Source of the DNA: Isoetes taiwanensis
Lineage: Eukaryota; Streptophyta; Lycopodiopsida; Isoetales; Isoetaceae
NCBI GenBank assembly: GCA_021234155.1
Contig: JAJEKV010000051.1
Location: 7,354,761-7,418,760, forward strand
Length of the DNA: 64,000 nucleotides
Reading direction: 5' to 3'
A program made the position numbers and the translations under genes. The notes beneath the pieces are model-generated. The model worked only from the letters and a program-made list of their open reading frames with translations. It was not told the origin of the DNA and made no database searches. Positions 1 to 64,000 of the stretch are shown one piece after another (position 1 is the stretch's first letter; the number at the start of each line of letters is the position of its first letter).

Positions 1-6
1 TATCGA

Positions 7-98
7 TGCTTCTTTATGCTTTTAAGTGCTTGTATCTGCTGAGTGCTCGAAATCAAGTCTGTGCTTCTATGCTTTTAAGTGCTTGTATCTGGTGAGTG
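7..98. repeat. Direct duplication, about 39 bp, two copies
   Basis: Two near-identical blocks containing 'atgcttttaagtgcttgtat' lie about 53 bp apart at the left edge. No coding sense is apparent. It may be the end of a larger repeat that continues outside the window. Confidence 0.6.
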
Positions 99-439
99 TT
101 GCTGGCTAGGAGAGGTTCATTGATTAATGTGCAATATTTCTTATGATAGGTTCCAAAAGGGCAACAATTGCAACTGCTGCATTAAGAAAATCGGAAGCCG
201 TCCTAGGAGGTTGAGGTGCGATTCTCTCACCCCTGCTTGCAAGCAAAGCATTACAGAATTCTGGAAACAAAATAGCAGAGTCTCTCCTTGCAAGAAGGAT
301 GTTGTGAACACGGTTGGAGACTCAGGCTTTCAAATTTCCTATCCCTTGCACCTTGTGGAGGTCACACAGGTATAAGTTTCCATGCGAAAGCTCCTTGCAA
401 TTCTTGCATAAATATTTCTAACCAAAGGCCACCATTTAG

Positions 440-1830
440 CTGCAGCTTTTTCAACAATACAAAAAGGCACATCCTGAATACCCTGTTTGCTTAAAGGCTT
501 TCGAGAAGTTGAAGCCTATTTATGTAAAGAAAGTATCAGAAAGGGAAACCTGCTATTGCATATACCATATGAAGTTGGAGTATGCTAGAGTAGGCATGAA
601 TGCTTTAAGGTCAGTGAAAACTGGATTTCATGGTGAAGAGTGCAAGTGTTTTTGTGAGGTTTGTGGACCTGGTGAGAAGTATCTGGCCAGCCAACATACA
701 TATGACTCAAGCAGCGAGCTCTGGAGGGCTATGGTTTGCAACAAGAGCGAGGGTGAAGAATGGTATAAACATGACTGTTTGATGCAAAAATGTCAGAGCT
801 GTGGCATAAAAAGTCTTCCTATATGTCCAAGAGAAAGAGAGGATCATGAGTTCTTGCTTGAATAGAAAACATTTGAAAAGGTAATACTCTCTTTATTGCA
901 TGCTGTAACATGCTGAGATGTGCTGGCATCCTCTGAATCCTGCTTTTCTGCTTTCAACTTGCACTAATCTTATGTTTTATGCTACAGACCTTGCTACAGA
1001 TTCTAGTGGAGACAGAAGATGCTGGTGGAGTTGCAGACTGTGTTATCAAGGAAGTACCAGGTGGCAGCAGAAAAAAAAGATCCAATGCGACCAAGAAGGG
1101 AAACAAAAGTAAGAAATCTAAGGTAGCTGGTGGGACACATTCTGAAACTGCAGCACAAAACGAGACCCCAACCGGCAAGGAGGAAAAAAAGAAAGAACCA
1201 AAGCCAGTTCTTAGATTGTCTTACAAGAGAATGGCAGTGAAGGATTTCATTTCCTATCTCTATTCCACATTGAAGATATTTGTGCCACATAATTACAGGG
1301 CTAGATGGCAGGCCCTGTAATTCAGAAGTTCCCTGGACAATATCCAAGATGGCACCGTTATTTCTGTGATTGATTTTGCAGAGAATTACAGCATAAAAAT
1401 ACAAAGGGAGGTTCAGAGCCATCACTAGCACAATGACCAGATAACAATTCTCGTCCACATCACGTATAGGATAGACAAAAGCTCTAGGATCAGAAAGCTA
1501 TTGAAGGAAACCCATTTTTACTTAAGTGATGACAAGATTCATGACACTCTTTTTGTGCAGCACTGTCTAGAAAGCACAATTCATGGCTGGTATCAAATGG
1601 AGTAGAATTCTCCAGGCATATAGTTTGGTCAGATGGTTGTTCTAGCCAATTCAAATCTGCCCGGCCATTTGATTTCCTGCCAAGATATCACAATGAGCTA
1701 GGGAAGGAAATAGTGTGGAATTTCTTTGGGACAGCCCATGGTAAGGGAGAGCGCGATGGACAAGGGGCAGTCCTTAAGGGGGCATTCAAGCAGGATGAAG
1801 GAAGAATCTGTATACAAATCGGTATGGATA
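440..1830 (+). pseudogene. Decayed transposase-like gene (DG..QFK / HGKG motif family)
   Basis: Conceptual translation in shifting frames gives a cysteine-rich N-terminal part at 509-865 (paired CxxC-type cysteines, 'ETCYCIYHMKLEYARVGMN', 'WRAMVCNKSEGEEW'). A lysine-rich linker follows at about 1060-1200. A catalytic-looking core comes next: 'VIDFAENYS' near 1366-1392, 'WSDGCSSQFKS' near 1626-1660 and 'HGKGERDGQGAVLK' near 1737-1779. I know this motif order from a family of uncharacterised, transposase-like eukaryotic proteins; the acidic residues in the first two motifs would be the RNase H-like catalytic pair. Frames break repeatedly and in-frame stops occur, for example a TAG after 'VQSHH' at about 1426, so it is not expressed as a full protein. 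No terminal inverted repeats were found. An autonomous DNA transposon is the favoured origin; a domesticated host gene in decay is the alternative. Confidence 0.5.
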
Positions 1831-2628
1831 ACAATAATAAAAAATTAGTAGGACACTGCTACAGAGGTCGAAGATGAAGTCTTCTTAAAAACTGTCAACA
1901 ACAATAAGGAGGTTGATTACCTTCTGAGTTCACAGATGCTTCGAATAGGTATGTGCAAGACAAAAGATGTTTTAAAATACATTCTCGATAATAACAAAGC
2001 AGGATATATAAGTGCAATGCTTCCGGAAACTAATCTAGTTGTTCTTTGGTATAAGTTTATGCAGAAATAAAATTGATTAAATAACTTTTGTGCAGGACAT
2101 TGTGGATATCTTGGCATTAGTTATTCTGTGCGATCAAAAGATCATGCAGAAGTGCATATATCCCCATGAAAAGCATGAGTCTGAAAGGGAGAGTGAGACA
2201 GAAGAATAATAAGAAGAAGAGGCTGAGGAAGAAATTGTATTGCCTTCTAAAAGGAAGCCTCCACCAGCTAAGGCACAAACAACAAAGAAGCAAAGAACCA
2301 CCAAAATGTTTCCATTCAGGAATCAGCATAAGCTTTATAGTAAGCACTTGGTGCTAACATAGTGTTAAGGCCAACTGACAAATCTAGCGCTATTTTGAGA
2401 AAAGTTAATGAAGCAAAGTTCCTCAAACAGACAATTTCATTGTCTATAAGCACAATCAAGAGGCCATCAAAAAATGAGGTATTAGAGTACTTCAAGTGAG
2501 AAGGCCCTACGCTGAACATGTGTCATTCTTGAAGCAGAGAATGTGGAGGAATACCCATGCTCATGTTTCTCCTCTCGTGGTTATGGTGAACAGAGAGCAA
2601 ATTTAATTGCTAGAAGAATATAAAAAAG
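1831..2628 (+). other. Probable continuation of the decayed transposase-like gene
   Basis: No open frame longer than 70 codons. Short stretches still look coding on the plus strand. One near 1860-1940 reads like a helical segment, and an acidic then lysine/proline-rich tail lies at about 2160-2340, interrupted by two adjacent stops near 2208. The composition fits the C-terminal tail of the gene to the left, but this is inference. Confidence 0.3.
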
Positions 2629-3057
2629 TTGACTTTGAGGATTACACCTACTATATACTTGGGGGCACACACAGCTAGAAAGCAAAAAAAAGAACTCTCG
2701 AAGGAAGAAAATAGAAATGAGGTGTGGAAAAGTGTAAAGGCACATGTTTATGTACGTCTGACTGATGAGTTCAGATTGAAGATGAGCTTAATAGACAAAT
2801 TTCGTTTTATCCATAGAGAGTACGTCAAATTTAAGAATCAACATGGTGAGGATTTCAAAAGGCAGAAGAACATGCTACAACAACTTCGTGAGGTTTGGGT
2901 CACGGACTATTGCCTGAGCTACGACACCGATAAAAAAGACTACGACAATTATTTTCAGCTGGCTTTTTACGATAACCAAGTAAGTTTTACATTTCGCTTA
3001 CAGTTTTGCATTTCAAAGCTTCGGTATATATTTATATTAGATGAACTGTCAATATAA
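2629..3057 (+). CDS. Hypothetical protein, 142 codons
   Basis: An open frame starting with ATG that is rich in Lys, Glu, Arg and Phe in its first 115 codons, predicting a mostly helical, charged, soluble protein. After about codon 118 the composition changes to hydrophobic and intron-like sequence: 'aaccaagtaagttttac' at about 2974 contains a good splice donor (CAA|GTAAGT). The real product, if any, probably ends or splices there, so the last 25 codons are likely intron read-through. No family recognised. It may be part of the decayed mobile element to its left or an exon of a separate gene. There is no clear promoter. Confidence 0.3.
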   Translation: MTLRITPTIYLGAHTARKQKKELSKEENRNEVWKSVKAHVYVRLTDEFRLKMSLIDKFRFIHREYVKFKNQHGEDFKRQKNMLQQLREVWVTDYCLSYDTDKKDYDNYFQLAFYDNQVSFTFRLQFCISKLRYIFILDELSI

Positions 3058-3212
3058 ATTTATACCGTTGTGTAAAATCATACCACGGACTCTAGCTTTC
3101 GCATTTTTCACCAGGGTATAAATTTCTCCTACTCCATGACGCGGTTTAGTGGTATAAATTTATACCACCTGAGTCTAGCTGTAGCTCTAGTTGATGTGGT
3201 ATAAATTTATAC
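3053..3212. repeat. Three copies of the palindrome GGTATAAATTTATACC
   Basis: A perfect 20-bp palindrome, 'gtggtataaatttataccac', sits at 3149-3168. Partial copies lie at 3053-3066 (TATAAATTTATACC) and 3196-3212 (GTGGTATAAATTTATAC), with a weaker half copy near 3115. Spacing is irregular. The setting suggests a MITE cluster or a repeated protein-binding site; function unknown. Confidence 0.7.
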
Positions 3213-3687
3213 TGCAAGCGTCCCAGGAAGGTGACTAAAAGAATAAGCGAGCACCACTGGCAAAAAAACAAAGAAAAATGTTGAGGCTAAATAAAAGAAT
3301 ATGAGCATAGTGCCATGGGCAATTGCAAGGGCTGAAGAGCAAGGAAATTGTTGCGAAGCTCTTAGAGAAAGTTGTGGCACTATTTTTCCTACCACCATAT
3401 GACTTCTATCTTTATCTTCTATGCATTATCCGCCTCCCCAATTGAATTCCTTTTTATTATTATTATCTCCCATTCTACTATTTTTCTGCCATGGCATTAA
3501 AGGTTTCATGCTCCCTTGCTCCACCATATAAGTGGCCTTGTGGAATCCCATCATAGTCTTTCTCCACTATTCAATCTAGTCTGAAAGAAAATTGAGTTTT
3601 GAAGGTTTCTACCATGATTTTAAGGCTAAGAAATATGTTTTGATAAAGTGCTAATTCCTCTTCTTTTTCTCATTCTCATTCTCATTC
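3213..3687. other. No gene recognised
   Basis: AT-rich non-coding sequence. The only structure seen is a short (TCATTC)n simple repeat near 3670-3695. Confidence 0.5.
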
Positions 3688-4348
3688 TCATTCTTTTATT
3701 TGCTTTTGCATGTCTAACCATTCTTCCTTTTGCTTCGTATGGTAATTCTCGTCATCTTTTTTCCTCTTAGTCTGTTCATGCTTGTATGTTGGTATATTAT
3801 CTGCATCAGCTGTTTTGCATATACCCTTCTCTTCTTGGTAGTCTCTCAAGTTTATATCAATTTTATTACCCGCATCAGCGTGACATGGCTTCTCGACCAG
3901 CTTCTCATCAACTGGCTGTTGCTCTATTAATGTTGGCTCAATCATAAGTTAAATGGGTTCCAAATGTTGAAAATATGTTGCCTTTTTCTTCCATCATTTT
4001 GGGCCCAGAATTTTCAATGGAGCTTTCCTCAAGCAATTCTGCGTGTAGCTTTATGGTGACGGCAAATCAATAAGTCATCATCTTCATCCAATTCGATTGG
4101 TTGTTGTCTTATAAGAAAAATGAGTTGATGGCACTCCACACAATCTGTATGCTTCCCTCATCGTTCAAATTTGTGTATATCTCCTTTTGAATCATCTCGT
4201 CCTTTTGAATCATGTCGTCTTTTTGTTTTCCAAAAAAGTAAGTCGTTATCGGCCTTTCTGGTTCAACTACTAGTTTCGGCTTCACGGCTTCGAAACTTAT
4301 ATGGGCAATGTTCTGTTGTATGATGGCCTTGAGTATTGTAGATCCCAC
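3688..4348 (-). pseudogene. Reverse-strand remnant, Lys/Glu-rich reading frames
   Basis: Two open frames on the minus strand (4348-4109, 79 codons; 3945-3688, 85 codons) have protein-like composition, rich in Lys, Glu, Gln and Asp, with repeated 'QKDEMIQK'-type segments in the first. They are in different frames and separated by stops. No domain recognised. With the candidate LTR upstream on the same strand (4985-5330), they could be the gag-like region of a decayed LTR element, but no protease or RT motif was found to support that. Confidence 0.25.
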
Positions 4349-4984
4349 AATGTGGTTGGTACACAGACTCTATTGGGCAGTATTTTGCAATATGGGCGTA
4401 TTGGTGATACCTCCAACATTGTATAAATTTTCTTTGCTATGCCATCATATGTTGCATCTCGAGCACTTTCCCAGACAACTCTCTGAGTATGTCCTCTTAA
4501 AACTTATTTATGACCACTTCCAATGTTGGAACTTCCATGAATATTGCTGATCTCTGAAGACAACTTACTAATGTTGCAGTTCCATGTATCGCTACTTGAT
4601 GAAGATGGACTTGATCCACGATCAAGCCTCTTCGCTGAAGAGCAAAGTAATCAATCTATCCACTCATAATTTCCCTCTCTTGAAACTTGTCAACGGCTCT
4701 AATGGATCTTTTGTTTTTTATTCATGGTTTAATTTAATTTAATTCAATTAATTCTTTTTTTTTTTTGAAACTTGACTTCCTCTTTCGGCGCTGCCTGGTA
4801 ACAATTCTTTCGTGCTCTTCCTTGGACTCCGTTCCTCGCACATACATACATCGATGGGGGGAGTTGGCCCAGTTTTCTTTTTAGCCATGGCTTGGCTCTT
4901 CTTCTCTTTTGGTGTTGTCTGCTTTGCTTGAACGAATCTCCTCCACGAGCACTATAATTTGTTTCCTGGCCAGTGTACCATAAA

Positions 4985-5330
4985 TATGTCGAGCCCCGCT
5001 CGCAACCCGAGGAGAAGGTAGCGATGTGAAGAAAGACACCAAGAGACATCGAAAGACTAATCTTTATTGCGCATCTGGTTGGTCTAGATTGGAATAACCC
5101 CAACTGTGGTGTAAATATTTATAGCCCCTGCCGTATCATCAGGCCACGTCATCTCAACCCTTCAACTTTGTATATCCTTTGAATTTTGTATTCCTCATAT
5201 GGGCGGAGCGCCAACATGGCAACCCTGCATCATTTGATAGCCATGTCATCAATCCATGCCAGCTAAGCATGCTAAGTCATCATTTATAGAATGTCTCATT
5301 CTTTATGAGCGGTATCAACAAGGATCTGGC
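4985..5330 (-). repeat. Candidate LTR or promoter region, minus strand
   Basis: Read on the minus strand, a TATA-like 'GGCTATAAATATTTACACC' (about 5108-5126) follows a GC-moderate upstream region with ACGTGG near 5146. About 30 bp downstream a transcribed-looking segment begins that leads into an open frame (5103-4744). This arrangement is typical of the U3-R-U5 region of a plant LTR. No second copy and no convincing primer binding site are present in the window, so it could equally be a single promoter. Confidence 0.25.
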
Positions 5331-5546
5331 GAACCACGAATTCTTGTCCATCATAGAATCACGCCCAAGGTCACTGGATCAGCAGTGTAAAGATTCAAGT
5401 TTTTCTCTTGGTTTAGTGGCAATCTCGAAGATTCACTTGTTCTGGTACCACTCAACCCCAATACTGCAAACTTCTTTTGGCATACTAGTAAAACACAGAT
5501 CTTCCATAAAGATATAATACTGGCAGTCACGATCCTTCGAAAGCAA

Positions 5547-5863
5547 TTATTTCTGCCTCTGTTTCATAAACTTTTTTCTTTCTTCATGATTCTCATTGGC
5601 GGCGATGGGTTTAATTCGACACTCTGATCTTCCAATTCGCACCATAGCGTGTTTAATATTCGAAAAGCGACTATAATAGTCTGACGTCTCATCGGACTTC
5701 TTGGATGGTGTGCTGGAGCTCCTCCTCATTTGCCACTTCTACCCTTGCAAGTTGTGTCGCCGTCATTCCCATCCACCTTTCAAGTGTATCTTGCTTCTTC
5801 CTCACAAGTGCCAGTGCAACGTCTCGAATCATCCTTGTTGAACCTATTGGGGTTTCAACCATG
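5547..5863 (-). pseudogene. Reverse-strand coding remnant with frameshifts
   Basis: From an ATG at 5863 the minus strand encodes 'MVETPIGSTRMIRD', and after a one-base shift continues with a helical, charged segment ('ALVRKKQDTLERW'). A second frame (5729-5547) encodes a Ser/Lys-rich stretch ending 'EERKKFMKQRQK'. Each piece is protein-like but frames change at least twice. No family recognised. Confidence 0.25.
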
Positions 5864-5883
5864 ACCTTTTGAACATTTTATAG

Positions 5884-5920
5884 AAACCTCCCCTAGTTTG
5901 GAAAATTGGGGAGGTTCCCA
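5884..5920. repeat. GAAACCTCCCC inverted pair
   Basis: 'gaaacctcccc' is followed 14 bases later by its inverted counterpart 'ggggaggttcc', giving a small stem-loop. It is the shortest of four clusters of this motif in the window (others near 10.1, 12.3 and 20.4 kb). Confidence 0.7.
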
Positions 5921-6036
5921 CAAAATATTTATAAAAAAAAGGGGTAATTAATTTACGCAACCACCGAGATCGACTCCTCATTAAGAAGCATAGGGATTGA
6001 GGTAGATGGAGCTTAATCTTGGCATTTGTGGAGGGC

Positions 6037-6259
6037 TTTTTTTTTTTTTTTTTTTTTTTTTCATTCTTAAAAGGCATTTGTATTATGTAATAGGTGGCAT
6101 AATTAGCTGGCCCAAGACGAAAGACCATTAGCAGGCTCGTGCTCCTGTGGCATCTTTTTGTGCTTATACAGTTAGATGGGACATGTAAATTTTGTACTTT
6201 TTATCTGATTAATAAACTTTTTGGCTTTCGTCCTTCAAAAAAAAAAAAAAGTTGTGGTT
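6037..6259. other. Poly(T) run and poly(A) tail with AATAAA
   Basis: A 24-T run lies at 6038-6061. 'attaataaac' followed by an A14 run lies at 6210-6250. The latter looks like the 3' end and tail of a plus-strand retroposon whose body is not recognisable upstream. The T run could be the tail of a minus-strand insertion. Confidence 0.4.
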
Positions 6260-8290
6260 GTTGATACAAAACTCTGAAAATCCACAACGAATAGTGCTAA
6301 TGTGTACAGTCACGTGGATAGCCTAGAATTGCAGAAATTCTTGTAGAGGGGGTTAGGCAAGGACATCTTCGCAGAGTCCATCTCAACAACCTAATCAGGT
6401 TTTCTTCCAAAATGATGCATTATGAACAATGTTGCTACTGCTTACGAGGGGATCTATTGGGCACATAAGCAAAACCTTCTAGTTGCATACCTTAGGCTTG
6501 TTGCAAAGGCTTATGACAATGTTACCTGGGAATTCATACATAGATGTATGCTTAAAGTGGGATTTAGGGAACAATTCACATTAGATATTATATGAAGTTG
6601 CATGTCTCTGCTCGGGCGATTATTATGTTCCATGATGAGTCGTCAGATGCCTTGTCACTCGGTCGTGGTATTGGCTAAGGATGCCCTTTAGCACCACTGA
6701 TTTTCACAATTGTCGCAGAGGCTTTGTCGCAGTTATTCACCATTGCAACCACAGAGGGACTTGTCCATGGCCTTGCAATGGAGGATGGCATATAAGAGGT
6801 TTGCAATCTGCAGACGACGCGTTCCTCTTCCTAGTCGCTAATGTTAAGAATCTTGTAGCTGCCAAATTGCTCTTAGACACTTTTGCACTGGTTTTCGGTG
6901 TCCTTGTGGGGTGGCAAAAGTGTACAGCTTTATAGACATTGGATACTCTAACTCCAGTGTGTGTTCATAATTATCCATGGAAATTACTTGCGCATGGACA
7001 GGCCGTCAAGTTGTTGGGGATTTTAGTTGGCATTTATATTACTATGGGAGCTGCATGGGAGGAGATCATTAAGGGTTTGAAGAAGCACTTGTTCTGGTGG
7101 TCCACCGCAAAGTTGCATTCCTTGCGGGTCGCATTACAATGGCCAAGTCAGTCCTTAGTAGTATACATGTTTATATGGCATTCTTACTGCTAGCCCACAG
7201 ATCAAAGTATGTGAGCTCATTGCAATAGTTCGGAACTTTATATGGGCAGGTACTAAGGAAGGTGTTGTGATTACGGTGGCTTGATCGAAGTGCATCCTTC
7301 CAAAATGGGCAGGTGGTCTGGGTATGATGGACTTCTTACTACAGAGCAAAGTCCTTATTTCAAAGTTCATTTGGAGACTCCTGAATGGTGAAGATGACTC
7401 TCCTGGTTTACGCCTTCTTAGACAAACTCTTGATTATTGTATCGCTCTAGGGAAGAAGACTGTCAAACCAGTCCTATCTTGGGCATTATTTCAGACTCTG
7501 CAATCTTTTCCAAGTGTTTCTCCATTTTTGCGTGGCTTGTTGACAGCATGGGCGGTAGTCAAACATCTTTTGTGGACATGCTCCTCTATCTGCACCTTAT
7601 TGGAGACTACATGGTGGTGGCCACCACTGCCTCCAGGCCCCTCAGCACCTCCAATGACAGCATCAGTTCATCCCCTTACACAGAGACGATGGGTTCTTGC
7701 AGGTGTTATCTCTATTCAAGCATGGTATGAAGCGGGTCACCCACTATCTTGGCCTGAATTTCAGACAATGTTCCTGCTCTCTCTCGTTGGGATGTGTCTC
7801 TATAGGAGAAACTTATAGCGCAAGTTGGTGTTGCTGAAAGGGTGCCATGGGACTGTCATAAAAATATTCACAAAGGCAAGCACTTTGTCAGATGAGTATA
7901 CCGTCTTCTTTTACCACCACAGCCCCTCTAGTTGCCAGATGGGTGGCACCTACAGGTTCCACAGCCCACTTTGTGTCGTACATGGCGATGGCTTTGGGAT
8001 AAGTTGCCCCACCCTAAAGTCTCTGTACTCTTGAGCATTGTCTCTTTGATTGTCCAGAGGTTCAACCAGCGTGGTCCTGGCTACAAGATTTGTTTAACAG
8101 TATATTGGACTGCCGATGCATCCTCTTGGCATCCTATCCCAACGCATGGCCCCCAGCTAAACAGAGGGCATTTCATCTTGGTTCTAGTTGGCTCCTGCGG
8201 TCGATATAGGAGCGTCGTAGACACCATATCTTTCAGGGCATTTATTCATCTGCACCTGGTGTTATTATGGCGGCCCAGAAAAAGATAGTG
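6260..8290 (+). mobile_element. L1-like LINE remnant (reverse transcriptase, degenerate)
   Basis: Successive frames carry the RT landmarks of plant L1-type LINEs in order. 'NVATAYEGIYWAH' lies near 6430-6470. 'KAYDNVTWEFIHRCMLKVGF' lies at 6504-6563, where the motif A aspartate is kept (AYD). 'GCPLAPLIFTIVAEAL' lies near 6677-6725. A degenerate active-site region near 6795-6830 has lost the usual YADD. At 7230-7400 there are 'FIWAG' and 'WAGGLGMMD', typical of the LINE region after RT. The stretch is full of stops and frameshifts, so it is inactive. No poly(A) tail or target duplication was found at the right end. It is a different, older copy from the LINE at 55-59 kb. Confidence 0.75.
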
Positions 8291-8991
8291 TTCCTCCCTT
8301 GAATCAGAAATGATGGGACACATCTGGATTTAGTATCTTCGAATTGATTCTTATCGTTAGTCTCCTATTCTGGAGTAAGTCTATTAGCATGTAATAATTA
8401 GGATGGCAGAAATAAAGGGCAGTAGACCTCCAGATGTGAAAATAGGAAAATTAAAAAAGAATAACGTAAGGTCTTTTAACCTTTGAAAAGTAAAATTAAG
8501 GGATAAGAATTCACCTACTTTTTTAGGGCAGAGCGCAGTAGTGAATGGATAGTGACGGAACTGGAGCAAATCTGACAGGCTACGCATAGATATGGATTTG
8601 ATGCGGATTCTTTAGATGAAGGAATTGCCGTGAAAAAGAGCTGACGGTTCACCAAAGCTAAAAGGTAATGGCTCTGACGGTTCACTAAAGCTAAAAGGTA
8701 AGCTAAAAGGTAATAGTTGCAAACTCATATGGGCAAAGCCTAGGGCATATAATCAACCTACGGGCTACAAGGGATAGTGGAGAGGCTGATTTGAAAGCCT
8801 GGATTGCCAGATTCACACACTTAGACTGGCAGTGAGTCAAACCTTTAAGAGCACCATGCCATTGGTTTAAAGCACACCTTAAGCAGAAGACGGATTATAT
8901 GGAGGAATTTGATTCAGATGGGTACCCATACAGTTAAGACAGTGAGTCGATACTAGAGGAAGAATGGCTTAATGCTGAAATCCAGGCTTGC
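8291..8991. other. No gene recognised; short duplication
   Basis: The phrase 'gctaaaaggtaa' is repeated three times at 8657-8713, together with a duplicated 'ctgacggttcac'. From about 8880 the plus strand has some coding character that leads into the next entry, but with a stop near 8937. Confidence 0.4.
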
Positions 8992-9498
8992 TTGGAAAGT
9001 CTGGAAGATTGCAATATGGAAGCTGGTAAGCATGGGGGGATTAAGCGCCCAGGGCAGAATACGAATGTTTCAGGATCTAACAAGTATGGTGGCAACAACA
9101 AGCATAGCAGAAATGAGGACATGCATGGTGGTGCAAGTTACAAAAACGTGGTTCCAGATTCGCAAGACGAAGACTATGATTATGAAATGGAAGATAATCA
9201 GGTTTGGCTGAACACTTATATGATTGCACAGCAGCTTATATGGGCTATTATAAAAATTATTATTACATTGATTTCATGTTACTGTTTAGCAGATTTCTTA
9301 ACTAGGTATGGCTTGGGGTTAAAAAGGGTTACAAAAGGTGATCAGCGAAGACCTGAGAAACCTTATGTACCTTTTGGCCCCTCACCCTTTACCATTATCA
9401 TGCTAATGTGGTGTTGGTTGGCTGCAGGTACCGGTTTCTCCTCTTTTTGTTCTCTTTTTTGCTTTCAAGATCAAGATCTGGTTGGGAAGAACAGTTGA
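8992..9498 (+). CDS. Hypothetical protein with two hydrophobic segments, 168 codons
   Basis: The first 70 residues are hydrophilic, Asn/Gly/His-rich and then acidic ('DSQDEDYDYEMED'). A hydrophobic segment at about residues 78-102 and another at 134-160 could each span a membrane. Coding-like sequence extends upstream in the same frame past an in-frame stop near 8937, so the true start is uncertain. 'ttggctgcaggtaccgg' near 9421 contains a strong splice site, so the C-terminal part may be intron. No family recognised; it may be one exon of a larger gene or a chance frame. Confidence 0.25.
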   Translation: MESLEDCNMEAGKHGGIKRPGQNTNVSGSNKYGGNNKHSRNEDMHGGASYKNVVPDSQDEDYDYEMEDNQVWLNTYMIAQQLIWAIIKIIITLISCYCLADFLTRYGLGLKRVTKGDQRRPEKPYVPFGPSPFTIIMLMWCWLAAGTGFSSFCSLFCFQDQDLVGKNS

Positions 9499-10094
9499 TG
9501 AAGGATGGTTCTAGCAGCAGTTCGAAGTAAATGTTTCTGGTGAATATTATTAAAGGGAGGTCTACCTAACTAAATCATTTCTTCTTCGGAATTATAAGCA
9601 TGTCTAAGCATTTAAACTTGAGCAGCTCATTTTGTTGAATAGTTGCAAAAATCTGTTTTATGGAGCTCAAGGTCTGGTCGTATTTATAGGCTTTGTTCAT
9701 GAAAGTAATATATCTGTTTCTATGACACTGATTAAAACAGTATATTAATAGTAATAGAACAGAGTACACTTCTGGATATTAATACAAAAGGTATTTGAAC
9801 ATGTTTGTAAACGCCATAAACTGATATAAGGCGCATGAAATATTAGTCATGGTTTACACAGGCCAGCAGTATAAGATTGTAGTCCATTAGGCCTAAAAAG
9901 TACTGGATCTGATGAAAGGCTCGGTGCATATAAAATAAACGAATTGAACATATACTTAATGTAATTAAATGGCACACTGGCTTAAAGGGTGTAACTGATT
10001 TACGTAGTTTAAATGGATCTTTGAACCATGTTATAAGAGTTTGTGGATAAAGTGCCATCATGGATCTTGATCCTAGTATGGACATATAATACTA
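9499..10094. other. No gene recognised
   Basis: AT-rich non-coding sequence with no repeat or motif that I can support. Confidence 0.5.
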
Positions 10095-10425
10095 GAAACC
10101 TCCCCAATTTTCCATGGAAATCTCCCCAGTTTTCTTATGTGGAAACCTCCCCAGTTCCAATGAAAGCCCCCCTATTTTCTAAGCGGAAACCTCTTCAGGG
10201 CTACGTGAAAAGTTGGGGAGGTTTCCATGGAAAGGTGGAGAGGTTTTCCGAACGATTAGGGAGGTTTCAAAAGAAAGTTGGGGAGGTTTTCATTCCAGTC
10301 CAACAAAAAAAATCCTCTTTTGATTTTACCTTTTCAAGTGGAAACCCTTCCGGACTTCAAATCTACCCTTTTGGGTTTATCACAAAACTGGAAGGGTTTC
10401 CACATTAAACCCGGAAGAGTTTCCT
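10095..10425. repeat. CCTCCCC / GGGGAGG inverted-repeat cluster
   Basis: At least three copies of 'gaaacctcccc'-type motif (10095-10155) are followed by several 'ggggaggttt' copies in opposite orientation (10210-10292). A related pair, 'ggaaacccttcc' and 'ggaagggtttcc', lies at 10336-10401. The whole block can fold into alternative long hairpins. It shares the phrase 'agtccaac' with the cluster at 20.4 kb. Confidence 0.75.
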
Positions 10426-12289
10426 GCACAAAGAAATTTAACCCTAGAGCGGAGGATAAACATGCAGTAAAATTCTTGGTATATGATTTTAGAATCCACC
10501 AAGAAGCTTCGAAGTGCTTTATTTTAGTCCTACAATGAGAAGATGTTGAATTCGAGCGATTACCTCCAATGTTGTCTTTGTTTTCTTCAAAATCGAGCAG
10601 CCATATCTTTTAGGTTCTAGACATGTAGCAGAGAGGATGGATTGTCCTGTTGATTATTTTTTTAGGTTGTACGTTAGGTTTCTGGCTTGGCGAAGCATTG
10701 TGGAACTGCCAACAAGAGGGTTCAATTTAGACTTAGGAAGTCAAAATCCTCTTGAAAATGGAGGCAAATTCAGAAAATGGAGCACATATTTGTTCATTAT
10801 TGATAGTAGACTTGAGGATATCTCATAGCCCATTGAAGAAGGGCACCTCTGTTGTGTGCATTTTGCCTCCTTGCTGCTGCTCCATCTTCATGGCCGATTA
10901 ATAGGGAATTCTGATTTGATTTGTTTGGAATTGGGATTTTTTGTTCGTGTTTTTGTGGAAAGGTTTTTGTTTGTCAAGTCTAGATGAGTTTGTTTCTTCA
11001 GTTGCTCTTTGCTGCCTTCTTGTCAGATCTTTACCTCCTGCAGGTGATGGCAGTGGAACATGGTAGTATCATTCAGTTGGAGACCATTGATACAAAATCA
11101 TATGCTGACATTGGAAACATGGAATAAATTACTACTCTTATATTTTAGTGTAGCGATAATAGGTTTAGCTAAACTACCTTCAAATTGGTCCTAGAAGTTT
11201 CTAACACTTGGCTAAACTAAATGGTTTTTCTCTGTCACAGTTTCCTACTTTTGGCTAAATTTTCACAAAATGGAAAGGCAAATATTAGCCATCACACTAT
11301 AGTAATTTAAAAAAATCCAAGCATTTTGGCAAAGACATTGAATCTATTCTAAATATATAAACCAACACACAAACACACATGAACAGGTTCAAAAACCTAA
11401 AAAAAAAGGGGACTACATTGTTCCTTTTCCTCTAATGCTTCAATTCTGTACTTGGAACAAGAAAGAAAGTGGGAAAAAAAAGAAAAATATGAACCCTATT
11501 TGAAATTTCTTAAAGTTAGTACATACATTGGTGTTGAATTTCGGGCTAATCTATCCATTTTTCCAAGCCCACTCTATCTTAGGTTTAGCCAATCGATGTC
11601 TTGATGGATATGTCTAGAGGTAAAGGTTTGGCTATTCAACCTAAAAACTCACTTGGGCGGCAAAAAATTGGGCTAAAATTTTCTTTTTTTTGGGCATTTT
11701 TTCCATTTAGTTTAGCCGTTTTTCTTGGCAAACTGCTACAAAATAGCCATTTGGCTAACCTAAGCCGTTATTTTATTCCATGATTGGAAATGGAAATGGC
11801 AGTTTGACTTCAGCAAAGGGTCAACGGATGGTTATGGTGTCTCCATTTGGATTCAGAGATGGAATATTCATGAGATCAATAGCACATAACAACAGACGGT
11901 AAGTAATACACACCAAACGGTATAAAAGCGAATAGAATAGAATATTCGAAAATGGAATAATATTCGACTTTGAGTTACTAGTTGCCTGCCTTCGTTTTGA
12001 TAAATCTCATGCAAAGATTTTACAACCAGCCATGAGTACATGCTCTATTGCCTATGAAGAGATTTAGCCTTAGCAAGCCGTCAACCTCTTTGTTCAATGC
12101 CTTGATTTGCTCATAAACTTCTTGTTTGCAACTTAGCAGCACAGATGCCCTTTTCAAAAGTTCTGGCGTCAAGATGATTTTTCTTCTCATCTAATTCTGA
12201 CTAATTACAGATATTTTAGGTAATCCTTTGTTGCAGTAGCAACTCGCTCAAATTCCATATGCCTAATTTGGGCTAGGCTCCCAAGAACA
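10426..12289. other. No gene recognised; GCTAAA-rich stretch
   Basis: Short frames only. Between 11150 and 11770 the motif GGCTAAA or its reverse complement recurs at least nine times (for example 11161, 11203, 11249, 11580, 11667, 11707, 11750), which hints at a degenerate DNA-transposon end region. A TIR pair could not be established. Confidence 0.35.
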
Positions 12290-12408
12290 GGAAACCTCCT
12301 CAACTTTCTTCCGTGGAAACCTCCCCAACTTTCAATCAAAGCCTGGGGAGGTTTCCAACTATGCTACCATGGGGAGGTTTCCACTGGTTTAACTTTGGGA
12401 GGTTTTCA
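12290..12408. repeat. CCTCCCC / GGGGAGG inverted-repeat cluster
   Basis: Two 'gaaacctcc' motifs (12291, 12316) are followed by 'ggggaggtttcc' at 12345-12356 and 12371-12382 and a weaker copy at 12397. The arrangement is the same as in the clusters at 10.1 and 20.4 kb. Confidence 0.75.
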
Positions 12409-12462
12409 TATGGAGTTTTATAATAATAGATTTAAGATTTTTTTAACTACGAACATACCGCC

Positions 12463-14245
12463 ACTCACTAGTAACCGAATATACCGCGCTCAGATATGGG
12501 CAAACGCTGGGCAGATCTGAAGGGCATGACATTCATCTTCAAAAGTGCCCTGGTGGCAACACTGACAAAGCCTCTCCTCCCGTGCTTCCCGAGTCCAACG
12601 CTCTGTCTCAATGCGGAGACGATGTGCACCCGTGCGAATGGAAGCTATAAGGCTGCGCTTCTTCATGGGCAAATGGGTGTATACGCACTGGTGTGGGCCT
12701 CTCGTGAGGTTAGGATTGACTTGCTGCAGATAGTGTGCCAGCTTGACGTGCGTCAGAGCATCTGCATCCCAGAGCTTACGAAGGAAAATAGCATCTAGGT
12801 ACAGCTTTAGTGCATTGTGATCCTTCTTTGTCCGTACCTGTACGCATCTATTTACCTGTACACCCCAACGTGAAAACCACTGAGCTTGCTTGTCCTTCCA
12901 ACAGGATTTGAGGCGTTGGGGACCCATTGCTACAGCCAAAGTAAGTTTGGCAAACGTGTATCACCCATAGCGACCACCTTTTGGAAGTAAATAATATGGT
13001 GTTCTAATGCAGCCCATTGAAGGGGTGGAAAACCTGTCTCCTGGAGTAGGATCTGGTATCGAACTATGGACTTTACCCCAAGGGCTCGTGCCAAGAAGGC
13101 TTTCTGCACCTGCTCGAGATCATTCCAGGTCGTGAGTGATATCACTGGATCCCACACTTCTGCCCCATACAGGAGGACCGGCTCGACCAAGGCCCTAAAC
13201 AAGTGTGACTGGTGGCCCCAGGCATACAACTTTGCCTTGTGGCTGTTGTTCTGCATGGCATATAGTGCTTTCCAACCCGCCATGACCCGCAACCTGATGG
13301 CAGCATCCCAGTGGGTGGTAGTTGAGAACTCAATCCCCAAGTACTTGTAGGTCGGAGCCACCTCTATATCTTGTCCCTGGTAAGTGATGAGGGAATCCTT
13401 GGCTGACGGGATGACGAAACTAGCAGCACCCTAGTTTTGGCCAAGTTAACTCGCATGCCAGTGAATCGGCAAAAAGTGTCAAAAGCATCCAGGTGACGTT
13501 GCATGTCCTCTGGGGTATAGGCCAGGAGATTGACATCGTCAGCATATACGAGTTGCCGGATTGTGTGATGCATGAGATGGGCACCCGCACCTCCGTACTC
13601 AGAAAGCCAATCTTCCAGCTGGTCAATGTATAGGCCAAAGAGTGTGGAGGAGAGGGGGCAACCCTGACGTACTCCAATACTACTGATTACAGCTATTTTG
13701 ATGATGTTATACGGCCCAAGCATGCCTTGTATAGCCTGTATATTGCATTCTGCAAGTCAAGGGGGGTCCCCTACTACCGCAATTTGTCCCATAACTTGTC
13801 CCGGAGCACTGTGTCAAAAGCTTTTGCGAAATCCACGAAACAACAGTACAGGTTTTGCCGGCGATTTCTGCTATCCTTAATCAGCGTGCGCAGAGTGAAG
13901 ATATGATCAATGGTGGAATGCCTGGGTCGAAAGCCCGCTTGTGTGAGAGCTCGCACATCTGCCTCTTCTGCCCATATTCTCAGCCGCTGCTCAAGGATGC
14001 CAGCCAACAGTTTTGCAAAAAGAGAGCTAACCATAATAGTGCGATAATTGGCTGGGCATTGAGGGTCCCCTGCCTAGTATATGGGCACAACTCTACTAGT
14101 GGTCCACTGCAGGGGGAAGCGTTCTGCAGAGAGGGTATATTTGCTGCTGCCAAACCCAGGACATCCAGGAGAAATTGAGGTACTTTTAACCTTCTGAACG
14201 CGGTCTGCTTTTCTCCGATTTGTTCCAGAGGTAAATTGGCAGTGT
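12463..14245 (-). mobile_element. LINE of the second family, copy 1 (RT to C-terminal zinc finger)
   Basis: Four consecutive minus-strand frames make up the 3' half of a non-LTR retrotransposon ORF2. 14034-13774 holds RT motifs up to 'FVDFAKAFDTV' (motif A). 13723-13364 holds 'GVRQGCPLSSTLFGLYID' and the active site 'LVYADDVNLL'. 13361-12930 holds 'YKYLGIEFS' and 'LLYGAEVWDP', the thumb and downstream region. 12939-12490 is basic and ends with a CCHC-like finger ('LCQCCHQGTFEDECHALQIC'). This motif style is closer to CR1/I-type LINEs than to the L1-like elements elsewhere in the window. It is 5'-truncated near 14245 and frameshifted, with a stop near 14083. Its 3' end is cut at about 12463, so the terminal tail seen in copy 2 (54 kb) is missing here. 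Confidence 0.85.
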
Positions 14246-15889
14246 CATTTTTTTTTTATTTATTTTTTTTTAATTTTTATATGCGAATATCTTGTCCTAA
14301 CGAAATTCGATGCCAACTTTTCAATCAGGAACCAACTTGGGTGAAGGCCAAGAAGGAGAGGAGCACTCGTTTATAAGAGCATTACTCTGTGCATCATTTA
14401 CGAAGCATTTCCAAGAAACATTTGTAAATTTGGGTGTGCTTTTGGCCGGAATGAATTTGGCGATCCGCTTCCTGCGATCTGCATTTGGCCCATAAGTTCC
14501 GACGATCTGCTTTTCGCCCATAAGAGAAAATACTCGATTCATTTCTACACCCATAAAGGCCAAAACTTGCCTCAAAAGGATTGTCTATTGAAGGATAAGC
14601 TCGACAGCGAGAAAAGCCGAACCAAAACCAAGGTGTTCGCTTCACACTCTGATTTGGATTTGGAAATGGAAATGGAAATGAAATACTGATCTGTAAATAG
14701 GTTTTTTTTTATTTTGAGAAACCTTTCCACTTGGAAATACTAGATTATTAAGAGCCTATTGAATTATTAAGAGCCTCCACATTGGATTTTAAATCTTGGA
14801 ATTGGATTTGTTGGAATCTACCTTGTTAATTTGGCTTTTTCCGGTTTGGCCAAAAATATTTTTGGAATTGTTTTGGAGTTATTTTCCTAAGGTTTTGGTT
14901 TATTTGGCAGCCGTGAATAATTTCCGATTTGCCCAAAATTGAGAAAAAACTTGAGTATGATTTCGAAAAGAGGATTTTTTCGCTTTGTGGAGAGTAGGTT
15001 AATTTTGTGCCCTTCCTTGCTACATCGAGGCATGCATGCCACGATTGTTCAATCTATCGGGTTTGAATGGTGGACATTCTTATCCTGAGTTCTTGCAGAT
15101 GGTAGAGGGACAATGCCTGTTAGCTGGATTATGGCAGTGGGCCTAAGATGATAGGATTTTTTGACAACAAAACTCCAGCATAGATGTGCTATGGCTGTCT
15201 CTATCGGAAAGAAGCATAGTGCAGATTGTATGGTCCTTTATCTGGACCTCGGGCCAGACAATCCACCTAAGACGGAGCCTCTTTTGAGCAAAACAAAAGG
15301 TAGATTCGATGAACTTCTCATGTCATCGTTGAATTTGATTTTGGTTTTGCCATATATTCTCAGTTCTTATTTTCTTCAATTCCTGCCAGATGTTTTGTAT
15401 CAGCATGATCGTTAGGCAGCATAAATGGGTACACAGGGATTGAGGCCAAATAGCAAAGGATGTTCAGTGCATATCTTTGGAGCCAACAGATTTTGAGTTT
15501 GAGGTTGTCATTTGCATTGGCGGTACCATATGGCAGATGTTTACCGTTTTTATCCAGAAGAGCAAACAAAACATGGTTTTGTATATTCATCTGCTAGAGG
15601 TTCAGCCACCAATATGAGTAAGAATTTAATCAAATCACTTCAATTTTCGTGTCTCTAATCATTTGCATTTTTATATATTGCAGATTAGACAAATTTGTGA
15701 TACTTTTTGCTTCTTTAAGCAAAGAATATCCATGGTAAAGCAACAAAAGCTCTGTTTTTAAAAGAAAAATTATAGAATTATGGATCATGCATATGTTCAG
15801 AACTTTCCTACCATATAGATTAAGGTTTTTTTGGAGCATGTGCTTTGGATGTTGCCAATTTTGTGCCTTTTTTTGCTACTTTGGGCAGA
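14246..15889. other. No gene recognised; T-rich tract at left
   Basis: A T-rich tract at 14249-14275 abuts the LINE and could be the tail of another minus-strand retroposon. Short frames near 14321-14645 (minus) and 15161-15415 (plus) have no recognisable domain and no supporting context. Confidence 0.4.
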
Positions 15890-16010
15890 ATGCATATTTC
15901 GTCTGCTAACTTTGGTTTTATTCTTCCAGTATCCTCTGCTGCATAGAACCTTATTTCGTCTGCTAACTTTGGTCTTATTCTTCCAATATCCTGTGCTTCA
16001 TGCTTTTGAT
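15890..16010. repeat. Tandem duplication, about 57-bp unit
   Basis: Two copies of a unit starting 'tttcgtctgctaactttggt' (15898 and 15955) differ at only a few positions. On the minus strand they read as a repeated peptide around 'RPKLADEI', but the frame is short. Confidence 0.7.
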
Positions 16011-18180
16011 AGGCAATGTACACTTCTCATCTTGAAGGTAAATTTCCATGCATAGGTGGAACGAAAGTAGGTTCTAATTCCAATTTGAAGACTTAGTACT
16101 TACAAAGCTCTTAGGTTTCCAAGAAGTTCCATCTATTTGTCTCTTTGTGTCAGATTTGCACAAGGCTCTATCGTACCTAATTTCCAAGTCTGGCATCTAG
16201 AACAATAGGTTTCCTATGTTTGTAGGTTTCTTCTGTTTGTCAGCTTCTAACCATATCACTCTCATTGAGACAATAAAGGAGCAGTTTGTCGTGAACCCAG
16301 CATGGACAATAAGTCTTTAGCTCGACAACTAAAACAACCTAGGTATTTTTTTCATCTTCTCTTGATGTTATTGCCAATGTTTTGGTTGCAGGTTTGCTTC
16401 CAAGCATTACTTTAAAGTTATATGCACTGGTGAACATATGTTCTAGGCAGCTTTTGATTGTTTATTAAAGTTCTACTCACAAGTTGCCCAGTTCAGAACC
16501 ATTTCATATACAAGATGTATAAGGCAGCAACTCCTTGCAGATTTGCTTCCAGCAGTACTTTGAATGCTATATGCACTGGAGGAGACTGGTGAACGTATGA
16601 TTTAGGCAAGTTTTGATTGTTTATTATGGTTGTTGGGTCTTATACATATATATTGTAAACGATTTAACAATGTGCAGATGTATGGGCAGACTTCCATAAT
16701 AACAATCAGTATTGCTTATTGTTGTGATGATGTCATTTTCCTTTTACTTTACTACATATATTTGTAACACATTCTCTGTTACTCATTTCTGGTACGTGTT
16801 AGTCAGTGTAGTTCATATGACAATTTTATGATGGGATATGCATAAGCTGTTGTCAATCCCTCAACCAGTCTGAGGTAATTTCCTTATGACAGGATAGATC
16901 TTCCTAAAAGTTCAGGGATATATAAAATTTGGAAAACCAGGAGGACAATCTTAAATTCTTGATGTTGTGAATAATATAATGGAGATGGCATTCACCTTAT
17001 TAATTGGTATTTGAAATTAGCAGAGCTGATGCATGCTGATTGTTTTTTGCAGATGAGAAAAATTCCTCCCTGGTTCCCATTAATTAAAAAAGCATTTTGA
17101 AGTTGACACAAAAGGCTAATACTCCTTTGTGTTGTACAGAACCTCTGTAGTATGTGCATCAACATCTGATTATGTTTTTGCAGAGCATGCTCTCTCATTT
17201 TGCACTTGAAAGAAAGCAAAGATTTGTGTTGCTATTAATGGAGCCACGTATTGCGTCCTGGTAGATATTCATGCATCCGCTGAATAGACGTTTCTGAAAC
17301 ATCTGCTGCTAAATCGATTGGGTGTATAAAACAACTTAGGTGATAAAAGCTATGAAATACATGATTAGGTAGAGAAGCATTAGAAGATTTTTCTATATGC
17401 TCTAAGGCTTCTCCCAACCCTGCCCATGAAAAAACTCAAAGATAAGAATGGTAAGAAGCCCTCAAGATAAGAATGGTAAGAAGCCCTCCAGAGTCCCTAT
17501 TCAAAAACAATAATAGCAACGTCAAAGGGAGTCTAATGATGTAAAGGAAAGTCTTAAAGAAGTTGGATAGGCAAATTTCAACCTCCATAGAAATGCAAAG
17601 CGAATAGAGCCACCATGCCTTCATTTACCAAAAACAGCGATAGAAATGCAAAGAGGGCCTTTAACCAGGTTAACTATATAAAACGACAAGCATGGCATGC
17701 AAGAATAGAGAGGAAAACACAAGAGACCCCTAAGTCTAAACACTTTTTGAACCAAATGAAGAGGCCAAAACTCTCTTTGAACCAAATGAAAAGGCTAGAA
17801 AGTTAGTTGATGGCAAGGAATAGGGCGAAAATCTCTTAATATAATAAGACGATGGCAACAAATACGAAGAGGCGCATGCTTGAAGGAACAAAAGCAAAGA
17901 CATCCACAACAAAATCATTATGAACTCAACTCCAGTAACATTTAGAAGAAAAATATGAAATATGGTCTTGGGCAAGTACGAACTTGGATCAATAAGACAA
18001 CAAACTAAGGTCTAACTGTATAGCAAGAAGAAAGTAAGAAATATTGTTTTGGGCAATTCGAAACTTGAGTCAACTTAAAAAAATATGAAATATTATCTTG
18101 GGAAGTTCAAATTGAGTTAATGAGACAACAACCTAAGGTCTAGCCATATAGTCTAAGAGACAATTTTTTCAATACATGAT
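16011..18180. other. No gene recognised; several local duplications
   Basis: Imperfect direct repeats: about 85 bp at 16388-16471 and 16538-16626 ('tttgcttccaagcattactt' type); about 25 bp at 17438-17482 ('gataagaatggtaagaagcc'); and three copies of a unit containing 'aaatatgaaatat..tcttgg' and 'agacaacaa.ctaaggtct' at 17950-18150. A short frame at 17615-17806 repeats 'LNQMKRP'. None shows a gene. Confidence 0.4.
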
Positions 18181-19261
18181 AAAAGCAAAATAAAGAACAA
18201 TGTAAAGTGGCAACAATAGCATAAAGCAACACAGTTTAACTGCGACAACGCATTGTCTTTTTGTCGAGATTGAAATGTACCCTCCGGAATTCAGATTACA
18301 AAAAGAGTAGGTCGTACCAAGACTGTGCCTTTGTCATTATAATAGGTGTTAAGCGGAGTTTTGGAAGATGAGCTGGCCACACAATTTACAAATGGGAATC
18401 TTTTGGAAAGTGTTGTTGGAACTCTTGATATTAGTGTTCGTCAACTATTACATAGTGAAGCTTTTCCTGGGGTAAGAAAATGTGTTTTATAACATAAGCA
18501 AAATGTATCAGTTTGGTGGCAAACTTTTTTGGTCCTTTTTTTTATTGATTTCCTAAGATTTTAAATGCTTTTGGATGCCGGGAAATATTTCTGACATTCC
18601 AAAAATCGGGATGCTTTATTTTCATGTTGCCATTAGCATAACCACCATAAATAAAATGAGCATTATATAACTCTTATTGTTCAAATCGTTTCACATTGTT
18701 GCCATTAGCATAACCACTATGAATAAAATGTGGACTAATGCGAATTATGCCTTGACATATGGCAATTTCTCCCCAGTCCCCACATATTTATAGTGCATAA
18801 CATTGCTAAGAAAGACCCCGTTGAGCAAGCCTCCTAACCCCAATGTAAGACATTGTTGAGTGTTAACCCCGATACAACACATTGTTGCGAAGGACCGACA
18901 ACAAATGGTGCAAATTTAAATTTGCTATTGAGAAGTTTATCAATACATTTAGAATTAATATACAATACAATTCATGATGCTTTTTGATAATTTTCTTGGA
19001 ACTGTGTGCTTTAGTCATTGTACATTACAACATGCCTTTGCATTGCGTCTAAGTTAAGGTCGTACTGTAATATATTTATAGTTCAACATCTCAGATCAAA
19101 TTCATAATTTCGTGCACAAATGGGCTTTTATCTTCATCCATGAATCTTCAAGGGTTGTTGTATAGTACCCTCTCCCTCCTCCTTTCCTCCCAAAAAGCCA
19201 CATTTTCTAGCCAGCTATCAATAATCTCCTTCCTCCTCTCCCCTGTCAAGTTGTTACTAAA
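18181..19261. other. No gene recognised; body of a possible Helitron
   Basis: Non-coding. 'ttgccattagcataaccac' is duplicated at about 18627 and 18702. If the terminus at 19262-19289 is a Helitron 3' end, part of this stretch is its body; its 5' end was not identified. Confidence 0.35.
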
Positions 19262-19289
19262 GCCCGGCAACGCCGGGCACCATAACTAG
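19262..19289 (+). mobile_element. Helitron-type 3' terminus
   Basis: The GC-rich hairpin 'gcccggcaacgccgggc' (19262-19278) is followed after 7 nt by CTAG and then T (19286-19290). A hairpin a few bases before CTRR, with T as the next host base, is the defining 3' end of Helitrons. Two further copies with the same hairpin core lie at 28.6 and 59.9 kb, which makes chance unlikely. Confidence 0.6.
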
Positions 19290-20420
19290 TTGGATCTGTT
19301 ACTTGTTACTACTTGTCTATTTGCAGGGAATTCTTTTTGGGAAACCTCCACAAAGTTATAATACAAAAGAAGTTTCTAAATTCTTGCCATTTTGTGAATA
19401 AGACAACTTCTCCCGTTTACGTTTATTCTGCTACACGGTTTTTTAGTCCAAATGACAAGTTCCTTTTCAATGCAAATGAATAGTGTTTTCTATGATTTTG
19501 TTTCAATGGTTATGAACCACTAATGTTTTGGGTGATTTTGTCCCGATGGTTATCCCATTTTTTTTCTTTTTTTTTTCTTTGTTTTTATGCAACAAGAGTG
19601 CCATATTAGCGTTCTTTTACATATCATCAAGAAGAGTCCATCAAGCCGAACTGCTATCGCTCTCTTTATCTATATACCCATGTATCTATCTATCTATAGT
19701 TAGCTAGATAATGACTACCATTTGAAATTCTCCAATGGTCATCCCATTTGCTTGTGCATAAACATTTGTAGAGTTGGTTTAGTTTCAAATGTTGTTCTCT
19801 ACCTACATTTGTAGAGTTGGCTTGGTTTCAACTATATTCGATGTTGTTCTCTGTTTGGAAGATGAAGTAGAGAATAGAACCACTATCCAGTGTTGCATGT
19901 ACATCTTATGGATAAGCTTGTCTCAAATGGACATTAAAAGACCCTTCTAATCTAAGTTTTACTATTGTGAATATATAATTCTGGTTGTATTTCCTAAGGT
20001 TTATAAGGACAGTTGATCCTCCATTGTCTATATTTCATGAATTTGTTCAAGAAGTTGAGCAGGATCAAATGCCAATTCTAAAGTCCTGATGACAAAAAGG
20101 GAATCGTTCAAAATGGAATAATGTGCATAGTAGTATGTTGACAAGTCAATTGCTATATTTTCAAGAGTATACTGCTCAGAGGTGCTTGTTAGTATTTATT
20201 GGATGTAGAAAAGATAAGCATGAAGTGGGAGAAAACAGAGTTTTCAAAGGAAGTATTGATCCATAGAATATATATGGATATGGTAAACACAACATCCATT
20301 TGCTTAAGGCATGATACATTTAACAACACTTTGTTGAGTTGCAGGTTGCAAATAATGTTGATCTCCTTGCAGCTGAAGAAATAGTTCTCTACGAGGATAA
20401 ACTTGTGAGCTACATTTTAT
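19290..20420. other. No gene recognised; small repeats
   Basis: (TATC)n-like repeat near 19670-19700, and a duplicated 'catttgtagagttggtttagtttcaa' type segment at 19764 and 19806. Otherwise AT-rich non-coding sequence. Confidence 0.4.
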
Positions 20421-20579
20421 GGAAACCTCCCCCGTTTTCTTAATTGGAAACCTCCCCAGGTCATGCCCAGAATATTGGGGAGGTTTCCACGGAAAGGTGG
20501 GGAGGTTTCCATGGAAATCTAAGGAAAATTGGGAGATTTTCATTGGAAAGTTGGGGAGGTTGGGGAGGTTTCTATTGAA
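20421..20579. repeat. CCTCCCC / GGGGAGG inverted-repeat cluster
   Basis: Two 'ggaaacctcccc' motifs (20421, 20446) are followed by 'ggggaggtttcc' at 20477 and 20499 and weaker copies at 20530-20572. The short 'ggggaggt' is doubled at 20553-20568. Same family as the clusters at 5.9, 10.1 and 12.3 kb. Confidence 0.75.
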
Positions 20580-21136
20580 GTCCAACCCAAATCCCGCGTA
20601 TCGGTAGCAACTTGTTTATCTTTTGTTATAGGGTGCATGGTAGCAGGGCTGCATGCGCGGGCAACCCAAATGGGACCTTTGAGCCCGTTGTATGCCACGG
20701 CTACCAGCTCCCTAACCAAGCCCCAGGTAACGTTTTTCTCATTTTCTGTTGGTATTCATTAGTAATAAGCCCCCCTCTGACGTGTTTTGCATCTGAATTG
20801 AGCTGTCCAAATTGATTAGATAAAAACTCAGAAAATACATGCTTTTGCAGGCATAAACTTCATCTATGAAGGTTACTGTGAATACCTTCTCATTTTATTG
20901 CCCAAGCACAAGAGCAAAGGGACATGCTTTGAGGCCCTGAAGCCAGTATTAGCGAATTGTGAACTTAGAGCAACTCGAAATGCTGGGCATAAATTTATGC
21001 GGCATGCGGGCAGCCAAATGGCCGCCACATTCCCATCTTTATTATGCTTTTGTAGAGCACCAAGCTATGGCGATCTGATGGTCGAAACAAAGTTGAATTT
21101 CCTCTAAAAAAGCAAGTGATCTTTAAAGATGCATAG
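20580..21136 (+). other. Region upstream of the PPR gene
   Basis: Short plus-strand frames only; no domain recognised. It should hold the promoter and 5' UTR of the PPR gene. Two possible splice acceptors (ttttgcag near 20843-20850 and 21048-21056) leave open that the PPR gene has a 5' exon here. No clear TATA box was identified. Confidence 0.35.
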
Positions 21137-24100
21137 ATGAGCATCACATTCAGTTATGCCCCAGCTCATTTGCTGCATATCCAGGGCTGTGGTGACAGAA
21201 AAGCACTGAAAGAAGAAAAGGTCATATATGACTACGTTACCAAAACTGTATCACTTTACAAGGTTTCCACATTAAACATTGTTATCAGCATGTACGCTGG
21301 GTGTAGGGGTATAGGCAATGCTCAAATGGTATTTGACAGCATAAATGAGCATAATTTGCTTTCCTTTAGTGCTATGATTGGAGGACATATTAAGAGTGGA
21401 CATGGCAATCAGGCTATAGAGCTCTTCCAACAGATGAAGGTAGAAGGAATGAGGCCTGACAAAGTAACATTTATTTATGCTCTCAAAGCCTGCAGCAACC
21501 TGGGATCCTCAGAGCTGGGGAAATGGGTGCATGCCAGTATACTGAACGAGAAATTCGAATTAGATATCTTTGTGGGCACGACACTTGTTGACATGTATGC
21601 CAAAAGTGGAAACATCAGTTATGCTCGTCAAGTGTTTGATAGGATGTATGCACATGATGTTGTCTTGTGGACCGCCATGATTACAGGGTATGCCAAGTGT
21701 GGGGATGGGAAAGAGGCGCTTAGACTGTATATGAAAATGCAAGAGGAAGGCTTGAAAGCAAATAGAGTTACACTGTTAAGTGCCCTTGGCGCCTGTGGCA
21801 GCATAGCTCATGGACACGAGGGGAAACGAGAACATGCCTGCATCTTAAAATTTGGATGGGAGGCAGATGTCTCTGTAGGAAACACGATCATTGATATGTA
21901 CACCAAATCTGGCAACATAGAAGAAGCGCACCTGGTGTTTCTAACTATGCCAATGTGGGATGTGGTCACTTGGACTGTGATGATTGCTGCATATGGTCAT
22001 TATGAGAATGGAAGTAATGCATTACTGCTGTTTATGGAAATGATGCAACATGGTGTACACCCTAATAGGATTACATTTTCCAGTGCCCTAAGTGCGTGCA
22101 CATGCATGTCCTCACTAGCGCAAGGGAAAAGGGTGCATGCCACCATTATAAGTGCTGGATGCAATGCAGATGTTGTTTTGGCAAATTCAGTAATTGATAT
22201 GTATGGAAAATGTGCCAGCTTACATTGTGCGCGTGAGGTATTTGATAGAGTTATTGGACGGAATGTTGTTTCTTGGAACACAATTATTGGGTCCTACATT
22301 GGTCGAGGGAAAACTAAAGAGGCTTGTGTATTCTTATGGGAGATGCAACATGAAGGGGTAAAACCAGACAGCATCACACTGCTTAATGTTCTCATTGCAT
22401 CTCCTGGCTTGAAAGATATAGAAAGGATACATAGCTATGTGGCAAGTACAAACTATAACTCGGATGTTGTTGTGAAAAGTGTGCTTGTTGATGCATATGC
22501 TAAACGGGGGAATGTAGATGCTGCCCGCCAGGTGTTTGACAATATGTTCATCAATATAGTATCTTGGACCTCAGCAATTAGGAAATATGATCCAATTGGT
22601 GATGAAGTGCTGGGAGCTATGGAAGAAAAAGGTGTGAAGTTAATTAAATTTGCCCTTATCAATATTCTTAATGCATGTGCAGCTGTAGGAGCTTTTGAAA
22701 AGGCTAAACAAATTCATGCCTACATTGTTGGGACAGATCATGAGCTGAATGCATTTGTTGGAAGTGCTCTAATTGACATGTATTGTAAATGTGGTAGTAG
22801 AGGAGATGCTTGGGCACTATTAAATAGACTAGGATTAAATAACTTGATTTTCTGGAATGCATTAATTTCGGGATGCCTTCTGTATGGTAAAGATAAGGAG
22901 GCCTTTTATGTCTTTGAACAACTGCAGATTGAAGGCATAAAACCAGACAAGATTACCCTTGTGAATTTACTGAGTGCATGTGCCAACATGGCTGCACTGG
23001 AGCATACAAAATATTGTCATGCCCAGATTGTGCAAGGTGGTTATAACTCAGATGTTCATGTTGCAAGTACACTTGTCCATGCGTACGCAAAATGTCAGAG
23101 TATGGCAGATGCGTCTTTGGTGTTTGGAAGCATGCAAACACATGATGTAATGTCATGGACTGCAATCATCTCAGGACATGCTCGGCACTATGATCGTCCA
23201 GGGATATTGAAGCTATTGGCTCAAATGAAGAAAGAAGAGGTGGACCCGGACAATCTCACGTTTGTAGGTGTCCTGAATGCATGTGCCAATCTGGAAGAAG
23301 GAAAATGGATTCATGCTTGTATTCTTGGGGCCACATGTGAGACTGATTGCATTGTTGCCAGTTTGTTGATTGATATGTATTTTACTTGTGGATGCATTGA
23401 GGAGGCTTGGTGGGTATTCCATCATATGCCAGTACATGATGTCATCATTTGGAATGCAATGATCGCAGGACATGTCCAGCACAGATGTGAAGCTGAAGCC
23501 CTCAAGATGTTCGAATGGATGCAACAGAAGGGAGTGAGAAGTAACCATGCATTGCTGGTTAGTATTCTCAATGCATGCGCCAGTATCATGGCTCTTGGAA
23601 GGGGGAAGAAAATCCATTTAGAAATTGTTAGAAGTGGAATGGAGGCAAATTCATCTGTGTCAAGCGCATTGGTCGACATGTATGCAAAATGTGGGAATGT
23701 TGCAGATGCTCATAAAGTTTTTGAAAGGATGCCTGAACATGATATAGTATCATGGAATACAATGATTGCTGGATATGCGCATCATGGTGATTGCAAAGAG
23801 TCTCTAGAGCTCTTTGAGAAAATGCAGCAGGAACGATTGAGGCCAAATGGTATCACCTTTATGGCTATATTATCAGCATGTTGCCATGGAGGTTTCATAG
23901 ATGAGATACGCTTTTACTTTGATTTAATGAGTCGAGATGTTGATATTATCCCAACAGAGAAACATTATTCTTGTATGGTTGATACCCTTGGGCGAGCTGG
24001 GCATCTTATGGAGGCGCAAAACGTTATAGTTGGAATGCCAAGCCAACCTAGTAGCATGGTCTGGCGCGTTTTTTTTACTGTACGTAAAATACACGAATCT

Positions 24101-24169
24101 TTACAACTAAAAGAGTGCAATTTAGAAAATGATTGGGAATTGGAATATCAGGATCTTTCTGCCTATTGA
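21137..24169 (+). CDS. PLS-class pentatricopeptide repeat protein, intronless, 1010 codons
   Basis: PPR proteins bind organellar RNA one base per repeat; PLS-class members usually serve in mitochondrial or plastid RNA editing. The frame is open throughout and built of repeating units of about 100 residues. Nine such P-L-S triplets can be counted by their conserved 'W.AMI.GY / G..KEAL.L..M' element, for example 'VVLWTAMITGYAKCGDGKEA' (about residues 175-194) and 'IVSWNTMIAGYAHHGDCKES' (about 870-889). The intervening 'ALIDMYAKCGN.EDA..VF' type segments are equally regular. The last unit enters the usual C-terminal segment ('HYSCMVDTLGRAGHLMEA') but then diverges. The E/E+ and DYW domains that normally follow are missing, so the protein would need a partner deaminase or is C-terminally truncated. 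The first ATG has no strong N-terminal targeting peptide, so an upstream exon is possible. Codon pattern is uniform with no stops, supporting a live gene. Confidence 0.9.
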   Translation: MSITFSYAPAHLLHIQGCGDRKALKEEKVIYDYVTKTVSLYKVSTLNIVISMYAGCRGIGNAQMVFDSINEHNLLSFSAMIGGHIKSGHGNQAIELFQQMKVEGMRPDKVTFIYALKACSNLGSSELGKWVHASILNEKFELDIFVGTTLVDMYAKSGNISYARQVFDRMYAHDVVLWTAMITGYAKCGDGKEALRLYMKMQEEGLKANRVTLLSALGACGSIAHGHEGKREHACILKFGWEADVSVGNTIIDMYTKSGNIEEAHLVFLTMPMWDVVTWTVMIAAYGHYENGSNALLLFMEMMQHGVHPNRITFSSALSACTCMSSLAQGKRVHATIISAGCNADVVLANSVIDMYGKCASLHCAREVFDRVIGRNVVSWNTIIGSYIGRGKTKEACVFLWEMQHEGVKPDSITLLNVLIASPGLKDIERIHSYVASTNYNSDVVVKSVLVDAYAKRGNVDAARQVFDNMFINIVSWTSAIRKYDPIGDEVLGAMEEKGVKLIKFALINILNACAAVGAFEKAKQIHAYIVGTDHELNAFVGSALIDMYCKCGSRGDAWALLNRLGLNNLIFWNALISGCLLYGKDKEAFYVFEQLQIEGIKPDKITLVNLLSACANMAALEHTKYCHAQIVQGGYNSDVHVASTLVHAYAKCQSMADASLVFGSMQTHDVMSWTAIISGHARHYDRPGILKLLAQMKKEEVDPDNLTFVGVLNACANLEEGKWIHACILGATCETDCIVASLLIDMYFTCGCIEEAWWVFHHMPVHDVIIWNAMIAGHVQHRCEAEALKMFEWMQQKGVRSNHALLVSILNACASIMALGRGKKIHLEIVRSGMEANSSVSSALVDMYAKCGNVADAHKVFERMPEHDIVSWNTMIAGYAHHGDCKESLELFEKMQQERLRPNGITFMAILSACCHGGFIDEIRFYFDLMSRDVDIIPTEKHYSCMVDTLGRAGHLMEAQNVIVGMPSQPSSMVWRVFFTVRKIHESLQLKECNLENDWELEYQDLSAY

Positions 24170-25258
24170 TTCTTTGCAAACATAGATAAATGAACAAATC
24201 AATAACTAGTAAGCTTTGGGAATGCAATAACTGCTCAGTCAAACAATGAAGATCTTAAGGCCAAGAATGTTTCTTGCAACTGGAAGTTTTGCCATTGAAG
24301 ACTCCTCTATCATTTTGCAATATTACCAGGCATTATATATACGTTTTCCTGGACAAAAGCCTAGAAAAGAGTGGTCTTTAGAACAGGACCGTCAAATAAG
24401 GAAGGACTTCACCTGGTCCTGTATTTGCAGGCGCCTGTTATTGTCATATCTAATAGTCTATAATAATTATGCTGTGAAAGTCTTCTTCATACAGAGGAAT
24501 TCAAGGAAGGGTGTGGTTCCTTATTCAGTTTGAACAGAAAGAATATGTCATAGCCAGTCAAAGCATCTAGCCTAGTAGATCCGCATGTTCAAAAGAACTC
24601 GAAAGCCTGTTTATTGCGACCCTGCTACAACTGGAGATTCACAATATATTGAAGGATTTGGTTGCAAGTGCCCACAGCTAGAAGAATAGCTAGATCCCTG
24701 ATTGAGTACATCCTTGCCCGCATGTTTAAGTATCTTCATCAATGCCACAGACAGTGGCTATGGGACTAGATTTGCATGCATACTCTTCTGCAAGGATGAT
24801 GTACATCTGCAGCTCGTCACCGTGGCAGCGTCTACTAAAGCGAAAATAATTGTTATGGGTCATGGCACAATCATGACCGTTGGTTATTCTACAATATATC
24901 AATTGAGTCTTCGTTTCTTTCGGTGGTGTTACAGGTCACCGGTCAAGAAACATTCCCTGTGTTACAGGTTCACCGGTTAAGAAACAGTTCCTAACAGAGC
25001 AAGAAGATCAGATTATACAAAAATTCGGACAACCTAACAGAATAGGAAAGATCTGAGAGCTCGAGATTTGCAACGTGACTCTCCAAAATATAGAAGACTT
25101 CTGCAACCTGGCTATGGCATCAGATTCCCTCCCCAGATTTCTTCAATTGACATATTGTATGATTCCCAGTTAGCTGCTCCTGGCTAACGCCGGTCGTAGC
25201 TAAGCCGGGAATCACATCCCCGATAGCTTTCCCTTATACATCATAGATCACAATTTAA
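24170..25258. other. No gene recognised downstream of the PPR gene
   Basis: Should include the PPR 3' UTR. A direct duplication of 'gtgttacaggt..caccggt..aagaaaca' lies at 24927-24990. A short frame at 24702-24980 has weak resemblance to a retrotransposon RNase H, but not enough to call. Confidence 0.4.
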
Positions 25259-25275
25259 GGCCCTTTTTCCACGGC
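25259..25275 (+). repeat. Harbinger left TIR
   Basis: 'ggccctttttccacggc', directly preceded by TAA. It is the inverted counterpart of 28385-28401, with one mismatch. Confidence 0.92.
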
Positions 25276-25317
25276 GTCTTATTTATGGCTGTCACATAAT
25301 TATAAGGCATGTCATAC

Positions 25318-25417
25318 TTAAGACATGTCTTAAAATCCATTACATTATTATAAGACACGTCTTATTGATATAAGACGTGTCTTATATTTCCACTACACAA
25401 AAATAAGACATGTCTTA
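25318..25417. promoter_or_regulatory. Subterminal palindromes of the Harbinger element
   Basis: Four copies of the palindrome TAAGAC[A/G][T/C]GTCTTA: 25318-25333 (within TTAAGACATGTCTTAA), 25351-25364, 25371-25384 and 25404-25417. One imperfect copy lies near the opposite end, at 28293-28306. Clustered subterminal repeats are where transposase or its Myb-like partner usually binds. The role is inferred; the palindromes are plain in the sequence. Confidence 0.75.
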
Positions 25418-25474
25418 TTATTAAAAACTATATTATAAGCAACAAAAATATAAACTCTTTATAAAGCAACATTT

Positions 25475-26794
25475 TTAGTCGTCGTCTAAATCCATAGGAG
25501 AATGATGAGTATTGTATAAAGCTTTTGCCAACGCATCCCTTCTTGCAGTGTCTTCTAGAACTAGTTCTTCCTCAACATTTTTCTCATTCCAATTGTCCAT
25601 TCCATTCTCATCAGCCTCCTGAGGGTTCTCATTTGGGTGTGCACTTACTGCACCTAGTTCACGTAATGCATCCCTTGCACTTGCCTCATTTTCTTCTAAC
25701 TCTGCGGCTGCCTCAGTGACCCAATCCTCATCAAATGCCTCGTTATGTATAATGCATAAATTATGCATTACCAAACAAGCAGCTACAACAATTGGTACAT
25801 GCTTTAGATGGGTCTCTGTCTTCTTCAATAGTATGCGAAATCGTGCTTTTAGTATCCCAAAGGCCCGCTCCACTGACATTCTAGTGCTTGATTGGATGAA
25901 ATTCCAATGTTTTTCATGATCCTTAAATCCAGTACCTTTGTTGATAAATGGTGTCAATAACCAAAGCCTAGGAGTGTATCCAGCATCACCAAGCAAACAA
26001 TAGTTCTTCATTTCACCAGACTCAAATTTAGCATAAGCTGCTCTTCTTTGCATTAAAGCCCAATCGTGCATGCTTCCAGCCCACCCAATATCATAGTCCC
26101 ATATCAAGCATCTCGAATCCACAATGGCTTGCAGAAGTATAGAATGGAACCCTTTCCTATTGTAATAGTCTGCACCATGGTCAACTGGAGCTGTGATAGG
26201 AATATGACTGCCGTCTACTGCTCTAATTACATTTGGAATGCCTTGTTTTGCCTCATATGCAATAGCGAACTCTTTGCACTGCTTTTCATTTGGCCAATGT
26301 AATCCACAGTGCAATTCTCTCCTTTTTAGCTTGATAGCTCGACTAAATTCTAAAACACATCTATGCACTGTTGTAGTGCCAACTCCATAAAGTTCTGCTA
26401 CATAGTCCAGTGTAGATCCAGTAGCTAGGCGTGTCAATGCAATGGCAACCTTTTTTGGCACTTCTATTGCCATACGCATATTGGTATCTCGTTTTAAAAG
26501 AACAGGGTGCAAAATATCACAAACCCATTGAAACCTCATTCTTTGTCGAAACATTCTATCTGTGTGGCTCAATGATAGAATGTTCTCGTAGAAGCCCTCG
26601 ACCCGCTTATGCACCCAACAAGTAGGCTTAGCCCTCTTCATGAAAGGCATATAGCTTACTAATTCAATCACCTGCATACACGCCTTCATATATCTTGTTG
26701 ACGGCCGTGCATCACTAGGCCTCAACAACTCTAGCATGATGAAAATGTGAAGTGCTTGGCAAATTTGAAGTAGACCCTTCATAGTCAGATCCAT
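25475..26794 (-). CDS. PIF/Harbinger transposase (DDE superfamily 4), 439 codons
   Basis: This nuclease cuts and joins the ends of Harbinger elements; plant domesticated relatives are ALP1/HARBI1-like. The helix-turn-helix region lies around residues 110-150 ('VAIALTRLATGSTLDYVAEL'). The catalytic domain carries the three expected acids: D in 'VDGSHIPI' (about residue 192), D in 'LLGDAGYTP' (about 269), and E in 'SVERAFGILKARF' (about 309). The frame is uninterrupted and of normal length (400-450). The acidic C-terminus ends 'HHSPMDLDDD'. It is transcribed toward the left TIR, as expected for a two-gene Harbinger element. No missing catalytic residue was seen, so this could be a working enzyme. 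Confidence 0.93.
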   Translation of the reverse strand: MDLTMKGLLQICQALHIFIMLELLRPSDARPSTRYMKACMQVIELVSYMPFMKRAKPTCWVHKRVEGFYENILSLSHTDRMFRQRMRFQWVCDILHPVLLKRDTNMRMAIEVPKKVAIALTRLATGSTLDYVAELYGVGTTTVHRCVLEFSRAIKLKRRELHCGLHWPNEKQCKEFAIAYEAKQGIPNVIRAVDGSHIPITAPVDHGADYYNRKGFHSILLQAIVDSRCLIWDYDIGWAGSMHDWALMQRRAAYAKFESGEMKNYCLLGDAGYTPRLWLLTPFINKGTGFKDHEKHWNFIQSSTRMSVERAFGILKARFRILLKKTETHLKHVPIVVAACLVMHNLCIIHNEAFDEDWVTEAAAELEENEASARDALRELGAVSAHPNENPQEADENGMDNWNEKNVEEELVLEDTARRDALAKALYNTHHSPMDLDDD

Positions 26795-27056
26795 GCCGAA
26801 GGATATGACCTATAGATGTTGAAGCAAATAAACACATTCAGCGCAAGTAGAGCATCAATAAATAGAGAATGGTTAGTGCATATGGAAATGAAACAAAACA
26901 TTGCAATAATATGACTTGGAAACAATAAACTAGTACTACATTGGAAACACAACTAATGAGAATGATTTGACATTTGAAAAACACTTGTTACATTTGCATA
27001 ACAACAAAGTTGACTATTGGCAAATAGAAGACTAGTTTGACAACTCAAAGTGGCAA

Positions 27057-27343
27057 CTACTGCAGTTTCTCAAAAAGACCTTGCAAACTTTGAGATATTC
27101 CCTTGAGCATATTCAATTTCTCCTTCTCTAGTGCAAGGTTATCATCCTGGGTTCAGTCATCCTTTTAATTGCCAAAGCAACCTCTGATGCTGCACCTTTT
27201 GCTTTTCTTTTTTTCTTTGGATTTACATTTTTTTTCTCATCTGGTGTCAACCCCTTACCCCCATCTTCTTTGTCAATGTTTGTCTTACTACTCTCCCCAC
27301 CTTCTGTCTCAACATTGTCAACCTCTTCCGTATTTTCTGCCAT
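27057..27343 (-). pseudogene. Harbinger second gene, 3' remnant (Myb/SANT-like ORF)
   Basis: From the ATG at 27343 the minus strand encodes an acidic then strongly basic linker ('PKKKRKAKGAASEVALAIKR', a likely nuclear localisation signal). After a one-base shift near 27145 it encodes the amphipathic C-terminus 'LNMLKGISQSLQGLFEKLQ', ending in TAG at 27059-27057. This is the typical tail of the Myb-like partner protein of Harbinger elements. The DNA-binding Myb domain should lie upstream (to the right), but that stretch is replaced by repeats. Confidence 0.6.
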
Positions 27344-27349
27344 GGGTGT

Positions 27350-27880
27350 GTTAGCGTCAATGGCAAAACCATTGATATTTTGACAAAACCATTGGTATTT
27401 TAGCAAAACCATTGGTACTATTGTAAAAACCATGCAAAACTATTGATAGAAGAAGGCTTTTCTAAAAACCATTGATAGAAGAAAATACTTTTCTTGATAG
27501 TGCAGTAAAAACCATTGATAGAAGAAAAATCTGCCATCACATACTACTGCCATCACAGACTACTGCTGAATTACACAAGCATTTTTGACGTACAGAAGAG
27601 ATCATTACAGAGAGGTAATAGTTCCGGATCTGAGAAAAGACAGTAGAACAGATAGTAGAATAACAGAGGTCTTCCGGAATGCCTCCAGAGGTCGGATTTA
27701 CAGATAGTAGATACCAAAAGTAGAATTTACAGAGGTCGGATTTACAGTAGCAGAGGTCGGATTTACAGTAGAATTCCGGAGCACAGTAGATTTACAGTAG
27801 TAGAGGTCGGATTACACAGAGTTAGGATTCAACATAGAGTTCTGGAATCAAGAGAGAGTTCGGATTTTCAGTGGGTTCCA
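27350..27880. repeat. Degenerate tandem repeats inside the Harbinger element
   Basis: Two repeat types: 'aaaaccattg' with TGATAGAAGAA extensions (at least seven copies, 27360-27525), and 'agaggtcggatttacag' (at least four copies, 27665-27805). They occupy the place where the first exon of the second gene would be expected. Confidence 0.65.
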
Positions 27881-28384
27881 GATAAAAGACAGACAAATTC
27901 TCACAAATACCTTACCTTCTACAAACTTCTCCGACCTGCAAGCTTCTCCGTCCAATCCAAGCTTCTCCGACCTGCAATCTGATCAAATCACCTCCTGATT
28001 TTCTTATATACTATCTGCATGTTGGGTTTCCACTCCAATCGAGTAGAAACGAAACATCACTGGCCTTTCCGCTGCCAAGTCGAAGTTTTTCCAGCTCTGT
28101 CGATTCCATTCCGGCCCTGCCATTCCGGCCCTGCCTCTTCTGCTTCTCTGCTTGTTTTTGGCAACTTTTTTTTAGGACATCCGAATCATGCGGCAGAGAA
28201 GCTCCCGGATTGGTTTGAAGATCATACCTTATTTTGTGGCGGGGGGTTTCCCCCAGAGTAAAATGAGACTTTGTAGTTGTACGGACGTCTTTTAAGACAT
28301 GTCGTAAAACGTTCAGTGGAAAAACCATAGTGTCATATTTTCTTACGTGGCCCAATCACGGCAAGCTAATTATAAGACAGCTAT

Positions 28385-28401
28385 GCCATGGAAAAAGGGC
28401 C
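28385..28401 (-). repeat. Harbinger right TIR
   Basis: 'gccatggaaaaagggcc', directly followed by TAA. Confidence 0.92.
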
Positions 28402-28636
28402 TAAGAGGAAGGAAGCAAATATTTAGAAAGTTGTCATCTTTATTGAATTTTTGAAGGAAAAACGGTCGTGATAATGTTCATGGCCATGCCATGATGGCTA
28501 TGCAAAAAAAATAGCTCCATCAGATTTCTTTCACTACAAAGTGTGGGATGCTAATCAAATAGGAAGATATCTTTAGCGTTGAAATAGGACAATGGAATTT
28601 CCGGATGGTGCGAGGCACTTAGAGTATTATTATGAA

Positions 28637-28664
28637 CTAGTGACAGTGCCCAGCATTGCTGGGC
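28637..28664 (-). mobile_element. Helitron-type 3' terminus (minus strand)
   Basis: Read on the minus strand, the hairpin 'gcccagcaatgctgggc' (28664-28648) is followed after 7 nt by CTAG (28640-28637) and a host T. It shares the GCCC.GCAA..GGGCAC core with the ends at 19.3 and 59.9 kb. The 5' end would lie to the right; a TCTCTATAA-like start near 29296 is possible but unproven. Confidence 0.55.
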
Positions 28665-30369
28665 ATCAGTTAGGGGCCTGTGAACGTTTTGGAATGAATT
28701 CGTGGTCCTTCTTGAGTGTTGAAAGCTAGCACATTCGTTGCTCTTTAGAATGCCCACATATTAATTCAAGGATTGTATTCTACTAAAACAACTGCATCGA
28801 CAAAGGCATGTAGATTAATATGGATTTGAGCAGAACAAATATACAACTATCTAGAGTCCATCTTGCTCCAACCTTGTTCTTGTTTGAAGCAATGCCTTGA
28901 TACAAAAAAAGAAAACAATTCTACCTACAAAATTTGGACAGGATAACAGATCACCAAGATGCTAAATCAAAAAAACATAGTCTATGCATAATTTGGAAGG
29001 GATAACAGATGAGCAAGTTGCTAAATCAAATAAACATAGTCCCATGCATGGTACAAAGAAGTAATCTTAGCTATCTCTCTCGCAAAAGTGATATTTGTCT
29101 CTAAGTTATACCACTTCATATTATATTTACCTCATTGTAGATCTAAAGCATGCACGCAATAATGCTCATCTTGAGCATATGTTTATGCAAGGTTAAAACC
29201 ACTTCTCCCTTGGTGCAATGGCTTATAATGTCATACTTAACTCAATGTTCATTCTAAACATCACTTGCCATTAGCTCTGCTTGCTATAATTTATAGAGAA
29301 GCTCCATAAAGTTTTATAAATTTTATAATGACAGACATATTTTTCATATAGAACATCCACCGGACCTACAATAGGCATCTTCTCCACATCAACATGACTT
29401 GCAAAGATAATAGATACATTGTATTGGAATTGCATGCTGAATAACACTTTCACTAGCACATAATACTTCATCGATACATGGGTCTTTCCATTTGCAGCCA
29501 AAGACGAAAATACAAATTTGTAGCTTAGGACCTTGAAACGTGCATCTGTCATATTGACAGTATGGTAGTAGACATTTGAATAATATTATACAACAATAGC
29601 TATCAATATGACAATTTCGCAATTTTCACCAAGATGTCTATATGGTTATGCCTATTGGTATTGGCACTTGGCAATAAACTTGATGCTTTCTGTACATTTA
29701 AGAGCAAAGCACTTACTATTTTCATGGTAAATGACATTTGGAAATGTCCAATCTACATTTCCAATCTAACAGTCCCTTTGTCCTCTTAGCCCAGTTTAGT
29801 ATGGAATTGAATTCTTACATGCCTCAATGTTTATCTCTACCACAATAACTTTGAATCGAATATCATGATCATGTGAAAGGTAAAGCCAAATTTTAAGTTG
29901 TCAAAGGATCATCACAACATGATTATACATTATCAATGATGCCTGGGCAAAAGTTGTTAATGCATGGTAGCGTATTAGTCTTTTCAAGAAGTGTTATATA
30001 CAACTCCCTCTCACCTTCATCTTAGACCAATAAATAATGTCGCATGGCCAACACATAAGGCAAGGCTATAAGGAATTTATCCGCCTAAAATCCCTCTCTA
30101 TGTTGTTGTCCCATGAATGAACTCGCAACTTTGGAAATAGTTGATTGAGCTTTGCATAGACAATGGTACAACCACATCCCCTTGAAACACCCATTTGTGG
30201 GCTCAATTTTATAACATCCATGCAAGTTGCTTTTCAGTTGTTTATTGCTTTCTTTCCTGGTCTTATGTCAACCCAATTGTAAAGAATGTTGGAATATTAG
30301 AGATTTGCACGATGATGGTGGGAAAGTGAGGCAAAATGTTATTGCAAGCAAAAATCGAAAATAGAAGCG
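28665..30369. other. No gene recognised
   Basis: AT-rich. A roughly 60-bp segment is duplicated at about 28927-29045 ('ggataacagat..gcaag', 'gctaaatcaaa.aaacatag'). Short frames have no recognisable domains. Confidence 0.4.
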
Positions 30370-30499
30370 TTGGTAATGGTGGGCGTGTGGCAAAATGTAA
30401 TTCCTTATATTTGTCTACACATTGAGATTTGTTTTTGGTAATGGTGGGCGTGTGGCAAAATGTAATTCCTTATATTTGTCTACACATTGAGATTTGTTT
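30370..30499. repeat. Perfect tandem duplication, 65-bp unit
   Basis: Two back-to-back copies of a unit beginning 'ttggtaatggtgggcgtgtg'. They appear identical, indicating a recent duplication. Confidence 0.85.
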
Positions 30500-30603
30500 T
30501 TTTAATGAATGCAGTGTGGTAGGTAACTGTAAGTTCATCAGATTGCCTAATAAATGCATTGCCTAATCTTGGTAGGGGATGGTTGTAAACCATAATATTT
30601 GAT

Positions 30604-30824
30604 AGGAGATAAAGATAAATAGATAGATAGTAGTTTTAACGTCACGCCACTAGGCAGCATCCAACTGGACATGTGACCACACACCACACTACATTGCTTG
30701 GTTGGGCCCTACATTGCGTCTGTTGGGATTTGACCCCCAACAGTACTGAGTGCGATTCTGGACGGTCTCGAACTCGAGACCACATTGCTAAGGAACTAGT
30801 GTGTTACCACTAGACCAAACGCCC
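30604..30824 (-). mobile_element. tRNA-derived SINE, near full length
   Basis: On the minus strand the element starts near 30824 with 'TTGGTCTAGTGGT' (pol III A box) and continues with 'GAGTTCGAGACC' (B box, about 30770). A tRNA-unrelated body ends in 'GTGGCGTGACGTTAAAA' and a (TATC)n-like simple tail (30604-30632). Two other copies of the same 3' end occur at 50.5 and 57.4 kb with different simple tails (TTC)n. The 3' end also resembles the 3' end of the LINE copy at 54.1 kb. Confidence 0.85.
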
Positions 30825-31779
30825 AAGAATGGAACATAGATAGACAAATTTTTTGGCATAAGTTGGTTATAATAAAGCTTAAGTAGTATCTGACCGGCTT
30901 GAAGTGGAAATAGTCAACTTTATCATTAGATGGGAAGAACAAATCGGATTTAGACGAAGGCATATCTCCATTGTGGTTATTTATAATTGTAGATGGGTAG
31001 TTACTTACCAAAGCCATACTGTATATGATGAGCATGCATGCATTGCGATCAGATCAATGTCAAAGAAGAGAAATCTTCATTATTATTGCCTCTTCTGGGC
31101 TTTAGCGACTTCTGTTACATGGTATATAATAATCTTGAAATCCCAAAATGGCCATATTTCAAAGCAATGCCATTGCAAGAGCTGAAAAAGAGAAAGAACA
31201 GATCATACCTCTCTGCATAGCCAAGGGCCAAGCTAGCTTAGAAAAGAATAGGAAGTCTAGCTCTAGCCATCTAGCATTACAATATGCAGCCAAAACCACA
31301 TAACCAACCGACTTAATAGTTTGCCATCATCTTTCGACTGGCAGGTCTTGAATAACATCTATCCAAAAAAAATTCTTGAAATTTCGAAAATGGTGATAAG
31401 TACTGCTACCAGTAAAAGGTTACTCAATCTACAAAATAGGCCCGTGGAAGCATTTCAAAGTAGACACTACCTCAACATTTTAATTACGAATCCCAAGACA
31501 TTCAGATATGGGACCTGGGTGCATGCTTGACATTTCTATTAAGTTCAACTACTTAGCAAACCTATGAATGGCATCAAAGTCACCTGCTTACTTGTAGCTC
31601 GTTGCATTCTATATTGCTTGAATGCATAGAAGTTAATATTCAACCTGAAGACAAATAAAAATATACCATGAACACAAACAAAAATACACCATAACTTCAC
31701 ATCACCATTCATGAAAATTGTGAAGCGCTAACCATGTTTGAGTAGATACAGTATATAACAGAAACCATAATTGTGTCTA
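30825..31779. other. No gene recognised
   Basis: Short plus-strand frames (30904-31220, 31321-31530) lack recognisable domains. It could be intron or flank of the ATG16-like fragment to the right. Confidence 0.4.
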
Positions 31780-32412
31780 TCAAAAAGACAGAAATTCGCC
31801 CTGGTTGAAAATGCGCCTCCTGTAGTTCAAGAAAAGCCAGATGTTATAGATAACTCTCCTTTTAGAATAAAGAAGATAAATGTCTTCCAGATTAATTCTT
31901 ACCATGGCAGATGAGATTGATTTTAGCAGACTGCTCAAATAATTCTCAAGACCTGTATCTGAACAGAACAACCGAATGCAGTCTGAACTGAAAATTTCTT
32001 TCTTTCTATATCTAAGCCTTAAAAGCAAAGCTGGATTTATACTTGGAGCTTCCAGTCGAATCTGTACAGAATCCAGAAACACCTCCACCACCTCCACTTC
32101 ATGTGTATCTCTCCTCCAAACATAAATACCGATGTCAACGGATCCTGAAGCAACATATCTTTCATATGCACTCATAGCTGAGCAATTCCAGTTAGTTGGA
32201 ACTCTATAACCTGCTGCTCTGAAACTGTCACAGACCTCCATCGTTCGCAAATCAAACATGTTCAAAACATTATCTCTGCCACTGGTAAGTATCATGAATC
32301 TGCCATGTGATATAGATACAGATGTGATCCCCGGTGAATGAGCTGCAACTTCATTTGCCAATTTCCCAGATCGGAGATCCCAAAAGCGCATGTTCCCATC
32401 AACGAATTACAA
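31780..32412 (-). pseudogene. ATG16-like WD40 fragment (autophagy protein)
   Basis: About 100 residues at 32412-32090 match the style of the plant ATG16 WD40 propeller: 'MRFWDLRSGKLANEVAAHS', 'ITSVSISHGRFMILTSGRDN', 'LFDLRTMEVCDSFRA'-like, then 'RYVASGSVDIGIYVW'. ATG16 binds ATG5-ATG12 and directs ATG8 lipidation at the phagophore. The frame stays open to 31780, but the part after 'YVW' is not WD40-like and is probably intron read-through. Upstream (right) the similarity stops abruptly near 32412, and no coiled coil or other blades are present. It is therefore a partial copy: either one isolated exon of a gene extending beyond recognition or a captured fragment. Blade spacing and the 'SGRDN' and 'ASGSVD' motifs support the family call. 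Confidence 0.6.
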
Positions 32413-32577
32413 TTGCAACGAACTCCACCACAATGAATTACAATTGCTGAATGAACTCCACTACAGCTGAAGAAGGAAGCGCCCTATTTTTTCTTAACAC
32501 GACCGTCGGATCTGCAGCTCTAGATCTGAGCCGTTGGATCTAGGGTTGGGTCCAACACTTACAGTAAAAATTTATAA

Positions 32578-32620
32578 TACAAGAAATTTATCGCGGCGGC
32601 CAGGGCCGCCGCGAACATTT
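32578..32620. repeat. CACTA-like terminal motif with GC hairpin
   Basis: 'tacaagaaatttatcg' followed by the hairpin GCGGCGGC-CAGG-GCCGCCGC and 'gaacattt'. A diverged copy lies at 46069-46112. Plant CACTA elements often begin CACTACAAGAAA and then a GC-rich inverted motif; the opposite end was not found. Confidence 0.35.
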
Positions 32621-32733
32621 GTCTTTATCAACTTGATGTCAATTCTAAACTCGATGGAGGACATCTCAAAATGAAAATTTGAAATTCAAAAAAAAGATGT
32701 AGTTGAAGAGAACTAAATTTTTGTTTCATTGCT

Positions 32734-32775
<42 letters not shown>

Positions 32776-33799
32776 TTGCACTATGGCCTATAGAATAGTA
32801 AAGCGAGTTAATCACTTTCTTTCAAATATGCAAACTATTGAGTCATTTGCAACATGCAGCAAAACAAAGCTACAGATGTCAAGAATGGCTTCAAATTAAT
32901 GTATGCAATGAGACCTTTTCAAGGTAAACTTTAGCAGCCTTGTTGGTTAACATAATCTTTCCTTTCTCAACAATAATGAATCATCAACTGATTAAAATTG
33001 GACAGAAAAACTACCTATATTATTGGGGACTTCTCATTTGCTTCAAACTTTGGAAGGCCACTGGAATTGTCGGTTCAAGTTTGCTTATGCTTCAGTAAAT
33101 TCTCAGCAAAATACTTGCCATCAAAATCAAGATCAACCAGCTTACAGATAATTGTCATCCAAATCATTTCAATCCATAAATTTTTCTCGCTCTTATTCGA
33201 TCAGCCGTATCAAAGTATTTTTCCTGAATCGCCTGTTGGCTTTCCAGTATCATGGCTCGATTAAAGAGCATAGGCTATCACTCCCTGTCATATGCTGTCA
33301 TAGATCTTGAAGGTCTTTACATGCTTGCTTGGCGAAAACGATTGCCAGACTTCTAGAATCAAGACAAAAACCAAAGCATCCCCTGTGGCAAACAAAAGAT
33401 TTACCTCACTAAGTTTGTAGATCCCAGCGCGGCTATGCCCAAGAGGTTGATGCATGAAATAAAAGAAACCTAAAACTATATAGGAAAAATATTCCTACAA
33501 GTAAAACACAGAGAGAACAGAAGAAATAAACACTACAAGTGCCCAACAGGGGCGCTACTCTAGAAATATCAAGCTACACTAACCACCCATCTGAGTTCCT
33601 GCTGGATCCGTTGTCATTTGGTGCTTCCATCTTCCCTGGACTTGGCGCTCAGCTCGGGACACACCGGTAAAGGTGTTTGGCAAAGGTGGGCGCTCAGCTC
33701 CTGCTTCTCTTGGACGATTTTGGGAGTCAATCAGGGCTAGGGGTCAAGTTGGTGACCCAAATTGGAACTTCCCATGCTGGCCAATCGAATTAGGCCAGG
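32621..33799. other. No gene recognised; long poly(A) run
   Basis: An uninterrupted A35 run at 32738-32772 suggests the tail of a plus-strand retroposon. A short plus frame at 32998-33264 lacks a domain. 'ggcgctcagctc' occurs twice (33645, 33689) in a GC-richer stretch next to the retrotransposon. Confidence 0.4.
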
Positions 33800-33989
33800 T
33801 GGCGCTCCCCTAAATAGCCAATTAGTCCAATTCAAATAATTGGATAATTATCCTTTAATGGTTAATTTAACATAGCTAATTAAATCCCTTTTAGGTCAAT
33901 GTCAAAATACCCCATGGTGGCGTACCTTTGTTGGTGACGTGTCAGCATATTATTTATACGTATTCCGTATAAATACATGGAACGTCACA
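33800..33989 (-). repeat. 3' LTR, 190 bp
   Basis: Matches the 5' LTR at every position except four mismatches, all in its outer 12 bases (33802, 33803, 33810, 33811). On the minus strand it begins TGTGACG after the polypurine tract and ends CA. Confidence 0.92.
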
Positions 33990-34000
33990 TTCTCCCCACC
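33990..34000 (-). other. Polypurine tract
   Basis: On the minus strand 'GGTGGGGAGAA' immediately precedes the 3' LTR's TGTGACG. This is the plus-strand primer site used in reverse transcription. Confidence 0.85.
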
Positions 34001-34473
34001 TTAGAAGTAATGTTGTCCTCAGCATTGGGGTTAGTTAATCAGAGACAGTTATTTGAAGAAACTGAAGTAGGAGAATAACTCATTATTTCAAACAGTAATA
34101 CATTGAAGTTGAAAATATATCCGAGTGCAAGCATCAAAGTGGATTTTACAGACTTATCATCAAAGAAAATTCAATTTTCAAGACATCTTAGACGACGAAA
34201 ATAACACATGTAAACAAAGCGGATCTGAAGAAGTCGGGCCATCAGCAACCCTCTATACATGGGCAGGTCACGAACTGCTCACTGGCCTGCGCATGTCGAT
34301 ATATCAGTATGTATAAATAGTATAAATAAATTGTGGTTGAAGGGACCACCCCCTATAATGAATAAAAGAAATTCTATCTACAAGGGAACTTATCATGCCT
34401 ATGGTTCGCAATTCATTGCGGCGTAAGGAATGGTCAAGTTCCTATTATAGCCAAGATGAACGCGGCCTATGAA
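34001..34473 (-). other. 3' untranslated part of the retrotransposon
   Basis: Lies between the chromodomain frame and the polypurine tract. No open frame worth calling and no env-like gene seen. Confidence 0.6.
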
Positions 34474-34794
34474 CTACATGCTTTCCAGGCAATTCGCGGT
34501 CATGTCCACATTGACAGTACACCACGTCCTAGGGAACACGAAGGTGATCCCATCATCGGTAACTATTGTTAAGTACGATGCATCTACCCCTCTAGTGCAT
34601 GATTCTCGGCGAACCAAGCCTTCAAGCTTACCGCCGGGAGCGGGGTTGATAGTATCGTTGATGGTGCGGCCTTGAGATTTGCGCATGAAGTCCGGATAGT
34701 GCTTCTCAAGGTCTATTTCCATTACCCACGTAGCATCCTCAACTGGCAAGTGTTTCCACTTGACCAAGTATTGCAGCATTTGGGTCCTTCTGGT
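34474..34794 (-). pseudogene. Retrotransposon chromodomain (end of pol)
   Basis: 'YLVKWKHLPVEDATWVMEID' is a clear chromodomain core, the fold that reads methylated H3 tails and steers chromovirus integration into heterochromatin. It continues the integrase frame after the TAG at 34797-34795, where a Gln codon (CAG) would be expected. About 65 further residues follow the domain, with no recognised motif. Confidence 0.8.
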
Positions 34795-35640
34795 CTATTT
34801 ATATGCTCGATCAAGAAGAGCTTCAGGCACTATATCTAAATGCTCTTCTGTCATTTCAAGTAGGGTGGGTGTATCCAAGATCTCCTCTGGATCTGGGGTG
34901 TGCTGCTTTAGAAGACTCACATGAAAGACCTTGTGGATCTTCAAGCGGGGTGGCAATTCCAGGCGATATGCCTGTTCCCCAACACGTTCAGTGATCTTGA
35001 ACGGCCCAGCCCATCTAGGTGCCAGCTTTTTGCAGTTGCCAATCTTAAGCTTGGCTTGTTTTACCTTAATCTTAAGCCAAACCGATTCACCCACCTGGAA
35101 GACTCGTGGGGTCCTGTGCTTATCGGCTATACTCTTCTGGCGACTGCGTGCAGCCAATAAGTACCCACGTACTTCATCAACCAAAGCTTGCATTTCCAAG
35201 AGGAGTTGTTGAGAAACCTCCACTTTAGAAACGGGGTTATGCCATGTGTCTGGAGTAAGGCATTGATAACTATAATTTATCATGAAGGGAGACATTTTGG
35301 AAGATTCCTGTTTCATACTGTTATAGGCAAATTCGACCAGATAAATATAGTCAGCCCATTGGTATTGCTTACTCCACACATAACTTCGTAGCATATCCTC
35401 TATAATACGATTGGTACGCTCAGTCTGACCATCCGTCTGAGGATGATATGCCGTACTCATAGCAAGCTTGGTCTGGATGGTAGCAAAGAAATCTTTCCAG
35501 AAGGCACTTACGAATTTGGGATCCCTGTCGGATACAATAACTCGTGGCATTCCGTGCAACCTGAAGATCTCCTTTGCAAATAGCAGCGCGGTATCAAAGG
35601 CTGTGTCCGTGGTCCGACATGGCAAGAAATGAGCCATTTT
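34795..35640 (-). pseudogene. Integrase core and C-terminal domain
   Basis: Retroviral-type integrase joins cDNA to the chromosome. Seen here: 'MAHFLPCRTT', 'VSDRDPKFVSAFWKDFF' (second catalytic Asp), 'STAYHPQTDGQTERTNR' (catalytic Glu of DDE), and the C-terminal 'VWLKIK...LAPRWAGPFKI' and 'KIHKVFHVSLLKQH' (GPF/Y-like module). The first catalytic Asp lies in the preceding frame ('VITMDFIVGLP'), separated by the TAA at 35643-35641. The frame ends at TAG 34797-34795 just before the chromodomain. Confidence 0.9.
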
Positions 35641-36885
35641 TTACAATTTGTCGACCACTACCATCAATGCATCGTATCCACGGAGAGTACGTGGAAGGCC
35701 CACAATGAAATCCATGGTTATCACTTCCCACTTAGCATTGGGTACTTCCAGCGGTTGCAACTCTCCTGGAATCCTTAATTGCTCAGCCTTGGTTTGTTGA
35801 CACACTTGACACTGCTTAATGTACCTGGCAATGTCCTTCTTCATCGAAGGCCAGAAATAACTGGAGCGGATCTTAAAGTAGGTCTTCATAAAACCTGCAT
35901 GTCCAGCTATAGGGTTGTTGTGCGTGTCATGAAGAATTAGCTTACGTACTCCTGAAGTCTCAGGTACACACAACTTATCTTTGTAATATAACAAGTTGCC
36001 TTCTTTCTTATACGAACGAAAAGCTTCGCGTTCTTTATCTGTGCGTGCTTCCTTAGCCAAACTAACCCAAACATCACGGAATTCGGGATCTGTGGCCAAG
36101 GTCTGTTCTATCTGTTTCCCAAACTCACTGGTGAGTGTAGAAATTGTATTATAATGGGTTCGGGTTACCAAGGGATGGCGTGACAAGGCATCCGCAACCA
36201 CATTGTGTTTTCCAGGCTTATACATAATCTCAAAGTCATATTCCTCGAGAAACTCCATCCATCTTCTCTGACGGAGATTGAGATTGGGCTGGGTTATTAG
36301 ATAACGGAGACTCTGATGATCCGTATCCAGCTGGAATCTTCTACCAAGAAGGTAGTGTCTCCATATACGCAGAGCACGAACAACGACTAACAGTTCCTGA
36401 TCATGGGTAGGGTATCGCTGCTCAGTTTCGTTCATTTTCTTTGAATCATAGGCAATGACCCTCCCCTCCTGCATTAGGACTCCACCAGTGGCAATCTTAC
36501 TGGCATCCGTTGCCACTAATTTATCCTTTTCAGGATCGGGCAATGTGAGGACTGGTGCTGACGTTAAAGCATCTTTAAGCTGCTGGAAACTTCCCTGGAC
36601 CTTTGCTTTCCAATGCTCAATCCAATCCTTCACCTTCTCATGCTTTGTAAGATTAGTAAGAGGTGCTGCAATCTTTGCAAAATCCTTAACAAATTTCCGA
36701 TAATATCCTGCCTCGGAAACATTACCTGGAATAGGCCATTCCCTTACTGCCTCTATCTTCGCCGGATCTGTAGCAATTCCCTCTGCTGAAATGACATGTC
36801 CCAAATAATCCACCTTCGGAGTGGCAAACTTGCACTTACAGAACTTGGCAAAGAGTTGGTGACGTCTTAACTTTTGTAGGGCCAA
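35641..36885 (-). pseudogene. RNase H and integrase N-terminal domain
   Basis: Begins with the RT connection region 'KVDYLGHVISAEGI'. Then comes Ty3-type RNase H ('LVATDASKIATGGVLMQ', 'YPTHDQELL', 'LDTDHQSLRYL', 'VVADALSRH'). The integrase zinc-binding HHCC domain follows ('LILHDTHNNPIAGHAGF' to 'CQVCQQTK') and then the first catalytic Asp of integrase ('VITMDFIVGLP'). A one-base deletion near 36875 (T run) puts it out of frame with RT. It ends at TAA 35643-35641, where related elements have Ser or a similar residue before 'KMAHF'. Confidence 0.92.
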
Positions 36886-38657
36886 CGAAGATGTTGCTCA
36901 TGCTCCTCCAAGGTTTTACTATAGATGAGAATGTCGTCAAAGAAAATAACAACAAAATCATCCAAGTATTGTCGGAAGACATCATTCATCAATCGCATGA
37001 AGGTTGCGGGGGCATTAGTTAATCCAAAAGGCATAACAGTAAATTCATAATGCCCATATCTAGTGCGAAAGGCAGATTTATGGATGTCCTCCTCCTTAAT
37101 TCTGATCTGATGATATCCGGAGCGTAAATCAATCTTTGAAAAATGCTTGGCCCCTTGCAACTGGTCCATTAGATCATCTGCCCTAGGCAAAGCATAGCGA
37201 TTCTTGATGGTATGTTTATTGAGCTGCCTATAATCAATACACATCCTCAAGGAGCCATCCTTTTTCGTAACAAAAAGGATAGGAGCTCCAAAAGGCGAAA
37301 CACTAGGTCGAATGAAGCCTAAGTTTAATAACTCCTGAAGTTGCTTCTTAAGCTCTGCCAATTCAGGGGGACTCATACGGTACGGGGCCTTACTGGTAGG
37401 CTTGGTACCTGGTTCTAAAGCTATTTCACATTCTACTCCTCTAAAAGGAGGAAGTTTCTGGATCTCATCTGGGAAAAGATCGCTAAATTCTCGGAGAAGA
37501 TTAGCAATGCTCTCTGGCAAGGTGTCAATTACTTGCTTCTGTTTAGCATCTGACTCAATGGAGGCAAGTCTAATGACGCAGAGGAGCTTGTTCTTGTGTA
37601 TAGCTTTTTCTAACTTCCTGAGGGACATAGACTGCATAATAGGGTTAAATGGATCACCTTTTATAGTGACGCGGGCTCCGTTAGCGGCGTTGAAGGTAAC
37701 TTCCCGTTTCTCGCAGTCTATATTGGCTTTTGCAGATGCCAAGAATTCCATACCAACAATAAGATCATATTTGCCAATATCCATTATCTCGGCACCCAAG
37801 GCAACTGGTGCACCTGGCAACTGCATCTTAAGGTTAATGCGACGGCCATGAGTGTGTCTGATCTTACCACTGGCTAGAGTGACAGGCTTCGGTCGGGATC
37901 TCAAAGTTTCAAGCCGTAATACCTGGGCCATTCTAGGAGAAGCAAAATTATGTGTACTACCCGTATCCATCAGAACTATAAAAGGTTTGCTATCTACTTG
38001 ACCTATGGTGGAAATAACGGCAGGCTGACTTTCAGCATTGCCGGTTTCAATGGTTGCAAGGATATGGGACTCAGCGTGAATGTACTCGGGAGCCTCCTCC
38101 TCGACAGGTAGTGTAGACTCGAGATCGTCCCAATCGAGGTCGGCCATGGCCAGCTGGGCAGTCTGTGTGATATAAGGGCAATTCTGCATGTAGTGCCCAG
38201 GCCGCATGCACCTGTAACATGCTTTGTCTCTGCGTAGCTGTTCGCGGGCCTCTTTGGGAATAGACTGTAAGAGGTTCCAAACTTCCTTACCGACGTTATT
38301 CGATTTGTCGGGCATGTTGAAGGTGACTTTCTTTTCCTGGCGGCCGTAAGAGTTCTGCTGAGAGGGCCCCGGACTTGGTGAGCGGGGTTTGTAAGGTGTG
38401 GACGGGCGTGGCTGCGAGTAAGGGGCAGGACGCTGGTACTGGTTTCTTGGTGTGTCCTCCTCGAGGCTCAATGCCTTAGCCTCAGCCTCTGCAACTGATT
38501 TTGGGTCTATGGCCTTAACCATTCGTTTAATTGATGGGGCCAACCCTTCAATGTAGCCCTCCACCGCCCTCTTTTCATTCATTCCTGGCACATACAGCCT
38601 CAAGCGCATGAATTCATCAGTGTAGGCCTGAACTGACATGCCCTTCTGCTCTAACCT
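36867..38657 (-). pseudogene. Gag C-terminus, protease and reverse transcriptase
   Basis: Numbering from the Met at 38639. The end of the capsid-like gag domain comes first. A zinc knuckle '[14 protein letters not shown]' is at residues 141-154. The aspartic protease has '[13 protein letters not shown]' with catalytic Asp at 225. RT runs from about residue 395: '[19 protein letters not shown]', '[17 protein letters not shown]', '[14 protein letters not shown]' (motif A Asp), '[18 protein letters not shown]', and '[11 protein letters not shown]' (catalytic Asp pair). The active site reads FFDD where most Ty3 elements have FVDD or YVDD. The frame then shifts at about 36875 into stops. It is continuous with the upstream gag frame apart from the TAG at 38660-38658. 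Confidence 0.93.
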
Positions 38658-39353
38658 CTAAAAGGTCTGGATTTGTTGGCATTTATGTGCACGAGGCACA
38701 TAATGCGACTTAAAAGCTTTGGCAAACTTCCGGGACTTGCATCTGCTTCTATCCAGATGCTTGGCTCTGGCATAGCCCTTCCACCAAATACGGGCAGCTT
38801 CTGTAAGGTTTGTGGTGGCAACCTTTCCTGTATCCTTTTCTGTCATGCCATAGGATTTTCCAAACTCCTTCATCTCGTCCAACCAGGACTCTGCATTCAG
38901 CCCGCCTCTAGATTTCCCATCAAACTGGGCCAATTTCCTGTTTTTCCATATACTGGTTATGGCCGTATCAACCGTCTTACGGTACTCTTTGTCCCGGCGC
39001 TTTGCATGGTCACCAGATGATCCAGACGTCTCAGAGGACACAGAAGTGGCTGATGGTGAAGATGTAGCACTATCCCTTGAGGAACTTCGATGGCGTTTGG
39101 AACGGCGCTTCCTTCGTGCAGGTACAGGGCTTGGTTCAGGTGCAAGTGGCTGCTGGGGTGGTGGACTTGGCGGTAACGGGGGTAACTCCGGCCCATTCTC
39201 CTGCATAGGCTGCGGTGGGTTGGCATTCAAGACATAAGTTTGCAGCTCAACTAACTGTCGCTTCATCAACAGTAATTCTTGCTCCGGTGTTAATCTGCTA
39301 GCATTCGAGGGTGTCTGCCACGGGCCGTTACGTGCACCGTCTATAGTGAGCAT
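38658..39353 (-). pseudogene. Gag N-terminal and capsid region
   Basis: 231 codons from ATG at 39353. A proline-rich segment (about residues 45-78), a Lys/Arg/Ser-rich stretch ('RRKRRSKRHRSSSRDS') and then the Retrotrans_gag-type domain ('AQFDGKSRGGLNAESWLDEM', 'KVATTNLTEAARIWWKGY') come before the frame ends at TAG 38660-38658. The same frame resumes with '[16 protein letters not shown]', so the stop interrupts one ancestral gag domain. Confidence 0.85.
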
Positions 39354-39438
39354 AAAAAGGTATAAGGAGACACTTTACATTGGGCAATTTTTTTCCAATT
39401 CACACATAACATAGAAAACAAAACTGAGTGGACCAGGC

Positions 39439-39801
39439 CTAGGGGCTCGCGAAAGGGTACAAGATAGAGTAGCGAACGCTCTCGCGTACAGCTCTCACTA
39501 ACTTGTAGCGAGCCCAGGCCTGGACGATAACAGGTTGGTAATCCAGTGTGGGGCTGATGATGAGGAGATTAAAGAGCCTTCTCAAAGCATAGAAAATCTG
39601 CCACAAGTGATCGTTGGCGTCAGCAAAAGCTTCATGCCTTGTCATGTCCCAATAGTCCCATGTTCGGCGAAGAGTTTGCTGTAAGTCCTCAAAGGCCCGT
39701 TCTCTAAGAATGTTAACTACTGCCAAGCCCTTAGTGGGATCATAGGGCTCCCCGTACCGTTGGCCGTAGTCCTGTTCGGGGGGCCTGGATCGTCCCTTCA
39801 T
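39439..39801 (-). CDS. Retrotransposon accessory ORF, 120 codons, unknown function
   Basis: Opens with ATG at 39801 and stays open to 39439. Composition is basic and aromatic-rich, predicted helical ('FEDLQQTLRRTWDYWDM', 'LWQIFYALRRLFNLL'). It lies in sense orientation between the long second frame and gag, about 85 bp before the gag ATG. No family recognised. It may be a small structural or accessory protein, or a fragment of an extended gag. Confidence 0.5.
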   Translation of the reverse strand: MKGRSRPPEQDYGQRYGEPYDPTKGLAVVNILRERAFEDLQQTLRRTWDYWDMTRHEAFADANDHLWQIFYALRRLFNLLIISPTLDYQPVIVQAWARYKLVRAVRESVRYSILYPFASP

Positions 39802-40069
39802 ATCTGGTTGGTGATTCTTTCTTCACATTCTACGAGTCCCTCGTCTGCAAGACGGTAGGAATGAATATAGAACATTGAACGATTTTCTTATACTCTAAAC
39901 TCTAATAGATACAAGGACGCATCATGGAAAGAAACAATTTAATTGTATTCATTAATACAATAATCATAATTGATAAGAAGATGGCACATCATAATTTATA
40001 AAATGGCTAAAGAAAATGCCAACCGAAAATTTACAACTATACGCAGTACAAGATGCGTAATACAAATAT
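39802..40069 (-). other. Non-coding spacer in the retrotransposon
   Basis: AT-rich stretch between two accessory frames. No open frame. It may include a secondary promoter or splice site, but none is clear. Confidence 0.5.
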
Positions 40070-40750
40070 CTAAGAACTAGGTCCCTCCTCTTCGTCCATA
40101 GGCCGAGGAGGTGGTGGCGGCGGTCGATGTTGTAACAGAGTCACCCCTGGGTCTACTGTGGCAGCTGCAATGGAGGCAACCTCTGGCGGATAGGCAACAG
40201 CCAATGGGGCTGCCGTAAGGAGTTTCATACTCATCCAGGGTGCAATATCCTGCCCCAAGGCCGTTAGGGCAAGATCCCGTCGTACGAGTACGTAAGTAAG
40301 CGTACGATAGGGAAGCTTCTTGTGCCCTGCCAATGTGGAAAGAGCATGGAGGGTCCACCATGAAGCCTCGGCCTCTGGCCCTAAGTCCCGGGCTACAAAA
40401 AGAACTTGGCCCTGCCGAAAAGCTGATAGGAAGAAGCGAGTGACGTGGTTTCCCAATACTTTTCCTTGCGGAGTCTCTGACGTGGCAACCTCCTTATCCA
40501 AGTCCATAGGGACTTCTTCTTCCTTGAATTCCTGCTGCTCTTCCTTCAAATGAGCAGAATTATGGTATAAATCCTCTCCCTCCTCATCCGAACTGGAGGG
40601 AACTTCGACCATATTAATGTTTGGGACATGAGGCCCCATAGCGGTAAAGGCATCCGGTGAAGGCTGAGATGGCGGATCCTGCATCACCAGTTCCCGAAGC
40701 CGTAGCAAAGTCTCAGCTGGCTCAATGGTCTCCTGGTGGAATTGGAGTAA
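40070..40750 (-). pseudogene. Retrotransposon accessory ORF 2, second half
   Basis: Continues in the same frame after TAG 40753-40751. An acidic, Glu/Asp-rich segment ('EVPSSSDEEGEDLYHN', 'EEQQEFKEEEVPMDLD') is followed by a folded-looking domain ('GNHVTRFFLSAFRQGQVLFV', 'ASWWTLHALSTLAGHKKLPY') and a proline-rich end ('RPPPPPPRPMDEEE'). No recognised family. Since the frame is preserved on both sides of the stop, it was probably one protein of about 465 residues, or it is expressed by readthrough. Confidence 0.5.
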
Positions 40751-41467
40751 CTACTGCACCTCCTGGGGAAGGTCAATAGGAGCAAAGTCGATGAAATCAT
40801 CCATACAGTACTCCGCTAACTCATAGAGTACATGGTCCTTGCGCCGGCGCTTAAACCCGGCCACCATGTGATAGGTCCAGATGATATCATCCAAGAGAAG
40901 ATATTCTTGCCCTTGGTGATACACAACTGGAAGGGCGTCTAGCCCGGACAAGCGTGCAGCTTGTTCCCGACGTGGTGGCATCTCTTCTGCCAACTGCTTC
41001 CAGCGGGCGAAGTCACCCATGCCTATATGCTCTTCTTCCTCCTCGGAAGGCTCAGGAAGTTTGCCTTTCTCTACTGGCAATGTCTCATCCTCAACGTACT
41101 GATCCATGAGGATGGCTAGGGCAAAAGCAACTTCAAGGTATTGTCGCCCCTGGTGCTGCACAACTGGCAAGTGCTTTCCCCATCTAAGCTTACCCTTCAA
41201 CACATCATATGCGTGGGTGTCACCCCCTAGCATATCTTGGACTACATCCCGTTCTAGATACAACTGGGGAGGTTCCCCAAGAGGAATACACAGAGGAAGC
41301 ATCTCCTCTGTATAAAACTCTAGGAATCCGGCATAGTCTGGGTGCCGCTGCATATTAGTGATGAGGTCAAGGCGCTGGCATAGAAAGGGCCATAACAGGT
41401 CGAAGGACACTTGCGGATCCCAATGCTCTCCATCCTGGTACCATGCAAGTAGGTCGGTGGCAGCCAT
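40751..41467 (-). CDS. Retrotransposon accessory ORF 2, first half, 238 codons
   Basis: From ATG at 41467 ('MAATDLLAWYQDGEHWDPQV') to TAG at 40753-40751. It contains two related segments, 'LPVVQHQGRQYLEVAFALAI' and 'LPVVYHQGQEYLLLDDIIWT', about 90 residues apart, which suggests an internal duplication. Acidic stretch in between ('EPSEEEEEHIGMGDF'). No known domain recognised. Because it is always in sense with gag-pol and between LTR and gag, it is part of the element, not a passenger in antisense. Function unknown. Confidence 0.55.
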   Translation of the reverse strand: MAATDLLAWYQDGEHWDPQVSFDLLWPFLCQRLDLITNMQRHPDYAGFLEFYTEEMLPLCIPLGEPPQLYLERDVVQDMLGGDTHAYDVLKGKLRWGKHLPVVQHQGRQYLEVAFALAILMDQYVEDETLPVEKGKLPEPSEEEEEHIGMGDFARWKQLAEEMPPRREQAARLSGLDALPVVYHQGQEYLLLDDIIWTYHMVAGFKRRRKDHVLYELAEYCMDDFIDFAPIDLPQEVQ

Positions 41468-41660
41468 GGGCGCTGGAAGGGAGGAGGGAGGAAGAGAAAC
41501 AGATATACACAAATGAAAATGAAACTTAAAAGATCCTTTTAACCCTTTATTTATGCTGACGTCAGCATTTTCGTACACATTACAAGGACAAAAGGTTTTT
41601 TTTTTTTTATTTAATATATCAAAAAAAAATATTTACAATGCAAATATTCTCCAAAATTTG
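41468..41660 (-). other. Spacer between H3 ORF and accessory ORF 2
   Basis: AT-rich with two homopolymer runs (T near 41598, A near 41622). No coding sense. It could act as an internal promoter or translation spacer. Confidence 0.4.
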
Positions 41661-42431
41661 CTAAGGACGCCTGGGGGCGAGGGCTAAATCCTTTGGCATT
41701 ATGGTGACTCTCTTTGCGTGAATAGCGCAAAGATTTGCATCACCAAAAAGTGCCACCAGGTAGGCTTCCGCAGCCTCTTGGAGTGCTAGGATGGCAAAAG
41801 TCTGGAAGCGGAGGTCGGTTTTAAACTCTTGGGCTATCTCGCGAACCAACCTTTGAAAAGGCAGCTTCCGTATCAGAAGTTGCGTGGACTTCTGAAACTT
41901 ACGGATCTCCCGTAAGGCCACGGTGCCGGGTCTATACCGGTGAGGCTTCCTTTGTGGAACAGGGTTGGGAGGCGGGCCCCTTTGCCGTGGTATGGTCTTG
42001 CCCCCAACAACTGGACGGGCCTGGGAGGCATCCACCCTTTCCTGCCTCCGGCTGGTACTTGCGTTCTTCCCAAAAGCTCCGACAGTCTTCAACTTCTCCT
42101 TGTACTGGCTGGCCGATTTTCGGGCTACGGCTTTCCTCCGATGCTTAATGGGCGTCCTTTCCGTCGGGTTTGGCCCTTGCTCATCCTCTGGTCCCCCATT
42201 ACCCTGCTGGTCCGGCTGTTCTTGTCGGGCCTTCTCCTCCTTTTCCTTTTGAATCCTTTCCTGCTCCTCCCGGAACTCCCGAGCTCTCCTGAGGTCTTCT
42301 TCAATCTCATTGTACCGTCTCTCAACAATGCGGCGAAGGAGTTCCGCATGATAACGATCGGGTCGCTGGTTCATATCAATCTGGATTGTCGTTAAATAAT
42401 CCAGGCTGATGTCCGGAATTTCTCCCCACAT
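41661..42431 (-). CDS. Retrotransposon ORF with C-terminal histone H3 domain, 256 codons
   Basis: Residues 161-256 (41951-41664) are a histone H3 core: '[20 protein letters not shown]', then the alpha-N and alpha-1 region '[20 protein letters not shown]', alpha-2 '[20 protein letters not shown]', and '[20 protein letters not shown]'. Only the last few residues of H3 are missing or altered. Loop 1 has canonical H3 length, unlike centromeric CENH3, and 'KPHRYRPGT' is canonical. The first 160 residues replace the H3 tail: a charged coiled-coil-like part ('[20 protein letters not shown]'), then a basic, Gln/Pro-rich tail. No ARTKQTARKS-type N-terminus is present, so normal tail marks such as K4 and K9 are absent. 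It reads in the same frame as the ORF upstream, separated only by TAG 42458-42456. Histone H3 normally forms a tetramer with H4. Incorporation of the element's protein into nucleosomes or DNA packaging in the particle are hypotheses only. Confidence 0.88.
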
Positions 42432-42455
42432 GAAGCTCTGGGAGGCTTCATGCCA

Positions 42456-42914
42456 CTAATATGGGGGAATCTCGATGGCCCTGCCATCAATGACGGCGAC
42501 TCCATCTCCAAGGTACCTGTATTCCCTACCTCGAGCCGCCGTGTCGGCTCGTTCTATCTCTCTGCAGTCATCCTCTCTGGCCAAGTTCCGGATACGGTCG
42601 GCCTCTGTTCTTATGTCCTCCTCTTCAGTGTGTCCCTCGCATTCGGGAGGGTAAAATTTAATTAGCATCATGACCAAGTCAGGTTGCTCGGCCATGGTAT
42701 AAGGGAGCTGTCGGAGATTCAGTCTGACCAAAAACGGCTCCGAGTAATGGTAGATTGGATAGGGTATCCTATCGTTGTTAGCAAATCTGTTTACCAACTC
42801 ATCCAAAAGTATGTCAATCAAGGCAGGGTCAGTAGCCATATGCCGGGCGATCAAAGCATAGATCTGGGCTATAGTAAGGGTAGTGGGGTCCATGGTGCTC
42901 TTGGTGTTGGCCAT
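42456..42914 (-). CDS. N-terminal half of the H3-containing retrotransposon ORF, 152 codons
   Basis: Begins at ATG 42914 in a good context (GTAATGGCC), the first ATG with a long frame after the leader. The sequence is helical and acidic, with segments 'IAQIYALIARHMATDPALID' and 'REDDCREIERADTAARGREY'. No family recognised. It ends with TAG 42458-42456; the same frame continues through '[15 protein letters not shown]' into the H3 domain, so the ancestral protein was probably about 417 residues with H3 at its C-terminus. Confidence 0.6.
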   Translation of the reverse strand: MANTKSTMDPTTLTIAQIYALIARHMATDPALIDILLDELVNRFANNDRIPYPIYHYSEPFLVRLNLRQLPYTMAEQPDLVMMLIKFYPPECEGHTEEEDIRTEADRIRNLAREDDCREIERADTAARGREYRYLGDGVAVIDGRAIEIPPY

Positions 42915-43560
42915 TACTATGGCGCTGGGGTCGACAGACGGCGGGAAGGAGGCGCTGGTGGTTAAGGCGACGATAGGGGAGGCGCTAGGGTAAGAGAAAG
43001 CAGTAGGGATAAACTAGGGTGGAAAGGCAAGGTCGGGTCCGGTGGATATGGCGGTCGTCCAGCTTAGTGGGCGGAGGTGCAGAAGGCAAGGCGGACATAA
43101 TAATTTTAACGGCCGCCTAACTTTTGAATTTTTTTTTAAAAAAAAAAAATATTTATACGGCGGGAATACGCGAAAATATACGGTCGGGCGCCGACAGCAT
43201 TATACGCGCTCCCACCGTGACTGCAAGTCGACGAAAATCAAGCGGCGCCCGAGTTGACTTTCGGGGCCCCTCTGTGGCCCTTTTTCGCCAGCGACGACTG
43301 TTCTAGGGTATTTGGGTTACACCCGATCCAATGGAGCCGTTTCCGCCTTCGTCCAAGCTACCTACAACATGTTATAGCCCCTCCAAACTTGGGTCTTCTA
43401 GTCGCCCTAACTTCTTTAAACCTACATTTTCTTACTTTAACCTAACACAAAGCCAAGCATAAAAGAAAACTAAGCCACACACTAGATTAGCCTCCTACCT
43501 AACTAACGAACTACGAGTTAGGGTTTGGCCAGTGCTATGATTCCAGGCAACTAAAATCAC
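42915..43560 (-). other. 5' leader of the retrotransposon
   Basis: About 645 bp between primer site and first ATG. It has an A/T homopolymer block at 43129-43149 and several short frames on either strand with no domain. Packaging or dimerisation signals may lie here, but none can be named. Confidence 0.5.
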
Positions 43561-43573
43561 GGCTCTGATACCA
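43561..43573 (-). other. Primer binding site, initiator Met tRNA
   Basis: On the minus strand 'TGGTATCAGAGCC' lies three bases after the 5' LTR. TGGTATCAGAGC is the well-known plant initiator-Met tRNA complement. Confidence 0.92.
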
Positions 43574-43576
43574 TTG

Positions 43577-43766
43577 TGATGCTCCCTAAAATAGCCAATT
43601 AGTCCAATTCAAATAATTGGATAATTATCCTTTAATGGTTAATTTAACATAGCTAATTAAATCCCTTTTAGGTCAATGTCAAAATACCCCATGGTGGCGT
43701 ACCTTTGTTGGTGACGTGTCAGCATATTATTTATACGTATTCCGTATAAATACATGGAACGTCACA
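43577..43766 (-). repeat. 5' LTR, 190 bp, with TATA box
   Basis: On the minus strand it runs TGTGACG...CATCA. It contains a TATA-like GTATAAATAA (about 43729-43738), the ACGT-core palindrome TGACACGTCA (43714-43723) that bZIP factors could bind, and a palindrome ATTTATACG...CGTATAAAT (43730-43752). It would drive the H3 ORF and gag-pol transcript. Confidence 0.92.
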
Positions 43767-44063
43767 TCGTTTTTTAAAATTTGCATGTTTCAAGCTCGTA
43801 GGTTTAAGGTTTCGCAGGTTTTCAAGCAGTTCGCAGGTTTTCAAGCAGTTCGCAGGTTTAATAGGTTTTTGAGCAGTTTGAACAGTTCGCAGGTCCTCAG
43901 ATTTTTTGCCTTAAACACTATGTTTTATAGATCCTAAGCTCTGTTTTTGCCTCGATTCAACCATTTCTCAGATTTAAGGTTTAAGGTTTCACAGATCTTT
44001 GCCTAAAACTCTGTTTCACAGATCTTAAAACTGTTTCTGCCTCTGACTCCCTCATTTCTATTT
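43767..44063. repeat. Tandem repeats around GTTCGCAGGTTTTCAAGCA
   Basis: At least three copies of 'ttcgcaggttttcaagcag' (43813-43870) and several looser copies of 'aggtttaaggtttc' to about 43990. No coding sense. Confidence 0.65.
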
Positions 44064-44173
44064 TGTAGGGGAATGGAGGTTGGTCCTCCATTCCCGGTTT
44101 TGCAGGTGACCCGCTCCCGGCTGGACCCCACCTGCAAAACCGAGAATGGAGTCCCAACCTCCATTCCCCTATA
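44064..44173. other. 110-nt near-perfect foldback (arms 45 nt)
   Basis: Arms 44064-44108 and 44129-44173 pair at 41 of 45 positions around a 20-nt loop. Size and pairing fit a plant microRNA precursor or a very short MITE. Without small-RNA data neither can be chosen. Confidence 0.7.
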
Positions 44174-45215
44174 CAGTGTGCTAGGTTTATAGTTTAAGAT
44201 CACGCAAAGATCCAGCTATGGCTGGACACGCGCCAAGAGCCACTCCGGCCTTTAATTAATGCCTCATTTGTCCCATCAATCAATCCTCTGCGCACCCAAA
44301 AACTCAAACCCAGACCGATTGTAGTTTCTGTTTGAATTTAACGCCCCATATTTGATGCTTTTTGTCACTACTTCCTTCCTAATTAATTTGTTTTGATCTG
44401 GTGCAGTTATTTTGCCACCGGATCTTTGGCTATGGCTATGGCTATGGCATTGCTGCGAAGCTCCTATTCGGCTTCTTGAATGAAGAAAAATGAGGACGAA
44501 ATAATGGTTGTGGCAGCCGTTGTTAGAAATGCGCATTAAATGTTGTTTTGCCCAAAGTTTTTCCATATTCAAGCAGGCAATTAATGAGGATTCAATCACT
44601 TCAACTCCTTCTCATTTCATACTGATCAACAAACTGGTAATTCAAATCAGGTCGGAAGTGGAAGAATCACGAAGAATCAAAAGAATTAACAGCCGAATGG
44701 ATTCTTGGATAGAATAAAGAAATTGCGTAAGATTCTCCAGAAAATGCGTTGGGTTGTTCAAAAATGATGAGATGCGTCAAAAATTATGTCTTCGGTGCTG
44801 GTAATATGCGAAAAAAAAATTGTAGCGAAGATGAAAACATGGTAGATTTGGAAGGAAAAAAGGGGTTTTTGATGCGAAGAAACAAATCTCTGGAACTGCC
44901 CTAGATGCTTCAACGCAGGCGCAAAAGAAAAACCGGCTATGGTGGATGCAGGAGCAATTGGGCATGGCGGACCCGATGGTTGCACCTTGGCAGCCGATTG
45001 TCGAGCCTGTGCAGGAATCCTGTCACAAAAGCCACGCCTCGCAAACCAGAAGACTTAAGCCTTATTTTAATCTGATATGTGTCATAAAACTTTGAATAGA
45101 AGTGTTGCACACAAAAAATGCTGAGGTGTTAATTTCTTAATAAGGCATCAATCGGTAATATTCCAAAAGGATCATCCTATAATACTTATGTATGTTATAA
45201 GATAGGATATAAGGG
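44174..45215. other. No gene recognised
   Basis: Short frames on both strands. A 'MAMAMALLRSSYSAS'-type mini-frame near 44428-44478 is too short to support. Trinucleotide-like 'ggctat' repeat at 44427-44447. Confidence 0.4.
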
Positions 45216-45312
45216 AAAGGCCCCCTGACCTATTTTCTGGCTGGGAAAGATGGTCGACGCGCGGAGCGCGGAGGCCAGCATGACCGGCCAGAAAATAGGC
45301 CAGGGGGCCTTT
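45216..45312. other. 97-nt near-perfect foldback (arms 29 nt)
   Basis: Arms 45216-45244 and 45284-45312 match at 27 of 29 positions, with a GC-rich 39-nt loop. Second of three precursor-sized foldbacks within 2.6 kb. Confidence 0.7.
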
Positions 45313-46068
45313 GCCATACTGCAAAGATTTCTCACCTTCAATTCTGCGACCAGAATACAGAGTAGAATCAAAGAATGCGTAGTAGAAACAATCGAATACG
45401 AGTAAAAACAGCAGAAAGTGGAGTAAAAATCTCTGTAGAACAGCGGCACATGAGATGCAATGTTTTGGGAAAAGAAACACTGTCATGTGTCAAAGCCCTA
45501 TTGGACGCAATGGCGGAATTGAAGGGAAGAAGTCTTTCAGTACTATGTAATTTTTATTAAGCTAGAATACCACTCTAAAATTACAGAAATGATGAATGAA
45601 CGTAAGAAAATGATCAAATACTCATGAAGTGTGCCCAAGGCCTCTCCAAAATTTTTGAACAGCCTCCTAGCGCACTTTGAGAGTATGTTGATCATTGACT
45701 TTGACTTTCTTTTTGGGCTCAAAATCTTTTCGTTTGCAATTGAGAGATTTGAACCTACACGGGGGGTGTGGGGGTGTGGGGGGGGGTGTTTACCCAGTAG
45801 CCTCCCTGTCAGGAATCATGATGCCAAGTCTAGTGCGCGTCTCAACTTCTTACGGGGCGTAGAGCCCCTCCCCACGAAAATTACCAAGTGTAATGCCATG
45901 TTTTGGCTCACATTTATGAGGCCTATCTACCATCTTGATAATTCCACCTCGTAATAATGGTTGAAAAAAGGTGTAAATTTAAGTCAAACATGCATTACTG
46001 CAACATGTAGTGTTTTGAGTTTGTTTAGTGACTAGTGTGTTACTTTGGCAATGTTAAAAATCTTGTGC
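45313..46068. other. No gene recognised; G-rich run
   Basis: 'ggggggtgtgggggtgtggg' (45761-45780) extends to nine Gs and could form a G-quadruplex. Otherwise no gene. Confidence 0.45.
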
Positions 46069-46112
46069 TACAAGAAATTCATCGTTGTGGCCAAGGCCAA
46101 CTTGAACATTTC
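46069..46112. repeat. Second copy of the CACTA-like terminal motif
   Basis: 'ctacaagaaattcatcg' then GTGGCCA-AGGCCAAC and 'gaacattt', aligning with 32578-32620. Confidence 0.35.
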
Positions 46113-46520
46113 CCTTTGCAGGAAAAAGACATGAAAATGATATATAATGAAAAGGAGCACAAATGTAACAAATGTTGAATGTTGTTTTATTAATTTGAAT
46201 GTGGAATTTGTTAGATTTCCTTTTAATTTTATAAATTTGCTCTACACTTTGCACTAAATTCCTTAGATTTTACACAAGAAGACTTGTACATCACAAAGGA
46301 AAGAAGCTAATGGATAAGGGGCATTTGAGGGCAACTCATACAAAGCATTGTTGTCTACAACGTTGTTTAGCAACGTTGCTTGCTATAGTTCTCCTGGACC
46401 AATCTTGGTTTTTTTGAATCCTGTTTGAAGCAAGGTCCTTATGCAAGATTCAACGGTCAGATAGGGGAATTGTGCTCCGGGGGGGTGGCCATAAGCATAT
46501 GCCCCCTCGGAGGAGCACTG
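46113..46520. other. No gene recognised; G/C-rich imperfect hairpin at right
   Basis: 'gtgctccgggggggtgg' (46472-46488) pairs imperfectly with 'ccccctcggaggagcac' (46502-46518). Otherwise AT-rich. Confidence 0.4.
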
Positions 46521-46609
46521 CCAGGAAAGGCTGCCTCAGGAAGTTTTTGGGGTCTCCCTCCTAAGATTTGGACATTCCCCTCTCGTGAGGCAGCCTTGCA
46601 AAGTCCTGG
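46521..46609. other. 89-nt foldback
   Basis: The perfect 12-bp stem AAGGCTGCCTCA / TGAGGCAGCCTT (46527-46538 with 46586-46597) is extended outside by CCAGGA / TCCTGG (46521-46526 with 46604-46609). Precursor-sized like the two foldbacks to its left. Confidence 0.55.
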
Positions 46610-47277
46610 CCTTATTTGACTTGGAAACGTTCCAGCTCGGCTGCCCAACAACAGGCTGTCCAGACTATTTGATAGCCTTATTCGTAAATTCAGAAAATTG
46701 GCAAATACGTTGGGGATGACTTAGGAAGCTATCTGACAAGAAATCAGAATTTTATTTCATACTATGCATTATTATGAATTTATGAGACGTAAATGTAAGA
46801 AAATATATAAGTAAAAAATTATGCATTGGAAAAATGTAAAATGGTGACAAGGGGTTGCAACATGACGGTGCAAGCACATGAGAAAAATTGCACCAAGAGA
46901 TGCAATGTTGGTGCATGAGAAAATAGCTCCAAGTCATCCTGAGCCTACAGACGGCCCAGAGAGAGGGTAGGTATTCTGGCACCCTTTCCTTTGTCAGATC
47001 CAACTATAACCTTTCACCATGTCATGACATATAGGGAGGGCCTAGACGCCAAAGGACCTAAAACTCCCCGTAAGCAGCGTGCCCCAAAAGTCCTCTCCCA
47101 AAGGCATGTCGATGGATGGGCAACTCACCAATGCGGGAACTGTGAATTGGCTCTGTTAATGGACTTAGAATATTGAGTTTACCCCGGAGACCAAGTTTCG
47201 TGGGCAGAAGACCATCCTTTCTCCAGCAAGCGCTAAAGCAGCTCATGCCCACAAGTGTTTGGATTCATTCAGGTGAG
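46610..47277. other. No gene recognised
   Basis: Non-coding by inspection. It lies directly upstream of the OPT-like exons and may hold remains of earlier exons that I cannot identify. Confidence 0.4.
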
Positions 47278-47995
47278 GATGTAACAAACTTGCAGTTTAT
47301 TTTACACTTTGACTGCATCGATTGGAAGTACATGCAAGAAAAGTTTGATGGAGACGAACCTTGTTCTTGTAAACCTTCTTTCAGTTCCTTTTTCACTTGT
47401 CAGATGTATATTGACCAGCTACAATTGCCATGGTGGGGAATTCCTTTAGCTGGTGCACTTTGTTTATTATATGTATTTCCTGTTGATGTTATCACAGCCA
47501 CCACTAATTAGGTATTGTTTTATTTCATTATACATCAACACTGTAATCTCCCACCTAACAGCATAATGTGGTTTAAAGACTCATGGTCTAAATATCTTAA
47601 CAGAATACATCATGGGATATTTACTACTAGGCAAGCCTATCAGTAACCTCTGCTTCAAAGTATATGGCTATTCTAGTGTAGGCCAGGCAACTGCATTTTT
47701 GCAAGACTTCAAACTTGGTCATTATATGAAGGTACCACTACGCTCTATGTTTATAGTGCAGGTAAAACAAACAATTCAATTACAAATATAAACAAAGCTC
47801 TATATACCATAAGGCTGCTGCTAGTTATAGGTAATCGATACCATTGTGGTAGGAACAGTTAACATGCTTGTGGCATGGTAGTTGCTCAAAGTTGTAGATA
47901 ACATACGGGTGATACAGAGCACCTTGCCCCAAACAGCCCATGGACTTGTCCTGTCTCTAGGTTAGCATTTGATGCATCTGTCATTTGGAGATAAT
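47278..47995 (+). pseudogene. Oligopeptide transporter (OPT family) fragment
   Basis: OPT proteins are plasma-membrane proton-coupled peptide or metal-chelate carriers with 12-16 membrane spans. Exon-like pieces: (a) to 47511, ending 'LQLPWWGIPLAGALCLLY' and 'VFPVDVITATTN'; (b) 47604-47761, '[20 protein letters not shown]' and '[20 protein letters not shown]'; (c) about 47830-47905, 'VVGTVNMLVAW'; (d) 47915-47992, 'SPWTCPVSRLAFDASVIW'. These are the most conserved part of the family, in the right order. Splice sites are visible (GT at 47512 and 47762, AG at 47602). Lesions: TAG where the family has Gln before the first donor (47509-47511), TAG for Trp at 47879-47881, a frameshift near 47905, and no similarity on either side. 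About 170 of 700 residues remain. Confidence 0.75.
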
Positions 47996-48687
47996 AATGG
48001 AAAACTTGCACAAAACATTATTGATGCAGGGGATGTATGTATGTGCACAGGTGAGTAGCCTATGACTTTGACAACTTCGTGCATTAACATGTATGGGCTA
48101 ATAGAAGACTAAATGCAAGCCACATATATGCTCTGCATGCTATGATGGCATGCACCTTCTAAGTGGAAATTGCCCTTTTTCGGACAACTTTCCTGCCAGT
48201 TATAATTGAATTGAGAGGTGGATAAGGCAGCCAGCAGTAAAAAGCAGCTAAAATCTTCTGATTCTGGTCAATAGGATCTATGTTACTCTTTAGAGAGCCA
48301 ATGTTCGATAGACTAGCATTTTTTGTACAATTTTAGTTGGTCTATCTATAATGCTATGCAGCACTGTTAGGATGCTTCTTTTCTTTGTACAGATCTCATG
48401 TAGGAAATCTTGATAAGTTAATAAAACTCTCTCATTACCCTTATTATGAAGCTGAAATAGATCTTCTTAAGGGGCAATTCTGTGCAACATTGAACTGCTT
48501 TTTGGGTTGCCCCTAGGGGGGAAAACCCTTGTTTATGTGAGGGTTTATGGCATATCCTAGGTATATGCTAGAATATACCTAGGATATGCTGATAACTGCT
48601 CCAAACTTACTATTTGCTGTAAACTCTCGGTCACCTGCGTTCTGGATCCAGGATGCTCCAACCGAGCAACTGGCAGGGCCGAGTAAC
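47996..48687. other. No gene recognised
   Basis: Between the OPT and ABCG fragments. The palindrome-like 'atcctaggtatat' / 'atatacctaggat' lies at 48555-48585. Otherwise nothing. Confidence 0.4.
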
Positions 48688-48755
48688 TGGCAGGGCAGAC
48701 CGAAGATTTTCCTTTCAGAATTGGCAGGGCAGACCGAAGATTTTCCTTTCAGAAT
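48688..48755. repeat. Tandem duplication, 34-bp unit
   Basis: Two copies of a unit starting 'tggcagggcagaccgaagat' (48688 and 48722), plus a partial 'tggcagggcc' just upstream. It abuts the ABCG fragment. Confidence 0.85.
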
Positions 48756-48776
48756 TTATGTCCGCAGTTGCAAGGA

Positions 48777-48949
48777 TCGGAGCAGAAATAGAGGTTGTGG
48801 ATCTTGTGGAACTTGATTCCCTTAGTTCTGCGCTTGTTGGCATCCCGGGCATCACTGGTCTATCTACAGAGCAACAGAAACGCCTTACAATTGCTGTTGA
48901 GCTTGTGGAAAATCCTTGCATTATTTTTATGGATGAGCCAACATCTGGC
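48777..48949 (+). pseudogene. ABCG/PDR transporter fragment (first nucleotide-binding domain)
   Basis: About 57 residues: '[16 protein letters not shown]', then the signature-like '[17 protein letters not shown]' and Walker B '[10 protein letters not shown]'. This combination is diagnostic of full-size plant ABCG (PDR) transporters. Similarity stops right after 'DEPTSG', where 'LDARAAA' would follow. Upstream there is a 34-bp tandem duplication instead of the rest of the domain. It is a single broken exon, not a gene. Confidence 0.75.
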
Positions 48950-50495
48950 AATGGTACTTCTGGATCTGTCCGGTAGCATATACAGTCTATGGTCTTATCA
49001 CTTCCCTTTGCATTCTGACGCTTAAATTTCCGGTGCCCTAGACTCTCCTAAAATAAGCCATTCTGTGATAGATATGATTGTGGGCATAAACTAATGGATC
49101 AAAGTTGATTTTTTTGGTGAAGGTCAAGAGAGGATCCGGCAAAGGCAAGTCAGGGCTCTTGCTTTTGCATTGCTAGATTTAACTACTGTTTATGAGGAAC
49201 ACATAACTATTATCCTCTGGTTTTCTTTTGCAGCGTTTAGATCAAAGCATCAGAGCATGCAACATTTTTCTGAGATGTAGATTCACTCTGTCTGGCGCTC
49301 AGAGATTCGAACTCAAGAGCACAAAACGAGGTATTTCTCTGCTTGCATTCTTTATATCAACAATTTGTAGCGGCCTGAGTTGTGCCGCCGGCTGTGATTT
49401 CCAGTGATTCCATTCCTAGTTTATCCTATGCGCTTGTGATTGTAGATAGGTAGCTTGTGGCTGTAGATAGGCAGGCAAGTCGGCAATGCTTGGAACAGGT
49501 GATGCAGGGTGCTCAAATGGTTTTGGCATGGTACTTTGCTTATGAAAACAACTGCTGCAAAATGTTCTTTTGTCGGATTTTAGTGCTTGTTTGCAGCAGC
49601 AAGAATTGTATAACAGTTACAAAACTGGTGAAGGCAATTGACATGGAACTTCGCATCTGAATCCTTTGGTCGAAATTCAGGTGTCTACAGAGGCTGTCGA
49701 AACAAAGGAATGACATTCCGGCATAGTAGTCTTTTGAATATAGTAAAATTGGGATCTGATGCCATCTTATACTCTGCATTGTGTTTTCCCTATTTTCATT
49801 TGCTCCAAGCACTATATGTTGTATTGCCAATTTAAATCTGTAAATTAAATGCCAGTTTTGCACTACCTGGTCCTGATTCTGAGCCACCATTAGACTGCAA
49901 ATCCATTTTGTGGCTGATCATGGTATCCATCTTAAAAAGAGTTAAATTTATATGGACTTCTGCATGCCCTGTAAGTCATTATGATATTCTTTCAGCATTG
50001 GACAGTTACCAACATGAGAAATTTCATTTGATTTTGGGGATTTAAGGCCTGCATTTTGCATTTGTTTGGTAGCTTTTAAAAGCCACAGTAGAATGCCTTT
50101 CAAGTCTAATGCCATCATATTGATAGAGTTACAACTACAACTCCGTATTCCACTTTTTGTTAATAGTTTTATTTTCCATGTCATCAAAAGCATGTTTGGA
50201 TGTTAATTTTACTAGTGTTGTTGACATTTTTGTGCAGGTTAACAAATGAGGAGTTGATTTTTTGTTACACATGGGTTAGATGGACTAGCTCAATTTCTTG
50301 ATGTTGAAGCTATGGTAAATGCTCTTCTAACCTTATTTATTGTTCTATAACGATTGCTGTAAAGCAGTGCGTTTTTTGAAATGCATTACATTCATTATTG
50401 AGTGCAAGGATCCTGTTGCATCTAATAGAACAAATATGATGGCAAATATGTGCATTAGTTTTCCTGTTGAAATAAACTATTTGAAAAAGTTATGA
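48950..50495. other. No gene recognised
   Basis: A B-box-like 'gattcgaactcaaga' at 49295 may be an old tRNA-derived repeat, but no A box was seen. Short frames have no domain. Confidence 0.4.
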
Positions 50496-50533
50496 TAGAA
50501 GAAGAAGAAGAAGAGATTTTAACGTCACGCCAC
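50496..50533 (-). mobile_element. SINE 3' end fragment with (TTC)n tail
   Basis: 'agaagaagaagaagagattttaacgtcacgccac' is the reverse complement of the SINE terminus GTGGCGTGACGTTAAAA plus (TCT)n. Only the last few dozen bases are recognisable; the rest is diverged or absent. Confidence 0.65.
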
Positions 50534-53189
50534 ATAGAGGAAAGTCAAGCACGGTTGTGTCAACTGGCTAAAGTGCAAGATTTATGAAAGTTGACCCTTA
50601 ACTTCTCCGTTCTTTATACTTCCAGGCAAGATGATCAAGATTTCTCACTCAGCTATGTCAGCAGAGTTTGAAGGCTGTCAAGGGCAGGACATTACCTATC
50701 TTCCCATCTGGCTTAAGGTTATGGTGAACCTGGCTTTTTCTTCGCAGCTGCCCTTTCTTTTTGCACTTCATGTTTTGCATAGTTGGTGTAAAAAGGTGTA
50801 TGCTAGTTTCCCTTTATTTGCATTGGGTTAGGATAATGAACTCATGGTGTGCACATTTAGGAGTCCACAACGAGATTGTTTACAGTAATAGGAGGTATGT
50901 ACAAGTAATAGGAGTTATGTACAGAGCAATTGTATTGGTATGTTCATTTAGGAGTAGACAGGAAGATTGTTTACAGTAATAGGAGGTATGTACGGAGCAA
51001 TTGTCCAGCCTAATGTATTTTGTAAGCAACAAATCGAGTTGTCGTTTGTGAGCAATCTCTTTTGCAATAATGTTAAGCCTTTCATTAGAAGGTTGCTCAA
51101 GTCATTCTATAATCCATGACATGGCAGAGATTCAGTGAAGCAGCTATTTAGACCACCGCTTGGCTTGCTGGGATTGCAACTCCTAAGCAAGTAGGACCTT
51201 TGGGCACTACACTATAGGAATCACATATTTCTAATATAATAACAACCTTTCTACTCACTCCGGCATCTTGAAGTGTCTAAAAGATATGATACTTCTAACA
51301 AGGACGACTAAATGGATTATGTTTTGATTGTTCGTCATTAAGACTGACTGCACTATAGAATCGGGTAAGTGATACAGGTAGAATCATGTAGAAATTGTTA
51401 GTGGAACTTAATCTCTGCATAATTTTAATCATCGCTGGTGATCACAGTTTTTGCAAATTGTGTGATAGTATGTGTAGCTGAGTTTTTTTTTGCGTACTAT
51501 CACAGTTGACACATGGTTGTGTATAACATACTTTTGCACATTGTGGAATATAATCTAAACAAGGAATTTGAAGCGCTTGAATGATAGCCTTCGTTTTTCT
51601 TTTTGCAGAAGAGCAAGCTGTGATATGCTCATTGACAATAGAGACAAGCATGCAAGTGTGTACCATATTGTAATCTGCAACTTGCTACAGTTTCTCGAGT
51701 TACTTAAGTCTATTTAATAACAAGTCTATTTGTATGTATGTAGAAAAGTAGCCACATTCATCGCAATTGTAGGTTTAGAGGTCTCCATTTGCACCTCTAC
51801 TTTATGCAACTTACTACATTTCTGACTCCAGTTCCTTCTTTAACAGTTTGTAAAGCATATTGGAATGTTTTTGAATAGCCCTCGTACAGCCATAAAATTG
51901 GATCATCTAGACAACAAATGCTCTATCTATAAGTTAATGTTCGTATTTGTGATGGTAGAGCTATCTAGAAACAACATCAAATGACTCGGCTATTTTTACC
52001 AGCTCTGAAATAACCACATGAACAAATCGTTTAAATAAGAGCAACTAATTACACAAGTACATTGATTATATCGCCCTTCACAATAGACATAATTGCATAG
52101 TTTAATATGATTGAATCATGGTGTAAAAGAACAACCATATGACATACATCCTTGAGGACATCATGTAACATTTCAATCATGTGTGTACCCCTAATAAACA
52201 AGTTGTGTTAATGTCCAATATGCAATAAACATATAATTTGATGCCAAGGATAATTACATTCTTAGACATTGATATACTTTTCTATTTTGCTACCGACATA
52301 CAGATATAGAGCGCAGCCTTTATCAAACATTGTTGTAGAAGTACTTATATGATTTTGCTAGAAGATTTTATCATTTAGCTTTTGTCACGTATTTGACAGC
52401 TTTATAGACATACTGATTAATACTTTTGCCTTTGGCTTCTTCAGCTAAAGTTTGACTTCTTTAGCAATTGATATGCGAAATAATCACGCTTTATTTGTCT
52501 TGCAGGTTATTTTTGGCCTGTACAAAATTTGCCATTATATATGGATGCCTCGATATTGCCCAAGATGTACCTTGCTATAGGAAGGTCCTTAAGATCGTGT
52601 GTTTATTGATATTCTGCCCGACGTTCATTAAACATCTTGGAACATCATAATCTGCATTTTATTGACAATAATAGGTCTGTTTGCATCTGCATCTTGATGC
52701 AACTTCTTTACCAGTATTACCAAAGCACGAATTGGTCCTTTTATACCATTGGGTCCTCTATTCTTAATATTTGTATATGCATTCACTAAGAAAATGAAAG
52801 CATGTATTCATACAGGCCCTGTACAATTTCCATTACTAATATAACTACAAAAAGCATTCTTCATAAATGGCTAATATGTTTTAGACAAAGATCATAATCA
52901 CGTCAATCCTAATTGGTCTAGGTAATGAGCTTTGCAAGCCTGTTCTTGGTCCATGTACAATTCATAAACAAAACAAAACAAAACAAAACAATACAAAACA
53001 AAACCCCTCGTTCAAACCATTAATAAGCCCCGACACATAAAATGACCCAACAAAAACCATGAAAACGAAACGACAAACACATTCTCGGGCCACCGTAGGG
53101 CAACCCTCCGTGCGCAGCACCTTGTTATTTTTGAGTTGTTAAATATGTCATTTCAACCATACAAAAGCATTGGGTTATATAATGTTGAC
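50534..53189. other. No gene recognised; probable intron and flank of the SPAG6-like pseudogene
   Basis: A roughly 60-80-bp segment around 'gattgtttacagtaatagga' is duplicated at 50854-50931 and 50945-51003. An (AAAAC)n simple repeat lies at 52966-53005. Earlier SPAG6-like exons would be expected here, but none could be recognised. Confidence 0.35.
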
Positions 53190-53947
53190 ACACAAGAACC
53201 TGAACTCTCAATCAGGCGTGCAGCAATCGGAGCACTTGTGGACTGATCTAAGTATGCACCGGAGCATGCACAATCTATTGTGGATGCGGGAAGTGTTTAC
53301 TATTTATTGGATCAACCTGGATCTGAATTTAAAGAGGAAGGTGTGAATGGTCAGTATCTCCATTCATGTTCTATTTTATGGAAGTTTGGCCACTATAGTA
53401 CCTGAACATTCTTATTTTCTTATAGCAAAGTGTTGCGTTTTCTTATATCTCCTGCATGCGACGTTTCATTAGCATAGGAATCAAAAGTTACTATCCTCTG
53501 CCAACATTGTTAAACATTTTTTAGATCTTATCAATTAGCATTTGGAACATCCTGGGTTGCATCATTGAAGTTTCTTTCTTTCTATGAGGCTTAGGTAACG
53601 AGCATAAGGGATATAGAATGGTACTACTGCTACATTGTTATAGTGAATTAAATACAGTGTTTTGCTATTTTGTAGGTTTGTTTTTGCTTGGGGGCACTCC
53701 TTAATCTTTTGTGCTTCTGTTGTGTTCAGTGGGCAATCCCTAAAGAAATTTAGATGTACCATGCATTGTACATCATGCAAAGAGCATTATAAATCAAGTA
53801 GGATGGGACTTAATGACTTCATATAGCTAGCTGGATGTAACGCCATTTCATTGGCAGGTTCTTGTCGCAGCTGGAGTGTTCCAAGAGAACTTTATATGCC
53901 TCAAGGATGCTGATTGTCAGGTGCGCAAGCAAGCTGCAATTGTTATT

Positions 53948-54050
53948 AGAATAGAATAGAATAGAATAGAATAGAATAGAATAGAATAGAATAGAATAGA
54001 ATAGAATAGAATAGAATAGAATAGAATAGAATAGAATAGAATAGAATAGA
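53948..54050. repeat. (ATAGA)n microsatellite, about 20 units
   Basis: An uninterrupted 5-bp repeat. On the minus strand it is (TCTAT)n directly after the LINE 3' end, so it is most simply the LINE's own short-unit tail. Confidence 0.9.
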
Positions 54051-54754
54051 TTTTTTAGCGTCCAAGGAGACCGATTGGCCTATGGGACCCAAACAAAAAG
54101 AGAGCAGCAAGCGTATTACTGACAGGATTAAAAAACCCCCGCCCCCAAGGGTTTTCGAGGGAAAAACCTTAGCAGTAATAAGTATGCTGGCACGCTATAC
54201 AATTGTATAGGGCAGTTCAATACCGTCCCGGAGGACACAATGAGTCCGTGCATCCATAACCTCCTGGAGGTATGACCCCAACAAACCCACTGACTCCGTA
54301 TTCAATAACTCATGCAACGGTTGGCCAGGCACTAGTAATCGAACATACCGCTCTCGGATATGGGCAAACGCTGGGCAGATCTAGAGGGCATGACATTCAT
54401 CCTCAATGGCGCCCTGGTGGCAACACTGGCAAAGCCTTTGCTCTCGTGCTTCCCGACCCCAACGTCATGTCTCAGTGCGGAGGCGATGTGCACCCGTGCG
54501 AATGGAAGCTATAAGTCTGCGCTTCTTCATGGGCAACTGGGTGTACAAGTACTGGTGTGGGCCTCTCGTGAGCCTAGGATTGACTTGCTGCTGATAGTGT
54601 GCCAGCTTAACGTGCGTCAGAGCATCTGCATCCCAGAGATTGCGAAGGAAAGTAGTATCTAGGTATAGCTTAAGTGCCTTGTGATCTTTCTTTGTCCTTA
54701 CATGTACGCATCTGTTTGCCTGTACACCCCAGCGTGAGAACCACTGAGCTTGCT
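54051..54754 (-). mobile_element. LINE of the second family, copy 2, 5'-truncated
   Basis: Minus-strand 54754-54250 matches the 3' coding end of the element at 12.5-14.2 kb, including the basic region and remains of the C-terminal finger. Below 54250 is its 3' UTR, which ends 'GGACGCTAAAAAATCT' and the (TCTAT)n tail. It is cut off exactly at 54754 by a short 5' truncation and inserted into a SPAG6-like exon. No target duplication is obvious. Confidence 0.88.
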
Positions 54755-54969
54755 GAAGTTGCAAAGCATACACCCCAATTGGCAGATTTCATTGTTAGTG
54801 CTGGCAGTGTGGCAATACTTGTTGATAATGCTGCAGAAAGCATAGGAGATGCTCGTTTACTTGGTGCGTCCTTACAAGCTTTTCAGTATTATTTCATTCC
54901 TAAGACTGTTATTGCAGAGTCTAGATATAGTCGCCAAGGAAAAACTGATACGTTATTATAAACAGTCAA

Positions 54970-55930
54970 AATTTCCTACTTTCTGCCAATTTGCAACTTT
55001 TGATGCAAATTGCTTAAACCCTAATATTTGGAACCTTGAATTTCATCTTTGTATAGTTATCGCCCGAGAAGAAGATAAAGTCCAGTATTCCTCTTTTACC
55101 TGTGCTGCCAGGGGCACCAAAGGGGGTACGAGAACTTTATGGAAGGGTTTAACTAGTAAGCTGCAATATGCTGGGACAGATGGAAGGTGGCAAGCTGTGC
55201 AATTTGATACAGATGGGATTCAATGGGGAGTGATTAATATTTATGCAACAAATAAGCCTGCGGAAAGAGCCATTCTATGGAAGGAAATCATGGATTGGGT
55301 GATCAGTCAACCGGTGGCCAACTGGGTACTAGGTGGTGACCTCAATATGACGGATGTTTGGGATCAAAAGATTGGCCTGTATAGAAAACTCTTGGGGGAG
55401 GAGCGACTGGCATGGGATTCCCTTCTCAACAATTGTGGCTTCGTTCTCCTCCCACCATCGAATACTCCCTATTCATGGTCTAATAAACAAAAAAGGAATG
55501 GGCCGAGAAGTTTATGCGCTCGCTAGACAGATTTTATGTGGCTAACAAGTCAGCCCCCTTTATGGATCGGTGCTATGTGGAAGGGGACCTTTCTTTTTCC
55601 CAGTCAGATCATATCCCACAAAAACTAGTATTTGAAGATCTTCCTTCTGCCAGGCGAAAAGGAAATGTCCCCTTTAAATTCAATACAGGGCTCCTAGGGA
55701 AGGATCTCTTTTGTATACCATTCAAAGAATATCTGTTAGCTCAGTCAAGGGAAGAGGGTCTTCCTAGTATGAAAGCCTGGATCAAGAAAAATGCCGATAT
55801 GAAGGATTGGATAAAAAAGTGGGGGAAACTACGGGCTATCAAATTCCGGGAGAATAAGGTTGACCTATACAATCAAGTTCGACAAGTTAAACAAGGTTTG
55901 ATTCTAGATCCCTTTAATATTGCCAATTAG
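54970..55930 (+). pseudogene. L1-like ORF2: endonuclease part
   Basis: Apurinic-type endonuclease nicks target DNA to prime reverse transcription. Seen: 'GVINIYATN', 'VLGGDLNMTDVWDQK' (Asp and Asn of the active site), 'NTPYSWSN', and after a one-step frame shift near 55514 'RSLDRFYVAN' and 'SFSQSDHIP' (SDH motif). The first motifs (N and E) are missing because of 5' truncation. It ends at TAG 55928-55930, but the same frame resumes directly after it. Confidence 0.85.
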
Positions 55931-57358
55931 GCACTTGAGGAAGAGCTAGAGGTCAGAATAAAAGCGATAGAAGAGGAAGAGGCTCGAGGGGCCGCTATTA
56001 GATCTAAGACCAAATGGTATGCGGAGGTTGATCATGAAAGCTCTAAATGTTTTTTTAGATTGGCAGGAGCAAGGCTGGCTGAGAATAGTATCACTTCAGT
56101 TACTAATGATCAGAACGTGGTTCTTAAAGAGGAGGCAGAAATTAAATCCTTCTTCAGGGACAGTTATGAGGGGTTGTTCAAAGAAGATCCCCTTCCAAGT
56201 GATTATTACAGTCGATGCTCTGAGTGGCTCCCCTCTTTAAGGCAAGGCCAGATAGTGACTGATGGAGAAAATAAACTTCTACTTCAAGAGCCTCGTGATG
56301 TAGAAATCTACAAGACTCTGTGTTCTTTAGCTTCTGGTAAGTCGCCAGGACCTGATGGGTTCCCTCCAGAGTTCTATGTCGAATTCTGGGATATACTTGG
56401 GCCATTCTTCACCGCTGCAGTCAAGGGAGCATGGGCGGTCAAATACCTTCACCCAGCCCTAGCAACTGGATTTATCTCCTTGATTCCAAAAGTCAATAAG
56501 CCCCAGGTGCTAAATGAATGGAGACCAATAGCACTAACCAATGTGTTGTACAAAGTAATCATGAAGGTCATTGCTAACCGTTTGAAGCCAATCTTAACCC
56601 GTTTGATTGGATGTGAACAGTCAGCTTTCCTCCCAGGCAGGAACATTTTGGACAACTATCTGGCAGCTAGAGAGGGGCTCCATTGGTGCAAGTCTTCTCG
56701 CCAGAATTGTGTAATGCTGAAGCTGGATTTTCGTAGAGCCTATGACTCTCTTAGATGGAGTGGGCTAAAAAATGTGATGGCTCACATGGGTTTTGAAATA
56801 AACTTTATAGAGTTAGTTATGGGTTTGAACAAGATGGCATCAGCATCTGTTCTGGTTAATGGTCAGCCGACTGGTCTCTTTGAGCTCAGAAAGGGGATTA
56901 GGCAGGGGTGTCCCCTTGCTCCTTACCTTTTTATAATCATGGCTTATCTCTTAACTTGTATGGTGAAAAGCTTGATGACGAGGGGTTTGCTGAATGGGTT
57001 ACTTCTTCCAGGTTCCAATCTAAATCTGACTATTATGCAATATGCAGACGATACCTTTCTTTTCTTAAGGTACGATGATGGGAGTTTTCCTGCCTTTCAA
57101 CAGGTTTTAAATTCTTTTTACTCCATATCGGGTATTGGGCTGAATCACGCTAAATGTGATGTAATATGGCCTTTTGAAGAAAACATTGATACAAGGGTCA
57201 GGGCATGGAATTATCATATAGTGGCAGCTACAGAGACGACTAAGCTGTTGGGTATGCCACTTAACCTTGGAGAAAATCTAAAAGGTCTTTGGGCGCCAGG
57301 ATCCGAAAGAAGGTTAACCTCTGGTCTTGTAAGTCCTTGTCCACTATGGGGAGAGTGA
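55931..57358 (+). pseudogene. L1-like ORF2: reverse transcriptase part
   Basis: Continuous with the preceding frame. 'SLASGKSPGPDGFPPEFYVE' (motif 0/1), 'GFISLIPKVNKPQVLNEWRP', 'SAFLPGRNILDN', 'LKLDFRRAYDSLRW' (motif A), 'IRQGCPLAPYLFIIMAYLLT' and 'QYADDTFLF' (motif C, catalytic Asp pair intact) appear in order. The frame ends at 57358 shortly before the SINE insertion. Confidence 0.92.
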
Positions 57359-57423
57359 CAGTAGCCAATGCAATCCTTAATGCGACTCATATTTATTACT
57401 CCTTGGCTATTGTAGTGCAGAAG

Positions 57424-57519
57424 TAGGACCCATCTGGGTGTGTTATAAAGTGTCACATGTCCGATAGGATGCTGCCTTGTGGCGTGACGTTAAAATCTCT
57501 TCTTCTTCTTCTTCTTCTA
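57424..57519 (+). mobile_element. SINE 3' half inserted in the L1-like LINE
   Basis: Matches the body and 3' end of the SINE at 30.6 kb ('tcacatgtcc', 'ggatgctgcc', 'GTGGCGTGACGTTAAAA') and ends in (TTC)n at about 57497-57519. The tRNA-like head is missing (5' truncation). It interrupts the LINE ORF between 'IYYSLAIVV' and 'RKFIREDSRG'-type sequence. Confidence 0.8.
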
Positions 57520-58799
57520 TATATATGACCAGTTATTAGTAATCATTCGCAAATTCATCAGGGAAGATAGCAGGGGTTGCATGGTCAGAAATGTGCCGAA
57601 GTAGGAAGGATGGGGGATTGGGATGTAAAGACCCAATGGTCCAGGGGAAGTTTCTGGCAGCTAAGTTTGTCTGGAGGGCTATCCAAGGGGATACATCCCC
57701 AGCTATTGCCTTTGTGCGTTATTGGCTTCAGCAGGGTAAGATAAAGGGGAAACCTTCTACTCCTAGAGATGAGGTTAGCTCCTACTTTTATAAATTCTCA
57801 ATGGGTCGAGGTACTTCCCCAGTAATGAGGAAGATATTAGAAGCTTGGCAGGATGTGCAGAGTCTCTTTAGTATAGCAGATGCTCATTGGGAGGCAGGGG
57901 GGCTGAGTATATTTTGGAACACTAGGATTTGGGAGAGGGATGCGCTCCCTCTTGCACTTGTACACCCTCGAGTGTTTACTAAATGGCGTGTTGCAGGAAT
58001 TCGTAAGGTTGGGCAGTTGTGGGAAAATGATAGATGGATTACTTGGATAAGATTTAAAGCTCTAGTTCCAGGTGTTGGGGAAGGTGATGGGAAGGTCTTT
58101 AGGAAGATTATGGTGAATGTCAATACAGTCTCTGGCATTGTAGGGGAAGAAGATAGGTGGTTGTGTGGGGATGGGGCAGAATATAAAGTCAAAAAGTTGT
58201 ATGGATTGCTAATGCCACAGTCCCCATTAAAGGCTGCAGACAGGTTGGGATTAGATCAAGCAGAAACCAAGGGTCTATTGACAAGGTCTTGGGTCTCCTT
58301 ATGTTCCAAAAAGATCCAATTCTTTCGCTGGATCAGTCTACAAGAAGGTGTATACACTATGACATGGCTGTTGAACAAGGGTGTTGTTCAACATGATCTC
58401 TGCCCTCTAGGATGTGGAGCGTCAGAGACAATGGATCATCTTTTCTTTTGTCCGATTATAGGAGACTTCTGGAGGTGGGTTTGTCCAATTATTGGGCTAC
58501 AGATGTGTCAGCTATCATGGCCGGCCATTCTAGCCAGTATAGGTGCAGATATTATTCAACTCAATATATCATTGTGGTGCATTTGGAAACACCGATGTGG
58601 TGTAGCTCTTGGAGGACTGACCGCTTCAGTAACAAGGATTCAGAACAGCTTCAACATGGAGGTAGCCCTCATGGCCTTGGCCCACCACAGGAAGTTTGGC
58701 CGCAATTATAACAAGAACTTGGATAGAATTGGCAGTATAAGGGGATTCTATTCATTTTTCAAATGTAACTGGGATCTGGATTTAAGCAGCATGCAGTAA
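57520..58799 (+). pseudogene. L1-like ORF2: C-terminal part
   Basis: From 57591 'RKDGGLGCKDPMVQGKFLAA' (the usual block after RT) to the plant-L1 zf-RVT-like domain: 'KKIQFFRWISLQEGVYTMTW', then 'CPLGCGASETMDHLFFCP'. It ends at TAA 58797-58799. Normal length for this region. Confidence 0.88.
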
Positions 58800-59116
58800 G
58801 GGTTTATGATCTGTCCGACATCTATCAGGATGTTGGATGGAGGATCTTCGTCTTCAGCGGGGTTTTCTCCTAAGTTCTTGTTGCTTGGAATTGGCTGCTA
58901 ACTCCATATAGTATCTAAGCCTGGATGAAGATGGTTTTTCCTATAGTAATCCAGGGGTAGGGAAGATTGGAGTGGTAGTTTTTAGTACAATCCTTGACAC
59001 TTACGAGTTATATCCGCTTTGTGATAATTCTTTCAATCAATCCCATTTGGGGATATCCTATGTAAATTTTTATATATTAATACATACTCTTACCCTCAAA
59101 AAAAAAAATAAAAAAT

Positions 59117-59941
59117 ATTAGATTTTTTGTTAGAGATCACTATGGAATAAGTGCTGAGAAATGTTTCTTGAAATCCATGTTAACCATGGCTCCAAGTGTT
59201 GTTGCGTTGTACTAGAGAGTTGATGTTTCAACAGATTCCAATGTCTTTGCCAAGCCTTTGGAAGACAACAAAAACTACATTTTTTATTTTTGTGGCTAAA
59301 AATTAGCGCTGCTTTTAACGACATTGATATAAGGAACTTTATATTACAAATTACAGAGGCAAAAGAACATTATCAAAGCATGTACTTTTTGTGAAAAGTA
59401 ACTAAACGTGCTTTTGACTAGTTAATAGAACATTATCAAAGCATGTAATTTCTGTAAAAAGTAACCAAACATGCTTTTGACTAGCTAATATTTTTTTTTT
59501 CTGAAACACATTACCCTTGGAGCATAAAATTTTAGCCCTAACAGAGTTAAAGGGGGGAATAAATAATATTTTCAGTACTGAATGCTTCGAAGGTGCTTGA
59601 CTGACGTGAAAATGCTCCTGAGCTTTATGGTTTGACCCATGATGAAGCAACATAAAGTATGACATGTTTTAGCTATCCATGTTAACTTTATTTCTCCTTA
59701 TAAACACTTTATTTTTTTATTTTATAGATTGAAATCTGGCTTTGGTGGACAAATCATCTCGTCTAAAGCTCCTCAATACACAATAGTTGTCTCTCATCAT
59801 GCGATAATTGTGTGGCCAAATAGTGGCTTCTTTTATGGTTCTAGGAATCTCAAATGTCTTCCATGTATTTTTGGAAAGACAATAAACTAGAATTTCGAAA
59901 ATATCAGCATGTTCATCTTTATTTTCTTCTTTAATGAAGTA
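59117..59941. other. No gene recognised
   Basis: An approximately 40-bp direct repeat, 'agaacattatcaaagcatgt', occurs at 59366 and 59427. Otherwise AT-rich. Confidence 0.45.
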
Positions 59942-59970
59942 CTAGTAACGGGTGCCCGACGTTGCCGGGC
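59942..59970 (-). mobile_element. Helitron-type 3' terminus (minus strand)
   Basis: On the minus strand the hairpin 'gcccggcaacgtcgggc' (59970-59954) is followed after 8 nt by CTAG (59945-59942) and a host T. A possible 5' end, TCTCTATACTAC, lies at about 60635, which would make a non-autonomous element of about 690 bp. The base before it is T instead of the expected A, so the 5' call is weak. Confidence 0.6.
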
Positions 59971-61515
59971 ATAACTATGGTTTCATTTTTGAAATTGAAC
60001 TTAAGTCCTTGCTTTTGGAAATGTGTTGCCTCTTGTAGCATTCGAATAATTAGTTGTTTGTTCTATATGTTCTACACCTTCACTTTGAGTTGTGTAGATG
60101 TAAGGGGTGGACAATTGTTTGTTCTATATGTTCTACAAACCTTCACTTTGAGTTGTGTAGATGTAGAAGGTGCATAGATTTGGGGTAGTTTCATTTTGTT
60201 TATATTGATATATCTTGGCATTGGACATTGGACTTGATACTAAATAGGGGCATTAATGTATATTGTGTGTTGGACAATGGACTTGTACTAAAAGAGGGGC
60301 ATTAATGTATGTTGTATATTGACTTGCTCTGGAAGTGGACGTACACAATATGAAAATTCCATATGTGTCAACTTTTTATAACCTTACTAATCTAATTAAA
60401 TGAAAAATCAAAATGAAAATTATGACTAATTGCGAAGGAAAGTAGAGCTATAATTTATCCCTCTTAGTTATTGGATGAATGTACTGAGTGAATATGTATG
60501 ATTATTAAGTTTTGTAAATCTTTCTGATCATTGTTAGGCCTTGGCAATGAAAGCCTTATATTGGAGTTGGTATAGCGGGCTGGGAAGGGGATGGAGCGAT
60601 ATCAATTTAATTTTTGTATTTTAGTAGTATAGAGAATTTTGTGAATTTAAAATTGATGTTAGATTTTGGAGAGAGAAAGGGAGGGGTTGATAAAGAAGCA
60701 TGAAGGTTTCATTTGGCGAGAAGACTTGGAACGGTCATAGGGTAGGGGATAGGATCTAAAAGTAAAGAAAATGCTTGGCTGAGGTCATAGAGAAGGAGAT
60801 GTGGATTGGACATGGAATTTAAGCTTTCTAAAATAATAATTACAAATATAGTTCTTCAAGAATGTTGCACATATGTACTGCACGTACTGCAGAATAAGGT
60901 TGATCTATGATGATGCAAAAAAACTTGTAGTATAAGTTCTTTTGCATGTACTATATTCTATAGAGACGCTCCATCTTTGCAATTTCGAGTGGACATAAAG
61001 AACTTGTTACTGTTACCTGCTATTGATCAATGCTTGCTAAAGAAGACTTACTTTTGCAGTGGAGCCTCTAAACTATGTGATAATCGGGGACTCAATTTCA
61101 TGAGCTCTTTGAATCTTATAGTTGCAACATTTGAAAAGACATGACAGTAGCTTGTCATTGATATTAATGATGTATGATAAGTTTGTATCGATAAGGTACA
61201 CACTGTCCTTATTAAAACCAAAATGGCACACCTTTGCCAAGAACTGTTTGTTTCCAAAACTTAGGAGACAACTGATGAACAGCTTGCATCATTTGATGTT
61301 CCCGGTCTGCTTGCAAGGTAAGACACACATTTGTGAAGGGTGCCACGCATCCAGTCAATTTGACATTGCCCAATAGCTTCTGAAACTGTAAACTGCAAGC
61401 ATGTCGAAGTTCAGGAGAAAAAGAACTGAAAATATAAAGATGTAAGAAAAATAAGATATTGTAGCTTATCAAGTTAAGTGAATGGAACTAAAATAATGTT
61501 CAAATATAAACCAAC
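59971..61515. other. No gene recognised; possible Helitron body at left
   Basis: Direct repeats of 'tttgttctatatgttctaca' with 'ccttcactttgagttgtgta' at 60057-60100 and 60117-60165, and of 'ggggcattaatgtat' at 60248 and 60297. Any third Nudix exon should lie around 61200-61400, but none could be confirmed. Confidence 0.4.
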
Positions 61516-61905
61516 CCATTGCCGTTTACGGGTGCTTTGTTCAGGCCAAGAATCAAGTTGCTCTGTCACCGCAAGGGCAAACATATGAGCTCGACACAAA
61601 CCTTCAGGACTGAGATCACTTTGTTGCCGTTTGTTCTTGAAGTCCCACGATCCCAAATTCTCCTGCATGGTTATGCTGCTGAGTTAAACCACATACATGC
61701 AGGCCTCACATCATGCAATAATGCACTGTGACATCTAAATCTTTCAACATGGAGCCTTGTTATCATGTTTAAAGATATACTTTAAGAAGACAAACCTTGA
61801 GAAAACCACGAACGCCTGCTTCTTCAAGGCCCTCGCGGCAAGCTGCTTCAACTGTTTCATCTGTCTCCTAGCCGGGTGTTTTTTTGCTGGTGGTGTACAA
61901 AAAAA
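61516..61905 (-). pseudogene. Nudix hydrolase fragment, two exons
   Basis: Nudix enzymes cleave nucleoside diphosphates linked to other groups; this type resembles the plant NUDT4/12/13/17/18/21 group. The exon at about 61905-61796 encodes most of the Nudix box, 'ETDETVEAACREGLEEAGVR', with GT donor at 61795. One residue of the usual spacing is missing, and a TAG (61870-61868) replaces the expected Trp before the box. The exon at 61662-61516, after AG at 61664-61663, encodes 'ENLGSWDFKNKRQQ', 'SPEGLCRAHMFALAVTEQLD' and 'SWPEQSTRKRQW', the next conserved block of the family, with GT donor at 61515. The first exon of the gene would lie to the right, where the large inverted repeat now is. Confidence 0.7.
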
Positions 61906-62003
61906 CGAAATTCAAGCACTAAATCAGCACCTTCATAGATAACATGTATGATCGGGGCTTCACATGACTAATATGCTCATTCTCGAGCTGCGACTCGCAG
62001 CAG

Positions 62004-63925
62004 TGTTTCAGGTTATGTTCTATGCTCTCATGCAGAGGAGGGGCTTCCTCTTGCATGGGTTGACCTTTCGTGGCATTTCCTATCATTCTTGTTTCTCTTC
62101 GACCTGACCTTTCCTGGCGTATCCCTTCCTGGCGTTTCTTATCGTTCTCGGTTCTCTTCTACCTTGGCCTGCGTTGACCTTTCCTGGCGCATCCCTTCTG
62201 GCGTTTCCTATCTTTCGTATCTCTTCCTATCCTTTCGTCTAGCTTCTACCTCGGCATTCCTCCACTATGGGGCAATTCTTGAGCCTTCATCACCGGATCG
62301 GCCGGGAAGTTCTCTTCTTTCGAGGCGTTTGTTTGTGTCATGCAGTGTGGCTTTCGAGAATGCAGATCGATCCAAGCCGGATCGCGATTCTCGAGCAGGG
62401 CGAGCATGCAAGAGTTGCATCGTTGCTGCATGCATTGCATGCATTTCGGACCTCTCATCCGGTTAGGGGATCGCTATTTCTTCTGCATTAGCCTTGACTT
62501 CTCATCGGGCTTTCTCTTAAGCCCGGTGATGTTTCCGAGGTTATGTTCTATGCTCTCCCTCCCTCCCTCCCTTAAGTATTTTGTTTATATATGTTGTTCG
62601 CGTGCGCGGCGCTTTAATCGACCCCTCGCTTTTTCGAGGTTTTTGTTCTTCTCTATTGTGTTTTGTGGTCTTATGCGGAGTGCAGGCGTTGCGGCGTTGG
62701 TTTCTTTTTGGGCGTGGGTTTTGGGAAGTTTAGCGCGGCGTTGTCTAAATTACTTGCCTAGGAGCTTATCGCTAGAGGTTTTCCTCGAAAACCGAAAGGC
62801 CGAGGTTTTTAATCCGCGATAAGCCCTAAGCGGTACACTAACCAAACATCTATGATATATTTTTGTATTTTGGGGTCAGGTGTTATGGTGGATATTCCCT
62901 GTATTTTTGTTTTGGGTAGCTTGCGATATCTGCTACCCACTCTCTCTCATTGTAATTACAGCTGTTTGCGGGATGAATAGAAAAGCCCCATCCATAAAGC
63001 GGTGTAATTAATTACAATAGAGAATGGTAGCCGCAATATCGCAAATACCCAAAACAAAAAAACAAAAATATCCGGGCCATAACACCTGACCCCAAAATAC
63101 AAAAATATATCATAAATGTTTAATAATGTCCTGGGGCTTATCGCCGGGATTAAAAACCCACGCCTTCGGTTTTCGAGGAAAACCCTAGCGATAAGCTCCT
63201 AGGGGGTTTAGACAACGCCACGCTAAACTTCCCAAAACCCACGCCCAAAAGAAACCAACGCGCAACGTACCAGACCAAGATAAGACCACAAAACACAATA
63301 GAGAAGAACAAAACCCTCGAAAAAGCGAGGGTTGATTAAGCGCCGGTACACGCGAACAACATATATAAACAAAATACTTAAGGGAGGGAGGGAGGGAGAG
63401 CATAGAACATAACCTCAAACATCACTACAAGAGAAAGAGAAAGCGATGAGAAGTCAAGGCGTAATGCAGGAAGAAATAGCGATCCCTAACCGGATGAGAG
63501 GCCCGAAATGCATGCAATGCATGCAGCAACGATGTAACTCTGCATGCTCGTCTGCTCGAGAATCGCGATCCGTCGGACGATCTGATTCTCGAGCCGCGAC
63601 TGATGACACAACAACGCCCGAAAGAAGAGAACTTCCCGCCGATCCGGAGATGAAGGCTCAAGAATTGCCCCATAGTGGAGGAATGCCGAGGTAGAAGCGA
63701 GACGAAGAAGGATAGGGAAGAGATACGAGAAAGATAGGAAACGCCAGAAGGGATGCGCCAGAAAGGTCAACGCAGCCAAGGTAGAAGAGAACCGAGAACG
63801 ATAAGAAACGCGTGAAGGGATACGCCAGAAAGGTCAGTCGAAGAGAAACAAGAATGATAGGAAATGCCACGAAAGGTCAACCCATGCAAGAGGAAGCCCT
63901 CTCGCATGAGAGCATAGAACATAAC
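62004..63925. repeat. Large inverted repeat, arms about 950 bp
   Basis: Sequence from about 62004 to 62957 reappears reversed and complemented from about 63003 to 63925, with roughly 90 percent identity by eye, around a short unpaired centre near 62970. Within each arm a tandem unit of about 510-530 bp begins 'ggttatgttctatgctctc' (62013, 62542; reversed at 63411 and 63925). Open frames inside are mirrored on the two strands and have no domains. It looks like a foldback element or a head-to-head pair of one repeat; it continues at the window edge. Confidence 0.85.
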
Positions 63926-64000
63926 CTCAAACAACGGGCTTAAGAGAAAGCGCCGATGAGAAGTCAAGGCGAATGCGTGAAGAAATAGCGATCCCCTAAC
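63926..64000. repeat. Further unit of the terminal repeat
   Basis: Repeats the segment at 63419-63496 ('gatgagaagtcaaggcg', 'gaagaaatagcgatcc'), so the tandem array extends past the right edge of the window. No counterpart is present left of 62004. Confidence 0.75.

What the first reader, a model, noticed from the sequence alone, without database searches (positions are those of the whole stretch)
41661..42914. Histone H3 fold built into a Ty3/gypsy retrotransposon
Seen: a sense-strand frame between the 5' LTR and gag ends in about 96 residues that align with almost the whole H3 core ('[20 protein letters not shown]' to '[12 protein letters not shown]'). Known: chromoviruses read histone marks through a chromodomain, and this element has one; I know of no standard Ty3/gypsy architecture with its own H3. 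Inference: capture of a host H3 cDNA or exon, kept as part of an about 417-residue element protein. The product might enter nucleosomes at target sites, tether the integration complex, or package nucleic acid. The H3 N-terminal tail is replaced, so usual tail modifications are impossible.
Basis: partly seen in the sequence, partly recalled or inferred. Interest (0 to 1): 0.95.

Follow-up and report, generated by a model that had tools for sequence, protein, structure and literature searches.

The report
Retrotransposon carrying its own histone H3
In a quillwort-like genome, hundreds of copies of a jumping element carry their own version of the DNA-packaging protein histone H3, whose core selection has kept almost unchanged, so the element probably uses it to work with or around the host's chromatin.

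Summary
On the minus strand, a Ty3/gypsy element with a chromodomain (33798-43766) has a first ORF (42914-41661) ending in an H3 core (41688-41948; Pfam 5.7e-38). This copy is damaged: an in-frame stop and a broken C-terminus. The genome holds at least 224 places with the element-type H3 region, on 97 contigs. One divergent copy is a 12,997-bp element with two LTRs and a 5-bp target duplication around the H3 ORF. Among 42 copies the H3 core has dN/dS 0.039 (0.023-0.061) in deep comparisons, near the host's own H3 genes (0.021). Synonymous sites against host H3 are saturated, so the capture is old. Two deeper lineages match the window copy at only 29-46% elsewhere in the ORF but at 87-92% in the H3 core. 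A passive passenger is excluded. A histone built into nucleosomes is the likeliest role; that step is inferred. Nine full-text searches of open-access papers showed no retrotransposon encoding a core histone.

The parts
43575..43766 (-). 5' LTR of this copy, 192 bp, TGTGACG...CATCACA; its ends resemble those of the ~1.56-kb LTR of the copy in L048-L050 but it is much shorter
   Evidence: direct repeat 33799-33990/43576-43767, 98%; sequences
43562..43573 (-). primer binding site TGGTATCAGAGC (initiator-tRNA-Met type, recalled)
   Evidence: sequence; exact motif in 20 of 29 other copies
41661..42914 (-). ORF-H3, first ORF of the element, 417 codons from ATG, interrupted here by TAG at 42456-42458
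   Evidence: same frame in other copies
42159..42914 (-). N-terminal and middle region of ORF-H3, no homologue found outside the family
41949..42158 (-). basic linker or tail, 70 aa, 19 K+R and 3 D+E
41688..41948 (-). histone H3 core, H3 numbering K37-D123, 87 codons
40070..41467 (-). second extra ORF (ORF0b + ORF0c, split here by TAG at 40751-40753), no Pfam match
39439..39801 (-). third extra ORF (ORF0d), no significant Pfam match
36867..39374 (-). gag, protease, reverse transcriptase (TAG at 38658-38660; frame change near 36897)
34477..36897 (-). RNase H, integrase, chromodomain (stops at 35641-35643 and 34795-34797)
33798..33989 (-). 3' LTR (outer end not exact), preceded in element sense by purine tract GGTGGGGAGAA

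Best explanation
This is an LTR retrotransposon family (Ty3/gypsy by domain order, with a C-terminal chromodomain) whose first ORF encodes a histone H3 variant: a family-specific N-terminal region, a basic tail, and an almost complete H3 core. The core was captured as intron-free coding sequence from an H3 of the host lineage, probably H3.3-type, long ago, and selection has kept it in several element lineages. Shown: presence, position inside an element with LTRs and target duplication, copy number, purifying selection, saturation of synonymous sites against host H3. Inferred: the protein pairs with host H4 and is deposited in nucleosomes, most likely outside replication, and its extra N-terminal part and altered tail act there, either keeping element chromatin open against silencing or giving the element's integration machinery something to hold.
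For: At least 224 places on 97 contigs (from capped lists). Of the 150 best RT matches (a capped list), 38 have a listed H3 place 1.5-11 kb upstream on the same contig, 28 of these at 4.6-5.2 kb (the script did not check the strand of the H3 place). Of 20 drawn at random from the other 112, a script flagged H3 core in 13; one is antisense, leaving 12 in sense, of which one has only the last 22 residues and one is degraded. Copy C1036:6070152-6083148: LTRs, PBS, purine tract, 5-bp TSD CTAGC, same gene order. H3 core dN/dS 0.039 (bootstrap 0.023-0.061) over 608 deep pairs of 861, against 0.177 in the 7 most recent pairs; 15 host H3 genes among themselves 0.021. L079: 46% and 31% identity to the window copy in two matched stretches of the rest of the ORF, 92% in the core; L074: 29% in one matched stretch, 87% in the core. 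Residues recalled as nucleosome or tetramer contacts (R42, R49, R63, R69, R72, R83, C110, H113, K115, R116, T118, K122) are kept in at least 25 of 27 copies. Constraint as tight as in host H3 genes is what a protein that must fit H4, H2A-H2B, DNA and chaperones would show (inference).
Against: No transcript, protein or chromatin data were available. No H4 binding was tested. AlphaFold runs were single-sequence and poor (mean pLDDT 45.7 and 50.9). 7 of 20 sampled RT loci had no H3 in the 2.1-kb stretch fetched, two of them (L076, L090) although ORF0b was there: truncation, nested insertions or H3-less elements. The recent-pair ratio (0.177) rests on 7 pairs. The copies read here carry lesions in gag-pol.
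Confidence: 0.6

Rival explanations
1. Packaging: the H3 fold, with its basic tail, binds element cDNA or RNA inside virus-like particles and never enters host nucleosomes.
For: The 66-70 residue tail is strongly basic in 42 of 42 copies; the ORF sits next to gag-pol in the element.
Against: A nucleic-acid binder would not need an H3 core kept at 87-92% with saturated synonymous sites, including the H4-facing and H3-H3 residues (roles recalled).
Confidence: 0.15
2. Decoy: the protein competes with host H3 for chaperones, silencing enzymes or readers, weakening silencing of the element without lasting nucleosome assembly.
For: ARKS, the motif around H3 K9 and K27 (recalled), is in 19 of 42 copies; residues 86-90 read T-F-A-I-L in 42 of 42 copies, unlike the host, and this region is tied to chaperone choice (PMC9145170, passages).
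Against: ARKS is not constant (AHKS in 13 of 42, other readings in 10). A decoy need not keep DNA-contact residues.
Confidence: 0.17
3. Passive passenger: a host H3 cDNA picked up once and carried without function.
For: Captured host genes in plant LTR elements are known (PMC7264820, passages). Many individual copies are decaying: 16 of 42 have a stop in the aligned part.
Against: dN/dS 0.039 in the core, falling as copies get more distant (0.177, 0.133, 0.091, 0.056, 0.039); 87-92% core identity in lineages whose other parts match at 29-46%.
Confidence: 0.02
4. Host gene, assembly or recombination artefact: an ordinary H3 gene happens to lie by an LTR element.
For: The window copy has no matching target duplication and an unusually short LTR.
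Against: Same position in many copies; inside LTRs with a TSD in an independent copy; element H3s group together apart from 15 host H3 genes in the core tree.
Confidence: 0.01

Closest known systems
Chromoviruses (Ty3/gypsy with an integrase chromodomain)
   Same: Domain order gag-PR-RT-RH-INT-chromodomain; PBS; LTRs with TG...CA ends; 5-bp TSD in one copy
   Different: Three extra ORFs before gag, the first encoding histone H3; lineage within chromoviruses not determined
Plant LTR retrotransposons with additional ORFs, including the AlkB-like domain in Phalaenopsis Gypsy elements (PMC7264820, PMC9289625; passages seen)
   Same: Extra sense ORF with a recognisable host-type domain kept through replication
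   Different: The domain is a core histone, in first position rather than after pol, and with dN/dS measured against host genes; no histone in the passages found
Single viral histones: bracovirus H4, xenomavirus and NCLDV H3 (PMC9145170; passages seen)
   Same: One core histone taken from a host, close to it in the fold, with an altered tail; thought to join host nucleosomes
   Different: Those are DNA viruses or their derivatives; here a retrotransposon, and the histone is fused to a long family-specific region. The word retrotransposon does not occur in that review
Plant histone H3.3
   Same: Closest PDB sequence; L90 in 42 of 42 copies and H87 in L073 and L079, as in host gene L065
   Different: N-terminal tail replaced; fixed changes S86T, V89I, G102A, T107A against the host, and F87 in 42 of 42

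Membership tests
Ty3/gypsy LTR retrotransposon | LTRs, PBS, purine tract, PR-RT-RH-INT order | tested here: met
Chromovirus | chromodomain after integrase | tested here: met
   PF00385 1.3e-7 at 34477-34794; tblastn match in L049
Chromovirus | placement in a named clade by RT phylogeny | not tested
   no reference RT set at hand
Histone H3 | histone fold sequence, full core length | tested here: met
   Pfam 5.7e-38; PDB match 5e-49; 87-codon core without gaps against host H3
Histone H3 | canonical N-terminal tail | tested here: not met
   replaced by a 66-70 residue basic linker
H3.3 (replacement type in plants) | T31, Y41, H87, L90 (recalled) | tested here: inconclusive
   L90 in 42 of 42, Y41 in 20 of 42, F87 in 42 of 42; H87 in deeper L073 and L079; position 31 has no counterpart
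CENH3 (centromeric H3) | longer loop 1 and divergent core (recalled) | tested here: not met
   core aligns to host H3 without insertion, 86-90% mean identity by clade
Viral single histone incorporated in host nucleosomes | incorporation shown | not testable with these tools
   needs biochemistry or chromatin profiling

The most novel reading that the evidence does not exclude
A retrotransposon lineage has made its own H3 variant, delivered with its long N-terminal fusion into host nucleosomes, so that the element writes its own chromatin state or landing platform, and has relied on it across lineages old enough for synonymous sites to saturate.
Probability: 0.5. Interest if true: 0.97.

Novelty: new variant of a known kind. 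Interest (0 to 1): 0.93.

Why it matters
Chromoviruses are known for reading histone marks with a chromodomain; an element that also brings its own nucleosome component would be able to shape the substrate it reads. It gives a natural, long-running experiment on which parts of H3 can change (positions 54, 59, 86-90, 102, 105, 107, 124, 125) and which cannot, and makes the question of how a transposon may counter chromatin silencing testable with one protein. It would also extend viral histones, known from DNA viruses, to retroelements.

Tried and rejected
P0001, the strongest database hit (542 bits, Nymphaea), proved to be several H3 sequences in one gene model, not a relative of the ORF. Region 1-164 of the 264-aa frame and an 11-row profile of the N-terminal part found no homologue in the protein database, no PDB sequence below E 3.9, only weak Pfam scores, best 0.016, and no relative in viral contigs. 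The 22-row alignment made for a fold was not used, since its database rows contain repeated H3s. Two single-sequence AlphaFold models were poor, so no fold search was run. The idea that the window copy's LTR came from an unrelated element (noted) was dropped when the LTR of the L048-L050 copy showed similar ends. TAG readthrough was considered for the stop in ORF-H3 and dropped: 28 of 29 other copies have a sense codon there.

Rows dropped before counts: dN/dS left out L001 (same as window), L027 and L028; one search left out these and L036 (frame breaks near the H3 end); the ORF0b control (dN/dS 0.10) used 12 sequences, the window and 11 loci chosen for one full-length match. Codons that are stops were skipped.

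Full report
What is in the window. The element lies on the minus strand. Two 192-bp repeats, 98% alike, are its LTRs: 43575-43766 (5') and 33798-33989 (3'). In element sense the 5' LTR is followed by TGGTATCAGAGC (43573-43562) and the 3' LTR preceded by GGTGGGGAGAA. Between them are ORF-H3 (42914-41661), two further ORFs of unknown kind (41467-40070 and 39801-39439), gag and protease/RT (39374-36867), RNase H, integrase and a chromodomain (36897-34477). No matching target duplication was seen at this copy (flanks). It is damaged: stops at 42456-42458, 40751-40753, 38658-38660, 35641-35643 and 34795-34797 and a frame change near 36897.

The H3 part. The 264-aa frame matches Pfam Histone at 5.7e-38; the best of 176 PDB sequences is an H3.3 chain, 5e-49. 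The core, K37-D123 in H3 numbering, is 41688-41948. In the 27 other copies tallied, positions 54 F, 59 Q (26 of 27), 77 E, 86 T, 87 F, 89 I, 90 L, 102 A, 105 G (26 of 27), 107 A, 124 L and 125 A are the family's state. Ahead of the core is a basic stretch of 66-70 residues with 16-20 K+R and 2-4 D+E in 42 of 42 copies; ARKS occurs in 19 and AHKS in 13.

The genome. The genome search gives 1,658,258,908 bases in 1110 contigs. The Isoetes taiwanensis assembly is reported as 1658.30 Mb in 204 scaffolds and 909 contigs (PMC8566536, passages). I take the host to be this quillwort or an assembly of it; the identity rests on that match alone.

Copy number. A search with the 264-aa frame scored 145 places, the weakest at 1.1e-110. 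A search with canonical H3 scored 150: 15 are uninterrupted host H3 genes and 135 are weaker matches; the five of these that were fetched (L066-L070) are of the element type. The union is 224 places, on 97 contigs. Both lists are capped, so this is a lower bound.

Position inside the element. Of the 29 other copies fetched, 20 have the exact PBS motif upstream, and 27 match ORF0b downstream (one, L027, over 62 bases only). L023 lacks it there because an inserted element of its own lies between (L046); L009 shows none. A copy of a divergent clade was read in pieces: LTRs with TGTGACG...GTCACA ends (the 3' one about 1.56 kb; aligned parts 96.9% over 858 and 93.3% over 916 positions), a 5-bp target duplication CTAGC, the PBS, then ORF-H3 (482-aa open frame), the other extra ORFs, gag, PR, RT, RNase H, integrase and chromodomain, 12,997 bp in all. 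Its gag-pol frames are broken.

Starting from RT instead: the 150 best RT matches were listed (capped, all at least 96% identical). 38 have a listed H3 place 1.5-11 kb upstream, 28 of these at 4.6-5.2 kb (strand of the H3 place not checked). 20 were drawn at random from the other 112 and the stretch 3.6-5.7 kb upstream fetched. A script flagged an H3 core in 13. One (L075) is antisense, so 12 are in sense; of these L088 has only the last 22 residues and L072 is degraded. 7 show none, although L076 and L090 have ORF0b.

Selection. Pairwise Nei-Gojobori on 42 copies (861 pairs): in the H3 core dN/dS is 0.177, 0.133, 0.091, 0.056 and 0.039 in classes of rising distance; dN stays at 0.010-0.040 while dS rises from 0.06 to 1.03. 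Bootstrap over codons for the deepest class (608 pairs): 0.023-0.061. The linker gives 0.25 and the middle region 0.097 in the same class, the latter with dS near saturation. ORF0b gives 0.10 in 12 sequences. This decline with distance is what is expected if lineages evolve under constraint while single dead copies decay neutrally. 16 of the 42 have a stop in the aligned part.

Against the host. 15 host H3 genes have dN/dS 0.021 among themselves; element clades between each other 0.016 (main-mid), 0.037 (mid-divergent) and 0.051 (main-divergent). Between element and host, pS is 0.96, beyond what the correction can handle, and dN is 0.09-0.11: an old capture. The element sequences group together in the core tree; the host sequences did not form one group as rooted there. 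E77 is shared by 15 of 15 host genes, 28 of 28 main-clade and 10 of 10 divergent copies, but 3 of 4 of the middle clade have Q; the Nymphaea sequence used as query has D. This fits a source in the host lineage. The divergent clade keeps Y54 and E59 as in the host. L073 and L079 have H87 and L90 as host gene L065, which also has T31, the recalled signature of plant H3.3. This points to an H3.3-type source, but F87 in 42 of 42 copies of the main sample keeps it open.

Deeper lineages. L079 matches the window copy at 46% over 123 and 31% over 166 residues outside the core but 92% in the core; L074 at 29% over 120 and 87%; L073 has 89% in the core. Their RT is at least 96% identical to the window's, far closer than their ORF-H3. 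Exchange of the 5' part between elements is one reading; I could not test it.

How it may work. Shown: an element gene with a constrained H3 core. Inferred: with nearly all recalled DNA and histone contacts kept, the protein can pair with H4 and sit in nucleosomes. The 86-90 region, tied to chaperone choice (PMC9145170, passages), is changed (T-F-A-I-L). The replaced tail would not carry the usual marks in register. The likely gain is at element chromatin: less silencing, or a platform for integration next to the chromodomain's target. The order of ORFs puts this protein first on the RNA; but 4-9 upstream ATGs lie between the PBS and its start in the 16 copies where this was measured, so how it is translated is open.

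What is known. Nine full-text searches were answered; listings and passages showed no retrotransposon encoding a core histone. The library holds only open-licence PMC papers, so this is not proof of absence. The review of additional ORFs has no occurrence of histone (PMC7264820); the orchid AlkB paper mentions histone twice, for chromodomain targets and demethylases (PMC9289625); the viral histone review has no occurrence of retrotransposon (PMC9145170); the two Isoetes genome papers have none of histone (PMC8566536; PMC10541799).

Noticed in passing
L071-L090, RT list: Elements whose RT is at least 96% identical to the window's carry ORF-H3 versions as far as 29-46% from it outside the core; 5' modules may be exchanged between elements.
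   Followed up: partly
40070-41467 and 39439-39801: Two more conserved extra ORFs without Pfam matches; ORF0b has dN/dS 0.10 in 12 sequences.
   Followed up: partly
L046 2658-7541: An insertion with direct repeats of about 1,565 bp (98.3%) sits between ORF-H3 and ORF0b of that copy.
   Followed up: no
43575-43766 and 33798-33989: Window copy has 192-bp LTRs, far shorter than the ~1.56-kb LTR of the copy in L048-L050, with similar ends.
   Followed up: partly
L065: Host H3 gene with T31, Y41, H87 and L90 in an uninterrupted frame; the other 14 host hits have S87 or T87 with L90.
   Followed up: no
21137-24166 +: Open frame of 1010 aa that reads like a pentatricopeptide-repeat protein (from reading only).
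   Followed up: no
12460-12759 and 54324-54623: 300-bp direct repeat, 89% alike, 41.9 kb apart.
   Followed up: no
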